Positions 1-64,000 of a stretch of DNA of 64,000 nt are shown here, in pieces. Source of the stretch: Prevotella sp. (lineage in GTDB: Bacteria > Bacteroidota > Bacteroidia > Bacteroidales > Bacteroidaceae); the NCBI GenBank assembly GCA_017475265.1, contig JAFVFY010000001.1, positions 28,825 to 92,824 on the forward strand. Reading direction: 5' to 3'. Under the pieces are notes generated by a model. The model worked only from the letters and a program-made list of their open reading frames with translations. It was not told the DNA's origin and searched no databases. Numbering within the stretch: the stretch's first letter is position 1; each line of letters opens with the position of its first letter. Made by a program: the position numbers and the translations under genes.

Positions 1-1
1 C

Positions 2-745
2 CGCAGTACTATCAAAGCCTATCGCACGTCGGCCAGCGGTAATCTCAGCAACGCCCTCGCCAGTGTGGTCGTCGGTTCCGCCGACGACGCCAGCCGTTCC
101 CTCCTCACGCTTACCGTTCCCGCACAGAGCATCACTACCCTGCTTATCCCCATAGGCAGCGAGGCCCTGACGCCAGCAGAACTAGTCTGCGACGGCGGCG
201 ACTACCTCATCATCCCCCGCCTGGAGACGGGCCGCGCCCTGACGGCCACGGGCAGCAAGGTGACCATTCAGGACATCGACTACGGCGAGGCCCAGCGCTG
301 GCACCTCGCCGATGCCGGCAGCGGAACCTTCAGCCTCCAGAACGGCCTGGGACTGCGGCTCACGGCCCATCGCGCCTCGGGCAGCTCGTCGCTCACCGCC
401 CAGACCGCCACCGCCGCCGAGCAGAACTTCTATATCGACGAGGCCGACTATCCGTTCTTCAAGATCCTGGCCAGCCGTGGGCGCAGCCACGGACTAGACC
501 TGAACAACGTCTCGACCGCCAACGGCACCGCCATCAATATCTGGCAATATCAGGACGGCACCCTGCCCGTGCACCGACAGTGGCTGCTGCTGCCCCTCAA
601 CGCATCGCAACTTGATACGGGAATCAAGGACAATAACCGTGAAACAATAACCAATAACCGTTATTACGACTTGCAGGGCCGTCGCCTCGCCCGCCCTGTG
701 AAGGGAATCTACATCGTTAACGGGCGGAAGGTAGTCATAAAGTAA
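2..745 (+). CDS. C-terminal part of a secreted GH30-like glycosidase with ricin-type lectin domain (partial)
   Basis: The frame is open to the left edge, so the N-terminus lies outside the window. The first ~45 visible residues (IKAYRTSASGNL, then LTVPAQSITTLLIP) look like the C-terminal beta-sandwich of GH30 xylanases and glucanases. The next ~130 residues (YLIIPRLETGRALTA; QRWHL; FSLQNGLGLRLTA; QRQWLLLPL-like ends) look like a ricin B/beta-trefoil lectin. The tail YYDLQGRRLARPVKGIYIV is a C-terminal motif common on secreted Prevotella proteins, and the 897-frame amylase at 36 kb ends similarly. The linker before it contains NNR repeats. A carbohydrate-binding secreted hydrolase is likely. 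The GH family is inferred from the C-terminus only, because no catalytic residues are visible. Confidence 0.6.
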   Translation, partial: RSTIKAYRTSASGNLSNALASVVVGSADDASRSLLTLTVPAQSITTLLIPIGSEALTPAELVCDGGDYLIIPRLETGRALTATGSKVTIQDIDYGEAQRWHLADAGSGTFSLQNGLGLRLTAHRASGSSSLTAQTATAAEQNFYIDEADYPFFKILASRGRSHGLDLNNVSTANGTAINIWQYQDGTLPVHRQWLLLPLNASQLDTGIKDNNRETITNNRYYDLQGRRLARPVKGIYIVNGRKVVIK

Positions 746-771
746 CTACATTATATATAATAGAAGGGAAG

Positions 772-2091
772 TTATTTTATCGTCTGTTTCTCCAGGAATT
801 CCTGCCAGTGGGTTTCATAGCCGTTGAAGACGTTGAGGTCTACATGGCCGCGAATACCCGCCACGCGACCGTCGGAACTGAGCTGCCACAGAGCAAGGTG
901 GACGTCGGGCTTATACTCCCCATAGCGGGCTATCCAGAAGTGATAGCCCGCTTTTAGGTCGGGAGCCTGGTTCAGGTATTTGTTTACGAATCGCTGGTTG
1001 ACGTAGAGCAATGGACGAGCGCCGGAGATGCTCTCCACGGTAGTCAGCCAGCGCCTTATCTGCCTGAACATCTCGTCAACGCCACCCATGTCGGCAATCT
1101 GCTGGTCAGTAGGTTCGATGTCTAGCACCGGCGGCAGGTCACCACGTCCAAGGTGAGTGTTGGTCAGAAAGAATATCGCCTGTTCGTCCCCACTACATTT
1201 CGTGGAAAAGAAATGGTAAGCCCCGACGCGGATGCCGGCGCGGAGGCATCCCTGGCGGTCGGCGGCGTAATATTTGTTCTTGATGGTGATGCCCTGCGTT
1301 GACTTGATGTAGGCGAAGCGCACGGGGTAGTCTACGGTGTCGATGACGCGCTGGTCGCTGATGCGTCGCCCCAGGTTGGTGATGCACAGCTGTCGCCAGC
1401 GTATGGGATAGACCCTGCGGCCCTGCTCGTGCTGGTAGCGCGAGATGTCGATGCCGTAGATGCGCTCGCTGGTGTAGCGCATACGCTCGCCGCGGAAGAG
1501 CCCCTCGTGCCACCATCCCGCCCGCAGGTTATCCAGCGAGACGCAGAATCCGAAGCCCTCGCGGCGGTCGTTCTGCCAGTGGCCCTCGTAGTAGCTGCCA
1601 TCGCGGCCCCGATAGGAGCCGTGGCCGCTGGCCTCCATGTCGCGGTTGAACATCCCCGCGTAGATGCCGTCATGGTCGAGACGCAGACCGCTGACCAGTG
1701 TGTCGGCATGGAAGGTTCCAACGATGATGCGTCCGTAGTCGTCGGTCACGATGCCCTTCCCTTCGCGGCTGATGCCGCGCCAATGGATGCTGTTCAGTGG
1801 CTTGGCAGGGCCTTCGGGAAGATAGGCCGCCAGCGTGGAGTCGCCCTCAACGCTGTAACGGGCCACCATGTCGTAGCCCTCGTCGCGCACGTCGTGGCGC
1901 TCCAGGTAGTAGCGCAGCTCGGCCTGAATCTTCGCCTGGCGGTCGAGGAGCTCGGAATCTGGAACGGCAAGAGAAGGAAGAAACGCGTCGGGCGGCGCTG
2001 GCAACTGACGGGGAGCATCGTCGTGGCAGGCGCAAAGAAGGAGCATCGCCAAAAGCAATGCCCAGAGAGAAGTATGTGTAAGTCCACGCAT
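772..2091 (-). CDS. GH25 muramidase (lysozyme) lipoprotein with MORN repeats
   Basis: The N-terminal hydrophobic segment ends in LLLCACHDD, a lipobox-like signal, so a lipoprotein is likely. Residues ~120-200 carry MORN-type repeats (GRDGSYYEGHWQNDRREGFG; LRAGWWHEGLFRGE). From ~205 a GH25 muramidase domain follows: YGIDISRYQ, FAYIKSTQG, GAYHFF and PPVLDIEPT contain the acidic residues expected for this family, which hydrolyses the MurNAc-GlcNAc bond of peptidoglycan. I chose the ATG at 2091. A TTG 12 bases upstream overlaps a TACTTTTG promoter box, so it is unlikely to be the start. MORN plus GH25 is a known Bacteroidales pairing. The gene is convergent with the upstream GH30-like gene and divergent from ansA. 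Confidence 0.8.
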   Translation of the reverse strand: MRGLTHTSLWALLLAMLLLCACHDDAPRQLPAPPDAFLPSLAVPDSELLDRQAKIQAELRYYLERHDVRDEGYDMVARYSVEGDSTLAAYLPEGPAKPLNSIHWRGISREGKGIVTDDYGRIIVGTFHADTLVSGLRLDHDGIYAGMFNRDMEASGHGSYRGRDGSYYEGHWQNDRREGFGFCVSLDNLRAGWWHEGLFRGERMRYTSERIYGIDISRYQHEQGRRVYPIRWRQLCITNLGRRISDQRVIDTVDYPVRFAYIKSTQGITIKNKYYAADRQGCLRAGIRVGAYHFFSTKCSGDEQAIFFLTNTHLGRGDLPPVLDIEPTDQQIADMGGVDEMFRQIRRWLTTVESISGARPLLYVNQRFVNKYLNQAPDLKAGYHFWIARYGEYKPDVHLALWQLSSDGRVAGIRGHVDLNVFNGYETHWQEFLEKQTIK

Positions 2092-2100
2092 ATCCAGCAA

Positions 2101-2108
2101 CAAAAGTA
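2101..2108 (-). promoter_or_regulatory. Bacteroidota -7 box (TACTTTTG) for the GH25 gene
   Basis: TACTTTTG on the minus strand matches TAnnTTTG. No good TTTG was found at the -33 distance, so this is a partial promoter call. Confidence 0.4.
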
Positions 2109-2196
2109 CACAATATTCTACACATCGCCCAACAGCGGGGAGCTATTACAACAATCTTTAACCTTCATTGTATTTGCTCAAATAAAGTGAAATATT

Positions 2197-2226
2197 CTTG
2201 TATCTTACTTTTTTTTACTACCTTTG
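2197..2226 (+). promoter_or_regulatory. Promoter of ansA (CTTG-N18-TACCTTTG)
   Basis: TACCTTTG at 2219-2226 is an exact TAnnTTTG -7 box, with CTTG 18 bases upstream as an imperfect -33 element. Its position rules out an upstream in-frame start at 2198 and supports the ATG at 2249. Confidence 0.65.
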
Positions 2227-2248
2227 CCCCCGCAAAACCGTTTCTGAT

Positions 2249-3292
2249 ATGACGAAAAGCAAGGTACTGCTCATCTACACCGGCGGAACGATAGGCATGA
2301 AGCGCAACAGAGAGACCGGCGCGCTGGAACCGTTCGACTTCGACCAGCTGCTTACGCGCATGCCGGAGTTGCAGGAGCTGCCCGTAGAGACTGCCTCCCG
2401 ACAGTTCGACCCACCGATAGACAGCAGCGACATGTCGCCGCGGCTGTGGACGGAGCTGGCCGGCATCATCGCCAACAGCTACGCCGACTACGACGGCTTC
2501 GTCATCCTGCACGGCACCGACACGATGGCCTACACGGCATCGGCACTCTCCTTCCTGCTCGAAGGACTGACGAAGCCCGTCATACTCACCGGCTCGCAAC
2601 TGCCCATCGGACAGCTGCGCACCGACGGGAAGGAGAACATCATCACCGCCATAGAAATCGCCGCGACGCGCAAGGCCGACGGGACGGCAAGAGTGCCGGA
2701 GGTGTGCATCTACTTCAACGGGCACCTCATGCGCGGCAACCGCACCACGAAACTCAGCGCCGACGATTTCAACGCCTTCGAGTCGTTCAACTATCCCCAC
2801 CTTGCCGATGCGGGAGTGAACATCATCTACCACGATGAGCATTTCCTCAAACCCCTCACCGTGAAAGGGGATTTGCAATCCCCGCCCCCCTTGCTTCTGG
2901 ACGACAACGTCATCATCTTCTCGCTCTTCCCTGGTGTGCGAGAAGACCTCATACGCCACATTATCGATACGCCCCAACTGAAGAGCATCGTCATGCGCAC
3001 CTTCGGCTCTGGTAACGCGCCCCACAGCCAGTGGCTGATGGACACCCTGCGCGAAGGCACCCGCCGCGGCCTGGTGATAGTCAACGTGAGCCAATGCCTG
3101 AGGGGTTGCGTGGAGATGGGACGCTATGCCGCCGGGCATCAGCTGCAGGAGGCCGGCGTGGTGAGCGGCTACGATGCCACCGTGGAGGCTACGGTAACAA
3201 AATTAATGTACCTTCAGGCACGATACGATGACCCTCAGACCGTGCGGCAGCTAATGGAAAGAAGCATAAGAGGGGAAATCAGTGAGAGTTGA
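2249..3292 (+). CDS. ansA: Type I (cytoplasmic) L-asparaginase
   Basis: A 347-residue protein of normal length for bacterial type I L-asparaginase, which hydrolyses L-asparagine to aspartate and ammonia. The two family signatures are present: IYTGGTIG near residue 10 with the nucleophilic Thr, and HGTDTMAYTAS near residue 88 with the Thr-Asp pair. There is no signal peptide, so it acts in the cytosol. The start at 2249 fits the promoter box ending at 2226. Near residue 207 the sequence VKGDLQSPPP is encoded by a perfect hairpin (GGGGATT/AATCCCC) that looks like an inserted palindromic element (family B). The stop lies in a TTGAGAG repeat, and the next gene follows 31 bases on. Confidence 0.93.
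   Translation: MTKSKVLLIYTGGTIGMKRNRETGALEPFDFDQLLTRMPELQELPVETASRQFDPPIDSSDMSPRLWTELAGIIANSYADYDGFVILHGTDTMAYTASALSFLLEGLTKPVILTGSQLPIGQLRTDGKENIITAIEIAATRKADGTARVPEVCIYFNGHLMRGNRTTKLSADDFNAFESFNYPHLADAGVNIIYHDEHFLKPLTVKGDLQSPPPLLLDDNVIIFSLFPGVREDLIRHIIDTPQLKSIVMRTFGSGNAPHSQWLMDTLREGTRRGLVIVNVSQCLRGCVEMGRYAAGHQLQEAGVVSGYDATVEATVTKLMYLQARYDDPQTVRQLMERSIRGEISES
2867..2883. repeat. Family B palindrome inside ansA
   Basis: GGGGATT-TGC-AATCCCC is a perfect 7-bp stem with a 3-base loop, translated as GDLQSP. A near-identical palindrome (loop CGC) lies at 24608-24624 inside the Crp/Fnr gene. Confidence 0.7.
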
Positions 3293-3323
3293 GAGTTGAG
3301 AGTTGAGAGATTAGAGTTGAGAG
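3287..3323. repeat. Period-7 spacer repeat (TTGAGAG)
   Basis: Consecutive, slightly degenerate TTGAGAG heptamers span the ansA stop codon and fill the gap to the next gene. Comparable arrays with different words fill many other gaps in the window. Confidence 0.8.
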
Positions 3324-4130
3324 ATGGAGATAACGACGAGAAATCTGTTTCGCCTGCTGCGTGCAGGTGTGCTTGGCCGCCAGGAGGCGGTGGAGCCTAT
3401 GTCGGCATGGAAATGGAGCCGTGTCTACGGTCTGTCGATGGTTCACGACGTGGAGGCCGAGACGTGGGCAGGCATAGGACTGCTGAAAGACCAGTTCTTC
3501 ATGAGGCTTCCCAATGCATTGCGCCAGCAGTGGGAGCAGAGCGCCGCCAACGCCCGTCCGGCACCGCGCACGCCACTAACGCCACGCCTGGCAAAACGGC
3601 TTGAACGTCTGGAGGACGAAGCCGACCGCCCTGCCGATGCCACCCTCAGCGTGCTGCGCAGCATGGTGACACTTTCGCAGAGCCTCCTCACCGCCGACCG
3701 ATGGGTGCGACAGCTGCTATCCCTGGCGACGCTGCTCTCTCCTCCCGCCACTCACCACACACCACCAAGGATAGACCGCGAACAGCTGGAGGAATGGCTT
3801 GGAGAACTCGACATGGAGCGCATGGCACAACTGGAGTGCGTCCTGCTCATGCACCTGCTCCACATCGACGAGAAGCGTCTGCCCATCATGCTGAAGCTCA
3901 GCGAGGAACAGCAACAGGAGAAGGTGGAGGAGATTGTGGCCACCATCGAAGCCACCACCCACCAGTGGCAGTTCTCACAGGGCAGTAAAATATTCGTACA
4001 CAACAGCAGCTCCTCAGCCATGTACTGGCAGGCTCGCCACTCCGTCCGCTACCTGAAGTATCATCCCAAGGAAAGCCTCAGTTCCTTCTTCAACTCCTTT
4101 GTACAGTCACTAACCAAAATCGAAGAATAA
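3324..4130 (+). CDS. Conserved hypothetical protein, helical
   Basis: A 268-residue protein I cannot assign. There is no signal peptide or membrane segment. It begins MEITTRNLFRLLRAG, and a proline-rich stretch (PAPRTPLTP) lies near residue 80. Much of the rest is predicted helical, with charged runs such as LSEEQQQEKVEEI near residue 195 and a conserved-looking C-terminus (YWQARHSVRYLKYHP). It follows ansA on the same strand with only a repeat-filled spacer between, so co-transcription is plausible. A regulatory or scaffold role could be imagined, but nothing in the sequence supports a specific function. Confidence 0.55.
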   Translation: MEITTRNLFRLLRAGVLGRQEAVEPMSAWKWSRVYGLSMVHDVEAETWAGIGLLKDQFFMRLPNALRQQWEQSAANARPAPRTPLTPRLAKRLERLEDEADRPADATLSVLRSMVTLSQSLLTADRWVRQLLSLATLLSPPATHHTPPRIDREQLEEWLGELDMERMAQLECVLLMHLLHIDEKRLPIMLKLSEEQQQEKVEEIVATIEATTHQWQFSQGSKIFVHNSSSSAMYWQARHSVRYLKYHPKESLSSFFNSFVQSLTKIEE

Positions 4131-4134
4131 AGAC

Positions 4135-4181
4135 ATTTACTATTTGACTATTTACTAATTAACTATTTAACTATTTACAAA
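4135..4181. repeat. Period-8 spacer repeat (ACTATTTA)
   Basis: Runs of TATTTGAC, TATTTACT, AATTAACT and ATTTAACT fill the gap before the PL11 start codon, ending directly at the ATG. Confidence 0.7.
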
Positions 4182-6557
4182 ATGAAAAACTACTTACCAC
4201 TTATCACTTTTCTCTTATCACTCCTCACCATGCTGCCGGCCAGCGCACAGATTACTCCACGCAGCCAGATGGAACAGCTGGACCGTGGACTGGTAGCAGT
4301 GCCAACAAACATTACGGGCACATCGAACTTCGTCAGCTGGCGACTGCTGGGCACCGACCGAAAGGCCAACACCACCTTCGACCTACTGCGCGATGGAGAG
4401 GTGATTGCCGCCGACCTCGCAAAAACCAACTACTCGGACACAAAGGGCAGCAAGACGGCACAGTACCGCGTGGTAACGAAAGTGAAGGGCATCCCCCGCG
4501 ACACCTCGGAAGCCGTAAGCCCCTGGGGCCAGAAGTTTCTCACCCTGCAGCTCGACCGTCCGGCAGGAGGCATCCACAAGTCATGGGACGGCGGCACCAA
4601 TGTGCCCTACGCCTACTACCCCAACGACATGTCGGTGGGCGATGTCGATGGTGACGGACAGTACGAGCTCATCCTGAAATGGGAGTCAACCCACGGCCAG
4701 GACAACAGCTACAGCAAGGGACAGACAGGCAACACCTACATCGACTGCTACAAACTTGACGTCGCAGCCCAAATCGAAAATGGTCAATCGTCAAATTGTA
4801 AATTGCTCTGGCGTATCGACCTCGGCCCCAACATCCGCGACGGAGCACATTACACCCAGTTCATGGTCTACGACTTCGACGGCGACGGTCGTGCAGAGAT
4901 GATGTGCAAGACGGCTACTGGCTCGAAGGACGGCCAGGGAAACTACGTGAACCAGGCGGCCACCGACGCTTCCATCCTCGCCCACCCCAACGACAAAGAC
5001 TACCGCAACAGCGGCGGACACATCCTCAGTGGTCCTGAGTATCTGACTGTCTTCAACGGAGAGACCGGTGCCGCCATCCACACCACATGGTATCTGCCCG
5101 GACGCGCCGGCACAGGTTCAAAGAATCCCACCAGCGGTGCCAGCACCACCGAGGGAGGCTCAGAGCTGGGCAAGGTGAGCAGCTATCCCGACAAGAGTTT
5201 CTGGGGCGACAACTATGGCAACCGCTCGGAACGCTTCCTCGCCGCCGTGGCCTACATCAACGGTGCCGACAAGCCCGCCTGCGGTATCTTCTGCCGAGGT
5301 TACTACACCAAGGCATACGTCTGGGCAGTGAGCTTCGACGGCACACGCCTGCACACCGAGTGGCTGCACGCATCGCCAAGCGCCACGCAGTCGCTCGTAT
5401 TCAACAAGACCAACACCACCACCATCAAAGTTGAAGTAGACGGCGAGACCCTCGTGCGCGGTGGCTTGAAATCTGCTCGTGCCAACACCGGCGGCGTGAA
5501 GAGCTCCGACGGCAGCGGAGTAGGCAGCAACACCCTCTACGGCAACGGAAACCACAACCTCAGCATCGCCGATGTCGACGGAGACGGATGCGACGAGATT
5601 CTTTGGGGCGCGGCAGCACTCGACAACGACGGCACAATCCTCTACGCCACAGGCTACGGCCACGGCGATGCCATGCACGTAGGAAAGATGATTCCCGACT
5701 CGGCCGACCTCTATGTCTTCGATGTGCACGAGGGGAAGCTCAATGCCACCCACGGCTCCTGGGACCTGCACAACGCCCGCACAGGACGTGTCATCTGGCA
5801 CGGAGGCTCTGCCGACAAGGACAACGGACGAGGCATGGCAGCGGCACTCATCAGCGGGATACGCAGCTACCAGTTCTGGTCGAGCGACGAGCGATACCCC
5901 AAGTCGGCCGTCACGGGCAAGCAGGCCATCGGCAAGTCGTGCTCCGTGAACTACCGCATCTACTGGGACGGTTCCTACCAGGACCAGCTCTTCGACGGAG
6001 CCTACAAGACCAACGACACATCGCCACAAGAATCGCACGCCGAACCCGTCATACAGAAATGGAACGGCTCGAGCTTCGCCAATGTACAGACGTTCTACTC
6101 CTCCACTTACAACTACGCCCAGACCTGCAACACCACCAAGGCCACACCCTGTCTGCAGGCCGACATACTAGGTGACTGGCGTGAGGAGCTGGTGATGTGG
6201 AACAAGAAAGACTCCTCGCAGGTGATGCTCTACACCACATGGACACCCACCACCTACGCCGTGCCCACCCTGATGCACGACCACACCTACCGCATGGGCA
6301 TTGCCTGGCAGAACACCGCCTACAACCAGCCGCCACACCTGGGCTACTTCCTGAAAGACTACATTGACGGAAAGCTCGACACTGGCATCGAAGGCGACGT
6401 GAATGGCGACGGAACGGTTGACGTGGCCGATGTCTCATCCATCATCTCCGTCATGGCCGGCGAGACGGACAACGACTACGATGCCGACGTGAACGGCGAC
6501 GGAACGGTCGATGTAGCCGACATAGCGGCCGTCATCAGCATCATGGCTGAATCCTGA
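4182..6557 (+). CDS. Rhamnogalacturonan endolyase, PL11, with C-terminal dockerin-like domain
   Basis: A 791-residue secreted protein (signal peptide to about residue 22, ending ASAQ) with the whole PL11 fold. The N-terminus (LDRGLVAVPT, FVSWRLLGTD), several calcium-binding propeller motifs (DVDGDGQYEL, DFDGDGRAEM, DVDGDGCDEI) and the C-terminal blades (LQADILGDWREEL, HDHTYRMGIAWQN) are all visible. PL11 enzymes cleave the rhamnogalacturonan-I backbone of pectin by beta-elimination. Residues ~738-791 form two EF-hand-like segments (GDVNGDGTVDVADV and ADVNGDGTVDVADI), a type-I dockerin-like tail. An odd stretch, AQIENGQSSNCKLLW near residue 200, is encoded by an AATTGT/TCAATCGTC-like low-complexity run and may be an in-frame repeat invasion. 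The gene is convergent with the MG2-like gene. Confidence 0.92.
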   Translation: MKNYLPLITFLLSLLTMLPASAQITPRSQMEQLDRGLVAVPTNITGTSNFVSWRLLGTDRKANTTFDLLRDGEVIAADLAKTNYSDTKGSKTAQYRVVTKVKGIPRDTSEAVSPWGQKFLTLQLDRPAGGIHKSWDGGTNVPYAYYPNDMSVGDVDGDGQYELILKWESTHGQDNSYSKGQTGNTYIDCYKLDVAAQIENGQSSNCKLLWRIDLGPNIRDGAHYTQFMVYDFDGDGRAEMMCKTATGSKDGQGNYVNQAATDASILAHPNDKDYRNSGGHILSGPEYLTVFNGETGAAIHTTWYLPGRAGTGSKNPTSGASTTEGGSELGKVSSYPDKSFWGDNYGNRSERFLAAVAYINGADKPACGIFCRGYYTKAYVWAVSFDGTRLHTEWLHASPSATQSLVFNKTNTTTIKVEVDGETLVRGGLKSARANTGGVKSSDGSGVGSNTLYGNGNHNLSIADVDGDGCDEILWGAAALDNDGTILYATGYGHGDAMHVGKMIPDSADLYVFDVHEGKLNATHGSWDLHNARTGRVIWHGGSADKDNGRGMAAALISGIRSYQFWSSDERYPKSAVTGKQAIGKSCSVNYRIYWDGSYQDQLFDGAYKTNDTSPQESHAEPVIQKWNGSSFANVQTFYSSTYNYAQTCNTTKATPCLQADILGDWREELVMWNKKDSSQVMLYTTWTPTTYAVPTLMHDHTYRMGIAWQNTAYNQPPHLGYFLKDYIDGKLDTGIEGDVNGDGTVDVADVSSIISVMAGETDNDYDADVNGDGTVDVADIAAVISIMAES

Positions 6558-6591
6558 ACTTACTTAACTTGGATTATTCATACTCTTTCTA

Positions 6592-6717
6592 ACAACGGAT
6601 TTTACGGATTACACGGATGATACAGATTATAATGGATTTCACAGATTTCTTCCAGATTAGATGGTATGATAATTAAAAAATCCGTGAAAATCCGTGAAAT
6701 CAGTTTTAATCCGTTGT
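6592..6717. repeat. 126-bp inverted-repeat element between convergent genes (family F)
   Basis: The ends ACAACGGATT and AATCCGTTGT are exact inverted copies. Inside, short words ACGGATTACACGGAT on the left and ATCCGTGAAAATCCGTG on the right mirror each other. It lies between converging genes, so it may act as a two-way terminator, but it is longer and less compact than a usual one and has a relative at 58721-58803. Confidence 0.6.
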
Positions 6718-6749
6718 TTTATCAATTGCCATGAATAATTTAGGTTAAA

Positions 6750-9605
6750 TCACCTTCGCATGACAGAGTGTAACAACTGTCCACTGGTAGTAACACTGGC
6801 GGCCGTCATTTTGACGCGGGTTTCCTTGCCGTTGTTGAAGAAGTTGGCGGTGAAGCGTCCCTGCTCGTCGCAGACGGCGTTGGGATTCCAGTAGAGCGTG
6901 CGGCGGTAGTCGGCGGGTAGGCTGTCAGGCACACAGTTGCTATAGTCGGGCTGGTAGAATTCCTCAGCCATATTGACACCGTGGAAGATGAGGTGTCGGT
7001 CGCGGAAGGTGGGCTGCACACCATCGTCGGGAATGTTCACCATGTCGACGGTGGCATCGGCAGAGAGTGACTCTTGAACCATGAGTGAGTCTTCGGTGCG
7101 CGGCTCGAAGTCGCTGAACACACGTATGTCCTGAAGACGCTTCAGGTGTAACTGGTTGTAAATCCACGTCCCCGTACGGTTGGCGCGGAACAGTCCAGCC
7201 GCCTCTGCCTCACTGTTGGCATTGCCACTCAGCGGCGAGTAGTTTCGCCAATAGGTATGACCTTGCAGACGGCCATCAACGTTGTAGGTGATATAGCGGT
7301 TCATGTTGCCATAGAGCAGGTGACACACCTGGAGGGGGAACTGGCGCATGTCGTACTTGCCGAATGAGAGTCCACGGTCGGTAATCTCGTTGTAGACCTC
7401 GTAGGCATCGAGCACGAAGGCGGGTTTCTTCCAGTCTATCCTGCGGCGGCCACGGCGCCGGCCTTTCACGTCGACGTTGCCCAACTGGTGCACATCGTTC
7501 TCCATCGACCACTCGGAGAGGGTGTCGATGAGCATCTCCTCGCTGTAGTCGGGCTGGTGCTTCTCGTAGTAGGTGTAGTCGTGGGTGAATACTGGCCAGA
7601 AGAGGTCGCGCTTGACGTAGAAGTCGGGGAAGGCCTTCTCATCGGCGACGCTCTTGTCTTTATGCGAAGCCATGTTCTTCTTGATGGAGTCGTTCTCCTT
7701 GTAGGCCTTAATGTTGAGGTAAGCATTGCCATAGAAGGGTGGCACCTGGAAAAGGAAGCGGCCTTTCTCCGTCTTCTGCACACCACCGACGAATACTCCG
7801 TCGACGGAGATTTCAGCCTCGACGAGCACCTCATGTTTCAGGTTGCCGTGGTTCACACCCAGATGGGCATTGGCATCACCAATGCCGCCAAAATCTATGC
7901 TGCTGATGTCGGTAGTTCCTGTGTTATCCGATACAGAGTTTTCCCATGAATTACCTACCATAACGGTCTCGCTGGAGGCTGCGTCTGAGAACGCAGACGT
8001 AGGGTCCTCAAGGTCTTCAGGGCTTTTGTTGCCTACCATTCCCACTCCATCCTGCCAGTTTTCTATCTCGTCGGGTTCCACGTCGTAGATGCCTAGCGTC
8101 TTATAGACGGCTCCCTCTATGGTCATGGTGGTCTCAGGCTTGTAGCGCATCTCGCGGGTGGTGTCGGCCAGTTCCTGCCACTTGTACTTGCGCCATCCCT
8201 GTACCATCATCAACAGGTCGAGGTGGCGGCGGTGCAAGGAATCGTCGGACTCGAAGTAATGGGCAGGACGAGCCACGAAGCCACTTAAGTCGCTGGAGAG
8301 CAGGAGGTCGGTCATCAGGTTGCCGTCGTCGTAGGTGGGCTCGTCAGTGTTGGTGTCGTGGATGGAGAGTGAGAAGGTGGTAGGCTCAGAGACACCATGC
8401 AGTTGCACCTCGACAGAAGCCTTCTCGTAGGGAGCGTAGGTGTGGGTGGAGGTGATGTCGGAGGTGATGAGCAGCGAGTCGTGGTCGTGGTTGTTGACGA
8501 AGAAGAGACGGTCGGCCCAGATGCGGCCATCGCTGTCGAAGAGGGTCAGCTCGTTGATGCCAGTGGGAAGGGTGTTGGGCAATTTACTATTTGACAATTT
8601 ACTATTTGACAATTCCCAGCGGGTAAAAAAGACGAGGCGGCCGCGGCACATCACAGAGAGGCCGTACTCCTTATCCTGGGGCAGATTCTGGGTGAGGATA
8701 TTCAGCTGTCCACCTTCGTCGAGGCGGAAGGCAGCCCCCTGCTCTTCAGCCTTCGGCAGGTCGGCAGTCCATTCCTTGTCGCGCCAGGTGAAGCGAGCCT
8801 TCAGGCGCTTCGATGAGGGGGTGACGAGAAAAGAGCCTCGCCCCATGTACTCGGTCTTGACAGCAATGGTCTTGCCGTCGTCGGTCTCTATGGTGCCCGT
8901 AATGGCGACGGCCTCGCCGTGCTGGTCGGTGACCTCGAAGGCCACACGGTTCTCCACGCCCTGCACCAAGTGTCCACCCTCGGGATAGAAGTTCACTACA
9001 AGATCGTCCTTCTTCTGACGGGGCAGACGGGTCTTGGGACGCTGGTACATACGACGGGCATCGTAGTCGCCAGGTGTCTCAGGCTTGCTGTATATGGGGA
9101 ATACACGGGAGTAGAGGCCATCCCAGATGCGGAAGTAGTCGGCGGCCATCTGCTTGTTGTAGAACCACCAGGTGTCATCTCGACGGTAACGGTGGTGGCG
9201 CACGTTGAAGTTGAGCATCCAGCGGGTATAGGCCCGCAGCTCATAATATCCGCTGTAAAGCGAGTCGCGCAGGGTGAACTGCCCACAGGTGAAGCCCTTT
9301 GGACTGATGATAATGGTCTGTCGCTCCACGAGCAGACCGTCGGGCGAGAGCAGCTCCACATAGAGCAGACGGCTCATGTCGGTAGGCTTTAGGTCGTCGG
9401 CACGCACTACGTAGGCCTTGTACCACAAGGTGTCGCCCACAAAGTAGCATTGGTTATCGGTGTGCACGTAGACCTTCTCCTGCACCTGCGAGGCACTGCC
9501 CTGTTCCAAAGCCTGACGAAGGTCATCGATACTGCCAGCAGAAACGGTGCCGACAGACGTGAAGATGCTCAATAGAGTCAGATAAAAAAGTCGCTTCATT
9601 GTCAT
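6750..9605 (-). CDS. Large exported MG2-domain-like protein
   Basis: A 951-residue protein with a cleavable signal peptide (VGTVSAG near residue 22). The first ~150 residues (KVYVHTDNQCYFVGDTLWYKAYVV; FTLRDSLYSGYYELRAYTRWM, each read in part) resemble the MG2/macroglobulin-like beta-sandwich of Bacteroidales envelope proteins. A second beta domain follows (VNFYPEGGHLVQGVENRVAFEV). The C-terminal half has a carboxypeptidase-regulatory-like strand pattern and ends in a segment (RTLYWNPNA..FTANFFNNGKETRVKM) typical of these proteins. Function is unknown; an envelope or outer-membrane-receptor-associated role is inferred. A linker, SNSKLSNSKL near residue 333, comes from a 15-bp tandem repeat. 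It is the last gene of the leftward operon after GH95, 14 bases away. Confidence 0.7.
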   Translation of the reverse strand: MTMKRLFYLTLLSIFTSVGTVSAGSIDDLRQALEQGSASQVQEKVYVHTDNQCYFVGDTLWYKAYVVRADDLKPTDMSRLLYVELLSPDGLLVERQTIIISPKGFTCGQFTLRDSLYSGYYELRAYTRWMLNFNVRHHRYRRDDTWWFYNKQMAADYFRIWDGLYSRVFPIYSKPETPGDYDARRMYQRPKTRLPRQKKDDLVVNFYPEGGHLVQGVENRVAFEVTDQHGEAVAITGTIETDDGKTIAVKTEYMGRGSFLVTPSSKRLKARFTWRDKEWTADLPKAEEQGAAFRLDEGGQLNILTQNLPQDKEYGLSVMCRGRLVFFTRWELSNSKLSNSKLPNTLPTGINELTLFDSDGRIWADRLFFVNNHDHDSLLITSDITSTHTYAPYEKASVEVQLHGVSEPTTFSLSIHDTNTDEPTYDDGNLMTDLLLSSDLSGFVARPAHYFESDDSLHRRHLDLLMMVQGWRKYKWQELADTTREMRYKPETTMTIEGAVYKTLGIYDVEPDEIENWQDGVGMVGNKSPEDLEDPTSAFSDAASSETVMVGNSWENSVSDNTGTTDISSIDFGGIGDANAHLGVNHGNLKHEVLVEAEISVDGVFVGGVQKTEKGRFLFQVPPFYGNAYLNIKAYKENDSIKKNMASHKDKSVADEKAFPDFYVKRDLFWPVFTHDYTYYEKHQPDYSEEMLIDTLSEWSMENDVHQLGNVDVKGRRRGRRRIDWKKPAFVLDAYEVYNEITDRGLSFGKYDMRQFPLQVCHLLYGNMNRYITYNVDGRLQGHTYWRNYSPLSGNANSEAEAAGLFRANRTGTWIYNQLHLKRLQDIRVFSDFEPRTEDSLMVQESLSADATVDMVNIPDDGVQPTFRDRHLIFHGVNMAEEFYQPDYSNCVPDSLPADYRRTLYWNPNAVCDEQGRFTANFFNNGKETRVKMTAASVTTSGQLLHSVMRR
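8581..8614. repeat. In-frame 15-bp tandem repeat inside the MG2-like gene
   Basis: Two copies of AATTTACTATTTGAC plus a partial third are read on the minus strand as LSNSKLSNSKL. The word matches the intergenic spacer repeat at 4135-4181, which suggests spacer-type repeats can invade genes. Confidence 0.7.
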
Positions 9606-9619
9606 AGTCCAGTATTGAT

Positions 9620-12157
9620 TTATCGGGATATAAGCTCGTAAGTATAGCCTGCCCTTGTCTGTATGTTATAAAGATATGTATGGTTAAAGTTAGATTCCTT
9701 CTCAGCTTTAAGGCCCTTACCCTTCAAAGGTGTGGCGGTGCGAATACGACAGGGGCCTCCTATCTCAGAGCGTACAACGGCACGAGTGAGACGTCCGTCC
9801 TTCCAGTACATGTCGACCTCAAAGCCACCACGGGCCCTCAGGCCTCGCACTGAGCCGTCCTTCCATGCTAAGGGCAGGGCGGGAAGGAGGTAAATGAAAC
9901 CGTCGTGGCTCTGGAGCAGCATCTCGGCAATGCCAGCGGTGCAACCGAAGTTTCCATCAATCTGGAATGGCGGGTGAGCATCGAACATGTTGGGATAGGT
10001 GCCACCGCGCTGCTTCTGCGTGCCGAAGATGAGGAAAGTGTCGGCGGTGAGCGTCAGCTGGTCCTGAATGAGCTTGTAGGCATGTTCACCATCAAGCAGA
10101 CGTGCCCAGCAGCAGACCTTCCAACCCATCGACCAACCAGTGCTGACATCACCTCGGGCTTCGAGCGAGGTGCGGGCGGCACGCCACAACTCCGGCGTGC
10201 GGAAGGGTGAGATTTGGTTGGAGGGGAAGAGACCATAGAGGTGGGAAAAGTGGCGGTGGTCATCCTTCGGATCATCGAGGTCATCGAGCCATTCCTGCAA
10301 CTGTCCCCAACGGCCTATCTGCATCGGGGGCAAACGGGTGAGCTGGGTTTTGATTATTTCTATAGTCTCTATAGTGGCTATAGTATCTATAGCCTTTCTT
10401 GCCTCCAGTACATTGTGGAACAGCTCGGCGACGAGCTGATTGTCCATGGTCACTCCAGCATCAAGTGGAGAGGGGCGTCCCTTGCCACCATGCTCTGGAG
10501 ACTCACCAGGACAGACGACAAGATAGGGCTTGCCTGTTGTGGGCAAGCAGTGCTTGGGGTCTTCTACCAGAATCTGCGAATAGAAACGAGCGGCATCGAG
10601 CATGATGGGGTAATACTGTCGCAGGAAGTCACGATTGCCAGTATAGAGCCAGTGCTCCCACAGGTGGCGGCAGAGCCAGGCAGCGCCCATAGGCCAGAGA
10701 CCAGTAGCAGCACGGTCGATGGGACCAGTAACGCGCCACTGATCGGTGTTGTGGTGCAACACCCAACCGTCGGCACCATACATGTCACGGGCGGTCTGAC
10801 GACCTGTCTCACTCACCTCACGGATGAGGCGGAAGAGCGGGCCGTTCATCTCCGTAAGATTGCAGACCTCAGAAGGCCAGTAGTTCATCTCGAGGTTGAT
10901 GTTGGTGGTGTACTTGGAGTCCCACGAAGGCAACATTTTCTCGTTCCAGATGCCCTGCAGGTTAGCAGGGTTGATGTTATCAGGCTGGGAAGAGCAGATG
11001 AGCAGGTAGCGGCCAAACTGGAAGTAGGTCTCCACGAGGTGGTTGTCAGTAGTAGGCAACGCTTCCGAGCGTTGCATCTCCGTTCTTGCAAACTGAGCAA
11101 TACGCTGACTGGTTGGCACACGGGGATAGAGGTCGGAGCCGAGGTCGAGCTTCACGCGGTCGTAAAGCTGATGATAGAACTGCTCGTGTCGCACCTTCAG
11201 ACGTTCGTATCCCAGCGTCATGGCCTCCTGAAGTCGCTGCATGGCTTGTGCCTTCTCATCGCCAGTAATGTCCTTGTAGTTCACCACGTTGGTACCCACG
11301 GTGACATAGACGGTGGCCTCGTCGGCCCCAATGACCGACAGCTGGCCGTCGGCAGTACTGATATAATGGGCAACGTTTCCAAGCGTTGCGGCAGCCTCGG
11401 CATCGGCACGCTGGGAAGCGTGCCCTACTACGGCCTGCACCGCCATCAGTCCCATGAAACGTACCTTGCCCTTTAGGTTCTCGTGTTTCCCCGACACGCC
11501 ATGTAGATAGGCGTAGCCACTTCCCACCCCTGTAGGGGAGGGGTTGGGGGTGGGGTCACTGCCAGTCAGCACGTCGCTATGAGGCGAGGTGAACGAAGCC
11601 GTGAACGAAATGCGTCCTGGCTCCGAAGCGGTGAGGTGTATGGCGACCACCTTGCTGCCCAGCGGGGCAATGGTCTCACGCTCATACTTTACTCCGTCCA
11701 CTTCATAGCGAACGATGCTTAGGGCGTTGTCAATATCAAGCAACCGCTCATAGTTGCTATAGTCTGCATGGCCGGGCATGGCGATATACAAGTCGCCAAA
11801 AGGCTGGTAAGGCATTCCCATGTTCTGCCCCGCTCCAAAGGGCATCACCTTCTCGTTGGCCAACTGTTCCGCCTCCTTATAGCGACCCTCGAAGATGAGC
11901 TGACGCACCTTTGGCAGGTACTCCTTCGCTTCGGGATTCATCACCTGATTAGGTTGACCGGCCCAGATGGTCTCTTCGTTCAGCTGTATGCGCTCCACGG
12001 CAGGCGTACCATACACCATACCACCCATCGTACCATTACCGATGGGCAGAGCCTGTGTCCATGTCTGCGCTGGACGGTCGTACCATAGACGGTGTTCCTG
12101 CGCCATCGCAACGACACAAAGATTAATCAAAAGGCTTAGTATGATTAATTTCTTCAT
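9620..12157 (-). CDS. GH95 alpha-L-fucosidase (or alpha-L-galactosidase)
   Basis: An 845-residue exported enzyme (signal peptide to residue ~20, AMAQ) covering the full GH95 architecture: N-terminal beta domain ([19 protein letters not shown]), linker and an (alpha/alpha)6 barrel. The inverting catalytic machinery can be placed: [10 protein letters not shown] contains the Asn pair, CPGESPEHG the general acid Glu, and [10 protein letters not shown] the Asp of the family. Substrates are terminal alpha-1,2-fucosyl or related galactosyl residues on pectin, xyloglucan or host glycans. The protein is slightly long because three repeat-like insertions are read through: ~residue 200 ([12 protein letters not shown], family C), ~242-265 ([21 protein letters not shown], read in pieces, family A) and ~362 (half of family A). 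An isoleucine/threonine-rich run ([16 protein letters not shown]) comes from a CTATAG-rich repeat. It begins 3 bases after the esterase stop. Confidence 0.92.
11050..11076. repeat. Family A half element inside GH95
   Basis: AGTAGGCAACGCTTCCGAGC followed by GTTGCA forms the hairpin CAACGCT-TCCG-AGCGTTG and carries the AGTAGG end typical of family A. Only one half is present, translated as [10 protein letters not shown]. Confidence 0.65.
11363..11431. repeat. Family A palindromic element inside GH95
   Basis: The left hairpin is CAACGTT-TCCA-AGCGTTG, the right hairpin CACGCT-GGGA-AGCGTG, and the outer ends TAATGGGC and GCCCTACTA mirror each other. On the minus strand it is read as [18 protein letters not shown] then NVAHY. 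The same peptide pattern recurs in the 1460-residue protein. Confidence 0.8.
11519..11556. repeat. Family C element inside GH95
   Basis: CCCCT-GT-AGGGG palindrome beside a GGGGTTGGGGGTGGGG run, translated on the minus strand as [12 protein letters not shown]. It has the same layout as the elements at 15907 and 21001 but a different stem. Confidence 0.6.
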
Positions 12158-12160
12158 CGC

Positions 12161-13489
12161 CTATGGTTTAGCAATTTTAGTCTGCATAGTCTCAGGGCTT
12201 TCTATTGTGACCTTCGACTCGTCAATCATCTCACGGTCTAGGCCGAAGACATCAGCAAAGAACTCGTAGACGGCCTGGCGCTTGTTAGGGCCGAAGTCGT
12301 GACGCTCATCGGGAAGATGGACGTTGCGGACGTTTGCTTTGGCATCGTAGAAGCCGAAGATTCGCTGAATGAAAGGGTACTCCAGCTCAGGGTTGGTGTG
12401 CGTCCAGTCGCCGCCGTCGCTGACAAGAAGGAGAGGCTTGGGGGCGATGATGGCAGCCAGTTCGGCTTCGCAGGTACCACCACCAGCAAGTTGCACAGGC
12501 ATACCACTCTCGCAAGGACAGCCACCATCGAAGTGACTAGCAACATGGACTACAGGAGCAGAGGCGGTGATGCGATTATCAAGCAGGGCGAGGAGCACGG
12601 TATGAGTGCCGCCTCCACTGCCACCATTGGCGGCAACCCGGGTAGTATCGATGTCTGTTCTGTTCTTCAACATCCAGTCGAGGAGCTTCAGCCCACAGGC
12701 GGCCTGAAAGATATGGGCGCGGGCGGTATGGTGGTCGCCCACCTCGGCAGCCGACTGGCTGTAGCCGTAGAGGTCGAAGTCTACGCAGATGGCACCCATG
12801 CGGGCCAGGGTAGCGAGGCGCTGCTGCTCGTCATCGCGGTAACGGGAAGGCCAATGGCCATCGGGGCAGATGATTAAAGGTTTGAGATTTGAGGTTTGAG
12901 ATTTGAGGTTTGATTTATTTCGGGAAGGGGAATAGATGGTGCCGAAGACATGCTGGCCGGGCGTCAGCTCCAAGCAGATGTTCTGGGTGGTGTAGCCATC
13001 GTGCTTCCTTATCTTGGAAAGGATGGCAGGTTTATCCTTTACACAGGAATCAAGGAAAGCATCAATCTGCAGACGTTCGCGTACCTCTTTTATTAATATA
13101 GCACGGCGCTGCTCCCACTCATCCTTGTTGCTGTACTTCGAGGAGAGCCAGTCGAGCATCTGCCGGCCTTCATCATCGTGACGACGGGGGTATTCGTAGA
13201 GCTTAATCTTGTAAGTATTTTCGTTCTGCTTCCACCAGTTCCAGTCGTAGTATTTGCAGATGTTGTCGAGCGTCTGTTCCAAGGAATAGGGGCGAACACG
13301 GAAATCGGCGTAGGGCAGCATCACGCCGACAGTATCTACATTGCTGTCGAACTTCAGCTTCACGCCAAAGCGCTTACTGACATCCAGCATGATGTCGTGC
13401 ACAGGACGGGCATAGCGGGTCTCGAAGGACTGCGATTTTGCGCTTACGCAAAATAATAATGAATAAAGTATAAAGGCAATTTCTCTCAT
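12161..13489 (-). CDS. Exported alpha/beta hydrolase (esterase-like) with N-terminal STN-like domain
   Basis: A 442-residue exported protein (signal peptide to ~residue 20). Residues ~25-100 (ARPVHDIMLDVSKRFGVKL; YSLEQTLDNICKYYDWNW) resemble the STN/secretin N-terminal fold usually found on TonB-dependent transducers. Residues ~170-420 are an alpha/beta hydrolase of the acetyl-xylan-esterase/dienelactone-hydrolase type: nucleophile in NGGSGGG, acid in SDGGDWTH, histidine in DERHDFG. It probably deacylates a polysaccharide, though the substrate is unknown. It is the first gene of a tight leftward operon with GH95 (3-base gap) and the MG2-like gene. The linker SNLKSQTSNLKP near residue 200 comes from an in-frame TTTGAGG/TTTGAGA microsatellite. 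Confidence 0.75.
   Translation of the reverse strand: MREIAFILYSLLFCVSAKSQSFETRYARPVHDIMLDVSKRFGVKLKFDSNVDTVGVMLPYADFRVRPYSLEQTLDNICKYYDWNWWKQNENTYKIKLYEYPRRHDDEGRQMLDWLSSKYSNKDEWEQRRAILIKEVRERLQIDAFLDSCVKDKPAILSKIRKHDGYTTQNICLELTPGQHVFGTIYSPSRNKSNLKSQTSNLKPLIICPDGHWPSRYRDDEQQRLATLARMGAICVDFDLYGYSQSAAEVGDHHTARAHIFQAACGLKLLDWMLKNRTDIDTTRVAANGGSGGGTHTVLLALLDNRITASAPVVHVASHFDGGCPCESGMPVQLAGGGTCEAELAAIIAPKPLLLVSDGGDWTHTNPELEYPFIQRIFGFYDAKANVRNVHLPDERHDFGPNKRQAVYEFFADVFGLDREMIDESKVTIESPETMQTKIAKP
12879..12913. repeat. In-frame period-7 microsatellite inside the esterase gene
   Basis: Five alternating GGTTTGA and GATTTGA heptamers are read on the minus strand as SNLKSQTSNLK. The same heptamers occur as intergenic spacer at 63413-63440. 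Confidence 0.8.
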
Positions 13490-13491
13490 CG

Positions 13492-13572
13492 TTGTTATTT
13501 CGTTATCTCGTTATTTCGTTATAACGTTATTTCGTTATTACGCCATTTCGCCATTTCGTCATTTCATCATAG
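13492..13572. repeat. Period-8 spacer repeat (GTTATTTC)
   Basis: About ten degenerate GTTATTTC octamers occupy the gap upstream of the esterase operon. The same word fills the next gap at 14335-14455. Confidence 0.8.
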
Positions 13573-13585
13573 CTCTCTGCATTCC

Positions 13586-14326
13586 CTAAATAATATTTCT
13601 CACTCCATTGCATTGCGGATAGGCGGAGCAGCTCCAGAATTCCTTGCCGGCATTCACTCTTTTCTTAGCCACCCGCTTAATCATAGGCTTACCGCATAAG
13701 GGGCAGACAGGAGCATCATTTTGCTTGCTCACCTCTGTACGGTGGGCAAGACGCTCCGCTGTAAGTGCCTCAGTGAATCCACCCTCCTCACGAAATATTG
13801 ATAACTGGCTCTCAATCTGTTTGCCCAGCATCAGGATGAGGCGGTTGCAAAGCACCAACATACAGTTGGCCGCCATCATCGAATCGTCTGAAAGCAGCCA
13901 AACATCAAAAAGATGCTTCTGTCTCAGAATGTGTATGCTGCTTTGGTGAAGCACATCGTCTTGATAGTTAGGTTTCTCAAACCGCATATTGGCTACCTGC
14001 GCGTATTCTGCTGAGTGTATAGACCAAGGAATCTGTTCGTGTCGAAGCAGCCAGTTCGTGTAGTCATTGGCAAGTTCGGCCAGGGTGGCGCGGGCTACGT
14101 CGGTAAGTCTCATCTCTGTTTCCTTCGAGGTGGAGTGACGGGAGTTGCCCTCGGCGATATTGGCAGGAGCAGCCCGGGCGGCTATTGTCATCTGGTCAAA
14201 CTGGCGTCCATAGGGGTCGTTGGTGCGGTTGAGGAACCGACCGCAGAAATCTTGCGTCGCCAATTGTATCACGTTGGCCATCACCCAGGTGTCAAGCCAG
14301 AAATATCCGAAATGTGAGATTTGCAT
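13586..14326 (-). CDS. Four-helix-bundle protein with C-terminal topoisomerase-type zinc ribbon
   Basis: A 246-residue cytoplasmic protein. The N-terminal two thirds (MTIAARAAPANIAEGNSRHS; LTDVARATLAELANDYTNWL) match the S23/four-helix-bundle family, including the hallmark AEG motif of proteins related to 23S rRNA intervening-sequence products. The C-terminus (CPLCGKPMIKR...FWSCSAYPQC) is a four-cysteine zinc ribbon like those ending type IA topoisomerases. This combination is known as the four-helix-bundle suffix type. Its molecular function is not established; binding to nucleic acid is inferred from the ribbon. It lies between two period-8 repeat spacers. Confidence 0.75.
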   Translation of the reverse strand: MQISHFGYFWLDTWVMANVIQLATQDFCGRFLNRTNDPYGRQFDQMTIAARAAPANIAEGNSRHSTSKETEMRLTDVARATLAELANDYTNWLLRHEQIPWSIHSAEYAQVANMRFEKPNYQDDVLHQSSIHILRQKHLFDVWLLSDDSMMAANCMLVLCNRLILMLGKQIESQLSIFREEGGFTEALTAERLAHRTEVSKQNDAPVCPLCGKPMIKRVAKKRVNAGKEFWSCSAYPQCNGVRNII

Positions 14327-14334
14327 GTTTTTCT

Positions 14335-14455
14335 TTTTATTGTCGTTATTTCGTTATTACGTTTTTTCGTCATCTCGTTGTTACGTTAATACGTTATAAC
14401 GCTGTCACGGGATTTCGTTATAACGTTATCACGGGTTAACGTTATAACGCCTAAA
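14335..14455. repeat. Period-8 repeat running from spacer into coding sequence
   Basis: GTTATTTC, GTTATTAC and GTTATAAC-type octamers continue from the intergenic gap through the stop codon of the 1460-residue gene at 14386. They encode its last ~22 residues (VITLTRDNVITKSRDSVITY). Confidence 0.8.
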
Positions 14456-17400
14456 CCCTTTCTGTTCGCCACAGGGCGGCCATCAACCATGAGGGTGAGG
14501 CCTACGCCCTGATGGTAGTGCTGGCCATCCTCGTCCCAAATGATAGTGATGATGTGACCGCGATAGCTGATGCCGTCGAGGCAGAAATAAGGCCAAGTAT
14601 CCTTTGGCATGAGCGGGTTAATGACGATGCTGCCGTCAATCTGGGGACGGAGGCCGCAGATGCCGGTAATGATGAGGTCGTTGTAAGTGGAGTGGTTGTA
14701 GTAGCGGCTGCGCTCTCGGTCACCCATAAGCCAGGCGCCGGTCTTCTCGTCTAGGTATTCGCCGATGTAGGGGCGGCCACGATGGTGCTGACTCTCGGTG
14801 TAGAGCTGCATCTGGCGGAAGAACACGGAGTCGCGAATAATAGGATACGGATAGTTGTTCATATAGTTAGCCAGCGCCGTCAGCGTCTGACTTGTAGCGA
14901 AGGGCCAGATGGCTCCGTCCCATTCACACTTACCCACGCCGTGGGAACGGAACTCCGGGTGACGGCGCTCAGCTGTGGTGAGGCCGTAAGGGGCAGAAAA
15001 GCCTTGTTCGTCTTTTATTTGAAGCCATGCTTCATCATGAATGATGTCTTGGCGGTAAGAAACCATATATAATAAAGAATCATTTGCCGGCAGGTTAAAG
15101 TACCATGGAATAAAGCCGATGGCCTCGCGTACCTGTGCCAAAGTATCGCCACGCAGGGTCTCGTAGAACTGGTGCTTCTTGTTCCATAGTTTGGTCTCGA
15201 TGAGGTTGCGCAACGTGTCAGCCTTTTGCTCATAGAGGCGGGCCTTATCAGTCTCTCCAGTCAAAGTGTTGATAAAGGCGAGTGCCTCGGCGTTGCCATA
15301 CATATAGCTGTTGATGGTGGGACGGGCGTATTGTTTCTTTCGACCGCCGCTGATGCTCTCCTCCATGCCGTCCTGCACGTCACCCTGCCAGTAGAGACCC
15401 GAGGGCAGACGGTTGGTGCGCTCCCAGCGTTCGTACTCCTCTTCGAGACGGGGTTTTAAGGAGAGAAGGAAAGCGGTATCGCCCTCCACCTTGAAGAGTT
15501 CCTGCACGGCATAGGGGTTCCAAGAGGAGAACTTGTTCATCTTCGTCATGGGCTGGCCGTCGTTGCCGAAGTACCAGGTGCGGAGAATCTGGTGGAGGTA
15601 GGTGGTGTCGCGCAGCCAACGGCTCTCCATGATGTGGTGACCGATGGCACAGGCGATAAGGTTGTACTTGTCCGCGTAGCTACGGTCGACAAGGAACTCG
15701 GTCATGCCATAGCCCACAGGCGTACGCTTGATGTGCTTGCGCAACGTCCACCAGCGGTAGTAGTACATCTCGCGCATCTGCTCGTCGGGACAGTCGAAGA
15801 GGGGAATGTTCTCACGCATCCACTCAGCGGCCTGGGAGTTGGGGATGGTGGTGACGATGTTCTCGTCCTCCATGGAGTTGAAGCGGGAGACGTAGTGGGA
15901 AATGAGAACCTCACCCCCACCCCCTCTCCCAAGGAGAGGGGCGTAGTTACCTTTATCTCCGTCTTGGCTACAGACATTGGCCAGAGAGAACCTGGCCAGG
16001 CGACCGATGGTGTCGGCAAGGGGCTGGTCGAAAAGCTGGTCGGCGGGGGTGTCGGTATTTGGTTCTTTAAAGAGCGGGCCAGTGCGGAAGACGAGGCGCG
16101 AGATGCTCTCCACAGGGGTGTCAAACTGGCGGGTGCATTTCCCGGCGTCAGAACCGCCGGGCACAGTAACAATATAGACGGCGCGGTGCAGCTCGCAGGA
16201 GAGCTTTGCGGTGATGTGATAGGTCACGCCCGGCTCGTACTTCTTGAGCAGAGTGCCGTAGCGGGCACCGCCTTTTACGCGGATGGCTCCCGTGCTATCG
16301 GCAACGATACGTGAACAGACGGTGCCGACATCATCGACGAACTCGATGTCAAGCTCACCATGGTCAGCTTGGTCAAAACGGAGGTCAAACTCTACCTGCA
16401 GCTCCTTCGTGTTGGGGATAATGCGCTCGACCTTAGCATAATCATAAGGGTCGCTGTCGCTGAGGGTAAGCCATTGTCCGTCGAGGGCGACGGGAGCGAG
16501 GAGGGGTGAATAGATGTTCCAGTCGGTCATGTCGGCGAGCTTCGCGTATTGCGTGAACGAGCCGCTGGCATGAGTAGTGGCATCGAGACGCACGGGCACG
16601 GGAATGAGGGAGACCCAGATATCCTCCTTGTTGTTGCTGTAGGTGACCCAGAAAGGAGCCCCCCCTTCGGCCCCCGAGGGGGCTTCAATTCCTCGCACAT
16701 ACTGCGGGCCGTAACTCTTGTACTGGCCTCCATGGCGTAGGGGTGTCACCTCACCGTTGATAAGCGAGAGGGTGGTATAGTCGAGACCGTCGGCAGAGAG
16801 GCTGATGGCCAAGGGCCAGCGGTACTCCGAGGGATTATAGACAGTGGCGTATGTGCCGTCGCTTAGGCGCTGCCCCCAGATCTTTGCATTGCTGTTGACG
16901 AAGCCGGGAGCACGGTCGCAGCCCAGTTTGCCGTCAACATTGGTCAGTCGCCAGGTGTTGCCACCGTCTGTGGAAAGACTCGTTACAGCGTGCTTCCACA
17001 GCGCCACCTTTCGCCCATCGGACAGGGTGTAGCCGCAGAAGGCTTTGTAGGGCTTGTCGAGGGGGATGAGCGGGTCGTTACGGTCGGCCTCCTCCACCCA
17101 TTGCATGCGCTGCATGGGGTCGGCGAGCATCTGTTCGACAGCCTTCACCAAGGCTTTGTCCTTGCTTTTCTTATAGTAGGGGTAGATGGTATTCTTCTCG
17201 GAGAAACCGTGGTTGTAGTAAATAAAGTAAATAGGGCCAAGGGTACCGTCCTCGAAGACACGACGCACCACGCGGCCGATACCGTTACCGTCGTTGGGAT
17301 CATCCTTCATGGTAAGACAGATGCCGTAGTTGCCAGTAGCGAGAAGGATGCCAGAATCTCTAGAAGAGACATACCAGCCGACGCGCTGATGCATGACAGC

Positions 17401-18768
17401 CTTGAGATTATGGGCAGGGGGGAAGTCCTTGCCCTCCTTCGTCCAGCCTTCAGGGACGGGATATTCGGGGAATAGTTCGGTGGGGGAAGACCAGGTGTAG
17501 CCGTCAGTCGATATCTGGAACATGGTCTTGCCGGGAGCTTCATGTTCATGACGTGGGTCGGTGAGATAGTGCAGCCAGAAACGGCCCTGCCAGTAGGCAA
17601 GCATGGGCTGGTGGTTATAGGTCCAGTAGTTGGCAACGCCTCCGAGCGTTGCATCCTCGGAGCTGGCACGCTGGGAAGCGTGCCCTACTACGGTGCCGCC
17701 GCGCATGGTCTGGATGGTATGCACACCGACCACAGGCTTCAAACCTCCATCGTGACGCTCGGAGCGGGCAATGGTCTTGCCGCTGTAGTGAACGACATCG
17801 CGGTTATATTTGATAAGACCCCCCACTAGTTCTTCAGGAGCCATGAATACCGTACCGTGCTTATGACCCACGGGAAAGGATACGGCCCCAGTCTGGTCCT
17901 GGAAGGTTTTGAAATCCTTGGTGCGATGGGCACCATAGATTTTATGCTGATAGGAATCGTAATAGATATACCACCACTCCCCTACCCTAGCCGTCGATGG
18001 ACCCTCAGTGAAGTTCTCCGTAAACGGTTCGGAGGCTTCGCTCCACGGACCGTAGGGCGACGAGGCGAAAGCCACCTTGATGTTGCGCATAGGGCGGGTG
18101 TTATCCTTAAGCACCATGACGTAATAGGCCACGCTTCCCAGCGTGGCAACTTTGGTATCGACACGCTGGGAAGCGTGCCCTACTACTTTCACCAGGGTGG
18201 CGTCGATGACCGAGAATCCTGGATTATAGAAGAGCTGCGCCTTCGAGAACTTCTGGAAGTCCTTCGTCGTCATGTAATAGAGGCGGTGATTGTTCTTATG
18301 GTCTTCCTGTCCGTCGGGAAAACGACCAGGGATGCAGGAGGCCCAAATGATGAGGAACTGCCGCTTCACATCGTCGTAGAACAGTTCCGGCGCCCAAGTG
18401 TTCACCGTCGTGGTGTCCATACCCGTAGGTATAAACCGCTGTTTACTCCAATGAATGAGATCTTTCGATGACGAGTAGCCGACCCCCCGGTCGCCCCTCC
18501 ACGATGAAGTCCACACAAGATGGAACGTGCCGTCGGGGCCGCGCACAATGGACGGGTCGCGCATCACCTTCTGCTGCCCCACTTCCGGACGGAGGAAAAC
18601 GCCCGTGATGCTGTCCCACCGAAGCCCGTCATGGCTGTAGATGAACCGCAGTCCCTCAGTAGCCGGCTCGTGGAAGGACGTGGAGACATAAATGTCTTTC
18701 GCCTCCATGGAAAGGCAGCTCCACGCAAGCAGCAGGAGCAGGAGGCAGCATTTCAGGTAGTAGTTCAT
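14386..18768 (-). CDS. 1460-residue multi-domain glycosidase: GH43-like propeller, sialidase-like propeller, six-hairpin domain
   Basis: An exported protein (signal peptide ~1-23). Residues ~25-340 look like a five-bladed GH43-type propeller (MRDPSIVRGPDGTFHLVWTS; TWAPELFYDD), with the Asp of MRDPS and a later Glu-rich blade. Residues ~350-760 contain BNR/sialidase-like repeats (LSTDGGNTWRL; ISLSADGLDYTTL). Residues ~760-930 form a jelly-roll-like domain (LQVEFDLRFDQADHGELDIE). From ~975 a six-hairpin (alpha/alpha)6 glycosidase domain of the MGH1/GH63-like type follows (FSSWNPYAVQELF; KCEWDGAIWPFATSQT; TYNDLIITGICGL). Four palindromic insertions are translated within it, at ~195, ~360, ~695 and ~945. 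It lies 28 bases after pafA and is probably co-transcribed. The pectin context is inferred; the substrate is unknown. Confidence 0.75.
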   Translation of the reverse strand: MNYYLKCCLLLLLLAWSCLSMEAKDIYVSTSFHEPATEGLRFIYSHDGLRWDSITGVFLRPEVGQQKVMRDPSIVRGPDGTFHLVWTSSWRGDRGVGYSSSKDLIHWSKQRFIPTGMDTTTVNTWAPELFYDDVKRQFLIIWASCIPGRFPDGQEDHKNNHRLYYMTTKDFQKFSKAQLFYNPGFSVIDATLVKVVGHASQRVDTKVATLGSVAYYVMVLKDNTRPMRNIKVAFASSPYGPWSEASEPFTENFTEGPSTARVGEWWYIYYDSYQHKIYGAHRTKDFKTFQDQTGAVSFPVGHKHGTVFMAPEELVGGLIKYNRDVVHYSGKTIARSERHDGGLKPVVGVHTIQTMRGGTVVGHASQRASSEDATLGGVANYWTYNHQPMLAYWQGRFWLHYLTDPRHEHEAPGKTMFQISTDGYTWSSPTELFPEYPVPEGWTKEGKDFPPAHNLKAVMHQRVGWYVSSRDSGILLATGNYGICLTMKDDPNDGNGIGRVVRRVFEDGTLGPIYFIYYNHGFSEKNTIYPYYKKSKDKALVKAVEQMLADPMQRMQWVEEADRNDPLIPLDKPYKAFCGYTLSDGRKVALWKHAVTSLSTDGGNTWRLTNVDGKLGCDRAPGFVNSNAKIWGQRLSDGTYATVYNPSEYRWPLAISLSADGLDYTTLSLINGEVTPLRHGGQYKSYGPQYVRGIEAPSGAEGGAPFWVTYSNNKEDIWVSLIPVPVRLDATTHASGSFTQYAKLADMTDWNIYSPLLAPVALDGQWLTLSDSDPYDYAKVERIIPNTKELQVEFDLRFDQADHGELDIEFVDDVGTVCSRIVADSTGAIRVKGGARYGTLLKKYEPGVTYHITAKLSCELHRAVYIVTVPGGSDAGKCTRQFDTPVESISRLVFRTGPLFKEPNTDTPADQLFDQPLADTIGRLARFSLANVCSQDGDKGNYAPLLGRGGGGEVLISHYVSRFNSMEDENIVTTIPNSQAAEWMRENIPLFDCPDEQMREMYYYRWWTLRKHIKRTPVGYGMTEFLVDRSYADKYNLIACAIGHHIMESRWLRDTTYLHQILRTWYFGNDGQPMTKMNKFSSWNPYAVQELFKVEGDTAFLLSLKPRLEEEYERWERTNRLPSGLYWQGDVQDGMEESISGGRKKQYARPTINSYMYGNAEALAFINTLTGETDKARLYEQKADTLRNLIETKLWNKKHQFYETLRGDTLAQVREAIGFIPWYFNLPANDSLLYMVSYRQDIIHDEAWLQIKDEQGFSAPYGLTTAERRHPEFRSHGVGKCEWDGAIWPFATSQTLTALANYMNNYPYPIIRDSVFFRQMQLYTESQHHRGRPYIGEYLDEKTGAWLMGDRERSRYYNHSTYNDLIITGICGLRPQIDGSIVINPLMPKDTWPYFCLDGISYRGHIITIIWDEDGQHYHQGVGLTLMVDGRPVANRKGLGVITLTRDNVITKSRDSVITY
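15907..15945. repeat. Family C element inside the 1460-residue gene
   Basis: CCCTCTCC-CAA-GGAGAGGG hairpin beside CACCCCCACC. On the minus strand it is read as YAPLLGRGGGGEV. The complementary reading (TPTPSPKERG) is a familiar spurious peptide in Bacteroidota databases. Confidence 0.65.
16657..16685. repeat. Family D palindrome inside the 1460-residue gene
   Basis: AGCCCCC on the left and GGGGGCT on the right enclose TTCGGCCCCCGA. It is read on the minus strand as EAPSGAEGGAP. Confidence 0.55.
17626..17691. repeat. Family A palindromic element inside the 1460-residue gene (copy 2)
   Basis: Hairpins CAACGC-CTCCGA-GCGTTG and CACGCT-GGGA-AGCGTG with ends GTAGT and CTACTAC. Minus-strand reading [20 protein letters not shown]. 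Confidence 0.8.
18121..18186. repeat. Family A palindromic element inside the 1460-residue gene (copy 1, best specimen)
   Basis: 66 bp with near-perfect dyad symmetry: GTAATAGGCCACGCTTCCCA on the left mirrors GGGAAGCGTGCCCTACTAC on the right. Each half also folds on itself (CACGCT-TCCC-AGCGTG). The gene reads [20 protein letters not shown]. Confidence 0.85.
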
Positions 18769-18796
18769 CGTTCAGTTTTAGGTTGGTATCCGATTT

Positions 18797-20317
18797 CTAT
18801 TTGTCTGTAACCTCGGTGATTGCCTCGCCCGAACAAGCATTGGGCTGCTGAATGTGAAGCATCTGGCAGACAGTTGGGGCGATGTCATTGATATGCACCT
18901 CACGGCTAGTAGCGCCATGACTGACCTTCCAGCCGAAGAACAGCAGAGGTATGTGCGCGTCATAGGGGTTCCACTCGCCGTGGGTGGTATGCGTCGGTAC
19001 CGTCTTTTCCCACCAGCTGTAGTGTTCTGGTTCGGGAATAAAGACGATGTCGCCAGAGCGACGCGGATGATAACCCATCAGGACGCGGTCGAGGAGCAGC
19101 TGGGGTATTGCTGTCGTGCGGGCAGACTCATAGTCCACCGCCGTGACAATGCCGTCGTAGGCACGCAGATAATTTACTATGACATCCTTAACTTGCTGAA
19201 GGTTAAGACCCTGCTCGCCGACACTCTTATGGTCGATAAATACCCGGTAGTCCATAATGTCCATGAGGACAGGCTTCGTGCTGCCCAGTTTTTCCTTGAC
19301 ACATTCCTCGATGGACTTCTTGAGATTTTCAATATAAAGCGGTCCACCGGGCAGCCTATGCTCGTTCATGAATTTCCAATTGTGAGCTGCTCCGTGGTCG
19401 GCAGAAAGGAAAAGCAGATAGTTTCCCTGTCCCACCTGCTGGTCAAGCGCCGTGAGCAGCCGTGCGAGGTCTTTATCCAGTTCCAGGTAGGCAGCATCGG
19501 TATGCTCGCCACGTGTGCCCCATTCATGACCGATGACATCAGTCTCAGAGTAGCTTACACAGAGCATGTCCGTGGCCTCGCCGCGTCCAAGGTTCTCACC
19601 CTGCAGGGCGGCAATAGCCATGTCGGTGGTCAACGTACCGCAGAGGGGAGTGTAACCAATGCGCTCACCAGCTTTCTGCGCCTCCTTGTTCTTCGCGATG
19701 GCAGCGTTCACCTCCTTGGCATAAGCAGGCAACTCCTGCATGTAATAGGTACTGCTGACGAAGCAGAGGTTCTTCGTGTCGAGCCAATAGGCCGCGTTGG
19801 CACTATGTCCGGCAGGCAGGATGGCAGCACGGTCCTTATAGCTCACACCTACAACCTTAGAACGGAAGTCGGTGTGCAGCCTCAGCTGGTCGCCAATGGT
19901 GGTGGAAAGCATGTTGTGGGGCGAGTGCATGCCGCGCTTACTCTGTGAGCCTACGGTCTGTACAGTACTATCGGCAGTACAATAGACCTTTTGTCCGTCG
20001 ATGGTAAAACTGTTGCCACAGATGCCATGGAAGGCTGGCGTGGTGCCAGTATAGATTGACGTGTGGCCGATGGCCGTAATCGTGGGGACATAGTTGATGA
20101 GGCAATTGTTACATGAATAGCCCTGGTCTATGAGACGACGGAAGCCACCATCGGTGAACTGCTCATAGTAGCGCGAAAGGTAGTCCCAGCGCATTTGGTC
20201 AACGACGACGCCCACGACAAGACGTGGACGCTCACCAAACTGTGGCTGTGCCTGCAAACAGAGCGACAGGGTTAGGAGACAGAGGATTGTAAAATACTTT
20301 TTCATTTTATTTGACAT
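18797..20317 (-). CDS. pafA: PafA-type alkaline phosphatase
   Basis: A ~506-residue exported alkaline-phosphatase-superfamily enzyme (signal peptide in MKKYFTILCLLTLSLCLQAQ). The nucleophile Thr lies in YVPTITAIGHTS, a GNSF motif supplies the Asn, and SYKDRAAI contains the Lys and Arg characteristic of the phosphomonoesterase PafA rather than a diesterase. Metal ligands are seen in VVDQMRWD, SETDVIGHEWG and SADHGAAHN. PafA releases phosphate from many organic phosphates in the periplasm of Bacteroidota. The start is ATG 20317 or 20305; the TACTTTTG promoter box just upstream excludes longer forms. The 1460-residue gene follows 28 bases downstream. Confidence 0.92.
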   Translation of the reverse strand: MSNKMKKYFTILCLLTLSLCLQAQPQFGERPRLVVGVVVDQMRWDYLSRYYEQFTDGGFRRLIDQGYSCNNCLINYVPTITAIGHTSIYTGTTPAFHGICGNSFTIDGQKVYCTADSTVQTVGSQSKRGMHSPHNMLSTTIGDQLRLHTDFRSKVVGVSYKDRAAILPAGHSANAAYWLDTKNLCFVSSTYYMQELPAYAKEVNAAIAKNKEAQKAGERIGYTPLCGTLTTDMAIAALQGENLGRGEATDMLCVSYSETDVIGHEWGTRGEHTDAAYLELDKDLARLLTALDQQVGQGNYLLFLSADHGAAHNWKFMNEHRLPGGPLYIENLKKSIEECVKEKLGSTKPVLMDIMDYRVFIDHKSVGEQGLNLQQVKDVIVNYLRAYDGIVTAVDYESARTTAIPQLLLDRVLMGYHPRRSGDIVFIPEPEHYSWWEKTVPTHTTHGEWNPYDAHIPLLFFGWKVSHGATSREVHINDIAPTVCQMLHIQQPNACSGEAITEVTDK

Positions 20318-20336
20318 AAACCATATTATTCGACTG

Positions 20337-20344
20337 CAAAAGTA
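20337..20344 (-). promoter_or_regulatory. -7 box (TACTTTTG) of pafA
   Basis: Exact TAnnTTTG on the minus strand, 20 bases before the first plausible ATG. No clear -33 TTTG was found. Confidence 0.5.
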
Positions 20345-20440
20345 CACAATTATCTTTAATCTCTACTCTTAATTTCCCATAATTTCTTTCAAAATAAGAA
20401 AAAAGGGGGCGATTACAAAGGCTATGTGTTGAAAAATGCG

Positions 20441-20448
20441 TAATTTTG
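20441..20448 (+). promoter_or_regulatory. -7 box (TAATTTTG) for the DUF4199-glycosyltransferase run
   Basis: TAATTTTG matches TAnnTTTG in the divergent region between pafA and the rightward genes. A -33 match is weak. Confidence 0.45.
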
Positions 20449-20482
20449 CACCAAATTCGTAATTCATAATTCGTAAAAACCT

Positions 20483-21052
20483 TTGACCGCACCAGAATAT
20501 ATTCAGCTTAAAGCCTTCGCCCGCATCGACGGCGTATGGCTGTCTTTGTTGTGGATGGCTGCCTTTGGCCTCTACATTGTGGGCCTTCGCTCGCCGGGCT
20601 ATGGCTTGGCGGCAATGATTCTTGCCGTCATCACTCCGTTCTTCGTTGGTAGCCGCCTTCGTCATTTTCGCGATGAGGGGCTGGCGGGCACCATCTCGTT
20701 CCTGCGTGGGTGGGCCTACACGGTCTATGTGTTCTTCTACGGCGGGTTGCTCTTCGCCCTGGCACAGTGGGCCTATCTCACCTATTTAGACCAAGGCTAC
20801 ATGATGAGCACCATCACCGAAACCCTCTCAGTTCCAGAAACAGCCGAGGCCCTGCGGCAAATGGGCATGACGGAGACCCTTGATGAGAGCCTTGCCATGC
20901 TGGGACAGATGCGCCCCATAGACCTCTCGCTCAATATGCTTACCACTAACATCATGCTTGGCATGTTGTTGGGACTGCCCATAGCGGCGATGATTCGTAA
21001 GTCCCCTAAGTTAGGGGGAGGAGGGTCTGAACGGACTTCAGCAAACGAATAG
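20483..21052 (+). CDS. DUF4199 family membrane protein
   Basis: A 189-residue protein with about four membrane-spanning segments (residues ~18-40, ~42-60, ~75-100 and ~150-170), matching DUF4199 proteins, whose function is unknown. The start appears to be TTG 20483 (TTGACCGCACCAG); there is no in-frame ATG near it. In Bacteroidota this family usually precedes the polyprenyl-phosphate glycosyltransferase found here next. The last ~17 residues (SPKLGGGGSERTSANE) are encoded by a palindromic element that replaces or extends the natural C-terminus. Confidence 0.75.
   Translation: MTAPEYIQLKAFARIDGVWLSLLWMAAFGLYIVGLRSPGYGLAAMILAVITPFFVGSRLRHFRDEGLAGTISFLRGWAYTVYVFFYGGLLFALAQWAYLTYLDQGYMMSTITETLSVPETAEALRQMGMTETLDESLAMLGQMRPIDLSLNMLTTNIMLGMLLGLPIAAMIRKSPKLGGGGSERTSANE
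21001..21036. repeat. Family C element, left arm, at the end of the DUF4199 gene
   Basis: CCCCTAA-G-TTAGGGG hairpin followed by GGAGGAGGGTCTGAACG. It has an inverted partner at 21091-21123, so the two arms form a ~33-bp inverted repeat pair around the DUF4199 stop codon. Confidence 0.7.
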
Positions 21053-21090
21053 TATTTTTAATCAATAACGTGGGGAAAGAACTTGCAAAT

Positions 21091-21123
21091 CGTTCAGCCC
21101 CCCACCCCCTAACTTAGGGGTCA
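21091..21123. repeat. Family C element, right arm, before the glycosyltransferase gene
   Basis: CGTTCAGCCCCCCACCCC then CCCCTAA-C-TTAGGGG is the inverted counterpart of the arm at 21001-21036. It ends 7 bases before the next start codon. Confidence 0.7.
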
Positions 21124-21130
21124 TGACAAA

Positions 21131-22069
21131 ATGGACATATCAGTAGTCATACCATTATTTAATGAAGAGGAGTCCATCGCCGAGCTGTTCGACTGGATAG
21201 AACGGGTAATGGACGAGCACCAATTCACCTACGAGGTTATCTTCATCAGCGACGGCTCGACTGACCGTTCTTGGGACATCATCGAGGAGCTACACCAGCG
21301 GTCAAGTCACGTAAAGGGCATCAAGTTCCGCCGTAACTACGGCAAGAGCCCAGCCCTTTATTGCGGTTTCAAGGAGGCGCAGGGCGACGTGGTCATCACC
21401 ATGGATGCCGACCTTCAGGACTCGCCCGACGAGATTCCCGACCTTTACCGTATGATTAAGGAGGAAAAGTACGACCTCGTCTCTGGTTACAAGCAGAAAC
21501 GTTACGACCCGCTGTCGAAGACCCTACCCACAAAGCTCTTCAACGCCACGGCACGCAAGGTGAGCGGCATACAAAACCTTCACGACTTCAACTGCGGACT
21601 GAAGGCCTATCGTCGCGATGTGGTGAAGAACATCGAGGTCTATGGCGAGATGCACCGTTATATCCCCTACCTGGCCAAACAGGCGGGCTTCGCCAAGATT
21701 GGCGAGAAGGTGGTGCAGCACCAGGCTCGCAAATATGGCGAGTCGAAGTTCATGGGCTGGAACCGCTTCGTCAACGGCTACCTCGACCTGCTCACGCTGT
21801 GGTTCCTCTCGACGTTTGGTAAAAAGCCCATGCACGTGTTCGGTTTCCTCGGCTCGCTCATGTTCTTCATAGGCTTCGTGGCCACGCTCATCCTGGCCAT
21901 CGGTAAGATACTGGGCTTGCTCTGGATTACGGACTCGCCTTATTTCTACCTAGCTTTGACCACTATGATTATCGGCACACAGTTCTTCCTTACGGGATTC
22001 CTGGGCGACCTCATCAGCCGCTCGTCACCAAACCGCAACGACTACCAAATAGAGGAAGTGATAGCATGA
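21131..22069 (+). CDS. Family 2 glycosyltransferase, polyprenyl-phosphate type, membrane anchored
   Basis: A 312-residue protein like DPM1/GtrB enzymes, which transfer a sugar from a nucleotide donor to a polyprenyl phosphate at the inner membrane. The GT-A fold shows VVIPLFNEEESI, SDGSTDRSW, and the metal-binding DxD in TMDADLQDSPDE. Two C-terminal membrane spans (~228-258 and ~265-295) anchor it. The NLHDFNCGLKAYRRDV segment is typical of the family. Its stop overlaps the next ATG by 4 bases, so translation is coupled with the lipoprotein gene. Confidence 0.9.
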   Translation: MDISVVIPLFNEEESIAELFDWIERVMDEHQFTYEVIFISDGSTDRSWDIIEELHQRSSHVKGIKFRRNYGKSPALYCGFKEAQGDVVITMDADLQDSPDEIPDLYRMIKEEKYDLVSGYKQKRYDPLSKTLPTKLFNATARKVSGIQNLHDFNCGLKAYRRDVVKNIEVYGEMHRYIPYLAKQAGFAKIGEKVVQHQARKYGESKFMGWNRFVNGYLDLLTLWFLSTFGKKPMHVFGFLGSLMFFIGFVATLILAIGKILGLLWITDSPYFYLALTTMIIGTQFFLTGFLGDLISRSSPNRNDYQIEEVIA

Positions 22070-22572
22070 GAATTATACTATTGTTAGGCATATTATTTCT
22101 GGTTGCCTGTTCGAGCATCGATTGTCCGGTGAAGAACACGGTGGCGGTCTATTATGACGTGAAGCAATACGACGAGGAAGGCGAGCTAGTGACCGACACG
22201 CTGAAGGATACGCTGTGGGTGTGGTCCCGGCGCGTCGACGGCCAGGACACGCTGCTGAACCGCCTGGTTGGCAATACCCGCTTCTCGCTGCCCATCAGCT
22301 ACCAGCAGCCTGAGGACACGTTAATATTTGCCATCAGGGACACATCGCTTGTGTTTACCCTCGACACGGTGTGGCTGAGGAAGGACGACATACCCCACTT
22401 CGAGTCGGTGGACTGCGCCGCACATTTCTTCCACGAGCTGACGGGCGTGCGCTGCACCCACAACGGCATCGACTCACTGGTGCTTCACACCACCTCCGTG
22501 ACTTACGACGACGGGGTGACTAACTTACGGATATTCTTCAAGGACCGTCAGCAGGTGACACCTTATTACTAA
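22066..22572 (+). CDS. Small lipoprotein, DUF6452-like
   Basis: A 168-residue protein starting MRIILLLGILFLVACSSIDC, with a lipobox (LVAC) giving an envelope lipoprotein. The rest is beta-rich with no recognised catalytic motif. It resembles the DUF6452 family, which in Bacteroidales commonly precedes the DUF6048 outer-membrane-like protein, as it does here. Start overlaps the glycosyltransferase stop (ATGA). Confidence 0.65.
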   Translation: MRIILLLGILFLVACSSIDCPVKNTVAVYYDVKQYDEEGELVTDTLKDTLWVWSRRVDGQDTLLNRLVGNTRFSLPISYQQPEDTLIFAIRDTSLVFTLDTVWLRKDDIPHFESVDCAAHFFHELTGVRCTHNGIDSLVLHTTSVTYDDGVTNLRIFFKDRQQVTPYY

Positions 22573-22585
22573 ACCAACGACACCC

Positions 22586-23260
22586 ATGAGGATACTGAAG
22601 AATAGAATCGCCCTTTGGCTGCTCGTCCTCCTGCTACCAGCACTGCCATCCAAGGCCCAAAACCCTCTGGACCAGGAACGTGACACGCTGCCCTTCTTCC
22701 GTGGCTTCGCCGTGTCAGGAGAGATTATTGGTGCCATGCAGATGATACTTGGCGACTATGGCCAGTATGAAGCTGCCTTGCGACTGAACCTCCGCAACCG
22801 CTACTTCCCTATCTTCGAGGTAGGCTACGGTAAGGCCAGCCATGAGGATGACGTCGTGACGGGCATCTCCTACCATACGAAAGCACCCTATTTCCGCGTG
22901 GGCTGCGACTTCAACGTGGCGAAGAACAAACGCTCGTCCAACCGAGTGTATGCCGGACTACGCTATGCCTATACAAACTATAAGGTGGACATCTCCTGCC
23001 AGACTTTCCCAGACCCTACATGGAAGTGGCCCACTTCTTTCGATGTCAAGGACATTCCTTGCTGGCAGCACTGGGCAGAGGTGGTCTTCGGTGTCGATGC
23101 CCAGGTGTTCGGCCCACTGCATCTGGGGTGGAGCGTGCGCTACCGCCGCCGGCTATTCCACGAGGACGGCATAACAGGGAAGACATGGTACGTGCCGGGC
23201 TACGGGACACAGGATAGCTCCAACTTGGCCGCAACGTTTAATGTCATTGTGGACATCTAA
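22586..23260 (+). CDS. Exported beta-barrel-like protein, DUF6048-like
   Basis: A 224-residue protein with a signal peptide (PALPSKAQ near residue 24). Alternating aromatic strands (YFPIFEVGYGKAS; RVYAGLRYAYTNYKVDI; LHLGWSVRYRRRLF) suggest a small outer-membrane beta barrel. It pairs with the upstream lipoprotein, 13 bases away. Function is unknown. Confidence 0.65.
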   Translation: MRILKNRIALWLLVLLLPALPSKAQNPLDQERDTLPFFRGFAVSGEIIGAMQMILGDYGQYEAALRLNLRNRYFPIFEVGYGKASHEDDVVTGISYHTKAPYFRVGCDFNVAKNKRSSNRVYAGLRYAYTNYKVDISCQTFPDPTWKWPTSFDVKDIPCWQHWAEVVFGVDAQVFGPLHLGWSVRYRRRLFHEDGITGKTWYVPGYGTQDSSNLAATFNVIVDI

Positions 23261-23261
23261 A

Positions 23262-23336
23262 GGATTTACGATTTACAGATTTTCGATTTACGAATTTACG
23301 AATTACGATTTTTCGATTTACGAACTATAAGGGAAA
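23262..23336. repeat. Period-8 spacer repeat (GATTTACG)
   Basis: Degenerate GATTTACG/GATTTTCG/AATTTACG words fill the gap up to the apbE start codon. Confidence 0.75.
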
Positions 23337-24305
23337 ATGATTCCAAAGAAAATACTGCTCTGGCTGCTGCCACTTATGGCCATCGTCGTATTCGTTCTGA
23401 TTATGTCGAGGGGTCAGGTCGAGGGCAAGACTGGCGCATGGCAGCACGATGAGGGTTTCATCTTCGGCACCATCTATAACATCACCTACCAGTATGGCGT
23501 AGACTTGCAGGCTGAGATAGAGTCAGAGCTGAAAAAGGTAGACCAGGAGTTCTCCATGTTCAACGAAGAGTCTACCGTGGCCCGTATCAACCGTGGCGAT
23601 AGCCTTGTGGAGCGTAGCGATATGTTCAACGAGGTCTACACCCTGGCCATGCAGGTAAACGCCGACACCCACGGTGCCTTCGACATCACCGTCGCCCCGC
23701 TGGTTAACGCCTGGGGCTTCGGTTTCAAGCACGAACAGATGCCCACGCCAGAACAGGTGGACAGCCTGCTACAGATACGTTCGCAAATGGACTTCGCTGC
23801 TATTGCCAAAGGCTATGGCTGCGACGTGGTGGCCCGGCTACTGGAGAGCCATGACATTGTCAACTACATGGTGGAGATAGGCGGTGAGGTGGCCATGCGC
23901 GGCATGAACCAACGGGAAGAGCCTTGGCGCATAGGCGTGAACAAGCCCGTGGACGATTCGCTGTCCGTAAACGGTGAACTACAGGCCGTGCTCAAGGCTA
24001 CCGATATATGTCTAGCTACGAGCGGTAACTACCGTAACTTCTATTACAAAGGCGGGCGCAAATATGCCCACACCATCGACCCGCGTACCGGCTACCCCGT
24101 ACAGCACGAGCTGCTCTCGGCAACGGTGCTGGCCAAGGATTGTGCCACTGCCGATGCCTACGCCACATCCTTCATGGTGTTGGGCCTCGACAGCGCACGC
24201 CTGCTCCTAGACCGTCATCCAGAAATGAAGGCCTATCTCATCTACTCCGACGAGAAAGACGAATATAGCGTGTGGCACTCGCCGGGAATGGACATTGAGC
24301 CGTGA
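23337..24305 (+). CDS. apbE: FAD:protein FMN transferase (ApbE)
   Basis: A 322-residue ApbE with an N-terminal signal anchor (LLWLLPLMAIVVFVLIM). It transfers FMN from FAD to a Thr of target proteins such as Na+-NQR and RNF subunits. Family landmarks are FGTIYNITYQ, FDITVAPLVNAWGFG, the AIAKGYGCDVV segment, YMVEIGGE and the metal-binding HTIDPRTGYPV near residue 243. The final ATSFMVLG also fits. The stop overlaps the next gene by 4 bases (GTGA). Confidence 0.93.
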   Translation: MIPKKILLWLLPLMAIVVFVLIMSRGQVEGKTGAWQHDEGFIFGTIYNITYQYGVDLQAEIESELKKVDQEFSMFNEESTVARINRGDSLVERSDMFNEVYTLAMQVNADTHGAFDITVAPLVNAWGFGFKHEQMPTPEQVDSLLQIRSQMDFAAIAKGYGCDVVARLLESHDIVNYMVEIGGEVAMRGMNQREEPWRIGVNKPVDDSLSVNGELQAVLKATDICLATSGNYRNFYYKGGRKYAHTIDPRTGYPVQHELLSATVLAKDCATADAYATSFMVLGLDSARLLLDRHPEMKAYLIYSDEKDEYSVWHSPGMDIEP

Positions 24306-24985
24306 GGATTTACGACCATCTGCTTCAGTTTTCCCTGTTCCAGGGTCTCAGCCGTTCGGAGTTGCTCCAGATGGCTGGCAACACAAAGTTTGGTTTCCTG
24401 AAGTTGCCCGCAGGCAAGACAATCGTCAGCGACGGTGACCTGTGTACCCAGCTTTTTTTCCTCATCAGTGGTAGCCTGAAGCTCTCCACCAGCAGTGATG
24501 ACCATGGTTACTCTGTCACCGAACAGCTGTCGGCACCGTGGCTGCTCCAGCCAGAGTCACTCTTTGGCCTTTCGCCACGTTACAGCTGTACGGCCATCGT
24601 TGTTAGTGGGGATTCGCAATCCCCGGCCGAGGCACATTTCATCACACTTTCGAAAGACGAGGTGCTACGCCTCACCGACGATTTCCTCATTATCCGTCTG
24701 AACTACCTGAACCTCATGGCCACGCTCACGCAGCGTCGTACACGTCAGGCCTGGCACCGCAGCCCTACAGACCTGCGCCAGCGCATAGCACGCTTTCTCA
24801 CCGACCACTGCACCTATCCCGCTGGCCGCAAGACGATACACATTCTCATGGAGCGCCTCGCACAGGAGGTGAACGACAACCGCCTTCACGTGTCGCAAGC
24901 CTTGAAAGCCATGCAGGCTGACGGACTGCTAACACTCCACCGGGGACGCATAGAGGTACCATCGCTGGAGCGACTATTTATGTAA
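24302..24985 (+). CDS. Crp/Fnr family transcription regulator
   Basis: A 227-residue protein with an N-terminal cyclic-nucleotide-binding fold (FSLFQGLSRSELLQMAG; FLISGSLKLS) and a C-terminal winged helix (RLAQEVNDNRLHVSQALKAM), the usual layout of Crp/Fnr regulators. No cysteine cluster for an FNR iron-sulfur centre is visible, so an effector cannot be named. The start is GTG 24302 overlapping the apbE stop. Residues VSGDSQSPAEA near position 104 come from a family B palindrome. Confidence 0.85.
   Translation: MRIYDHLLQFSLFQGLSRSELLQMAGNTKFGFLKLPAGKTIVSDGDLCTQLFFLISGSLKLSTSSDDHGYSVTEQLSAPWLLQPESLFGLSPRYSCTAIVVSGDSQSPAEAHFITLSKDEVLRLTDDFLIIRLNYLNLMATLTQRRTRQAWHRSPTDLRQRIARFLTDHCTYPAGRKTIHILMERLAQEVNDNRLHVSQALKAMQADGLLTLHRGRIEVPSLERLFM
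24608..24624. repeat. Family B palindrome inside the Crp/Fnr gene
   Basis: GGGGATT-CGC-AATCCCC, one loop base different from the copy at 2867-2883, translated as GDSQSP. Confidence 0.7.
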
Positions 24986-24987
24986 AG

Positions 24988-25072
24988 CATCTTCAATCTT
25001 CAATCCTCAAATCTCACATCTCAAATCTCAATCCTCAAATCTCAATCCTCAAATCTCAATCCTCAATACCCC
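24988..25072. repeat. Period-7 spacer repeat (AATCCTC/AAATCTC)
   Basis: About a dozen alternating AATCTCA and ATCCTCA heptamers fill nearly the whole gap before the dGTPase gene. Confidence 0.85.
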
Positions 25073-25075
25073 ACA

Positions 25076-26413
25076 ATGGACTGGAACAAGTTGATATCCA
25101 ATTGCCGCCTCGGCCAGGAGCATCGCCATCCTGAGCGTCACGACGACCGCACGGAGTTCAAGCGCGACTACGACCGTCTGATATTCTCGGCACCCTTTCG
25201 CCGCCTTCAGAACAAGACGCAGGTGTTCCCCCTGCCGGGCAGCGTCTTTGTACACAACCGTCTAACGCACTCGCTAGAGGTGGCCAGTGTGGGCATGTCG
25301 CTGGGCAGCGACGTTGCTACGGCCATACGCCATCGGCCGGAGTTAGAAGGCAACCCGCTACTTCAGGAACTGGGACAGATAGTCGCGTCGGCATGTCTGG
25401 CCCACGACCTCGGCAACCCGCCGTTCGGACATTCTGGCGAGAAGGCCATCCAGACATTCTTCACCGAGGGCAAGGGTATGAGCCTCAAAGAGAAAGTGTC
25501 GCCGACATTCTGGGATGACATCACCCACTTCGAGGGCAATGCTAACGCCTTCCGCCTGCTCACTCACCAGTTCAAGGGTCGTCGGCCTGGAGGCTTTGTC
25601 ATGACCTACTCCACACTGGCCAGCATTGTGAAATATCCCCATGCATCTTCGTTGGCGGGTAAGAAGGGGAAGTTCGGTTTTTTCAACAGCGAGGCTCCCA
25701 TCTACGAGCGTATCGCTGAGGAAATGGGCATCCTACGTCTCTCGGAACCGGGACAGCCGCTGCGCTACGCCCGTCATCCGCTGGTCTACCTTGTTGAGGC
25801 CGCCGATGACATCTGTTACGAAATCATGGACTTGGAAGATGCCCACAAGTTGAAGATTCTCTCCTTTAACGAGACGGAAGACCTCATGCTCGGCTTCTTC
25901 GACGAAGTGAACCGAGGCCGCATCATGCAGCGCATCATCGACGAGCAGCTGACAGACCCGAATGAGAAGATCCAATATCTGCGTGCCTGTGTCATTGGCA
26001 AGTTGGAGAACGAGTGTGTGGAGGTCTTCCTCCGCCATGAGGAGGAGATTCTTGCAGGACAACTGGAGGGTTCGCTCATTGACCACATCAGCGAGCTGCC
26101 GCGTAGTGCATATAAAGAATGTACGCGTGTGTCAAAGAAACGTATCTACAAAAGCCAACCTGTACTCGACGTGGAACTGTCGGGTTATCGCATCATGGCC
26201 ACGCTGATGGAGCTGATGGTCGAGGCCATTGAGCACCCCGAGCGTTACTATAGCCAGCAACTCATAGGCCGGGTAAGTAGTCAGTACGACATAGAAAATG
26301 ACGACCTGGAGACTCGACTCATGGCCGTCATAGACTATATCAGCGGCATGACAGATGTCTATGCCCTCGATGTCTACCAGAAGATTTGTGGCATTTCCCT
26401 GCCGATAGTGTAG
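25076..26413 (+). CDS. dgt: dGTP triphosphohydrolase
   Basis: A 445-residue HD-domain enzyme hydrolysing dGTP to deoxyguanosine and tripolyphosphate. The N-terminus (RTEFKRDYDRLIFSAPFRRL and NKTQVFPL) and the metal-binding His of NRLTHSLEV near residue 62, plus HDLGNPPFGHSGE near residue 109, are diagnostic. A later EAADDICYEIMDLED motif gives the last metal ligand. It is cytoplasmic. The gene ends convergently with the oxidoreductase, 9 bases away. Confidence 0.94.
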   Translation: MDWNKLISNCRLGQEHRHPERHDDRTEFKRDYDRLIFSAPFRRLQNKTQVFPLPGSVFVHNRLTHSLEVASVGMSLGSDVATAIRHRPELEGNPLLQELGQIVASACLAHDLGNPPFGHSGEKAIQTFFTEGKGMSLKEKVSPTFWDDITHFEGNANAFRLLTHQFKGRRPGGFVMTYSTLASIVKYPHASSLAGKKGKFGFFNSEAPIYERIAEEMGILRLSEPGQPLRYARHPLVYLVEAADDICYEIMDLEDAHKLKILSFNETEDLMLGFFDEVNRGRIMQRIIDEQLTDPNEKIQYLRACVIGKLENECVEVFLRHEEEILAGQLEGSLIDHISELPRSAYKECTRVSKKRIYKSQPVLDVELSGYRIMATLMELMVEAIEHPERYYSQQLIGRVSSQYDIENDDLETRLMAVIDYISGMTDVYALDVYQKICGISLPIV

Positions 26414-26422
26414 TCGTTAAGC

Positions 26423-27922
26423 TCAAAACAGAATACCGGGAATAAGTTCACTACACGTGACCATCGTGCCTACAATAACGCCCTGCATGCCGTGTGAGTT
26501 GATATTCTGACCGGTCTGTAGCAGATTGGGAATCTTCGTACGGTGAGGCACACGGCCGGCGGGACCCAAGCCGATATCCTTGGCGATGCCGTACATGCTA
26601 CCCCCCTCGGTGCCTGTATAGTCGCGATAGGTGAGCGGCGTAGATGTATAGTAGTGTTCAATAGCCTGTGCCGTTCCAGGGATATGCTTGTCCAGCGAGG
26701 CGATGAGTTTCTCGGCCTTGCGTTGCTTGAAGTCCTCGTAGTCCTGTCCACGGTGGCCAACAGTGGTACCCGCCCACCTTTCCACGTCGCTCCATTGCAT
26801 ATAAGAGAGGATGACGCCAGTGCGGGCGAACGGACATTGACCATGAACCATTGACCATTGACCATTATCCGTATACCTGTCGCAGAAGTGCATGTAGAGA
26901 AAGCCCTTGGGCCACGACTGCTCATCGTAGAACTCACAGCCCCAAGGCGTGTCGGTGTTGTAGCCGTAGTAGTTGTGGTTCATATAGGGCAGAGTGTTCT
27001 CGCGGAACTGGAGGTAGACGGCAAACACGCCTACGGTCTGCTTCATGGCGTTTACCCTCTGGCGGAAAGCAGGACGGATGAGATGGGAGTCGGTCAGCTC
27101 CAAGGTGCGCATGGGGTGTGCGTCACTAATGACGTAGTCAGCAGAGTAATAATCACCAGTGGCAGTCTCCACGCCTGTAGCATGAGTGTCATCGCAGACA
27201 ATTTTGACAGCCCGTTGCCGTGTGAGCACCTGTCCGCCATATCGTTCTATGGTCCTAACCAGCGAGTGGGCTATGGCATCACTGCCGCCGACAATGCGAA
27301 AGGCGCTCTGGTTGTAGAAGTCCATCACGAAGGCATGGGTGGCAAAGGGTGTCTTGTCACGCTCGGCAGCATAGAGCGGCAGGTTGCCCACAAGCACTTT
27401 GGCCAGCTGCGGGTCGGTAATCAGCTCATCGATGACGCTATTGATGCTCCGCAACTGATGCTCTGCATGAAGGGCAGCAGTGCTACTGACATTACGCATC
27501 GAGGCGAGCGACGACGCATGGGCAACGTCCTCCACGGCATCGAAATACCGCTCAAGATTGTCCCTCTGGTGGGGAAAACAACTGACCAACTGCTCGATGA
27601 ACGCCTCACGGCCATTGGCAAAGCGGTATTGCTGCCCACCGAGGCCGATGACTTCGTAGCCAGTGGTATCGAGCTGCGACAGACGGACATCGTCGGTCAT
27701 CTCCAGATAGCTCATGATGCGGTGCATGGTCTGCCCCTCGGCTGCACTGCCTATGAAGTGCATACCCGTCTCGAAGCGGGCACCACGACGAGTGAAACAC
27801 TGCAGACAGCCGCCCACCTGCACACCCTGCTCCAGCACCGTCACCTCATAGCCATTCTTCGCCAGAATGACGCCACATGTCAGACCACCAAGGCCACTAC
27901 CGATGACACATACTTTCATCAT
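26423..27922 (-). CDS. FAD-dependent oxidoreductase, phytoene-desaturase/CrtI-like
   Basis: A ~499-residue flavoprotein. The dinucleotide-binding motif VIGSGLGGLTCGVILAKNGY is at the N-terminus, followed by VLEQGVQVGGCLQCF, and GIAKDIGLGPAGRVPH near the C-terminus fits CrtI/retinol-saturase-type enzymes. The substrate could be a carotenoid or other polyene, which is not decidable here. ATG 27922 or 27919 is preferred over an upstream TTG that lies inside a repeat. Residues NGQWSMVHGQCPF near ~365 are encoded by a CCATTGA-type in-frame repeat. It is the last gene of the xpt-preA operon. Confidence 0.8.
   Translation of the reverse strand: MMKVCVIGSGLGGLTCGVILAKNGYEVTVLEQGVQVGGCLQCFTRRGARFETGMHFIGSAAEGQTMHRIMSYLEMTDDVRLSQLDTTGYEVIGLGGQQYRFANGREAFIEQLVSCFPHQRDNLERYFDAVEDVAHASSLASMRNVSSTAALHAEHQLRSINSVIDELITDPQLAKVLVGNLPLYAAERDKTPFATHAFVMDFYNQSAFRIVGGSDAIAHSLVRTIERYGGQVLTRQRAVKIVCDDTHATGVETATGDYYSADYVISDAHPMRTLELTDSHLIRPAFRQRVNAMKQTVGVFAVYLQFRENTLPYMNHNYYGYNTDTPWGCEFYDEQSWPKGFLYMHFCDRYTDNGQWSMVHGQCPFARTGVILSYMQWSDVERWAGTTVGHRGQDYEDFKQRKAEKLIASLDKHIPGTAQAIEHYYTSTPLTYRDYTGTEGGSMYGIAKDIGLGPAGRVPHRTKIPNLLQTGQNINSHGMQGVIVGTMVTCSELIPGILF
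26834..26867. repeat. In-frame ACCATTG microsatellite inside the oxidoreductase gene
   Basis: CATTGACCATGAACCATTG and ACCATTGACCATTA form ~4 degenerate heptamers, read on the minus strand as NGQWSMVHGQ. A sister run lies at 30012-30048 in the xpt-preA gene. Confidence 0.7.
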
Positions 27923-27939
27923 TGGCCATTGAACAACTC

Positions 27940-28779
27940 TCAACCCTCAATTCTCAATTCTCCGCTCGGCCCAACGGGACGCTTGCCCAAGCAAGAACTC
28001 TCAATTCTCATAACGGGAAAGGTGAAGTAAGTATCGGGGAAGGGTTCATCCTTCAGCGTGAAGTGCCACCACTCCGAATCGAGAGCTTTGAAGCCGTGGC
28101 GAAGCATGGCTTGGCGCAAAATCATGCGATGGGCGAACTGCTCGGCGGTGATGGAGCGATTGGCAGGCGATTTACTGTTATCGCCCGTATACTCACCCGT
28201 CTCAGGATTGCCGCAGAAGTCGGGATGGCTCTCTGGGCCGAACCAGTCAAAGGTGCCGCCCATGTCAAGTTCCTTTTCGGTCTGCATGTCAAAGAGCGTC
28301 AGGTCGACGGTGCTGCCACGTGTGTGACCGCTCTTCTCGTAGATGTACTCCTGCTCAAAGAGCACACTCTTGTCGAGGTCGGGATAGAAGTATTGCTTCA
28401 TGAGCGTATCAGGGATATTCGCTGCCCAGCGCACGAAGTGGTCTACGCCTTTCTGCGGACGATAGGCATCGTAGATTTTCAGGCGATAACCCTGCTTGAT
28501 GACATCGTCGCTCACGGCACGGAGGCTGTCTGCCGCCTGTTTGGTAAGTAGTGCTGTCGGCTCTTCATAACCATCGATACGCGTGCCTACGAAGTTGTAA
28601 GTACCGTAGTAGCGTATCTCCAAAATAGCATCGGGAACAGCGTCGGTTAGGGTTACAAATTGACTGGCATCGTCAGTAGCGCTAACCGTCACATTCTTCC
28701 TACTTTCTGAGAAGCAGGAAACCATAGTCATGCCGCAAATAAAGATGGCGGCGAACATCCATGTATTTCGCAGTTTCAT
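27940..28779 (-). CDS. VanX-like D-alanyl-D-alanine dipeptidase, lipoprotein
   Basis: A ~279-residue zinc dipeptidase. SGHTRGSTVDLTL gives the His and Asp zinc ligands, and SEWWHF the Glu and His. IYDAYRPQ is the conserved substrate-side motif. A lipobox (TMVSCFS) suggests an envelope lipoprotein. Such enzymes hydrolyse D-Ala-D-Ala. In this setting, without vanH/vanA, recycling of cell-wall dipeptides is more likely than glycopeptide resistance (inference). The last ~20 residues (ESSCLGKRPVGPSGELRIEG) are encoded entirely by a family E element plus a CTCAATT repeat, so the C-terminus is repeat-derived. It starts 23 bases after xpt-preA. Confidence 0.87.
   Translation of the reverse strand: MKLRNTWMFAAIFICGMTMVSCFSESRKNVTVSATDDASQFVTLTDAVPDAILEIRYYGTYNFVGTRIDGYEEPTALLTKQAADSLRAVSDDVIKQGYRLKIYDAYRPQKGVDHFVRWAANIPDTLMKQYFYPDLDKSVLFEQEYIYEKSGHTRGSTVDLTLFDMQTEKELDMGGTFDWFGPESHPDFCGNPETGEYTGDNSKSPANRSITAEQFAHRMILRQAMLRHGFKALDSEWWHFTLKDEPFPDTYFTFPVMRIESSCLGKRPVGPSGELRIEG
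27962..27998. repeat. Family E element (copy 1), encoding the VanX-like C-terminus
   Basis: CCGCTCGGCCCAACGGGACG then the hairpin CTTGC-CCAA-GCAAG. The VanX gene reads it in antisense orientation as SSCLGKRPVGPSGEL. It is flanked on both sides by CTCAATT heptamers. Confidence 0.85.
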
Positions 28780-28780
28780 T

Positions 28781-28820
28781 GTCAATTCTCAATTCTTAAT
28801 TCTCAATTCTCAATTCTCAA
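28781..28820. repeat. Period-7 spacer repeat (CTCAATT)
   Basis: About five TCAATTC heptamers bridge the end of xpt-preA and the start of the dipeptidase gene. They encode the last residues of the upstream protein (LRIEN). Confidence 0.75.
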
Positions 28821-30884
28821 TTTCTTTATACGCTTTGTAGTTCCGATGGCACCTGCCGGACATACGAGGCGGCAGAGATGACAGCCTACACACTTGGTTC
28901 CGACAAGCCGTGGACGGCGGGTTTCGTAATTGAAGACAATGGCCTGATGACCTCCATCATTGCACGACACCTGGCAGCGGCCGCACCCTACGCACAGCTC
29001 TTGGTCAAACTTGGGATAGATGATGGTCTTGCGGTCTAAGTTGTCAGGATTCAGGAACTTCGGTATCTGTTCACCTACGAGCTGGCTGAGTTCCGTGACA
29101 CCGCGCTTGATCATATATCGTTGGAGGCCAAGAATGAGGTCGTCGATAATGCGATAGCCATACTGCATGACGGCAGTACAAACCTGCACATTGCTGCAAC
29201 CCAGCTGGATAAACTCCAAAGCATCACGCCATGTCTCGATACCGCCGATGCCGCTGAGTTCAATCTTCAAACTTCCATTTTCAATCTGTGCAAGTTCCAG
29301 GATATGCCGCAGGGCAATGGGGCGCACGGCACGACCAGAATAGCCTGAGATGGTGCGCTGTCCAGCCACCTCCGCATCGGCATCCATCGTCACTGACTTA
29401 ATGGTATTGATGGCCGAAATGGCATCGGCACCAGCCTCTACACAGGCTGCGGCAGGTTCGGCAATATGGGTGATGTTGGGCGTCATCTTGGAAATGACAG
29501 GAATCTTCACACTTCTTTTTACACAGGCGGTATAGGCCTTCACCAACTCAGGACTCTGACCAACGTCGCTACCCATACCTTTGTGTGTCATCTGAGGACA
29601 CGAGAAGTTCAGCTCCACGCCATCGCAACCTGCCTCCTCCGCCATCTTTGCCAGCGTCATCCACTCTTCCTCAGTCTGACCCATAATAGAGGCCACCACC
29701 ACCTTTGTGGGATAGTCCTGCTTCAATCTGTGGAGGATATCGAAATCCATCTCCAGGGGATTCTCGCTGAGCTGCTCCATGTTGCGGAAACCATAGAAGT
29801 CGCCGTGCGTCGCATTGCTGTGCATGGCATCAAAGCGTGGCGACACCTCCTTAATCTCCTGCATGCAGATGGTCTTATAGAACACACCTGCCCAACCGGC
29901 ATCAAAGGCACGCGCCACCATCTCGTAGTTGGTGCATACTGCCGACGAAGCCAGGAAGAACGGATTCTCGCAGCGGATGCCGCAGAACGTGATGCCGGGC
30001 GAAGGAGCATTGGCTATCGACCACTCACCATTAACCATCGACCATTGAAGATCCACGTCGTCCTTACTGATGCTGTGCATCATCTCCTTGATACGGATAG
30101 GCCAGTTGTAGTGGATGCAGGCTTGCTCTGCCCGCTCCAGGTCACCATCGCTGCAATCCTTCACCCAGTGCAGGGCAGGCTTGTGGTTGTCGAAACGGAT
30201 GGCACGGATGGCACGTGCAGGGTCGCCCGTCTTACAGGCTTTGGTGCAAGGCGCGTCCTGACAGAGCAGACAACGGTTAGCCTCTTCATAGATATTCACC
30301 TTCCTCGTCTTCACCCCCTTCAGCTTAACCTTGCCGCTCTCCAGCGACTCAATGACCGCCAGCGACTCAATGTGCTTCACGCCAGCATCCGTCAAAACCT
30401 GACGTCCGTTCTGGAACTCCTTCTCAATAATGAATCCCATGCCTACAATCTCCGCACCAGCCTGTTGACAGAGGTCTATGATGCCTAGCCCCGCATTGCC
30501 GAAAGCCAGGAAGTCATCGATGAACAGCACACGGTCTTCATCAGAGAGATACTCACGGCTGATGATCAGCGGATAGTCTCTTTGCTTCGTAAACGAGCGA
30601 ACCTTTGTCGTATAGAAATCGCTCATCGTCGCCGGTTGTTTCTTCTTGGCAAACACCACGGGCAGCTCCATCAGATAGCCCAGCATCACCGCCGGAGCAA
30701 TACCCGAAGCCTCCACAGTCAGAATCTTCGTGGGCTTCGCACTGGCAAAGCAATTCATAAACTCTACCGCTACCTGCTTCATCAGGTAGGGATCCATCTG
30801 GTGGTTAATAAACCTATCCACCTTCAGGATGCCACCGTCCAGACAGCGGCCATCCTGGATAATACGATTAATAAGTGGTTTCAT
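28803..30884 (-). CDS. Fusion of xanthine phosphoribosyltransferase and dihydropyrimidine dehydrogenase PreA-like protein
   Basis: One continuous 693-residue frame. Residues ~1-190 are a full xanthine phosphoribosyltransferase ([24 protein letters not shown] loop [14 protein letters not shown]), which makes XMP from xanthine and PRPP. Residues ~205-290 carry a cysteine-rich segment ([18 protein letters not shown]) as in the N-terminal Fe-S domain of PreT/DPD. Residues ~300-600 are the FMN TIM barrel of PreA ([27 protein letters not shown]). Residues ~625-685 are two [4Fe-4S] ferredoxin motifs ([22 protein letters not shown]). No NAD/FAD-binding PreT partner is in the window. Linkers [12 protein letters not shown] and [12 protein letters not shown] are encoded by repeat-like runs. 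It has a near-ideal promoter. Confidence 0.88.
30012..30048. repeat. In-frame ACCATTA/GACCATT microsatellite inside xpt-preA
   Basis: ATCGACCACTCACCATTAACC and ATCGACCATTG-type words are read on the minus strand as [13 protein letters not shown], placed in the linker between the Fe-S segment and the TIM barrel. Confidence 0.65.
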
Positions 30885-30903
30885 ATCATACTAGATTTGG
30901 CTG

Positions 30904-30934
30904 CAAATTTACACATAAAAGCTGAAAGCGCAAA
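30904..30934 (-). promoter_or_regulatory. Promoter of the xpt-preA operon (TTTG-N19-TAAATTTG)
   Basis: On the minus strand TTTG (30934-30931), 19 bases, then TAAATTTG (30911-30904). This is an exact Bacteroidota sigma-ABfr promoter, with the start codon 20 bases downstream. Confidence 0.8.
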
Positions 30935-30986
30935 AACTTTCGACAGGAAATCTTCAATTTATGGAATGATTATCCGCTGATTCATA

Positions 30987-32162
30987 CTATTTGAACAGAT
31001 ACTGTGCAAACTCGTGCAACGACTTGCGCCACACCTGCCATTCATGGTCACCGGGATAGGAGTTGAAACGTACATCGACACCCTTGTCACGCATTTGCTT
31101 CACAATGTTGCGGGTGTATTCAATACGCGGGTCTTGCTCACCGCAAGTCATAAAGAACACGTCAAAGTTTTTGTTGAACGTAGGTGTATCGGTCAGGATG
31201 CCTGGCACCTCTTTCTCTAAGTCGAAGTCAGATGCGCCACGGATGCCGCCGAACATACCCGTTGAGAACACACCAACGTTGGCAAACACATCTAGGTCGC
31301 GCAAGCCGATATAGAACGACTGGCCGCCGCCCATCGACAATCCGCACATCGCACGCCCCTTGCGGTCTTTCCGCACCTTGTAGTTTTTCTCCACAAAGGG
31401 GATGATGTTTTCCAGCAGCTCCTCGCGGAAAGCCTGCATGCCCTGCCAGCTGTAACCGCCACCGAAACCGCCGTTGCGCGAGCGCACATTACTGTTCGAG
31501 CTCACCACGACCATAGGCCTCGCCTTGCCCGCCGCAATCAGGTTGTCCATAATCTGGGCGGTACGCCCCTGCTCCATCCATCCGCGATGGTCCTCACCGC
31601 CACCGTGCTGGATATACACCACCGGGAGGTCTCCCTCAACCGCACTATAGTTGGCCGGAGTGTAAATCATCAACGGGCGCCACGACTCATCGACCTTACT
31701 ATAATAATGGACTGTGCGCACCTCGCCGTGTGGCACATCCTGCACCTCGAAGTCATCCATACCCGTCTCCTTGATTTCTATGGCGCTCGACCATTGTCCG
31801 CATCCATAGAAAGTTTGACTGGCAGGGTCGGCCACCGACACGCCGTCGACTATCAGGAAATAGTAATGGAATCCCGGCACCTGCGGTTTCGTGGTCACCG
31901 TCCATGAGCCACCATCAGACTTCTGCATGTCATACTTCGTGCCGCACAGGTCTATTTGCACGCTCTGTGCCTGCGACGCATTCACGCGGAACATCACGCT
32001 TCCGTCTGCCAACACCCGCGGATACCCACTTCGGTTAACGTTAGTCACTGGGGAGTAAGACCCTTCCGGGAAGCTCTCCCTCTGAAATCCCTGTGCAGCT
32101 GCCTGCATGCACACAACGGCCATCAATATCACGACCAAAATAGTCACTTTCTTTTTCATCAT
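30987..32162 (-). CDS. Exported CE1-like esterase (feruloyl/acetyl esterase type)
   Basis: A 391-residue exported protein (signal peptide ending AAAQ near residue 24). Residues ~35-125 form an Ig-like esterase N-terminal domain (MFRVNASQAQSVQIDL; GFHYYFLIVDGVSVADP). Residues ~150-390 are an alpha/beta hydrolase with the nucleophile in CGLSMGGGQS, acid in CGEQDPR and histidine in GDHEWQVW. This layout matches CE1 feruloyl or acetyl esterases acting on arabinoxylan in Prevotella. The exact ester is not decidable. It is a single gene without a CAZyme partner immediately beside it. Confidence 0.87.
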   Translation of the reverse strand: MMKKKVTILVVILMAVVCMQAAAQGFQRESFPEGSYSPVTNVNRSGYPRVLADGSVMFRVNASQAQSVQIDLCGTKYDMQKSDGGSWTVTTKPQVPGFHYYFLIVDGVSVADPASQTFYGCGQWSSAIEIKETGMDDFEVQDVPHGEVRTVHYYSKVDESWRPLMIYTPANYSAVEGDLPVVYIQHGGGEDHRGWMEQGRTAQIMDNLIAAGKARPMVVVSSNSNVRSRNGGFGGGYSWQGMQAFREELLENIIPFVEKNYKVRKDRKGRAMCGLSMGGGQSFYIGLRDLDVFANVGVFSTGMFGGIRGASDFDLEKEVPGILTDTPTFNKNFDVFFMTCGEQDPRIEYTRNIVKQMRDKGVDVRFNSYPGDHEWQVWRKSLHEFAQYLFK

Positions 32163-32232
32163 TATTATTCCTTTTTTTACTATTCTTTTGCCAATCGTAT
32201 TAGCTTCATTTATCGTTTTCTCATGCTCATAA

Positions 32233-33091
32233 CTACTCCACTATCTCCCAATAACCTAATCTTGGTGAACCGACACGTCGTATCAGCCCTAACTCTTTAA
32301 GCTTATTAATGTGTTTCTGAATGTTCTTTAGAGATATTCCTGTCAGATTAGCCAATTCATTCCTACTGATATTAGGATTGTCCTTAATATGAGCATATAT
32401 AACCTTAGCACTATCAGACACCCCATTAGGCACCCTATTAGACACCCCATCAGATACCCCCGTTATTGATGGCACTGGCAGCACAAGTTCTACCTCGTCA
32501 ACATCCAATTTGTTCATCAGTTGTGGCTCACCCCAATTCGTTTCTTTCCATGCTGCAATAATCTTGGGGAAGCAAGAACCGACATTCTCACCAAAGCCAA
32601 TCATGCGGAGCATATTCTGAATCTTTGGATTGCGAGCCTTTGAGTTACCACCTCGATAGATTGTAGTCACCTTCATTGTTGCGCCTATACGTACCTTTAT
32701 ATACATTGCCGTTCAGATAGATAGGCTTCGCTCTCCAGTCTGCCTGAGGAACACGGATGCATACAATCTGCGCTCCATCCAAATTCACCACTTCGACATC
32801 GTTGTCAAGAAGGATGTTCTCATTTACCTTGTCGCTGTTAAGGGTATACCAGAAGTCCGTGATAATCTTCATCGGTTCATCCACGCCAACTATCTGATAA
32901 CGCTTCTGGATGTCCTTCTCCTGCATGTCTTCATTCACACCAAGCAGAATCAGTCCGCCAATAGTATTAGCAAAAGCCGAATAGGTCGCCCAAACCGACT
33001 TTGGCACCTCTGCCTTTGCCCATTTGCACTCCAGCGTCACCCGTTCACCCTTCCGTAGTGCTTCTTTTATCGTTTTCTCGTCCATACTCAT
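32233..33091 (-). pseudogene. Broken AlbA_2/RecG-like ATP-binding regulator
   Basis: The 5' fragment (33091-32645) is the AlbA_2 domain (LECKWAKAEVPKSVWATYSAFANT read in part; GGLILLGVNED; YKGTYRRNNEGDY). The 3' fragment (32706-32233, other frame) begins inside the conserved NPKIQNMLRMIGFGENVGS motif. It continues to a winged helix (ISRNELANLTGISLKNIQKHINKL). In intact relatives about 200 residues separate these parts, so an internal deletion with frameshift has removed the middle. A -7 box TAATTTTG lies upstream at 33102-33109. Confidence 0.75.
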
Positions 33092-33101
33092 ATTTCGCTT
33101 G

Positions 33102-33109
33102 CAAAATTA
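33102..33109 (-). promoter_or_regulatory. -7 box (TAATTTTG) before the broken AlbA_2 gene
   Basis: Exact TAnnTTTG on the minus strand about 10 bases from the ATG. The -33 element is unclear. Confidence 0.4.
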
Positions 33110-33157
33110 ATCAATTTGATCAACAGATTCGTCACACTGATTCTTGCACATCTGTTC

Positions 33158-34561
33158 TTATTCATCCTCTTCTCCCTGACTCCTGGCCCGCGTGGCCATT
33201 TCGCTGATGACGGTGGCGATGTCGGCCACATCAACGGCTCCGTCATCGTTGACGTCACACTTATTGCCCGTAGCAGCATCAACGGTGATGTTCTTTACTT
33301 CCAGTCCTTTGTCGCTCCACGTCATCATGGCCGTCACCGTGTCGCTGTTCTCGTAGCCGTCGGCCTTGGCAAATACAGTCAGCGTGTATGTCGGCACAAG
33401 GCTTATCTCATTGCCGTAGTGCGTCTTGACATTTCTGTCGCCTATGGAGGCCACACATTCCGCCCCCTCAGTATCACAGGCGAAAGTCAACTTTCCCTTG
33501 GTGTAGCTGATAGTGGGAGTAGCACACTTAGGCTTTTCTGGAATGTCGGGGATGTCCTCAAAGTTATCGGTTTCGACAATGGTGACGAAGTCTTTCCAAC
33601 CAACAGATTCTGTATAAAGTGACTTTGTTCCAATTGGAACATACAGAGTCGCATTTAAGTAAACAATTCCAGGGAAAGTCAATTCTTCTATACTTGGGGG
33701 TGTAGTTGCTTTACAAAAGACCTGCGTTATTTTGGTACAATTCTGAAATGCTCCAGTGGAAATTGCCTCTATAGTACTTGGGAATAGCAAAGACTTAATG
33801 GAAGTGCATCCTTCAAATGAATTCATTCCAATAGTTTTAAGACCTTCACTAAAAATAATGTCCTCCAACCCTGAGCATTTTACGAAAACGTATTCACCAA
33901 TGGCCGACACGTTCTCTGGGAATCTTATAGCTTTTAGACCTGTACATTCATAGAAAAGATAATTTCCTGTAACAGAGGTAATCTTGCTTCCAAATATCAG
34001 ATTTGTCAAATTAGTTTTTCGATAAAAAGCACCATCATTGTAACCGTCACCGCCTTGATATATATTCCTACCTATATAAGCGTTTTCTATTGGGCAACTA
34101 ACATAATAGGCGCGGTTTCCCGAAACGCCAGAATTATAGGGAGACCAAAATGGTTCATCACTATCTTCATAGATGATTTCCCGTAATCCGTAGCAGCCAT
34201 TAAAACAGCAAACTCCCATCTGATTAACTTGAGAAGGTATCGTAAATGATGAAAGACTTGGACTATTTTGGAATACGTGATGTCCTATCTCTCTAATTGA
34301 AAGAGGTAATGATATTGATGTTATCGTAGATGATTCAAAGGCATAATCTCCCAACCTTGTAACAGAGAATGTCTTATTTGAATATTCTACTTCATTTGGG
34401 ACTACAATTTCTCCACTATAAGGACTATCACCTTTTGTAACCTCTACGGTTTGCTTTTGAAGGGATGTAATATTATAATACATTCCATTCTTTTCAAAGT
34501 CGAACGCATGTCCTGGCATATAAAGGATTGCGGCAAGCATAAAAGCAATTACTTTTTTCAT
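33158..34561 (-). CDS. BspA-like leucine-rich-repeat surface protein with dockerin-like C-terminus
   Basis: A 467-residue exported protein (signal peptide ending GHAF). Residues ~45-320 are BspA/LRR_5-type repeats (LGDYAFESSTITSISLPLSI; IGEYVFVKCSGLEDIIF; IGMNSFEGCTSIKSLLFP). Residues ~345-430 resemble the Fn3-like/chitobiase C-terminal domain (ATPTISYTKGKLTFACDTEG). Residues ~435-460 are a dockerin-like EF-hand (CDVNDDGAVDVADIATVISEM). A surface adhesion or scaffold role is expected. Base composition over the LRR part is lower in G+C than neighbours, consistent with acquisition. The pseudogene at 45687-47090 has a related C-terminal module. Confidence 0.82.
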   Translation of the reverse strand: MKKVIAFMLAAILYMPGHAFDFEKNGMYYNITSLQKQTVEVTKGDSPYSGEIVVPNEVEYSNKTFSVTRLGDYAFESSTITSISLPLSIREIGHHVFQNSPSLSSFTIPSQVNQMGVCCFNGCYGLREIIYEDSDEPFWSPYNSGVSGNRAYYVSCPIENAYIGRNIYQGGDGYNDGAFYRKTNLTNLIFGSKITSVTGNYLFYECTGLKAIRFPENVSAIGEYVFVKCSGLEDIIFSEGLKTIGMNSFEGCTSIKSLLFPSTIEAISTGAFQNCTKITQVFCKATTPPSIEELTFPGIVYLNATLYVPIGTKSLYTESVGWKDFVTIVETDNFEDIPDIPEKPKCATPTISYTKGKLTFACDTEGAECVASIGDRNVKTHYGNEISLVPTYTLTVFAKADGYENSDTVTAMMTWSDKGLEVKNITVDAATGNKCDVNDDGAVDVADIATVISEMATRARSQGEEDE

Positions 34562-34672
34562 AATTCTTTAACATTTAATTTGTATTAAAACAATAGGCTA
34601 TCGAATCAAAGGAACCTTTGTATAGCTGAATCTTCTGAATGTCCATATTTATGATATTATATTTGTTTTTTT

Positions 34673-34793
34673 CCTTACAACTTGTACCTTCCCACATCCC
34701 CTTCCTTGCGAATCTCCTGGCGACGCTCACCGGGGGCGATACCGAACTCACACTTGTAAGTCAGATAGAGATTGTTGGTGATGCTCGTGTTAG
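34673..34793 (-). pseudogene. Short coding remnant downstream of the DUF4143-type ATPase
   Basis: On the minus strand a 40-codon frame without start continues past the ATPase stop (LTNTSITNNLYLTYKCEFG, then IAPGERRQEIRKEGDVGRY). It reads like real protein with balanced composition, but I do not recognise it. It is probably the end of a deleted gene. Confidence 0.35.
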
Positions 34794-35990
34794 TCAATAC
34801 AACATCCCCACTATCCAGAGGGGAAGTTTCTTGCCAATGGGAAATTCCATAGAATCAGCAAGGATATATGAGTTGGGGATGTCTGCTATCTGGTCGAAGG
34901 TCTTGTCTTGGCCCCCAACTTCTATGGTGATTTTGCCGTCTATCAGAAAGTCGCCCTGCGTCTTGCCGTATTCCACGGTGTGGCTGACTGACAACTGGTT
35001 GACTGCAAAACACTCTCTTTGGGTGCCGACATTCAGGTTTGAACCCAGCGCACAAAGCATATTTGGATTATGAACATATATCTTGTCGGGTTTCTGCATC
35101 TTGGTCACCGACTTGTTGTCTGCATAGAGCAGATGCAGCAATTCGGCTCTCTGCATGCTCGACAGATAACTCAAAACCGTTGTCTTGTTGAGTTCCAAGT
35201 ACGACGACAGCTTGGCAATATTCACATCGTAAGGCAGATTGTTGGCCAGAAATAGTATCATGGCCTTGAGTTTGCGGGTATAGGCAGGATCCACGCCGCA
35301 GAACTGGGTCATCTCCTGGTCGATGATAAAGCTCACCACGTTCTCTATTCGGCTATAGTATTCCTGCTCATCACCATCATAAAAAGGATAATAGCCCACA
35401 CGCAGATATTCTTCGAACAGCGCTTGTGGATGGCACACTTTGCAAACCTCTTCACAAACGGCATCCGCATCCTCCAGTACCTCTTCCAATGTGTGTACAG
35501 GCAGTTCGATGTTCTTGTAGAACCTGAGATATTCACGGAATGAAAGCCCAACCATATCATAACTGAGCACTCTGCGCGAGAGGTCGGCATCGGCATTCAG
35601 AATCTGCAGGAGCGATGAGCCTGTAAAAGTAATCTTCATATCGGGCCACAGGTCGATAATCTCTTTGAGTTCCTTGCTCCAAGTGGGGTACTTGTGTACT
35701 TCGTCGAGGAAGAGATGCTTGCCGCCCATCAGATGGAAGCGTTCTGCAACTTCCAGCAGCGTGTGGTTAGTGAAAAACATGCTGTCCATCAAGCAGTAGA
35801 GCGCCTCGCCAGCATTCAGTCCATACCTTTGCTTGATATATTGCCGCACGAGTGTTGTCTTTCCCACGCCGCGTGACCCTCGAATGGATACGAGTTGCTT
35901 CTCCCAGTTAACTGACTCCATCATCTCGCGGACAATCTTTGTGCTCGTCTGCGATATCAATATACGATGTTTCTTAAAAAGAGTCTCCAT
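34794..35990 (-). CDS. AAA ATPase with C-terminal DUF4143-type domain
   Basis: A ~398-residue protein. Walker A is GSRGVGKTT near residue 37, Walker B KHLFLDEVH near residue 91. The C-terminus (VYVHNPNMLCAL-like; GDFLIDGKITIEVGG) matches the DUF4143 nuclease-like half common in Bacteroidales. These genes are often strain-specific, and no function is established. I chose ATG 35990, which lies downstream of the promoter at 36018-36049. Its stop is followed by an unrelated-looking coding remnant. Confidence 0.82.
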   Translation of the reverse strand: METLFKKHRILISQTSTKIVREMMESVNWEKQLVSIRGSRGVGKTTLVRQYIKQRYGLNAGEALYCLMDSMFFTNHTLLEVAERFHLMGGKHLFLDEVHKYPTWSKELKEIIDLWPDMKITFTGSSLLQILNADADLSRRVLSYDMVGLSFREYLRFYKNIELPVHTLEEVLEDADAVCEEVCKVCHPQALFEEYLRVGYYPFYDGDEQEYYSRIENVVSFIIDQEMTQFCGVDPAYTRKLKAMILFLANNLPYDVNIAKLSSYLELNKTTVLSYLSSMQRAELLHLLYADNKSVTKMQKPDKIYVHNPNMLCALGSNLNVGTQRECFAVNQLSVSHTVEYGKTQGDFLIDGKITIEVGGQDKTFDQIADIPNSYILADSMEFPIGKKLPLWIVGMLY

Positions 35991-36017
35991 AATGACAACC
36001 TTACTGTTTTGTGGCTG

Positions 36018-36049
36018 CAAATATATGAAAACTTATTGTAACAACCAAA
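36018..36049 (-). promoter_or_regulatory. Promoter of the DUF4143-type ATPase (TTTG-N20-TATATTTG)
   Basis: On the minus strand TTTG (36049-36046), 20 bases, TATATTTG (36025-36018), 28 bases before the ATG. Confidence 0.7.
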
Positions 36050-36173
36050 TGTTTGGCAAAAAAGGTTATCCAAATAATCGCTTTTGCGTGAAAAATGGTT
36101 ATTGCACTAAGCATTTTCTCATGATGTTCTGTTTTTGTCAGAGCGGAGGTATAATAGGTATGTGGGACAGTGA

Positions 36174-38756
36174 TTAACGTTTCATCATCGGCCGTTTGTT
36201 TTGGATGTAGAGAGAGCCTGACGGCAGGTGGTCAATGGAGTGGAGCCGCCGCCCCTGCAGGTCGTACAAACGGTTATTGTTTATTGGTTCACGGTTATTG
36301 TTTATTGGTTCCCGTTTCACGTCATCGATGCCCTCGGTGTCGGTCACGGTGTGGTGGTAACTGCCCTCCACGTAGTAGCCGTGGTTTTGGTAAGGCAGGT
36401 CGGCGGTCTGCGACTGGCCGGTGGGCACGAAGATGAGGCCCGTGGGCATACTCTGGTAGCTGTTGCCCTGATATGTCCATTTCAGGATGCGGCGCTGGCC
36501 GTCGGCAGTCTTCCCCATGAGGGTCATCTCCGGCTTGGTGTTCCAGTTGCCGCCGGTGAAGTTCTCACGGTTGTTCCACACCCAGATGGTAGCACCCTGA
36601 TGCGCGGTCTCGAGGAACACCGACAGCTCGCCCTCGGTGACGGTTGGCGTATAGACTGTCAGGTCGTCAAGCTGTGGTGGTGCTACAGTAGTGTTATCGC
36701 CGTTGTTGGGAGAGTCCTCCTCCTGCGTGCCGTCCCATTGCGGGTCATTTATAGTGGCGGGTGTTTTGTCGTAGAGGTAGCGCCCCGACTCCCCCACCTT
36801 TCCGGGTGCCGCTGTCTTATCAGTGGAGAGCACGTAGACACGCATGTTGCCCTTTCCTTGGCAGGTGGCGGTGAGCCGTTGGTCGCCGACGGTCACCACG
36901 TCGCCGGTGATGCAGTCGGTGTAAGTGCCGTTGAGGATGCCGGTGAACGTGGCCGAGCCACTGATGGTCACCAGACAGTAGCTGTCGGTCTCATCGTCGG
37001 TATAACGACGCTTGAAGGCATAGCTGCCCTGACAGCCGTCGGTGCTGTACTGTCCCTTGCGCAGGGCTGGCACAGCGGCGCGGATGAGGTTCAGCCTGCG
37101 GATATGCTGCGCCAAGGGGTGCGAAAGCGTCTGTGCCATGTTGCCCGTGGCCTGCGCGTACTGCCCGAAGTCGGTGGTCGTGACGCTGCCCTTGATATAG
37201 CCGCCGAAATAGGCGCGCCCGGTGTTGCGCAAGGCGTCGTTGGTGCCCCGGTCAATCTCCTTGCCCTTGCGGAACTCAATCTCGCTGCCGTAGTAGAGGC
37301 AGGGGATGCCGCGGAAGGTGAACAGCAGGTCGAGGTTCTCGGCCCACGTGCTCTGCGGCTGGGCGAAGCGCTGACTCTCAGGCGCGCCGTTCGGGGCATA
37401 GTCGTGCGAGTCGACATAGACCACATTCGTCGTTGCGTCGTTGTAGTATTTGTCGCCCTTGCGGATGTCCCACGCCGAGGCGATGTCCTTGAAACAGTGG
37501 TGCATGGGGAAGTCGATGACGCCCAAGCCGGAAGCCTGCGAGTAATCGGGCAGGTGGTAGTCGTTGCCCTGCAGGAAGGCGTTGTCGCTCGTGGGCTGGC
37601 GACCCTCCGACCCCTCGCGGTTGTCGGCGTAGTGGGCCTCGCAGCTCTTCATATTCACATGGGCGAAGGTGGTGCTCTCGTTGGCCGGGATGGTGAGCCC
37701 GTCCCACGAAGTGGGGTCGAAGTCCCAGGCATAGTCCTTCTGCTCCTTCCACGTGTAGAACGGACAGGAGAGGGCTGGCTGCTGGCGGTACCACCATGTG
37801 GTGTAGCGCGAACATATCTCGGCAAACATGAAGAAGGGCATACCACCACGCTGCTCCTGCACGGCCTGAGCGGCCTGGTGCAGCTGCGGCAGAAAGTTCT
37901 TATTGAACGTGAGCGGCGCGATATGCCCGCCGGTGTCGATGCGGAAGGCGTCGACACCCATATTAATAAAAGAGGTGTAGCACTCCACGAGGTACTGGCT
38001 CACCTGCGGATTCTCGGTGTTCAGGTCCACGCAGTCGCCGGCTATCTGCGCCCACCAGCGCGTCTCGTTGTCCCAGTTGAAGTTGCCGAAGTGGTGCCAC
38101 AGGTTGTGGGTGTCGTTGGCGGGGTTCTTCATCTGCGCCAGGCGGGTGTTATACTGGTCGCTGCCACCCATGTTGTTGTAGTTGTCGGGCAGACGGCCCC
38201 CGTCCTTCTGCAGGATGGGCACCATACACTGGTTCATCACGCTCTGCGGCTTGCTCCAGTCGCGGCGGAACAGGCGGCAGAGATGTTCCTCGCCGTAGTT
38301 ACCCGTGTGGTTAAGCACAATGTCGACCACAAGCTTCATGCCCCGCTGATGCACGGCATCAACGAGCGTCTTCAGCGACACGTCCTCGCTCTCCAACCGC
38401 CGGTCCACGCTACTGAAGTCGCTGGCGTGGTAGCCGTGGTAGTCGTAGCCCGAGGCGTTCTGCACCACGGGGGTGATCCACACGGCGGTGAAGCCCAACG
38501 CCTTGATGTAGTCGAGCTTCTCAATGAGACCTTTGAAGTCGCCGCGCCAAGGCGGGTCGCCCTGGTTGCGCTGGCGGTTGTCCCAGCATTGCGCGTTGTT
38601 CGACGGGTCGCCGTCGAAAAACCGCGTGGTCATCACGAAGTAGATGGTCTCGTCGCGAAAGTCGGTGCGCTGGCCGTAGAAGGTCTCTGCACCTGTTGTC
38701 AATGTACACCAGAAAACGCCGAGGGACACCAGAAAGAGTTGAATGGAGCGTTGCAT
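36174..38756 (-). CDS. Secreted GH13 alpha-amylase with starch-binding C-terminus
   Basis: An 860-residue secreted enzyme (signal peptide MQRSIQLFLVSLGVFWCTLT; ATG 38756 is chosen because upstream codons lie in the neighbour's 3' end). GH13 regions are clear: FTAVWITPVV, MKLVVDIVLNHTG, GVDAFRIDTGGH with the nucleophile Asp, FMFAEICSR with the acid Glu, and VVYVDSHDY. It hydrolyses alpha-1,4 glucans. Residues ~720-800 look like a CBM26-type starch-binding domain (ATIWVWNNRENFTGGNWNT). The tail contains a tandem REPINNN duplication and then the DLQGRRL C-terminal motif seen in the first gene of the window, a probable sorting tail. Confidence 0.92.
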   Translation of the reverse strand: MQRSIQLFLVSLGVFWCTLTTGAETFYGQRTDFRDETIYFVMTTRFFDGDPSNNAQCWDNRQRNQGDPPWRGDFKGLIEKLDYIKALGFTAVWITPVVQNASGYDYHGYHASDFSSVDRRLESEDVSLKTLVDAVHQRGMKLVVDIVLNHTGNYGEEHLCRLFRRDWSKPQSVMNQCMVPILQKDGGRLPDNYNNMGGSDQYNTRLAQMKNPANDTHNLWHHFGNFNWDNETRWWAQIAGDCVDLNTENPQVSQYLVECYTSFINMGVDAFRIDTGGHIAPLTFNKNFLPQLHQAAQAVQEQRGGMPFFMFAEICSRYTTWWYRQQPALSCPFYTWKEQKDYAWDFDPTSWDGLTIPANESTTFAHVNMKSCEAHYADNREGSEGRQPTSDNAFLQGNDYHLPDYSQASGLGVIDFPMHHCFKDIASAWDIRKGDKYYNDATTNVVYVDSHDYAPNGAPESQRFAQPQSTWAENLDLLFTFRGIPCLYYGSEIEFRKGKEIDRGTNDALRNTGRAYFGGYIKGSVTTTDFGQYAQATGNMAQTLSHPLAQHIRRLNLIRAAVPALRKGQYSTDGCQGSYAFKRRYTDDETDSYCLVTISGSATFTGILNGTYTDCITGDVVTVGDQRLTATCQGKGNMRVYVLSTDKTAAPGKVGESGRYLYDKTPATINDPQWDGTQEEDSPNNGDNTTVAPPQLDDLTVYTPTVTEGELSVFLETAHQGATIWVWNNRENFTGGNWNTKPEMTLMGKTADGQRRILKWTYQGNSYQSMPTGLIFVPTGQSQTADLPYQNHGYYVEGSYHHTVTDTEGIDDVKREPINNNREPINNNRLYDLQGRRLHSIDHLPSGSLYIQNKRPMMKR
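36271..36313. repeat. 21-bp tandem duplication in the amylase tail
   Basis: Two copies of ACGGTTATTGTTTATTGGTTC (given here as ACGGTTATTG + TTTATTGGTTC) encode REPINNNREPINNNR directly before the DLQGRRL tail. Confidence 0.8.
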
Positions 38757-38782
38757 CGTGATATGGCGTATTGATAAGAATG

Positions 38783-38790
38783 CAAAGTTA
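38783..38790 (-). promoter_or_regulatory. -7 box (TAACTTTG) of the amylase gene
   Basis: Exact TAnnTTTG on the minus strand, 27 bases before ATG 38756 and overlapping the end of the upstream ATPase gene. It supports the chosen start. Confidence 0.5.
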
Positions 38791-40380
38791 ATCATTATGC
38801 CAGTCCGTGATGTTACGCTCCTTTGACGAGAAGGCGATGCCCACCTTGGTAATCGGGCGACCATCAAGGGCGTACTTGCTGGCGTAGCCGCGCTCGTCTA
38901 TTTGCTTCAGGGCGGCCTCGGCGGTGTCGTCGTATTTCAGCTCGATGATATAGATGCCCTTCGGCATTTTCAGCGTTAGGTCGGCGCGGCCCTTTGCGCT
39001 CAGGTCTTCGGCCACCACATCGGCTCCGAAGCTGACAAAGAGGGTGTAGAGCATGGCGTGGAAATGGTGCTCGTCCTTGTCGTCAATCATGTAGGGAACG
39101 CCGGCGAAGAACACCTTCAGGGCCTCAATGAAAGGTGCAATCACGTCGTCGCGGCGGAAACGGCGGTAGGCCAGTTGCAGGACACTCCGCTCCCTGTCGT
39201 CGCGATTCTGCGTATGGGTGACATACTTGAAGAGGTTTTCGGCAAAGCCAGTGCGCACCTCATGGTTAGGGAACCCCAAGGTGTAAGTATCCATCTCCGC
39301 GTCATAGCTCTTAATGGTGAGGTAGCCGCTCTGGTAGAGCACGGGCAGCGGTGCGGCATAACTGTCGAAGGGCTGGTCGAATTCGCTGGCGATGCACTCC
39401 ACGCCGTCTATGGCATTGATGTCGATGGGTGGCATGTTGGCGAGCATGTCGATGAGCGCCGAGGGCGTGGCGCTCTCGAACCAGTAACTGCCCACCTTCT
39501 TGTTGTTGAAGGCTTTGACCAGGCTGAAGGGGTTGTACATGTCAGTCTTCTCTTCGCTGAAGTGATAGCCATCGTAGTTGGCCTTTAGCTCGGCAAACAT
39601 GGCATCGTAGCTCTTCCCCTGGCGTTCGGCCAGCAGCTCAATGTCGGGGCGTAGTGTGGTGACGAGTTCCTCCTCGGATATGCCGCAGATGGTCTCAAAG
39701 TCAGGGGCCATCGAGATGTTGTTCAGGTTGTTCAACTTGCTGAAGATGCCCATCTGCGAGAATTTCGAGATGCCGGTGATGAAGACGAACTGGATATGGT
39801 CGTCCTCGCTCTTTAGTGGGCCAAAGAGATGCTGGAACCGCTGGCGTGCGGTATTCGTCTTCTCCATGTCGCCCAGGCTGTGGAGAATGAAATTGTCGTA
39901 CTCGTCGACGAGCACCACCACTTTCTTGCCCATCTCGCGCTCGGCGGTGTGGATAAGCTTCTTCATGCGCAGATTGAAATCTGACCTCCTCCTGGGTTTG
40001 ATGCCATACTGTTCCTCATACTCCGAGAGTGTGAAGTCAATAAGGCTGTCGAGATCTTTGATGGTAGCCAAGTCGCCCGAGCTGAAATCGAAGCGCAGCA
40101 CCGGGTACTTCTCCCACTTCCAGCTGGTGGTGGCAATAAAGAGCTGCGGCTGCTCTATGCCGTAGTCGGTGGTGAACGCCTCGAATAGCTCACGTCGCCC
40201 CTCAAACACCGCCGCCAGTGTGCTCACTAACAGCGACTTGCCGAAGCGCCGCGGACGGCTCAGGAAATAGGGCTTGCCCTCGGTAATCATCTTATAGATG
40301 AGTGGCGTCTTGTCCACATACACATATCCATCTGTGCGGATGGACTCAAAGCTCTGGATGCCTACTGGATACTTTCTCAT
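38788..40380 (-). CDS. AAA-ATPase-like / PD-(D/E)XK nuclease family protein
   Basis: A 530-residue protein with the N-terminus MRKYPVGIQSFESIRTDGYV, Walker A-like region SRPRRFGKSLLVSTL near residue 45 and Walker B-like VVLVDEYDNFI near residue 155. The C-terminal ~130 residues carry the nuclease-like core (GRADLTLKMPKGIYIIELK), where Asp and ExK can be placed. Bacteroidales genomes carry many copies of this AAA-ATPase_like/PDDEXK_9 family. Their function is unproven, and defence or mobile-element roles are speculation. It has a good own promoter. Confidence 0.85.
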   Translation of the reverse strand: MRKYPVGIQSFESIRTDGYVYVDKTPLIYKMITEGKPYFLSRPRRFGKSLLVSTLAAVFEGRRELFEAFTTDYGIEQPQLFIATTSWKWEKYPVLRFDFSSGDLATIKDLDSLIDFTLSEYEEQYGIKPRRRSDFNLRMKKLIHTAEREMGKKVVVLVDEYDNFILHSLGDMEKTNTARQRFQHLFGPLKSEDDHIQFVFITGISKFSQMGIFSKLNNLNNISMAPDFETICGISEEELVTTLRPDIELLAERQGKSYDAMFAELKANYDGYHFSEEKTDMYNPFSLVKAFNNKKVGSYWFESATPSALIDMLANMPPIDINAIDGVECIASEFDQPFDSYAAPLPVLYQSGYLTIKSYDAEMDTYTLGFPNHEVRTGFAENLFKYVTHTQNRDDRERSVLQLAYRRFRRDDVIAPFIEALKVFFAGVPYMIDDKDEHHFHAMLYTLFVSFGADVVAEDLSAKGRADLTLKMPKGIYIIELKYDDTAEAALKQIDERGYASKYALDGRPITKVGIAFSSKERNITDWHND

Positions 40381-40416
40381 GATGTTCTGTTTTTAAGTGT
40401 TTTCGACTTCCCGCTG

Positions 40417-40448
40417 CAAAGTTACGAAAAAGCGGGCGAACCGCCAAA
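40417..40448 (-). promoter_or_regulatory. Promoter of the AAA/PDDEXK gene (TTTG-N20-TAACTTTG)
   Basis: On the minus strand TTTG (40448-40445), 20 bases, TAACTTTG (40424-40417), 37 bases before the ATG. Confidence 0.7.
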
Positions 40449-40483
40449 CGATTCGCCCGAATTTTGATATATACACATTTTCA

Positions 40484-40873
40484 TTATTTCGACCGTTCGC
40501 GTTCAAAGTGGATGTCCTTGTACAGGTCGGGACGGCCTCCGCTGCTCTCAGGCAAAAAGTGGAGGCGAACGCCCCGGATGTGCTTCCGGGCTCTGAACTC
40601 GTCGGGCGAGTCCACTTTGTCGCTCTCTATCTCGAGCTTCATCAGCCCCCAGGTGTCAAGGCGCACCTTGTCGCCGCGCCGGAGGTGCTCGTTGATGACA
40701 TCCGACAGGCCCATCATGGCTGTAGTCAACTCACCAACGGAGAAGCCGTTGCGTCGCGACACCTCTTCCAATATCTGCCGTGTGTCGACGGTGGCGCCAT
40801 GTACGGCGGTGGCCTTGTACTTGCCGAATGTCGACAGACGCGGCTTAGACTCTTTAATCAATCTGTATTTCAT
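40484..40873 (-). CDS. HU-like DNA-binding protein
   Basis: A 129-residue protein (ATG 40873; a longer frame would run through the GGGTGACA repeat). The centre (TRQILEEVSRRNGFSVGELT; LRRGDKVRLDTWGLMKLEIE) matches the HU/IHF fold as found in the HU-HIG group of Bacteroidales. Next to VapE and, further off, DUF4248, it forms a gene neighbourhood that recurs in Bacteroidales. DNA binding is inferred from the family. The left 86-bp repeat separates it from vapE. Confidence 0.8.
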   Translation of the reverse strand: MKYRLIKESKPRLSTFGKYKATAVHGATVDTRQILEEVSRRNGFSVGELTTAMMGLSDVINEHLRRGDKVRLDTWGLMKLEIESDKVDSPDEFRARKHIRGVRLHFLPESSGGRPDLYKDIHFERERSK

Positions 40874-40898
40874 ATCTATACTATGTTTTTTGCGTTTA

Positions 40899-40984
40899 AG
40901 GGTGACAGGGTGACAGAATGTCGATAAACAGGGCATTTGCACCCTTTTCAGAGGGTGACAAGGGTGACAGGAGGGTGACAGGAT
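40899..40984. repeat. Left 86-bp inverted repeat bracketing vapE, with GGGTGACA iterons
   Basis: It contains five direct GGGTGACA octamers (40900, 40908, 40953, 40962, 40973) and the hairpin CACCCT-TTTCAG-AGGGTG. Its reverse complement matches 43235-43320 at about 80 of 86 positions. It abuts the vapE stop codon. Confidence 0.92.
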
Positions 40985-43066
40985 TTACGCTTTCCGTGCT
41001 ATTGCATAGCAGCGTCGGCGATCGCCCTTTCCCTTCTGGAACAGGCTGTGTGCCAGGTGATTGCCCAACAGGGTGGCGTTCGACTGCGTCACCATATTGA
41101 GCTTCTGCTCCTTCTTCATCAGTTGCAAGATCTCCGTGGGGGTGAGCCACAGCACTTCATCGCCCGCCTGAGGACTGCGGAAGTGATCCTGGAAGATGCT
41201 CACCACGTTGGGCATCTCGTAGTAGTCACTGTTGCGCTCCTGTATGTGCCGCTCGCGCTCGCCGGTGAAGGCGTAGTCCTCGCCTTGAGCTATCTCGCTC
41301 ACTATCTGCGCATAGAGCTGACGGTAGTCGATGGCCTTCTCACCCGTGGTGTCGGTGTCAATGTTGCCTGTCACCTCCACCACCATGTATCGGCGGCTGC
41401 CCGTCTCGTCTTTCAGTGGCACCAGCGAGTTGGTGGTGGCGCAGAAGGCAGCATAGCGCTGCTGCTGCTCGAAGGTGGTGGAGTAGAGCTTGCGCTCCTT
41501 CACGTCGGTGCGCTGTATGAGGTGTTTCAGGAAGGCTGTCTGTGCCTTCGAGATTTGGTCGTACTCGTCGATGTTGATGAGCAGGAATCGGCTCAGTGCC
41601 CTGAGGGCCTCCTTCTTGTTCGTGAAGTCTATGCGGTCGATGTAAAAAGCCATCAGCTCGCGGGGCAGCAGCATCCGCATAAAGGTGGACTTGCGCGTGC
41701 CCTGCCCGCCGACGAGCATCAGCACCATCTGGGCGCCGTACATGGCATTCAGTCCTGTCTGCCACTGACTCACCATCGAGCGCATCCACACCTTGAAGTC
41801 GTCGCACCAGCCCGCCGTTGCCGTCGGCACGCGGTCGGCCAGCTCGCCCAGGCGGTCGCGGCCGTCCCAGCGGGGCAGTGCGTCGAGCCACTCACGCACG
41901 GGGTCGTAGGTCGTGATAAGATCGGTGTTGACGATGCGTTCCAGGTCCTGTGGCCACACCTTGATGCCCTCGCGGATAGCAGCGTTGTTGATGGTGTTGC
42001 GCACCTCGTCGGTCAGTGGCTTCCACCACAGCTGGTAGCGGTACTTCTCCTGCACCTCCAACTCGCCCGTCACCCTGTTACGGCGGAACATGTAGCGGCG
42101 CTTGAGGAAGCTCTCCATCAGCTGCTGGTGCATGAGCGAGCGCTCTATGGGGTTCTGTGTGCCGAGGCGGTGCTGGTTGTAGGCATTCTCGAACGTCGTG
42201 CGTACCAGCGTCTCCTTCAGGTAATTGTCGCCCAGGTCGAGCGTGAGCTTCGTGGCCAGCTCCTGGTCGATACCTGCCTGCCGGCATCCGACGGCCAGCC
42301 GCATCACGTAGTCCTCAGGCGACTGTCTAGTACTGAAGGCCAGTTCGCGGCACACGAAGTTGAACTTTGTGGCATCCATCTCGCGCCGCGTGTAGCCTGG
42401 CAGCACCTCCGCGTCGAGCGTCGCTTCACGGGGCTTGCTGACGATGGGGGCCGTCAGGTCAGTCAGCGGCTGCGTGGGCTGATCCATCAGCACGGGCTGT
42501 ACGGCGGTGTTGAAGAACACCTGCGGGTCGCTGCTGACGCGGAACCCCTCGGTGCCGTCGGGCATCACCTCCTCGGCCTTCACACCCGTCGAGGCCTGCG
42601 CATACTCTGCCGCCCGCCGGTAGGCATACTGTCTGAACAGGGCCACCTGTGCTGCGTCTTCGGGCAGACCGCCGCCTGTCAGTTCGTAGGACAGGAGCAC
42701 CTTCAGCGACTGACCGCTGCTGCCAATGAACGACAACAGGGTCTGCGGCCACAGATTCACGCGCTGGCGCAACCGCTCCAGCACGTCCCGGCCCTCCTTC
42801 ACGCGCAGCGACAGCAGCACCAAACCTGTGTAGGCCCCCTTCTCGCCCACGGAGGGGCAGACGTATGGCAGCTCCTCGGCAGCCTCGGGACCGCTCACCA
42901 TTCCACCCCGTGCGTTAATCCCGTCCAAGCCCCTCGCGGCCCGAACACGCTTATCATACCGTCCCGTGGCTGTCCAGCCGACCACTTCTCTCAGCGTTAC
43001 ATACTTCTCTTTCTGCTGCTGACGGTAGGAATACCTCATCAGCACCTTTGTCGTCTCTTCTATCAT
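40985..43066 (-). CDS. VapE/VirE-type primase-helicase-like protein
   Basis: A 693-residue protein. The N-terminal ~150 residues are the BT4734-like/VirE N-terminal domain (KVLMRYSYRQQQKEKYVTLR). The middle is helical, and the C-terminal half is a VapE/P4-type ATPase: Walker A LVGGQGTRKSTFMRML near residue 455, Walker B LLINIDEYDQI near residue 500, sensor CATTNS near residue 540. Such proteins accompany phage satellites and mobile islands and probably act in replication initiation. The stop codon abuts one 86-bp inverted repeat, and the start lies ~170 bases from the other. Confidence 0.85.
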   Translation of the reverse strand: MIEETTKVLMRYSYRQQQKEKYVTLREVVGWTATGRYDKRVRAARGLDGINARGGMVSGPEAAEELPYVCPSVGEKGAYTGLVLLSLRVKEGRDVLERLRQRVNLWPQTLLSFIGSSGQSLKVLLSYELTGGGLPEDAAQVALFRQYAYRRAAEYAQASTGVKAEEVMPDGTEGFRVSSDPQVFFNTAVQPVLMDQPTQPLTDLTAPIVSKPREATLDAEVLPGYTRREMDATKFNFVCRELAFSTRQSPEDYVMRLAVGCRQAGIDQELATKLTLDLGDNYLKETLVRTTFENAYNQHRLGTQNPIERSLMHQQLMESFLKRRYMFRRNRVTGELEVQEKYRYQLWWKPLTDEVRNTINNAAIREGIKVWPQDLERIVNTDLITTYDPVREWLDALPRWDGRDRLGELADRVPTATAGWCDDFKVWMRSMVSQWQTGLNAMYGAQMVLMLVGGQGTRKSTFMRMLLPRELMAFYIDRIDFTNKKEALRALSRFLLINIDEYDQISKAQTAFLKHLIQRTDVKERKLYSTTFEQQQRYAAFCATTNSLVPLKDETGSRRYMVVEVTGNIDTDTTGEKAIDYRQLYAQIVSEIAQGEDYAFTGERERHIQERNSDYYEMPNVVSIFQDHFRSPQAGDEVLWLTPTEILQLMKKEQKLNMVTQSNATLLGNHLAHSLFQKGKGDRRRCYAIARKA

Positions 43067-43125
43067 AGCCTCTCTTGTTCTTTATTCACGGTGTTTACAG
43101 CAAAAATCATGCCCGTTTGCATCTG

Positions 43126-43206
43126 AATTCTCGAGAGAATTGAGGCGTAAAGTGCCGCTTTACCCTTGCTAAAAGGCATTCTGACCGCTCAATTCTCTCG
43201 AGAATT
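43126..43206. repeat. Inverted repeat with nested palindromes in the vapE upstream region
   Basis: AATTCTCGAGAGAATTGAG (43126-43144) and its exact reverse complement (43188-43206). Each arm is nearly self-complementary around CTCGAG. Between them lies the hairpin GTAAAG-TGCCG-CTTTAC. It is a likely operator or replication-control site for vapE. Confidence 0.8.
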
Positions 43207-43234
43207 TATCTACGTCCGGCTTTCTTCCTATGCC

Positions 43235-43320
43235 ATCCTGTCACCCTTCTGTCACCCTTGTCACCCTCTGAAAAGGGTGCAAACGCCCTGTACATCGATG
43301 TTCTGTCACCCTGTCACCCT
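43235..43320. repeat. Right 86-bp inverted repeat bracketing vapE
   Basis: Inverted copy of 40899-40984 with five TGTCACCC octamers in the opposite orientation and only about six mismatches. An extra single GGGTGACA lies beyond it at 43371, inside a small frame. Confidence 0.92.
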
Positions 43321-43342
43321 ATTTGAAGAAAAATCCTATATA

Positions 43343-43417
43343 ATGGCGACAGTGAAAACCACTCCTGAAAGGGTGACAGAACATTGTCTGTCGCACCTTC
43401 GGCGCTCATTCTATTAA
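43343..43417 (+). other. Tiny open frame after the right vapE repeat
   Basis: ATG 43343 encodes a 24-residue peptide beginning MATVKTTPERVTEH. A similar start (MATKTTS) occurs at 45367 behind a promoter, so these may be related small-gene remnants. Coding status is uncertain. Confidence 0.25.
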
Positions 43418-43421
43418 CGGA

Positions 43422-43760
43422 ATGCCCTTTGCAGGGGGCCATGCCCTGCCAGTGCTCTCATCGCCCTTTTCACGCTTCTTTTTTGCGAACCACATCACCG
43501 AGACGGGCAAGCGTGCCCTGCTCGGTCGCATAAAGGATGACTTCGACATCGATGTGTGGGAGTACCTTCACGACTTCGGGAAGGTGGGGACGCAGCAGAA
43601 AGACCTCATCAACCTCTTCATGGAACAGAGGGGCATCCGGGAGGATGGCACATGCTGGGACTCCATCGCGAAGATCTACCAGAGGCAGCGCAACATCTAC
43701 CTGACAAGAAATCGCAGGAAAAGTTGCACGACTTCAAGGCGGTTTTCCGGGAAGATTTGA
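43422..43760 (+). pseudogene. Hypothetical accessory gene fragment, frameshifted
   Basis: The readable core (ETGKRALLGRIKDDFDIDVW; EYLHDFGKVGTQQKDLINLF; DSIAKIYQRQRNIYL) looks like genuine protein. Near 43700 the frame degenerates into an Arg/Ser-rich tail. The alternative frame there gives more natural sequence (KSQEKLHDFKAVFRED), which implies a frameshift. No family is recognised. The location between vapE and abiF suggests mobile-island cargo. Confidence 0.45.
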
Positions 43761-44181
43761 TTTGTTTGATTTGTTTGAAAGATTACATTCCGACGGACAT
43801 CTGCTACAGGGCTGTTGCCGGAATACCCGTCAAGCTCTCCGAGCAGCCCATCAGCATCAGCCTGGTCGATGTGGCCGTCTGCGAGATAGAGGAGCAGACG
43901 GACAACAACGTGCAGATGGAGAAGGTGAAGCTGACATTCTCCACCCTGCGTGAGCTGCCTACCCGCCAGAACATCGCCTTCGTCATCAGGACGGTGGACG
44001 GCAGCAAGTTCATCATCGGGTCAAAGGAGCGGCCCTATCCAACCGTCCGCTCGGCCTTTGGACGCTTGCAACAAGCAAGAAGGTCACGACAACCACAGGC
44101 CAGCCCGACGGCGACGCTTCCGTCAGAAAGTACGAGGTTTCCTATACGGCAAGGAAAGCACTCGCAGCTTTGAGTTCCTGA
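43757..44181 (+). pseudogene. Hypothetical accessory gene broken by a family E insertion
   Basis: Reading from a TTG near 43757 gives a plausible small protein (KDYIPTDICYRAVAGIPVKL; VDVAVCEIEEQTDNNVQM; FVIRTVDGSKFIIGSKERPY). At 44048 a 38-base family E element interrupts it. Skipping 44048-44085 restores a frame (PTVTTTGQPDGDASVRKY, then SYTARKALAAL) ending at TGA 44179. The insertion length is not a multiple of three, so the present product changes frame. Family unknown; it is likely phage- or island-derived. Confidence 0.55.
44048..44085. repeat. Family E element (copy 8) with 3-bp target duplication
   Basis: CGCTCGGCCTTTGGACG then the hairpin CTTGC-AACAA-GCAAG. GTC precedes the element (44045-44047) and ends it (44083-44085), consistent with a 3-bp target duplication. 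Removal restores the host frame. Confidence 0.8.
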
Positions 44182-44275
44182 CCTCCCTCACGCTCCTTTG
44201 GCGCCTCCTTAAAGGTGCGGTAAAGGACGTTTTCATATGAATTCACCCTATAAAGACAAATATTTTTCAAAATAA

Positions 44276-44306
44276 TTTGTCAGTTCAGAAAAATGTCGTA
44301 CCTTTG
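44276..44306 (+). promoter_or_regulatory. Promoter upstream of the small RNA and abiF-like gene (TTTG-N19-TACCTTTG)
   Basis: TTTG 44276-44279, 19 bases, TACCTTTG 44299-44306. An exact Bacteroidota promoter that lies well before the start codon at 44373, leaving room for a leader RNA. Confidence 0.85.
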
Positions 44307-44310
44307 CACC

Positions 44311-44367
44311 CAAGAGATCCCGGCACACTTCCCATAAGAACAGTGCAACACGCCGGGCCGTTTTTTT
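44311..44367 (+). ncRNA. Small terminated leader RNA before the abiF-like gene
   Basis: From the predicted start (~44311) the transcript contains CCCGGC (44319-44324) pairing with GCCGGG (44352-44357), an inner GCAC/GTGC stem, then seven U at 44361-44367, 5 bases before the ATG. It is therefore a ~57-nt RNA ending in an intrinsic terminator. By analogy with AbiF-family systems that carry an upstream antitoxin-like RNA, it may be a functional RNA rather than a passive leader (inference). Confidence 0.65.
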
Positions 44368-44372
44368 ATTAT

Positions 44373-45269
44373 ATGATTTACACAAAACAAGCCATTCCCC
44401 TTGCTCAGCAGATTCAGACGCTGAAACAGCGAGGGCTTCTTATTAAGGACGAGGCCGGCGCTGAGCGTACACTTGCCGTTATCGGATATTTCAGATTGGC
44501 CCAGTACTGGCGCGTCTTTGAGGCAGACAAAGTCAATCATGTGTTCAAGCCAAGAAGTACTTTCGAGAAAGTATTGCTGCTTTATGACTTTGACAGAGAA
44601 CTCAAGACGCTTGTTTTCTCCGCACTTCAGATAATCGAGGTGGCAATGAGGGCGAAGGTAATCTACCACTTCTCCATGAAACACGGTCCATTCTGGTTTA
44701 TGGACGACAGCCTGGCAGACAAGAAATCATCATTTGATGAGAACCTGGAGAACCTGAAATTTGAGGTGAGCCGCTCTTACGAGGATTTCATAAAACATCA
44801 TTTCGACAAATATGACGTTCCAAGCCTGCCTCCGGCATGGAAGACACTTGAAGTGGCTTCTTTTGGTACACTGTCGAAACTCTTCCGCAATTTCAATGAC
44901 CCGGAAGTGAAGAAACACGTCTCCGATGATTTCAACATACCTGCCTATAAGTTCCTACGCAGCTGGATGAAATGTCTGACCGTCGTCAGAAACAGCTGTG
45001 CTCACCATGCCCGCCTATGGAACCAGCGCTTTCCATTTGCCCCAAAGATGCCAAATAAGCGGATGCCTGCAGCCTGGATCAATCAGGAACCGACAGCGAC
45101 AAAAAGCCTCTATCCTCATCTGTGCTGCATGGTTTACTGGTTGAACAGCATCAATCAGGGGAACACATTCGTACATGACTTCAAACAACTCCTGAAAAAA
45201 TATCCTAATGTGGACCCGGCGGCCATGGGATTCACACGAGGCTGGGAGAATGTACCTCTCTGGCAATAG
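44373..45269 (+). CDS. abiF: Abi_2/AbiF-like abortive-infection protein (HEPN RNase fold)
   Basis: A 298-residue protein starting MIYTKQAIPLAQQI. Family features are GYFRLAQYWRVFE near residue 37, LYDFDRELKTLVFSALQIIE near residue 68 and the HEPN catalytic motif VRNSCAHHARLWN near residue 217 (R-N-x3-H). Abi_2 proteins provide phage exclusion through RNA cleavage. A longer frame upstream would run through the terminator stem, so ATG 44373 is preferred. Strong promoter and terminator-like stem lie directly upstream. The gene sits alone in the island. Confidence 0.85.
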   Translation: MIYTKQAIPLAQQIQTLKQRGLLIKDEAGAERTLAVIGYFRLAQYWRVFEADKVNHVFKPRSTFEKVLLLYDFDRELKTLVFSALQIIEVAMRAKVIYHFSMKHGPFWFMDDSLADKKSSFDENLENLKFEVSRSYEDFIKHHFDKYDVPSLPPAWKTLEVASFGTLSKLFRNFNDPEVKKHVSDDFNIPAYKFLRSWMKCLTVVRNSCAHHARLWNQRFPFAPKMPNKRMPAAWINQEPTATKSLYPHLCCMVYWLNSINQGNTFVHDFKQLLKKYPNVDPAAMGFTRGWENVPLWQ

Positions 45270-45335
45270 CTTCTGAATCTCATTCTGAATAATAGGCTCT
45301 AAAAGCACGTATTTTAGGGCCTATTACTATATATG

Positions 45336-45343
45336 TACCTTTG
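45336..45343 (+). promoter_or_regulatory. -7 box (TACCTTTG) before a small-gene remnant
   Basis: Exact TAnnTTTG, followed 23 bases later by ATGGCAACAAAGACC, the start of a small frame interrupted by a family E element at 45399. Confidence 0.5.
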
Positions 45344-45398
45344 CTGTCACAAACAATGATTGTTTATGGCAACAAAGACCACTTCAAACACCAGTTAC

Positions 45399-45435
45399 CC
45401 GCTCGGCCCTTGGGACGCTTGCCTTAGCAAGGACT
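45399..45435. repeat. Family E element (copy 6)
   Basis: CCGCTCGGCCCTTGGGACG then the hairpin CTTGC-CTTA-GCAAG. The stem matches copy 1 but the loop differs. Confidence 0.8.
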
Positions 45436-45624
45436 CCACCTGAAGGGCTTCGTCGGAGGATGATTGTAAGTTGCGTACTCCCGAAATTGATTCTAATTTA
45501 AGCCTTTATCAATACCCTTTATCATTCTGTAACAGAAAGTAAGAAAAGGAAGAAAACGCAGAAAGTGAAGAAATGAGCCAGTGCCAAGGCTTTCTTTGAC
45601 GCTATCCCGTAGAAGGAAGCCAGA

Positions 45625-45672
45625 GAAAAAAACATAATAGCCGCCCAAGGAATCCTCGGACGGCTATTATGT
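45625..45672 (-). terminator. Rho-independent terminator after the BspA-like pseudogene
   Basis: ACATAATAGCCG (45632-45643) and CGGCTATTATGT (45661-45672) form a perfect 12-bp stem. On the minus strand it is followed by a run of T (A tract 45625-45631 on the plus strand). Confidence 0.85.
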
Positions 45673-45686
45673 TGATATTTGGACTT

Positions 45687-47090
45687 CTACTCTTCAAGTG
45701 CTTCTTGTAGCCTCGCCCTCGCCGCCATCTCGCTGATGATAGTGGCAATGTCGGCCACATCGATGTGACCGTCGCCGTTCACGTCGCACTTTTTCACAGT
45801 GAACTTCATCGTGGCGGGCTTGGAGCGGTCGTAGCCCGGAGCGATGGCATAGACGGTGAGCGTGAAGGTGATGTCTTTGTTCTCTATCACCACTTCGCCG
45901 CCAGAGAACTCCTCAGATGTTGTAAGATAACTGGTGAACCCGCATCAGGTGTCTCGCACTCGAATGTCATCTTGTTGCCAGAGACCATGATGGTCGGAGT
46001 GGCGCAGTCACCATTAGGAGCAGGTGCGGGAATGTCGGGAACCACAATCTGGCAAGAGTCCTTGGCTTCGGGATTGTCATCGGACACCGCCATAATCCAT
46101 GTCTCACCAGCAGCCAATGCCTTTACCGTTCCCATGGAATCAACACTTGCGACTTCTTCATCCGCCGAACTCCAATTCACGGTTTTGTTGCCAGCCAACA
46201 ACGGGGCTATCTGGGCATATAGCCTTTCCGTCTCTCCAATCTTCAAGGTCAAGCTGTGCTTCTCCAGGGCCAAAGCCTCCACAGGCTGCATTACAGTAAC
46301 CTCGCAGGTCGCAGTATAGCCGCCATCTACTGATGTAGCGGTAATCGTGCAAGTACCATGGCCAATTCCTCTGATTTTTCCTTTATCATCGACAGTAGCC
46401 ACCAGTTCGTCATTTGTACTCCATGTTATCATTTCGTCACTTGTTCCAATAGGCAAAGTGTTTGCAATTAGAGTAGCCTCCGATTATTTCGCCTAAGTGT
46501 TCTACAGCAGGTGGAATGTTTATCTTTGATAAATTACTACCAGACAAACTACTAATATACTTCAGTGAATTCGGAAAAACGATTTCCTCAATCGGTGAGC
46601 CCTCTACCGAATAGTCATAATACACAACACCTTCTCTAAGAATCAAATGTTTGGCATCTATTTTCGGAAGGTATCCAGATAGCCTAAATACTGGAAATAA
46701 TTCACTCCCACATACCAAAGTATCCAATTTGACCCAATTAACGCAATTCTCCAATTTTGTTACAGATAATGGCAAAGACAAGAATTGAAGTTGGCAATCA
46801 GAAACGCCAAACATATCACCTGAGAGGTAGTTGCCTTCAATATCAACATTCTCCAGATTCAATCTTTCATTCAATTGATAGTTTTTAACGAGATTACCTA
46901 TTGTAGCCAAATCGGTACTATTAATCACTCCTGTCACAGTGAGGCTACGAATGTTTTGAGCCTCTGTTGGATTAATGTACGAAGCCAGCCAACCTGGGGT
47001 TTGGCAATCAATGGTTAGTGACGTTGCCTGTGAGAATACATTCGCACAGCAGCATAACATAAAACATAAGTAAAAGATTTTTTCCTTCAT
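45687..47090 (-). pseudogene. BspA-like surface protein with BIG_2 and dockerin-like domains, two frameshifts
   Basis: Three frames give one protein. Fragment 1 (47090-46437) has a signal peptide and LRR_5-like repeats (LSLPLSVTKLENCVNW; IEEIVFPNSLKYIS). Fragment 2 (from 46456) has two BIG_2 Ig-like repeats (MITWSTNDELVATVDDKGKI; VNWSSADEEVASVDSMGTV) and ATPTIMVSGNKMTFECET. Fragment 3 (to 45687) has a chitobiase-like C-terminal strand and a dockerin-like CDVNGDGHIDVADIATIISEM. Shifting frame near 46455 and again near 45930 (one base lost after GCGGG) restores continuity (TSYLTTSEEFSGGEV). Either true decay or assembly error is possible. A perfect terminator follows. Confidence 0.75.
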
Positions 47091-47335
47091 TGTGCTTTTA
47101 TTTTTTTGAATTGAATGTGCTTTGTACGTGAACGTCCGGTATTGATATATACATCAACAAATTGTTCGTTCAAATAAATCTCTACAGATTGTCCTTCATG
47201 TTTATGAATACATTCGATATAATCCACATGTCTATTTGCATCCCATTTTGCATTTAAGCCATCCTTCAATTTCAATTCTCCATTATTGAGAAGACGCTGG
47301 AATTGAGAAAAATCAATTTTGTTATTATCATCCAT
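47087..47335 (-). CDS. Small hypothetical protein upstream of the BspA-like pseudogene
   Basis: An 82-residue protein (MDDNNKIDFSQFQRLL...; YIECIHKHEGQSVEIYLN) with no signal peptide and no recognised family. Its stop overlaps the next gene's ATG by 4 bases, so the two were probably translated together. Confidence 0.45.
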   Translation of the reverse strand: MDDNNKIDFSQFQRLLNNGELKLKDGLNAKWDANRHVDYIECIHKHEGQSVEIYLNEQFVDVYINTGRSRTKHIQFKKIKAQ

Positions 47336-47779
47336 TAGTTTTTATATTGCCCTGTGACACCCAAGTTCAGGCTTTAATCTTTGACTTCTCGTAACCACAC
47401 AACGAAAGACATGGGTATCCACCTTCTGCTCGTCTGCTGGTTGAGGCCTACCACAGCCCACATTGGTTGACGAACAGAGTGATACCCACGAACGAATTGC
47501 TGATACACCCGAAAGTGTGCATTGAAGGCATGGATATCCTTCGCAGCACACAACGGGGATACGTATTCAGCATTCCCGTGGCATCAGACTCCGCAATGTC
47601 TTTGACCAATGCTTGAATGTGGTAATTTCAACCAGCCAATCGACAAAGCATCGTGTGACGCTTTTCCATTATGTAGAGCCTACCCGGTATTTTTCCCTCC
47701 CCGACGGGAGTCTTAACCGGTCAATGCGGTGCATAATTACACAATTTTCCTGAACCTCGCAAAAAAACTTGCCAAAAAA
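47336..47779. other. 444-bp stretch without recognised gene
   Basis: No convincing reading frame on either strand. A CTCCC-CGAC-GGGAG palindrome lies at about 47695-47710. The rest may be decayed mobile-element sequence, but no transposase motif can be read. Confidence 0.5.
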
Positions 47780-47811
47780 GTTGCGGGTATGAAAAATAAT
47801 GCCTATCATTG
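47780..47811 (+). promoter_or_regulatory. Promoter of the structured RNA (GTTG-N20-TATCATTG)
   Basis: TATCATTG at 47804-47811 differs from TAnnTTTG at one base. GTTG lies 20 bases upstream within AAAAAAGTTGCGGG, a context resembling strong Bacteroidota promoters. Confidence 0.6.
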
Positions 47812-47817
47812 CAGCGT

Positions 47818-47950
47818 CAGAATTAATTTCTGAGTGTCTGGGATAGTCCAGACGGGAGGCGAAAGCCTGCCCACACGCCGCTTTACGCGGGGAGTAAGAC
47901 ATCACCGCCCCTGCTCCAATTTAAAAGCTACCTCGGAAGGGATGGCTTTT
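47818..47950 (+). ncRNA. Structured small RNA with four hairpins and a GNRA-capped terminator
   Basis: After the promoter come GTCTGG-GATAGT-CCAGAC (47836-47853), GGGaGGC-GAAA-GCCtgCCC with a GNRA loop (47854-47872), CCGC-TTTAC-GCGG (47878-47890) and a terminator (47923-47950). There is no start codon with a credible protein in it. Family not recognised. It is convergent with the broken CdiA-like gene, so an antisense or antitoxin-type role is conceivable but unproven. Confidence 0.6.
47923..47950 (+). terminator. Terminator of the structured RNA, overlapping the convergent gene end
   Basis: AAAAGCTACCTC-GGAA-GGGATGGCTTTT: 12-position stem with one mismatch and a GNRA tetraloop, A-rich on one side and T-rich on the other, so it could serve both strands. 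Confidence 0.75.
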
Positions 47951-48498
47951 ATTGTTCATATAGTTTGCGGAACATCTTCACGAAAATGGGGTTCTGCGCA
48001 AAGCCACGCTTGACCACGATTTTCTTATTTCCCTTGAAAACCATCACTTCGCCAGCCATAAGGTTTTGCTCGAAATATTGTCTGATGTCAAGAGCGAGCA
48101 CTCGTGCATGATAGTTGCTACGTACATTGAGAAGAACGCAATTTGTCTGCCCGATAGACCCAAGAAACCTGTTTCCTGCGGAAGACTTTCCTATAATGGT
48201 CTTCACACATGCGGTAAATGTTTTTCTTCTTTAAAATGATGTCGGCAGACCGTGTGCCACTTGGATTGGGCAACAGGAATACTGTATATCCATGCTCCAC
48301 AGCTTTTCTGGCGGCATTGAGTAGGTTGTTGTAGTCGCAATCACGTTCGCCCCCACATACAAAAATATCATGCTCACCTTTCAGCGGGTAGAACTCGTTG
48401 CGCATCGCAATACGCTCCACTTGCCGGGCATAGTCTGCACCGCTAAGAGTGTGCAGCAGTGCCATTTCCTGGGTTATGTCGTTGCTATGTTCGCCCAT
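47949..48498 (-). pseudogene. CdiA C-terminal-like (tRNA nuclease type) protein, frameshifted
   Basis: The 5' part (ATG 48498; EHDIFVCGGERDCDYNNLLN; GYTVFLLPNPSGTRSADIIL; KKKNIYRM) and the 3' part in another frame (KTIIGKSSAGNRFLGSIGQT; VLLNVRSNYHARVLALDIRQ) join naturally if about one base is restored near 48207. The combined pattern resembles the CdiA_C/tRNase-like domain found at the ends of contact-dependent toxins and phage morphogenesis proteins. The frameshift cuts the domain in the middle, so it is probably inactive. The assignment is from memory of the family. Confidence 0.5.
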
Positions 48499-48528
48499 TC
48501 GAGAATGATAGTTTCCGTTTAGAGGTTG

Positions 48529-48560
48529 CAAAGGTAACACTTTTCTCCGACGTGGCCAAA
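48529..48560 (-). promoter_or_regulatory. Promoter of the CdiA-like gene (TTTG-N20-TACCTTTG)
   Basis: On the minus strand TTTG (48560-48557), 20 bases, TACCTTTG (48536-48529), 31 bases before ATG 48498. Confidence 0.75.
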
Positions 48561-48595
48561 TGTTGCATGTCTTTTTATTTCTGGTGACATCACTT

Positions 48596-48603
48596 TACCT
48601 TTG
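48596..48603 (+). promoter_or_regulatory. -7 box (TACCTTTG) of the DUF4248 remnant
   Basis: Exact TAnnTTTG 35 bases before ATG 48639. The -33 element is weak. Confidence 0.55.
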
Positions 48604-48638
48604 CCCCCACATTCTACACTCAAACACATTCTTATACC

Positions 48639-48799
48639 ATGAAAAACACAAAAAATGATGGATTCTCAGTGCGCCAATACGGGTGCACTGAGCTGGCACT
48701 GGCCTACAGCCCGCGCTCGGCCCTTGGGACGCTTGCAACAAGCAAGAACCCACGGCTGCGCGAAACATTCTTCTGCAAAAGCGATGGCGCGAGCTTGCG
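48639..48799 (+). pseudogene. DUF4248-like small protein interrupted by a family E element
   Basis: The first 25 residues (MKNTKNDGFSVRQYGCTELA) match the DUF4248 N-terminus (FxIRxYGxxELA). The next residues RSALGTLATSKN are family E sequence, after which PRLRETFF resumes DUF4248-like sequence. Beyond that the frame runs antisense into the C10 gene, so the true C-terminus is lost. DUF4248 typically accompanies VapE and HU-like genes, as here. Confidence 0.55.
48713..48749. repeat. Family E element (copy 7)
   Basis: CGCTCGGCCCTTGGGACG with the hairpin CTTGC-AACAA-GCAAG, almost identical to copy 8 at 44048. Confidence 0.8.
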
Positions 48800-51700
48800 C
48801 TATTGTGTTGTCTTCCCCGCCATGATGCTGATGATGGTGGCGATGTCAGCCACATCGACGGTGCCGTCGCCGTTCACGTCGACAATGTCCGCAAGCGAGC
48901 CGCTTGCGCTCCCGGCCATGACGCTGATGATGGTGGCGATGTCGGCCACATCGATGGTGTTGTCGCCGTTCACGTCGCCAAGCATCACCCTACTGGTACT
49001 CAATGGGAGCCACTGGCCTGACGGGGTGTCATGATATGAGAGGCTAACGCTGAAGTCGTCACTGAAATCGACATTGTCATTGGAAAAGAAGAGCCGGTAT
49101 GTGAGCGTCTGCCCGTCGTAGACCGATGTGGGCATGAACGACGTAGCCACCTGTTCTGTCGTCTTGATGTCGACACGCAGGGTGTCAACGAAATTGTTCG
49201 TCGAGGGGTTGCTGATGGTGAATTCAAAGGTCCGTCCGCCTTCGCGTGCACCGACAATCTCCTGAACATCGTCTTTCAGATATAGGCGCGTAGGTCCGTT
49301 GTGATAGTCGGGCAAACGGAAGGTGAACACTTGTCCACTCACACTAACGGGCACGCTGTTGGGGGCATCGTCCCACCCTCGCAGCCAAGGCGAGGTCTCT
49401 GCGTCGCGGGAGACGAGCGCCATCTCATAGTCGCCGTCGGCCAGTTCTGTGGGCAGCATGAAATAACGATCCACATTACTTACGCCACCATCGATACTGA
49501 TGCGGTTCATGCGCCACGATGGCGACACGGCGGCAAGCTGCCCGTTGCGGTAGAAGCCAAGCGTGTACCAGATGCTGTCGGCGTTAAAGCAGATGCAACG
49601 GTACATGAATGCTGCCCTGACGCGCCCCGTCACGCTGCACTTTCGCAACTGCGGGTCATTCTCAAGCACGAAGGGCCTTTCAAGCGATGCCTCGCAGCGC
49701 TGCAGGGTGGTCTCCGTTCCATCGACAGGATAGCAGTCGGTTATCATTTTCTGATCATTGTGGTAGCAGACAAATACATTACCCGGCTTGGGTTCTGAGC
49801 CTTGGTTGCCGGCATCGAGGCTGCCGAACTTGTCTTGCGTGCTGCTGTCATGGCCAAAATTGAAGTGGTAGCGTCCCTGGCTGTCACGACCGTCGATGAC
49901 GAAGAAATGTGCCGACCTTACGCCGTAAGGCGCAGTATGTGCAGCGTTGTAGAACACGGGATGCCCGGCTTCCAACTGTGAGTTGATCATGTCTGTCCAC
50001 TCCGCCGTGGAGTAATATTTGCGATGTAGCCAGCGCGAGGTGGGCGAGAGGTGCATATAGTGCTGCAGACCCCACATCCATGTGCCGGGGTTCACGGTCG
50101 AGGTGGCCGTGGGGCTGTACATCTGCTTCATGGCCACGCCTGTCATATAGACGAGGTTGGCCACCGCCTTGCGTTCCGTGTCGCTACTGCTTTCATTGTA
50201 CACATCGCGAATGTTGTCCCAGTCGAAGGGATGACTGTCGAAGTCAGCATCGATGTCCTTGCTGACACCGTTGTAGTCGTAGTGATAGGCGGCGTGCCCA
50301 TGCCCTTGTGCCGGCTGTCGGTAGTAGCTCAGTATCTGTGCCATGGCGATGGGTGCACATCCGGCCACACACGGCAACCCGTCGGCCTCTGGGCAATCCC
50401 CGTTGAAGGGTTCCTTCTGATTCCACGTCGCCATCACCATGAAGGGCAATGGTAGTGGCTCGCCCTCCATCTCCTCGATATGGGCGAACAGCCGCCACCA
50501 CTGCGTGCGGCGGTAGAGCGGTGCCGTACCGGCAGGGACGCGGAGCACGGCCTGTGCGAAGTCGGTGGTCGAGAACACATTGTTTGGTATATAGAATGGC
50601 TGCGGGATGTCGCAAGTCACCTCCTCGATGCTGTCGCAGCGATTGAAGGCACAATAGCCTATCGTGGCGACACCGTCGGCGATATGCAGCCGCTTCAGGT
50701 GCTTGTTGTCACCAAATGCCCACGGGCGTATGTTGGTGACTTGCTGGGGGATATTGACCTCGTGTAGTCCAGTGTACCATACGGCCGTGGTGTCGATGAG
50801 GGTGATGCCCGTGCCGAAGTCCAGCTCTTCCAAGTCGAGGCAGTAATAGAGAGCCTGCTTACGGATGGCTTTTGCGGAATTGGGCAGCACGATGCGGCGC
50901 AGGTTGGTGTTGCGGAAAGCGTTTTCCGGCACCTCGTCGGCACTGGTGATGGTGTAGGTGGTGAGGACGCCGTCAGTCTCCCGCTGGTAATACACGTCGT
51001 CGCTGGGCACAAAGGAGGCATCGCTCAGGTCGAGGTCGGTCATGATGTGACCCGTTTTGATATTGTTCTCGTCGCGCCCGGCCAACCGCCGCAGCGCCAA
51101 CAGGTCGGCTCCGTTGAGCGGCCCGCTGACCTTCAGCGACGTGGCGAAGGGAGCCGCCGTGCTGTCTATCAGCTGTTGCAACGAGCCCGGTGTCTCTACC
51201 GTCAGCTCCACGGTGCCGGTGGGTATCTCGCCACGGTAAGGGCGGATGTCGTAAGCACGGATGTATTGATGAAAACGGTAGTCTCTGCCGTCGGGCAGTA
51301 AAAGTTCCGACAGCCGGTAGTAGCCGTTGCCGTTTCCCGAGAATCCTAAATTGAAGTGGAAGTAGCCATCCTCGGCATAGCCGTCGCAAACGAAGGTGTG
51401 TGTGCTGGTCGATTTTTCGTTCTCGCCGTGAAAGAGCACCGGGCGTCCGGCTTCCAGCTCACGGCGCATCACCTCGGCATACTCATCATCGCTCTTGCCT
51501 TTCATCTGCTTGGCGTAGTAGCGGAAGTGGCGGTTCAGGGCTTCCACCGGGCTCTTGTCGTTTGGTGATGGGGCCCCGAAATGCATGTCCATGGCAACGC
51601 CGATGTGGTAACACAGTGTGGCCACGGCCTGCCGCTGCTCGTCGGTGCCTGTCTGCGAGCTATAGTCATCAAGCATCTGGTTCCATTGGTAGGTGGCACT

Positions 51701-54700
51701 GCCGAAGTCGACCGAGAGTTCTATGGTGTGCTCCGGGTCGTAGTTCAGTATGCTGGTGTAGGTGTTCTGCCCCACGCCATGGTCGGGCCACTGCCAGTAG
51801 CGCATGACCTGCGCCGTGCTCACTGCGCCACAGCCCACAGCGCCACGCTTGCCCGTCTCGTATTCGGGACAGAGGTCGTTATAGGGTGTCCCCGCTCCCC
51901 ATTTGCTGGAGAGCAACGGCGGCACCACGACACGGATGGCGTTGCCGTCGGTATCAGGCTGGTCGTCGACGATGGTGCCGAACTGCTCCCATCCAATGGC
52001 GGTCTGGTAAGCCTGTAGACTGCCCTTGGGTACGTGGAGCGTCGTCTGGCTGAGGTCGGTCTGTGCAAACACATACTGATTGATTGCCAAGGGGTTGCCC
52101 GCACGACACACCACGTCCGTCAGGTTCTGGCAGCCGAAGAGCACATAGTTGCCGATGCTCTTCACGCTGGCGGGAATGGTCAACCGGTGGAGGTTATTCA
52201 AATAGCGGAAGCAGCCAGCAGCGATGGTCGTCACGGTCTCGGGCACGGTGTACTCCTCCTTATCGTCGGTCAGCTGTTGCTGCAGCACAGTACCGTCCTT
52301 CGAAAAGAGCATGTTGTCATCGGTGCGGAACAGCGTCGATGCTTCGCTGATGTCCACATGGTGCAGGCCCGTGCAGTTGTCAAAGATGGCATACCCGATG
52401 GTCGTAAGCGAGGCCGGCAGGTGTACCTCCGATAGTGCCGAGCAGCCGTTAAAGGCATAATGGTCGATTTCTTCTATTCCTTCCTCTATGTCAAGTTGCG
52501 TCAGGCTCTGGCAGAAATAGATGGACTGGTTGCCTATCTTCTTCAGCGTGGAGGGGATGGTGAGGTGTTTCATCTTCGTCCCGTAGAAAGCGAACTTCTC
52601 TGTCATCTCCACCGAGGCGGGTATGTCCACGTTTTCTACCTCGGTGAGCAGGGCTTGAAAGAGCTGTTTGCCGTCGCGCGAAAGCAAACAATTGTTCTCC
52701 ACGCGGAAGTTCGGGTTCCCCTCGGCCATGGTCACCGTCTGCATATTGTCGCTATAGATAAAGAGCCGCTGGCCGATGCTGTCGATAGTGGCGGGAAAGT
52801 GGAGCGTGCGCAGGGAGTCACAGTTGTTGAAGGCCAAAGCCAGGATGCGCTGCACACCCTCTTCCAACGTGACTTGCTGCAGATTGGTACAGTTCTGGAA
52901 AGCACTCTCGCAGATGACCCTGACATGCGAGGGTATGCGCACCTCGCTGAGGTTGAAGCAATAGCGGAAGGCGTTTGGGCCTATGCTGTCTATCGTCGAT
53001 GGAATGACGGCCTCGCTTCGGGCTTCAGGATAGGCCACCAGCTTGTTGCGCTTGGCATTGGTCAGTATGCCGTCGATGGTGGCGAAGTGGCGGTTGCCTT
53101 CCTCCACGCTGAAGTCGGTCAGCTGTACACAACTCGTGAACGGAGCCGTGCCCAAGGTGGTGAGCGAACGTGGCAGCGTGAGATGGGTAAGCAAGAAGCA
53201 GTTGGCGAAGGCATAGCTGCCTATGGCTGTTACGGACGATGGTAGTTCAAGCTGCAAGAGCTGGGTACAACCAAAGAAGGCCGAGTCGGGCAAAACGTTG
53301 TCTACAAGCGAGACCTGGCTCAGGTCCAGATGGGTCAGCTCTGCGGTGATACGCCCGTCGGCATCCTTCACACCGCAGCCTAACTGACGCAAGGCTCTGA
53401 CGTCGGAGGCGTTCAGGATGCCCTTGATGCGCAGCCGCAGACTGCGGTTCGTTGGCAGCAGGGCCGACAGCGAGCCGGGAGCATCCACATTAATCTCTGT
53501 CATCTCGATGGGCGTCCCTTCAGGGTGCACCATCATTACCATGCCCTGATTGACGGAGTAGTGCGAATTGGTGTTGTTGGGGCTGAGATAGTTCAGGTCG
53601 AAGTAGCCGTCATAGTACGAGTTTCTTCCCCAGCCCCAGTTGATATGGAACAGGCCGTCGGCATCGTATCCGTCGAGCACAAAGAAATGGCCAGACTGGT
53701 CTTGGTTTGGATTGCCACCGTAGAGAATGGGGCGACCGTTGCTGATCTCCTCAAACGCAATGTGCATCCAGGTGCTGTCGGCAAAGCTGTTGCGGGACAC
53801 CGAGCGGGCATCCCGACCATAGCCGAAATGGGAGCGCAGCGCACGCACCATGTCACCATAGGTCGAACCGCTGCCGCTGGTCTCAGTGTATATCGTGTGC
53901 ATGGCGATGCCCACTGCCTTGCACAGGCGCGCCACGGCCACGTTGGCCGCCTCGTCGCTGCTGCGCTTGTTGCCGTAGTGGGCGGCCATGCTGTTCCAGT
54001 CGAAGCGGACAGTGTCGAAGTTACACGACAGCTCCAGCATGTTCTCGGCCACAGGTTCGGTAACATGGAACACTTGCTTAGGGTCGTAGGAGTAGATCGT
54101 CGAGCCTTGGCCCACTAAGGGATGGCGGTGGTAGTACATCACCTGCGTAGTGGCCGTGGCTCCACAGCCCACCACATGGTGCTGTATCTGCCCCTTGTCG
54201 TTGACGAATGTAGGGCACCAGTCGTTAAACGGTGTGTGCTGATTCCAGTCGGTCTCAAGCATCGGTTCCACCTGCGGCTTCACACCGCCGTCAGGGCGTA
54301 TACCCACGGGTGTCCACTCGTAGCCGTCGTCGGCCATCGCCTGTAGGCTGGCGTTCAAGGTTTCCAGAAACCACTGCAAACCGCAGGGGAAATCTTCGGG
54401 GGTGGTATCGCTACGCTCTGAGGTGTTGCTTGCTACAATGCCAGGCTCGCTACGCTCAGAGGAGCTGCCCACTAGGCTGTAACCGAGAACAGGTCGCACG
54501 CGGTCATCGTGGCTAACGATGGCGAAGCCGACTTCAGGCGCGCCCACTATCGACAGCATCGGCAAGCGGTGCAGCACTCGGAACTGCCCCGCAGCATTAT
54601 TGCCTCCTGCCTGCCTTGCCGCCGCCGGCTGATTCAATACTTGAGCGGCTATCCGCATCAGTTCCTCTTCACTGCGCTCAGCACCGAACGCCTGCCCACA

Positions 54701-54742
54701 CAGCAGCGCCATGAACAATAAAATTATAAAACTTCTTTTCAT
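48800..54742 (-). CDS. Giant exported protein with three C10 (streptopain-like) peptidase domains, LRR blocks and two dockerin-like repeats
   Basis: 1980 residues with a signal peptide (1-20). Residues ~22-95 resemble the SpeB/C10 propeptide (RIAAQVLNQPAAARQ; VGFAIVSHDDRVRPVLGYS). Domain 1 has Cys in VVGCGATATTQVM (~194), His in GHFFVLDGYD (~351) and the Trp motif HINWGWG. Domain 2 has AVGCGAVSTAQVM (~971) and STHTFVCDGY (~1115). Domain 3 has VAGCAPIAMAQIL (~1461) and SAHFFVIDG (~1611). Domains 2 and 3 lack the Trp motif (HFNLGFS, HFNFGHD). BspA-like LRR blocks lie at ~440-930 and ~1240-1420. The tail (~1920-1980) has two EF-hand repeats (GDVNGDNTIDVADIATIIS and DVNGDGTVDVADIATIIS). A secreted cysteine protease with adhesive repeats is expected. 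Confidence 0.9.
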   Translation of the reverse strand: MKRSFIILLFMALLCGQAFGAERSEEELMRIAAQVLNQPAAARQAGGNNAAGQFRVLHRLPMLSIVGAPEVGFAIVSHDDRVRPVLGYSLVGSSSERSEPGIVASNTSERSDTTPEDFPCGLQWFLETLNASLQAMADDGYEWTPVGIRPDGGVKPQVEPMLETDWNQHTPFNDWCPTFVNDKGQIQHHVVGCGATATTQVMYYHRHPLVGQGSTIYSYDPKQVFHVTEPVAENMLELSCNFDTVRFDWNSMAAHYGNKRSSDEAANVAVARLCKAVGIAMHTIYTETSGSGSTYGDMVRALRSHFGYGRDARSVSRNSFADSTWMHIAFEEISNGRPILYGGNPNQDQSGHFFVLDGYDADGLFHINWGWGRNSYYDGYFDLNYLSPNNTNSHYSVNQGMVMMVHPEGTPIEMTEINVDAPGSLSALLPTNRSLRLRIKGILNASDVRALRQLGCGVKDADGRITAELTHLDLSQVSLVDNVLPDSAFFGCTQLLQLELPSSVTAIGSYAFANCFLLTHLTLPRSLTTLGTAPFTSCVQLTDFSVEEGNRHFATIDGILTNAKRNKLVAYPEARSEAVIPSTIDSIGPNAFRYCFNLSEVRIPSHVRVICESAFQNCTNLQQVTLEEGVQRILALAFNNCDSLRTLHFPATIDSIGQRLFIYSDNMQTVTMAEGNPNFRVENNCLLSRDGKQLFQALLTEVENVDIPASVEMTEKFAFYGTKMKHLTIPSTLKKIGNQSIYFCQSLTQLDIEEGIEEIDHYAFNGCSALSEVHLPASLTTIGYAIFDNCTGLHHVDISEASTLFRTDDNMLFSKDGTVLQQQLTDDKEEYTVPETVTTIAAGCFRYLNNLHRLTIPASVKSIGNYVLFGCQNLTDVVCRAGNPLAINQYVFAQTDLSQTTLHVPKGSLQAYQTAIGWEQFGTIVDDQPDTDGNAIRVVVPPLLSSKWGAGTPYNDLCPEYETGKRGAVGCGAVSTAQVMRYWQWPDHGVGQNTYTSILNYDPEHTIELSVDFGSATYQWNQMLDDYSSQTGTDEQRQAVATLCYHIGVAMDMHFGAPSPNDKSPVEALNRHFRYYAKQMKGKSDDEYAEVMRRELEAGRPVLFHGENEKSTSTHTFVCDGYAEDGYFHFNLGFSGNGNGYYRLSELLLPDGRDYRFHQYIRAYDIRPYRGEIPTGTVELTVETPGSLQQLIDSTAAPFATSLKVSGPLNGADLLALRRLAGRDENNIKTGHIMTDLDLSDASFVPSDDVYYQRETDGVLTTYTITSADEVPENAFRNTNLRRIVLPNSAKAIRKQALYYCLDLEELDFGTGITLIDTTAVWYTGLHEVNIPQQVTNIRPWAFGDNKHLKRLHIADGVATIGYCAFNRCDSIEEVTCDIPQPFYIPNNVFSTTDFAQAVLRVPAGTAPLYRRTQWWRLFAHIEEMEGEPLPLPFMVMATWNQKEPFNGDCPEADGLPCVAGCAPIAMAQILSYYRQPAQGHGHAAYHYDYNGVSKDIDADFDSHPFDWDNIRDVYNESSSDTERKAVANLVYMTGVAMKQMYSPTATSTVNPGTWMWGLQHYMHLSPTSRWLHRKYYSTAEWTDMINSQLEAGHPVFYNAAHTAPYGVRSAHFFVIDGRDSQGRYHFNFGHDSSTQDKFGSLDAGNQGSEPKPGNVFVCYHNDQKMITDCYPVDGTETTLQRCEASLERPFVLENDPQLRKCSVTGRVRAAFMYRCICFNADSIWYTLGFYRNGQLAAVSPSWRMNRISIDGGVSNVDRYFMLPTELADGDYEMALVSRDAETSPWLRGWDDAPNSVPVSVSGQVFTFRLPDYHNGPTRLYLKDDVQEIVGAREGGRTFEFTISNPSTNNFVDTLRVDIKTTEQVATSFMPTSVYDGQTLTYRLFFSNDNVDFSDDFSVSLSYHDTPSGQWLPLSTSRVMLGDVNGDNTIDVADIATIISVMAGSASGSLADIVDVNGDGTVDVADIATIISIMAGKTTQ
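54405..54475. repeat. Two-copy ~30-bp repeat in the C10 propeptide region
   Basis: ATCGCTACGCTCTGAGG and CTCGCTACGCTCAGAGG start two direct ~30-bp units ending GCTAC and ACTAG. They are translated on the minus strand as SSSERSEPGIV and SNTSERSDTT. They may be another palindromic-element family. Confidence 0.5.
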
Positions 54743-54788
54743 AATCTCAATTGCAGTCGCAATTTGCGATGTTAAATTAGCTTGACGG

Positions 54789-54796
54789 CAAAGTTA
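54789..54796 (-). promoter_or_regulatory. -7 box (TAACTTTG) of the C10 gene
   Basis: Exact TAnnTTTG on the minus strand, 47 bases before the ATG. The -33 element is not obvious. Confidence 0.5.
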
Positions 54797-54991
54797 CGAA
54801 AATAAATCCAATATCCATTAAGTGTTTCTGGATTTTAGCATTTATTTGCAGTCAAGTTCGGGAGAATATTGTTATTATTGTATGGTTTGTGGGCCATATT
54901 TGATGTATTTTGCCGTCAGGCCATGTACGATGCCACATGTGAAGAATGCATAAATATTGGGCATAGAAACATTGATTGTACTTTATTTTAG

Positions 54992-54999
54992 TACCTTTG
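54992..54999 (+). promoter_or_regulatory. -7 box (TACCTTTG) of the frameshifted gene at 55024
   Basis: Exact TAnnTTTG, 25 bases before the ATG. Confidence 0.6.
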
Positions 55000-55023
55000 C
55001 ACCATGTTTCTAATTCTTAGGAT

Positions 55024-55567
55024 ATGGCAAAACTCTATACGCTGACACATAGGCAGCAATACTGCAAGACAAAGGACACCTACAAGAGCAACTTGTGCAT
55101 CGTCAACAAGGAAACGCTTCTAGATATTGCTGTGCGGTTTGGAATAAGCCTCCCAAAGTCGTATTCTAGAGAACTTTTTCTCCTTCCTCAATGACATCAG
55201 GGGAAAGATTCACCAGTATTCTGAGGAGCACGGCCTGAACAGTCCTACCTACAAGTACAGCTGCTCTGTCGACTTGATGGAGGCCATTCGCAAACTTCCA
55301 TACGAGAAGAAGGTCGAAATAGTAAAGGCATTTTACCGCCTAATAACCTTACATCTCATAGGTGCCGAATCCATCTACACTGAACGTTTCGAGGAAGATT
55401 ACAACATGATTATCTTCAATGGTGACGAAGTCGATGATGAGTCATCCCACTACATCGGTTACTATATCAACGACCTCGACAATGCCATCAGCGAAATCGA
55501 CCTCTTTGACCCTCAGATGTTCTTCAATATCGCTGGTGAACTGGATAAGGTCATCAACCAGTGTTGA
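55024..55567 (+). pseudogene. Hypothetical protein, single frameshift
   Basis: Frame 1 (55024-55194) starts MAKLYTLTHRQQYCKTKDTY and ends shortly after AVRFGISLPKS. Frame 2 carries on without a start as ENFFSFLNDIRGKIHQYSEE, then DLMEAIRKLPYEKKVEIVKA and ends at 55567. Together they give one ~180-residue helical protein of unknown family with a promoter box upstream. A one-base change near 55160 explains the break. Confidence 0.6.
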
Positions 55568-55653
55568 CGATCCTATTTGTAACATCAACAGCGTGTTTGC
55601 CTCGTACCGCTGCGTAAAATGCGAATAAACGATAACGGAAACGAAAATGCTTG

Positions 55654-57291
55654 TCATCTCTCCATTCGGTTGCACAGGTCGTCGTACCATTGCAGGTAGC
55701 GATGGCGCAAAGTCTTTGCTTGCTGCATGGTGTCGCCCATGGATTCCAGCTCGTCGCGGTTGATGGGTTTGTCTACCTCAATAAAGATAGGACTCTTATG
55801 CAGGGTGTAGCTCTTCTTGGGCAGCACCTTGCCTGGGCCGTAGAGACAGGCGGGAAGGATGCCGATGCCTAACTGCTGGGCAATGTGGAAGGCTCCCTGA
55901 TGGAAACGGCCAATACGGCAGTCGGGAGAACGTGTACCCTCAGGAAATACGGCGATGCTATAGCCACGCTCCACAAGCGATTGCAGACGGGGCATGAGCA
56001 CGTCGATGCCATCCCTGACGGGATAGTACTCGGCTTGGCGAATCATGGAGCCGTAAAAAGGATTGTTCCACACCCAATCGTTGGTGAGGAATACCATGCG
56101 GGGCGAAAAGAGCATGAGGCACATTAGGTCGAGGTGCGACTGGTGGTTGCTGATGATGACGTGAGGTGTGGCGAAAGCGGTCTCGTCAGCCACTTTACTG
56201 GAGAACGGCGCTCCCGGTATGCCCAGGCGTATCATCACGAAGCGGGAAAGCCATTGCAAAAGACGGTGGATGTTGTAACGCTTCCTTTCCGACGTATGGC
56301 CAATCTTAACGTAGAACCAGACGGCGGGCGTGAACACAAAGACGGAAAAGAAAATGAAGAAGAGCAAGGAACCTATAGTGCGAAGATATTTCATCAACCA
56401 CCGCCACAGACGCAGAGGCAGCCCGTAGACCACGGCAAGGAAGCAGAGCACGGTGTTCAGAAGGCTGATACGGGCGAAATCTTTCACTGGGCGGAAATGG
56501 CTGACGCGCTCACTGGCGGGCGGGTAATAGACGTCTATATCGATGGGTACCAGCTCCACGCCATGCCAGGAGGCAAAGACGAGAAGTTCCAGCTCAGCCT
56601 CGTAGCGGGAAGTAAGGGGGGGAGAGGAGAGAATTTTCTTTAAGGGATAGAGGCGGTAGCCGGTTTGGGTGTCGGGAAGACGACGACCTGTCTGGACGTA
56701 GAACCAGAAGTTGGAGAACTTGTTGGCGAAGCGACTGCCAGAGTCCTGATTGCCGCAAAGCTTGGAAGCTTCGCCTACTACGGGTTGGTCGTAACGCTGG
56801 GAAGCGTTGCCTACTATGTGACGGCTGCCGATGATGAGGGCATGAGGATGCTGGCGGTTGGCCTCTAGGAACTTGGGGATGTCCTCAGGGAAGTGCTGGC
56901 CGTCGGCATCGAGGGTGATGGCATAGGAAAAGCCCAGTTCCAATGCTTTCTTGAAACCTGTGCAAAGAGCACGGCCCTTGCCTCGGTTGCGGTCGTGGGT
57001 GACGATAGAGAGTTCTTGCTTGGGCAAGCGTCCCGTTGGGCCGAGCGGAGAATTGAGAGTTCTTGCTTGGGCAAGCGTCCCGTTGGGCCGAGCGGAGAGT
57101 TGAGAGTTAAGAGTTGAGAGCTGAGAGGCGGTGTCGTCGGTGGAGCCGTCATCGACCACTATCACGTCGTCACACTCTGCGAGAGCACGCCGGACTACGT
57201 CTGCCACCGTCCCGCCATTGTTGTACGTCGGGATGATCACGCAAATGCCTCTGTCGCGTAGCAACTTCTTTTGTTTCGTCTTGTCACTCAT
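55654..57291 (-). CDS. Fusion of family 2 glycosyltransferase and lysophospholipid-type acyltransferase
   Basis: 545 residues. Residues ~15-250 are a GT-A glycosyltransferase (IPTYNNGGTVADVV; VVDDGSTDD; TLDADGQHFPED; TQTGYRLYPL). Residues ~300-520 are a PlsC-like acyltransferase with HX4D in ISNHQSHLD and FPEGTRS, plus membrane segments near ~280 and ~315. Bacteroidota aryl-polyene and flexirubin-type clusters contain such GT-acyltransferase fusions with LolA-like and ketosynthase genes, as here. Two insertions distort the GT half: ~65-95 is two tandem family E copies (ARPNGTLAQARTLNSPLGP and following), and ~158-179 is family A half elements (GNASQRYDQPVVGEASK). Its start overlaps the previous gene by 8 bases. 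It is the last gene of the operon. Confidence 0.87.
   Translation of the reverse strand: MSDKTKQKKLLRDRGICVIIPTYNNGGTVADVVRRALAECDDVIVVDDGSTDDTASQLSTLNSQLSARPNGTLAQARTLNSPLGPTGRLPKQELSIVTHDRNRGKGRALCTGFKKALELGFSYAITLDADGQHFPEDIPKFLEANRQHPHALIIGSRHIVGNASQRYDQPVVGEASKLCGNQDSGSRFANKFSNFWFYVQTGRRLPDTQTGYRLYPLKKILSSPPLTSRYEAELELLVFASWHGVELVPIDIDVYYPPASERVSHFRPVKDFARISLLNTVLCFLAVVYGLPLRLWRWLMKYLRTIGSLLFFIFFSVFVFTPAVWFYVKIGHTSERKRYNIHRLLQWLSRFVMIRLGIPGAPFSSKVADETAFATPHVIISNHQSHLDLMCLMLFSPRMVFLTNDWVWNNPFYGSMIRQAEYYPVRDGIDVLMPRLQSLVERGYSIAVFPEGTRSPDCRIGRFHQGAFHIAQQLGIGILPACLYGPGKVLPKKSYTLHKSPIFIEVDKPINRDELESMGDTMQQAKTLRHRYLQWYDDLCNRMER
56755..56818. repeat. Two family A half elements in the GT-acyltransferase gene
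   Basis: AAGCT-TGGA-AGCTT followed by CGCCTACTAC, then AACGCT-GGGA-AGCGTT followed by GCCTACTAT, both in the same orientation. The stems differ by compensatory changes. The gene reads GNASQRYDQPVVGEASK. Confidence 0.75.
57012..57050. repeat. Family E element (copy 2)
   Basis: Inverted orientation relative to copy 1, stem CTTGC/GCAAG. Read in frame by the GT gene as PLGPTGRLPKQEL. Confidence 0.85.
57059..57097. repeat. Family E element (copy 3)
   Basis: Tandem neighbour of copy 2, 8 bases away, read in a different frame as ARPNGTLAQARTL. A GAGAGTTGAGAG heptamer run follows. Confidence 0.85.
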
Positions 57292-57736
57292 GCAGAGGCG
57301 TGAACTTATAATTAATGTGGTAACGCTTGTCCTCGTAGATGGAGTCGCCCTGCTCCAGCCCTTTCAAGACTTCACGAAGGTCACGACGGAGCACACGTCG
57401 GATGTACCACCGGTCCATCATCTTCACCACCGAGTGGAGCTTCACCTTGTTCTTCTTACGGTCGTAGGTGAAGTCGAGAGCGGTGATGCCAAACTCGTTG
57501 AAGAGGCTCCCCTTTACACACTCCTCCTCACTGAGCAGCACCAGCATACCGCTGACGTAGCCACGGGGCATGGAGATATAGGCGGTATAGCGTTGAGAGT
57601 TCTTTCTGAAGAAAGCGTCCCGTTGGGCCGAGCGGAGAGTTCTTGCTTGGGCAAGCGTCCCGTTGGGCCGAGCGGAGTGTTGAGAGAAAGCCAGGAGGCT
57701 ACTCAACAGCAAAAGTACGAGGAGCAATCGTCTCAT
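57284..57736 (-). CDS. Small exported hypothetical protein in the KS/GT operon
   Basis: A 150-residue protein with a signal peptide (MRRLLLVLLLLSSLLAFSQ). The mature part (YTAYISMPRGYVSGMLVLLS; TYDRKKNKVKLHSVVKMMDR; DLREVLKGLEQGDSI) has no recognised family but looks like an envelope protein that travels with LolA-like and GT-acyltransferase genes. Residues ~20-45 (HSARPNGTLAQARTLRSAQR and following) are encoded by two family E copies inserted directly after the signal peptide. It overlaps the LolA-like gene by 38 bases and the GT gene by 8. Confidence 0.65.
   Translation of the reverse strand: MRRLLLVLLLLSSLLAFSQHSARPNGTLAQARTLRSAQRDAFFRKNSQRYTAYISMPRGYVSGMLVLLSEEECVKGSLFNEFGITALDFTYDRKKNKVKLHSVVKMMDRWYIRRVLRRDLREVLKGLEQGDSIYEDKRYHINYKFTPLHE
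57599..57637. repeat. Family E element (copy 4) with compensatory stem change
   Basis: The stem is CTTTC-TGAA-GAAAG instead of CTTGC/GCAAG, while the flank CGTCCCGTTGGGCCGAGCGG is unchanged. Both stem arms changed together. Confidence 0.85.
57639..57677. repeat. Family E element (copy 5)
   Basis: Directly abuts copy 4, with the usual CTTGC/GCAAG stem. Confidence 0.85.
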
Positions 57737-58322
57737 TCTTACGTATGTTCTTCAGGTCGATGGTAGTCAGGTCGCCGTTCTTCTCCACCAGCTCAACACG
57801 GCTTACCGTGGCCTGTTGCTGGTCGAAGTTGAGGATGATTTTCTGGAACATCTGCTTCATGTCCTTGCGCTGGGGCAAGAGCGTGGCCACCCACTGGCCT
57901 CCAGCAGTCGTGATGGAAGTCTTGAAAGAGCGGTCATCGTTGAGGCAGTTGCCTACCACACTATTCAGCATGATGTTGGCAATCTCGCGGAAGATTTTGT
58001 TCTGTCGCACATCAATGACATCGCTGCGTTCCTTGTTCTTCAGCAACACGCGGTCGCCGTTCATGATAAAGGTGTACTGGTAGGGCTTCACATACTCCCA
58101 CCGCAGCTTGTCCTTCTGACTGTAGTACATGCGACCCTCAGAGACCATCTTGTCGTTGAGCATCTTCAGCTGCTTCGTCTGCACGAAGTCACACTGCATA
58201 GAGGTCATCGTCTGTGCCGCCACAGCTATCTTCTGCCTTATCTGAGCATCATCGCCCTGGGCTTGCGCTACACTAAAGAATAGCGAAAAAAGAAATAATA
58301 ATGATATCGTGATTCTTTTCAT
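57699..58322 (-). CDS. LolA-like outer-membrane lipoprotein carrier protein
   Basis: 207 residues (ATG 58322; the first ~20 form a signal peptide ending AQAQ). MTSMQCDFVQTKQLKMLND, EGRMYYSQKDKLRWEYVKPY and YTFIMNGDRVLL match the LolA fold that carries lipoproteins, or in such clusters a lipidated product, across the periplasm. The start overlaps the transporter gene's stop by 4 bases, so translation is coupled. Confidence 0.82.
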   Translation of the reverse strand: MKRITISLLFLFSLFFSVAQAQGDDAQIRQKIAVAAQTMTSMQCDFVQTKQLKMLNDKMVSEGRMYYSQKDKLRWEYVKPYQYTFIMNGDRVLLKNKERSDVIDVRQNKIFREIANIMLNSVVGNCLNDDRSFKTSITTAGGQWVATLLPQRKDMKQMFQKIILNFDQQQATVSRVELVEKNGDLTTIDLKNIRKNETIAPRTFAVE

Positions 58323-58672
58323 TTGGCAATCAAAATACATCCTAGAACGATAAACGCCACACCCAGCCAACGGGTCATCGACACTTCTTCGTGGAAGAAC
58401 ACGATGGCGGCCACCATGCCCATCACGTAGCTGAGGCTCACCATGGGATAGGCCATGCTGAAGGGGAACGTCTTGACGATGTACATCCACAGCAACGATG
58501 CCGCCCCAAAGAACAATCCACAGGCCGCAAACTGCCAGTTACTCAGCAACGACAGCCAGAACGTTCGTGTCCAGGCAAAGGCCGGCATACGCGTCATCGC
58601 AAATTTCAGGAACACCTGACCGCCGACGAGCAGCATGCTCTGCACAAGACTATAAATCAGAATCTTCCACAT
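58319..58672 (-). CDS. Small DMT-superfamily membrane protein (EamA/SMR-like)
   Basis: 117 residues with four hydrophobic segments (~3-25, ~38-60, ~68-90, ~98-116; FSMAYPMVSLSYVMGMVAAI is typical). It resembles half-size EamA, ArnE/ArnF or SMR transporters that flip lipid-linked sugars or small molecules. Within this operon a lipid-flippase role is an inference. Confidence 0.72.
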   Translation of the reverse strand: MWKILIYSLVQSMLLVGGQVFLKFAMTRMPAFAWTRTFWLSLLSNWQFAACGLFFGAASLLWMYIVKTFPFSMAYPMVSLSYVMGMVAAIVFFHEEVSMTRWLGVAFIVLGCILIAK

Positions 58673-58720
58673 GACTATTTGAAAGGTGAGGTTGAGAATT
58701 TACATTTACTTTTCTTTTTC

Positions 58721-58803
58721 ACACGAATTTTCATTAATTTATCACGAATTACTCATTAAATAAATTTTTGAATAATTTGTGTTTAATTCGTGGCAATTCG
58801 TGT
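58721..58803. repeat. 83-bp inverted-repeat element (family F, second member)
   Basis: Ends ACACGAATT and AATTCGTGT, with inner CACGAATTA and TAATTCGTG words. It has the same design as 6592-6717 but a different base word, and lies within the operon gap between licD-like and transporter genes. Confidence 0.65.
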
Positions 58804-58855
58804 TAAGAATCAAAGCCATTCGATTGACCGTAGTAATTCTCATGAATAATTCAGT

Positions 58856-59710
58856 TTAATGTTTAGAGGGGAACCCTGGTGGGATGACGCCCTCGTCGAA
58901 GTTCAGGTAATGATGCTGATGCTCGGAGACGCGCTTCTCAACAGGCGGCAGGGTCATATAGTCGCCATAGAGACAGGTGAGGTAGCCATCGTAGTCACGG
59001 GGAATGATGACGGTAGTGTCGGCAAAGGGTACCTCGATGGTATCTTCGAACCATTCACGCTTGAAGATACGGCCCGCCCATTGCGTCACGCAAACCGTCT
59101 TGTCGCCATCGAAAGAGGAGTACCACCTCTGATAGTCCATGAATTGCTTCAAGAGCCAGCGCCGGAAAGGGCGTGAGACGAGCACCTCCAGCTTGTACTG
59201 TGCCTTATCGGTATTGCCGCGCAGCAAATCTAAGAGCAAGCCACGGGTGGGCATATTGCTCACCGACTTCAGGTAGTGGTAGAATTTCTTCAAACTGCGT
59301 CGTTGAATGGCCGTCAGTTCCTCGTCGCTGCATGAGAAATTGTCCAGGGCGAAGAGGTCCACATAGACACCCATGAGGAAAGGGAACTGCTCCTCCTCCC
59401 AGAGCGTGGTGTTCATGTCAGAGACCTTGGCAAAGGGCAGGTAGTAGCCTTCATCGCGCAGCGACAGCACGTCGAAGCCCTCCCGCCGTGCCTCCTCTTT
59501 CAGGTCGAGCAACTTCTCGTAGTCCTTACGGGGCAGGTAGATGTCAATGTCATCGTCCCAGGGAATGAAGTCCTTGTGGCGCACGGCACCGAGCACCGTG
59601 CCGCCACAGGCCACATAACGCAGGTTATAACGACGGAGGAAGTCCACCGTGAACTTGAACACGTGGAGGATGTGGTCCTTGAAGATACGGTCAGGAGTGA
59701 TGGGGGGCAT
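58856..59710 (-). CDS. LicD-family phosphotransferase
   Basis: 284 residues with the LicD signature CGGTVLGAVRHKDFIPWDDD (~38-57) followed by IDIYLPRKDY. LicD proteins transfer phosphocholine, or another phospho-alcohol such as glycerol phosphate, from a CDP-activated donor to a surface glycan. The cytidylyltransferase two genes upstream could supply such a donor. ATG 59710 lies 22 bases after the asparagine-synthetase-like stop. Confidence 0.87.
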   Translation of the reverse strand: MPPITPDRIFKDHILHVFKFTVDFLRRYNLRYVACGGTVLGAVRHKDFIPWDDDIDIYLPRKDYEKLLDLKEEARREGFDVLSLRDEGYYLPFAKVSDMNTTLWEEEQFPFLMGVYVDLFALDNFSCSDEELTAIQRRSLKKFYHYLKSVSNMPTRGLLLDLLRGNTDKAQYKLEVLVSRPFRRWLLKQFMDYQRWYSSFDGDKTVCVTQWAGRIFKREWFEDTIEVPFADTTVIIPRDYDGYLTCLYGDYMTLPPVEKRVSEHQHHYLNFDEGVIPPGFPSKH

Positions 59711-59732
59711 GGGGCTAATGGGGCTAATGGGA

Positions 59733-60776
59733 CTACTGAAGCAAATTCAGGAACTGCTCGGCACACCAAAGCTGCCACTTCTGGTTGCCGGTAAGCTGGT
59801 CCATGGGAATGTCGCTACGGAACTCAGGACGCTTCGGCCCTTCCCAGTCACGGAACACGGCATCGACAGGCCTCGGCATGGGAATCTTGAACGGAATCTC
59901 CAGCTCAGGATATTTCAGGGCATAGAGTCCGCGCACCAGGTATTTCGGTTCGCCTCCACGCACACGCTCCATATCGAGCGGGTCGGCCATAACAAGCTTG
60001 GCGTAGGGGTCGTAGTAGGGCATCCATGCTGCCCCGAAGGCATTGAGGTAGGAACCGCTGCTCTCCACAGCAAAAACATCGTCCATGAAGCGCATATAGT
60101 CGATGCCGTCCTCGCCCTGACGGTAACGTTCAAAGAGTTCCGACTGGTCTACAGGATTAGTGAGCACCAGCTTCGGGTCGAGGAAGGTGTAGCGCTTGAC
60201 GAAGCCGTCGAAGGTCCAAACGGGAGAGATAAGCTTGTCCATACCGCCGAAGATGAGGTCGGCACTCTCGCCCACAATCATCAGCTGCACACCGTCTTTA
60301 CGGGCCATCTCCGCAGCCTTGTATATCTGCGGCTCGATAGAGTGTACGGGAGCGAACTTATGACGCATCACGAGTGGCGTATAGCGCTCGTAGTCCTCCA
60401 TAGTGATGTCTATGAGATGATGATTCAGTTGCCATTTCTTGCAATACACCTTAGCACGCTCCACGTCGGGATTGCACTCGCCCGAGACAGAATTGAACGT
60501 ATAGGCATGACTGCCCGGACGCAGGTAGGACGAGAGGTTGGCACTGTCCATACCGCCAGACAGCAGGATGCCGATGCTGTCATACTTGGCATAAAGTTCA
60601 TCAAACTGCCGCTGTATCTCGCGGTCGATGTCTTCCGATGTGTGTACGGCGATGCGTTTGTCATCGTCAATTGGACGGTAATTGTTATGCTGGAACCCTT
60701 CACAGAAGTCTATACCGTCTTTCCATATATAGCGGAAGGCTATATACGAGCTTAAGCAAAAATCTTTGTCTGCCAT
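59733..60776 (-). CDS. Asparagine-synthetase-like ATP-pyrophosphatase protein without glutaminase domain
   Basis: 347 residues. The PP-loop GILLSGGMDSANLSSYL near residue 69 and the downstream pattern (IVGESADLIFGGMDKL near 160) match the synthetase domain of AsnB-type enzymes. No N-terminal Cys2 glutaminase domain is present. Such proteins amidate or modify sugars or lipids in envelope gene clusters. The substrate here is unknown. It lies between cytidylyltransferase and licD-like genes in one operon. Confidence 0.8.
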   Translation of the reverse strand: MADKDFCLSSYIAFRYIWKDGIDFCEGFQHNNYRPIDDDKRIAVHTSEDIDREIQRQFDELYAKYDSIGILLSGGMDSANLSSYLRPGSHAYTFNSVSGECNPDVERAKVYCKKWQLNHHLIDITMEDYERYTPLVMRHKFAPVHSIEPQIYKAAEMARKDGVQLMIVGESADLIFGGMDKLISPVWTFDGFVKRYTFLDPKLVLTNPVDQSELFERYRQGEDGIDYMRFMDDVFAVESSGSYLNAFGAAWMPYYDPYAKLVMADPLDMERVRGGEPKYLVRGLYALKYPELEIPFKIPMPRPVDAVFRDWEGPKRPEFRSDIPMDQLTGNQKWQLWCAEQFLNLLQ

Positions 60777-60798
60777 AATTCTAAATTTTAAATTAACT

Positions 60799-61233
60799 CT
60801 ATTTCAGGTCTGTGAGGTCATGTTTACGCACGGCGTTGAGCGCCTCGTTAATCTTTGTCGACGATACGCCCTTGGTGTAGGGGAAATAGACGATCTTGAT
60901 GCCCTCGGCGGCGAACTGCTTCTCGTATTCCTGCCATTTCTCCGTGGCGTACCAGTCGTCGCCTACGAAGAGGAAGGTGGCGCCGAGCTTCTTGCACGCC
61001 GTGAGCTTGTCCATGTCGTACTGCGGCACGGCAGCATCCACATATTTTATACTGCGCACTATCTCGATGCGGTCCTCGAAGGGTATCATGGCGTGCTTGC
61101 CCTTGTAGGCCACCAGCTCGTCTACCGTCACGCCGACGATGAGCTTGTCGCACATTCCCTTGGCGTTCTTCAGCAGGTTCAGGTGACCGATGTGGAAGAG
61201 GTCGTAGACCCCAGTGGTATATCCTATTGTCAT
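60799..61233 (-). CDS. Glycerol-3-phosphate cytidylyltransferase-like enzyme
   Basis: 144 residues of the nucleotidyltransferase superfamily: GVYDLFHIGHLNLLKNAK with the HxGH motif near residue 17, FVGDDWY near 90, and GVSSTKINEAL near 126 replacing the RTSGISTT-type signature. It condenses CTP with a phospho-alcohol, glycerol 3-phosphate in TagD-type enzymes, to give a CDP-activated group, a logical donor for the LicD-like enzyme of the same operon. Confidence 0.85.
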   Translation of the reverse strand: MTIGYTTGVYDLFHIGHLNLLKNAKGMCDKLIVGVTVDELVAYKGKHAMIPFEDRIEIVRSIKYVDAAVPQYDMDKLTACKKLGATFLFVGDDWYATEKWQEYEKQFAAEGIKIVYFPYTKGVSSTKINEALNAVRKHDLTDLK

Positions 61234-61254
61234 AGACTTTTAATTATATTATTG

Positions 61255-61475
61255 ACCTTAGTTCTTTTGACCTTAGACCTTAGACTTTAGACCTTAGACT
61301 TTAGACTTTAGACCTTAGACTTTAGACCTTAGACTTTAGACTTTAGACTTTAGACTTTAGACCTTAGACTTTAGACATTTGACTTTAGACTTTAGACCTT
61401 AGACTTTAGACCTTAGACTTTAGACATTTGACTTTAGACCTTAGACATTAGACATTTGACATTTGACATTAATTG
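61255..61475. repeat. Long period-7 microsatellite (ACTTTAG/ACCTTAG) between KS and cytidylyltransferase genes
   Basis: About 30 heptamers, mostly ACTTTAG, ACCTTAG and variants ACATTTG, the longest such array in the window. It extends across the KS stop codon at 61434 and encodes its last residues (LMSNVKCLMSKV). Confidence 0.92.
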
Positions 61476-62684
61476 AAGTACAAGTGCGGAGTTCGTGCCG
61501 CCGAAGCCGAAGGAGTTGGAGAGCACGGTGCGCACCTCTGTGTCAACGGTCACGGGTGTGAGGTTGAGCTTCTCCGAGTGCTCGTCGCGGTTCTCCAGGT
61601 TGATGTTCGGGGCCACGAAGCTGTGCTGCATCATCAGCACGGAGTAGACCACCTCGCTGGCACCGGCCATCCAGCACTCATGCCCGGTCATCGACTTTGT
61701 GGAGCTTATCAAGGCATGCTGACCGTGGAAAAGACGGTCGAGGGCGATGGCTTCGTACATGTCGCCCTGTCGTGTCGACGTGGCATGGGCGTTGATGTAG
61801 TCAATGTCGGCAACGGTCATGTCGGCGTCCTTCAAGGCACGGCCCATAGCGATGACGCTGCCCTCGTCGCTCGGCTCAGAGATGCCCGCACCGTTGCTGG
61901 AAAAGCCATAGCCCACTAGCTCGGCGAGGATGGTGGCACCACGCTGGACGGCATGGTCATACTCCTCAAGCACCAAGGCAGCAGCACCGCCACTGGGAAT
62001 CAACCCGTCGCGGTCACGGTCGAAGGGGCGGCTGGCCTTCATAGGCTCGTCCATACGTACAGAGAAGGCATTCAGCGCATCGAAGGAGGCCATAGAGTAA
62101 TAGTTCGTCTCCTGTGCTCCACCACAGAGCACCATGTCCTGCAATCCCTGACGGATGAGCATCATGCCCAGGCCAATGCTGTGGCTGCCGCTGGCACAGG
62201 CCGCACTAATGGTGAAGTTGGCACCCCGCAGATGGAAGATAGTACTCAGGTTCATGTTCACCGTTGAGTTCATCGACTGGAACACCAGGCCGTAGCCCAG
62301 CATCGCCGAGTCGTGCTTCTCGTCCATAATCTTCGCCGACTCGATGACGGGCTTTGCCGACGAGTCGTTGCCGAAGATGCAGCCCACCTCGTTCTGCTTC
62401 AGGTAGTTGTCATCTATTCCTGCTTGTGCAAAGGCCTGGCGCGTGGCCATGTAGGCATACTGCGCCTCCTCCGACATGCCCTGACGGGTGTGGCGGTCGA
62501 GCATCTGCTTCGTGATGACAGGTGTCTCCACCTTGCCCATCAAGCCCGATCGGTAGCCATACTCAAGGCGGTTCTGGTCGAGCACAATCCCCGACCGACC
62601 CTCATAGAGCGACTGCCGCACCGTCTCCACGTCTGTTCCCAGGCACGACCAGATGCCCATGCCTGTTATTACTACCCTTCTCAC
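61434..62684 (-). CDS. Beta-ketoacyl-ACP synthase (FabF-like, cluster type)
   Basis: 416 residues. The catalytic Cys lies in SAACASGSHSIGLG, the two His in INAHATSTRQGD and STKSMTGHECWMAG, and the C-terminus has NSFGFGGTNSALVL. It condenses acyl-ACP with malonyl-ACP. HAT in place of HGT and the surrounding operon suggest a dedicated envelope lipid or aryl-polyene-type pathway rather than housekeeping fatty-acid synthesis. Its ATG overlaps the fabG stop by 4 bases. The last ~12 residues are encoded by the heptamer array. Confidence 0.88.
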   Translation of the reverse strand: MRRVVITGMGIWSCLGTDVETVRQSLYEGRSGIVLDQNRLEYGYRSGLMGKVETPVITKQMLDRHTRQGMSEEAQYAYMATRQAFAQAGIDDNYLKQNEVGCIFGNDSSAKPVIESAKIMDEKHDSAMLGYGLVFQSMNSTVNMNLSTIFHLRGANFTISAACASGSHSIGLGMMLIRQGLQDMVLCGGAQETNYYSMASFDALNAFSVRMDEPMKASRPFDRDRDGLIPSGGAAALVLEEYDHAVQRGATILAELVGYGFSSNGAGISEPSDEGSVIAMGRALKDADMTVADIDYINAHATSTRQGDMYEAIALDRLFHGQHALISSTKSMTGHECWMAGASEVVYSVLMMQHSFVAPNINLENRDEHSEKLNLTPVTVDTEVRTVLSNSFGFGGTNSALVLQLMSNVKCLMSKV

Positions 62685-63412
62685 GTGTACAGTCCTCCGT
62701 TGATGTTGATGACCTCGCCGGTGATGTAGGCCGCCTCATCGCTAATGAGGAAGGAAGTAAGCGCAGCGACCTCCTCGGGACGTCCGAAGCGTCCGGTGGG
62801 GATGAGCTTGACGAGTTCGCCCTGCGGCAGTCCCTTCGTCATGTCGGTCTCGATGAATCCCGGAGCGATGGCGTTGACGGTGACTCCCCTCGGGGCCACC
62901 TCCTGTGCCAATGCTTTCGTAGCTCCTATGAGGGCAGCCTTGGCGGCGCTGTAGTTCGACTGTCCTGGGAGACCCTTCACACCCGATAGGGACGCCATGT
63001 TCACGATACGGCCTCCACGTTTGCGGGGCATCATGTGCTTGAGCAGTCGGCGGGTGATGTAGAAGAAACCGTTGAGCGACGTGTCGAGCACCTGATGCCA
63101 CTCTTCGTCGCTCATCATGAAGAGCACGTTGTCGCGGCGTATACCGGCGTTGTTCACCAGCGCACCGATGTAGTCGTCGGGATGCTGCTGCTCCCAGCGG
63201 TCGATGGCGGTCTCTATCTCCTTGGCCGACGACGTGTCGAAGGGCAACAGCTCTGCCTGTCCGCCGGCGGCCTCTATCTCGGCCTTGGTGGCTTGCGCGG
63301 CCTCCTCGTTGCTACGATAATTGATAACTACTGGCCAGCCATCCTTGGCCAGCCTCAGGGCGACGGCCTTGCCGATACCACGGGAGCCGCCTGTCACTAA
63401 TGCATATTTCAT
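62681..63412 (-). CDS. fabG: 3-oxoacyl-ACP reductase (FabG)
   Basis: 243-residue short-chain dehydrogenase: TGGSRGIGKAVALRLAKDG cofactor loop, NNAGIRRD, Ser-Tyr-Lys in VNMASLSG and SNYSAAKAAL, and GFIETDMTKGLP. It reduces 3-ketoacyl-ACP with NADPH. First gene of the operon, preceded by a TTTGAGA repeat and a promoter. Pairing with KS by a 4-base overlap marks a two-gene elongation module. No acyl carrier protein or dehydratase is in the window. Confidence 0.92.
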   Translation of the reverse strand: MKYALVTGGSRGIGKAVALRLAKDGWPVVINYRSNEEAAQATKAEIEAAGGQAELLPFDTSSAKEIETAIDRWEQQHPDDYIGALVNNAGIRRDNVLFMMSDEEWHQVLDTSLNGFFYITRRLLKHMMPRKRGGRIVNMASLSGVKGLPGQSNYSAAKAALIGATKALAQEVAPRGVTVNAIAPGFIETDMTKGLPQGELVKLIPTGRFGRPEEVAALTSFLISDEAAYITGEVININGGLYT

Positions 63413-63445
63413 TGTTTAATTGAGATTTGAGATTTGAGATTTGAG
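63413..63445. repeat. Period-7 spacer repeat (TTTGAGA) upstream of fabG
   Basis: Four TTTGAGA heptamers between the promoter box and the fabG start, so they lie in the leader of the operon mRNA. Confidence 0.8.
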
Positions 63446-63448
63446 AAT

Positions 63449-63480
63449 TGCGGTGCAAAGGTAAGCATTTTCTCCTTACG
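63449..63480 (-). promoter_or_regulatory. Promoter of the fabG-KS operon (CTTG-N20-TACCTTTG)
   Basis: On the minus strand CTTG (63480-63477), 20 bases, TACCTTTG (63456-63449). One mismatch in the -33 element. The mRNA leader contains the TTTGAGA array. Confidence 0.7.
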
Positions 63481-63844
63481 GTGCAAGAAAAAGCACGGCC
63501 TTTTTAACCCAAATCTGTCATTAGAGTTTATTTGAAACGAATCACCATAAGTTGCATTGCGGAAATGTAAAGAAAAAGTGCAGAAAAAAGTGTTCCTAAA
63601 AGTTGACCATCTAGCGCAAAAATCTGCCCAAACCAGCTGCTTTTTGCAGGAATCGCGCTTCATGACCCTGCACAAATCCCCCTCTTTTGTGCAGAAAACG
63701 ACCTAAAATTACATAAACTTAACACTTCTTTACTCCTATTTCGCTTAAAACTGGCGTTTTTCGCGGTTGGGAAATACCCCGAAAAAGGGTGTTCGAGGCG
63801 TCCGTTCCGGCCTTTTTGGAGCCAAACAGCCAGTCTAATAGTAG
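63481..63844. other. 364-bp stretch without recognised gene
   Basis: A-rich sequence with no convincing coding frame on either strand. It lies between the fabG promoter and the tandem array at the window end and may hold the regulatory region of a gene beyond the edge. Confidence 0.5.
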
Positions 63845-64000
63845 TAAGTGAGCGGGTTTGTAGTAGAAAACCGCTGGGTTTGTTCAACAAAAGCTATGGT
63901 TTTGTACTACAAAAGCTATGGTCTTGTACTACAAAAGATATGGTCTTGTACTACAAAAGATATGGTCTTGTACTACAAAAGATATGGTCTTGTACTACAA
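63845..64000. repeat. 22-bp tandem array with palindromic core, running off the window
   Basis: At least seven units of period 22 starting at 63845, 63867, 63889, 63911, 63933, 63955 and 63977. The last units are near-identical (AAAAGATATGGTCTTGTACTAC given as AAAAGATATGG + TCTTGTACTAC), the first two degenerate. Unit junctions contain the exact palindrome TTGTA-C-TACAA. Confidence 0.9.

Follow-up and report, generated by a model that had tools for sequence, protein, structure and literature searches.

A GTAG-tagged, REP-like DNA repeat dispersed within protein-coding genes of a Prevotella genome

The window, a stretch of 64,000 nt from a Prevotella sp. genome (contig JAFVFY010000001.1), carries copies of a short palindromic repeat, here termed Family A, within three genes. 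A preliminary description of the window had listed three full and at least three half copies and had placed them in genes for a GH95 enzyme, a large glycosidase and a GT-acyltransferase. The three full and three half copies are present, and the Pfam matches agree with these hosts. The features are as follows.

9620..12157, minus strand: host ORF of the GH95 family, 845 aa (Pfam PF22124, PF14498, PF21307)
11049..11075, minus strand: single unit in the opposite orientation, within GH95, reading RSEALPTT
11363..11431, minus strand: full inverted pair of 69 bp with a worn half at 11363-11389, within GH95, reading of 23 residues
14386..18768, minus strand: host ORF of a 1460-aa multidomain glycosidase with a BT_1020-like propeller and an MGH1-like GH domain (Pfam PF24067, PF22422)
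17626..17691, minus strand: full inverted pair of 66 bp within the 1460-aa glycosidase, reading of 22 residues
18121..18186, minus strand: full inverted pair of 66 bp within the 1460-aa glycosidase, reading of 22 residues
55654..57291, minus strand: host ORF with GT2 and acyltransferase domains, 545 aa (Pfam PF00535, PF01553)
56755..56781, minus strand: single unit with a changed stem, within the GT2-acyltransferase, reading VVGEASKLC
56791..56817, minus strand: single unit in tandem with the 56755 unit, within the GT2-acyltransferase, reading IVGNASQRY

The Family A unit is 27 nt, or nine codons, and consists of GTAGTAG and, next to it, a stem of 8 bp closed by a loop of 4 nt. Units are found alone, in tandem or as an inverted pair, and the consensus of the copies in frame 0 is GTAGTAGGCCACGCTTCCCAGCGTGGC. 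A unit is denoted '<' when GTAG is at its 5' end in the sense of the gene and '>' when it is the reverse complement; the 66-bp element of the preliminary description is '<', a spacer and '>', i.e., an inverted pair. The unit pattern has 9 matches in the window, where 100 dinucleotide shuffles average 0.00, and an Rfam search of the window at gathering scores gives 0 matches.

Folding of the full copies as single-stranded DNA yields z values of -9.07 (18121), -4.37 (17626) and -2.41 (the GH95 copy, folded as 11366-11431). The sequence at 18121..18186 forms one long hairpin with a free energy of -27.2 kcal/mol, its halves being almost perfect inverted copies, and the GTAG tags of both halves pair with one another. 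The sequences at 17626 and 11366 each form two hairpins. Next to the stem, the GTAGTAG tag is left unpaired when 17626, 11366, 11049 and 56755 are folded.

All copies had been described as in frame and as encoding the peptide GHASQR. The three full copies are indeed read in one frame, with the sequence VVGHASQR..ATLGxVAxY, and the units at 56755 and 56791 encode the variants VVGEASKLC and IVGNASQRY. The general statement is wrong because the unit at 11049 lies in the opposite orientation and is read in another frame, as RSEALPTT; it leaves the GH95 ORF undisturbed.

Several other repeats are present. A second, C-rich repeat is located in GH95 at 11508-11558, near a 14-residue stretch; similar DNA is found in several relatives, and the stretch is missing from the orthologue in genome G100. 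Another family, with the core AAGCGTCCCGTTGGGC, is at 57008-57106, 57595-57686 and 27952-28002, and in the GT-acyltransferase it is read within SARPNGTLAQARTL, beside 7-bp repeats. The palindrome GGGGATT.G.AATCCCC is at 2867-2883 and 24608-24624; it occurs 12 times in 56 loci of the same genome, 10 of these in called ORFs and 9 of the 10 in phase 0, and a palindrome resembling it fills the 17626 site in genome G105. Long direct-repeat arrays of 7, 8 and 22 bp are present at 61215-61506, 13472-13595 and 63836-63989. A hairpin repeat, TGTTCCCACGGTGGGAACA, lies within a cobalamin gene (L060:7170-7254) and has many matching places in G105.

The window holds a small part of the family. In the whole genome (G000, a rumen Prevotella-like bacterium; 4.75 Mb in 135 contigs) a strict pattern has 95 matches and a looser 23-nt pattern 153, with 0 for the reversed pattern. 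A census of units with no more than 4 mismatches was made in 56 loci totalling 633 kb, comprising the window and 55 other stretches, three of them around Y1 genes; these loci cover part of the 153 places, and the counts by frame are based on them. It shows 131 units in 74 clusters; the worn halves at 11363 and in L219 are missing from it because they exceed 4 mismatches. The reversed control, allowing 5 mismatches in 46 loci, has no matches. With a rough codon-usage gene caller, 115 of the 131 units and 63 of the 74 clusters are inside called ORFs, in 53 genes, and 16 units are intergenic. Since 81% of the loci is called coding, this share is close to random placement, and genes are not avoided. 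The layout '<>' accounts for 21 of the 74 clusters, and 11 more are longer arrays that hold both orientations.

The hosts include core enzymes (phosphoglycerate mutase, adenylosuccinate synthetase, isoleucyl-tRNA synthetase, anaerobic ribonucleotide reductase and ETF-alpha), several cobalamin-synthesis proteins and several glycosidases. Pfam matches are found in 35 of the 36 host proteins scanned, out of 53 host ORFs. The positions of the 63 genic clusters along the protein, by deciles, are 6, 5, 10, 10, 7, 5, 6, 5, 8 and 1. The half-unit pattern has 0 exact matches in viral contigs, and the 66-bp copy has no match in plasmids.

Comparison with orthologues reveals empty sites. In phosphoglycerate mutase (iPGM) the insert is missing in all 29 aligned genus orthologues, taken from 56 other genomes with a match. 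At site 18121 the element is absent in one of three aligned relatives (G032), and the other two (G100 and G105) carry a different palindrome-like sequence. Site 17626 is filled in the goat rumen MAG RGIG3601 (L188), is empty in G032 and holds another palindrome in G105. The insert at 11363 is absent in three of four aligned GH95 relatives, with a short possible remnant in G100; at 11049 two of three aligned relatives are empty and G100 holds a simple repeat. At four sites in the cobalamin cluster no aligned row has the insert and several rows carry other short repeats.

The insert is also an alignment gap relative to solved relatives of GH95, PurA, NrdD and IleRS. In NrdD it falls between chain residues 455 and 459 of structure 8p23, which we take to come from Prevotella/Segatella copri. 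The alignment of iPGM with a solved structure is uninformative because the Bacillus-type enzyme has a loop of similar length at the insert site. In ETF-alpha the unit replaces native residues, with approximately one residue gained relative to the solved structure. From their positions in these alignments, the inserts in host proteins would lie in surface loops.

At 10 of the 12 sites compared, the net gain in length falls short of the element. For single units of 27 nt it is +21 in iPGM, about +3 in ETF-alpha and +18 in both PurA and IleRS; for inverted pairs of 66 nt it is +57 in GH95 and +63 and +48 in the glycosidase. It is below element length at three of the four cobalamin-cluster sites, and the exceptions are NrdD (+75 for 57) and L060:6755. 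Clean insertion is therefore disfavored. No target duplication was seen at the compared sites, as judged by eye.

A mobilizing enzyme was sought at Y1_Tnp matches, 3 in the same genome and 20 in six others. No Family A unit is present near any of them, within flanks that extend some 1.4 kb or stop where the contig does (longer in the same genome) in incomplete drafts. Allowing up to 7 mismatches gives a single match there, in L110, which does not resemble the unit and was rejected. A 189-aa RAYT of G000, which resembles subclass 2.6 by the motifs listed in the portion of PMC6006769 available, has matches in 9 of 38 genomes and is near full length in five (G000, G034 with one internal stop, G007, G101 and G042). 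It is present in G007 and G042, both of which are without repeat matches in a scan with up to 1 mismatch, and was not found in G100 and G105 despite 19 and 22 matches to the repeat pattern. This poor co-occurrence, together with the lack of units near the Y1_Tnp matches examined, counts against it as the cognate enzyme. A 376-aa type is found in 24 of the 38 genomes and is too widespread to be diagnostic. RAYT relatives at L251, L245 and L249 (G028) and at L122 (G101) adjoin CGGATTTGTAATCCG-like hairpins and not this unit; such hairpins are possibly the cognate REP of that RAYT.

Family A is very probably a non-autonomous, dispersed repeat of the GTAG-tagged REP kind that has spread into coding DNA and survives where the reading frame is kept and the encoded peptide is tolerated. 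For such a REP/REPIN family, movement would most likely have proceeded via single-stranded DNA, with a Y1/HUH (RAYT-like) enzyme as the agent. Copies would persist when they preserve the frame, as the 27-nt unit does and as neighbors mostly a multiple of 3 apart would do, and the encoded stretch, mostly VV[GA]xASQRx, would be acceptable to the host protein between its conserved blocks. The inserts may be accommodated in three-dimensional loops and be nearly neutral for the host proteins.

A serious rival, though one to which we assign a distinctly smaller chance, is spread by recombination and no transposase, whereby copies would undergo gene conversion or template switching and locally replace the target. 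The reduced net gain at most of the compared sites points in this direction, as do the failure to find a cognate transposase among the Y1_Tnp matches and RAYT relatives examined and the presence of other palindromes or simple repeats at the same sites in some relatives. However, the targets are dispersed in unrelated genes, and no long common flanks were seen among the genic copies. The comparisons with solved structures are distant, moreover, and part of the apparent replacement may represent older divergence of loops.

A REP-kind repeat that persists where it is tolerated accords with the frames and orientations of the genic copies. In the '<' orientation one of the three frames meets TAG TAG and the two others are open. 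The '<' units number 68, 8 and 0 by phase, so that most are read VV[GA]xASQR, and the '>' units number 24, 6 and 9 in phases 0, 1 and 2. Of the 58 clusters with a '<' unit, 53 are in phase 0 and 5 in the other open frame. Genic clusters with only '<' units outnumber those with only '>' units by 29 to 5, or 27 to 5 when two with a worn partner are excluded; the p-values assume independent clusters, which is true only roughly. Among 52 pairs of neighboring units within genes, 41 are spaced by a multiple of 3; the corresponding figure for intergenic clusters is 3 of 5. The biases in frame, orientation and spacing are all explained if copies are filtered by host-protein tolerance, and strand-biased insertion could add to that in orientation.

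The repeat is also present in relatives. A scan with up to 1 mismatch matches 2 of 100 genomes, G000 and G034, and G034 is among the 59 listed congeners. When named genomes are scanned for exact matches, 29 stretches result: 26 labelled Prevotella (rumen, reticulum or red deer) and one each from a Bacteroidia, a Bacteroidaceae and a Thermoplasmata MAG. In the Thermoplasmata archaeon MAG a single unit (L101:4189-4212) is within an ORF and reads HTLGSVAYY, which may represent transfer or mis-binning. In the loci of relatives 34 of 49 distinct units are intergenic (22 of 23 in mag_1117 and 4 of 16 in RGIG3601), a rough tally since the gene calls were trained on the genome of the window.

Several of the intergenic copies are directly behind a TAnnTTTG promoter, which we take to be the Bacteroidetes-type motif, and behind some of these a common tail precedes unrelated genes such as those for phosphofructokinase and an M16 peptidase. 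A pattern combining promoter and REP matches 17 places in G028, 11 in G101 (mag_1117), 3 in G105 and a single one in each of G000, G100 and G032 (that of G032 shows no hairpin); none is present in the other 45 of 51 genomes, and the reversed control has 2 matches. Inverted REP pairs behind promoters, with TTTGCAGCGTCCAA then GTAGTAGG or GTAGGAGG, were seen at L081, L086, L091, L093, L047 and L252-L281, and several of them share a tail resembling TGTAAAACGGTGAAATAACCGTTAGTTATATAG, located downstream and ahead of unrelated genes. The promoter-REP layout is the same in G028 and G101, with different stems. We suggest, tentatively, that the home of the REP family may be the promoter-proximal 5' UTR in related rumen Prevotella, from which it moved to a coding niche, and that with other palindromic families it might supply peptide insertions to core enzymes throughout the genome, possibly even now. 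Such a shift would be eased by a unit of whole codons with a tolerable reading in one orientation, and the other palindromic families would land at the same permissive sites.

A comparison of the genic units shows that the stem varies by paired changes. Of 115 units, 111, 112 and 111 have standard pairs at stem positions 1, 2 and 3, where shuffling reaches at most 81, 79 and 80; the copies are related, so that these counts are not independent events. The covariation includes replacements of G-C by C-G and of C-G by T-A, and these swaps alter amino acids (G/A, H/N and the residue following R). Frame-0 units show 62 changes outside the variable stem columns, of which 10 are synonymous; the random expectation is 27%, and the deviation, toward fewer synonymous changes, has a nominal p of 0.047. 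The substitution pattern of frame-0 units thus gives no sign of peptide conservation. Because the stem changes are paired and the other changes are mostly non-synonymous, it is the DNA and not the peptide that is conserved.

These properties bear on a function selected by the host, in which the inserts would be kept for a role of the peptide or of an mRNA hairpin. The strong frame and orientation bias is in keeping with such a role, as is the repeat directly behind promoters in relatives, but the share of synonymous changes is below random, the targets are unrelated and the sites are not shared by most aligned relatives, and we consider this explanation improbable. An artefact of the draft assembly is suggested by its 135 contigs and is very improbable, given that the ORFs are open through the inserts, that the filled 17626 site is common to RGIG3601 and that the repeat occurs in different genes of further MAGs. 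That the peptide is a true conserved domain or a protein repeat, as its recurrence in several proteins might suggest, is scarcely credible, as the inserts are missing from orthologues and several solved relatives and the DNA is also found in intergenic and off-frame copies. The preliminary description had attributed the shared peptide to insertion of an element and not to homology, and the empty sites, the alignment gaps, the paired stem changes and the many unrelated host families agree with this. That GHASQR represents the translation of a dispersed DNA repeat, and not a protein domain, is supported by the sequence comparisons; the preliminary observation itself holds in the main and extends across the genome.

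The family constitutes a natural insertion experiment, with one short DNA element in approximately 63 clusters in 53 genes. As orthologues are empty at the sites examined, insertion tolerance, the manner of spread and the passage of a REP from intergenic to coding DNA become measurable. There is also a caution for annotation, in that peptides common to Prevotella proteins may derive from repeats.

REPINs consist of REPs in inverted pairs, and Family A shares this layout with REPIN/RAYT systems; the RAYT relatives in G028 and G101 adjoin other hairpins. RAYT subclass 2.6 is found mostly in Bacteroidetes, according to the part of PMC6006769 (Quentin et al. 2018) available. Rickettsia palindromic elements, as described in the accessible sections of PMC10969869 and PMC3733652, are about 150 bp in length, and RPE-4 and RPE-6 are CGTC-tagged. 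They resemble Family A in being inserted in frame into unrelated genes, and Family A is likewise absent from orthologues; they belong to a different phylum, and by these descriptions the likeness is one of kind only. PARCELs are palindromic coding repeats that are thought to be mobile (excerpts of PMC2996958), but their motif, 25 residues in tandem, is found in ORFs to which no function is assigned, whereas Family A inserts are in known enzymes.

The closest comparison is with the GTAG-tagged REPs, which the available text of PMC3733652 (Di Nocera et al. 2013) describes as dispersed, with an unpaired GTAG end, a stem of 5-13 bp, a loop of 2-20 nt and dimers in opposite orientation. Family A has the unpaired tag, the stem and loop size and the dispersed distribution with opposite dimers; it differs in that an associated transposase was not found among the Y1_Tnp matches covered. 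Most REPs are intergenic by that account, with no strict requirement, in contrast to 115 of 131 Family A units in called ORFs. Intragenic units are also recorded there, most of them in Opitutus terrae (GTAG) and Rickettsia conorii (CGTC, RPE-4, RPE-6), and in-frame insertion of a REP is therefore not new in kind. The word Bacteroidetes is used once in the text available, for CGTC repeats, and among open-licence PMC papers none beyond this one was found on the phenomenon in Prevotella, Bacteroides or Bacteroidetes. Three points stand out as unusual: the bacterial group in which the repeat occurs, its predominance in coding DNA, and the difference from mag_1117, where nearly all units examined were called intergenic.
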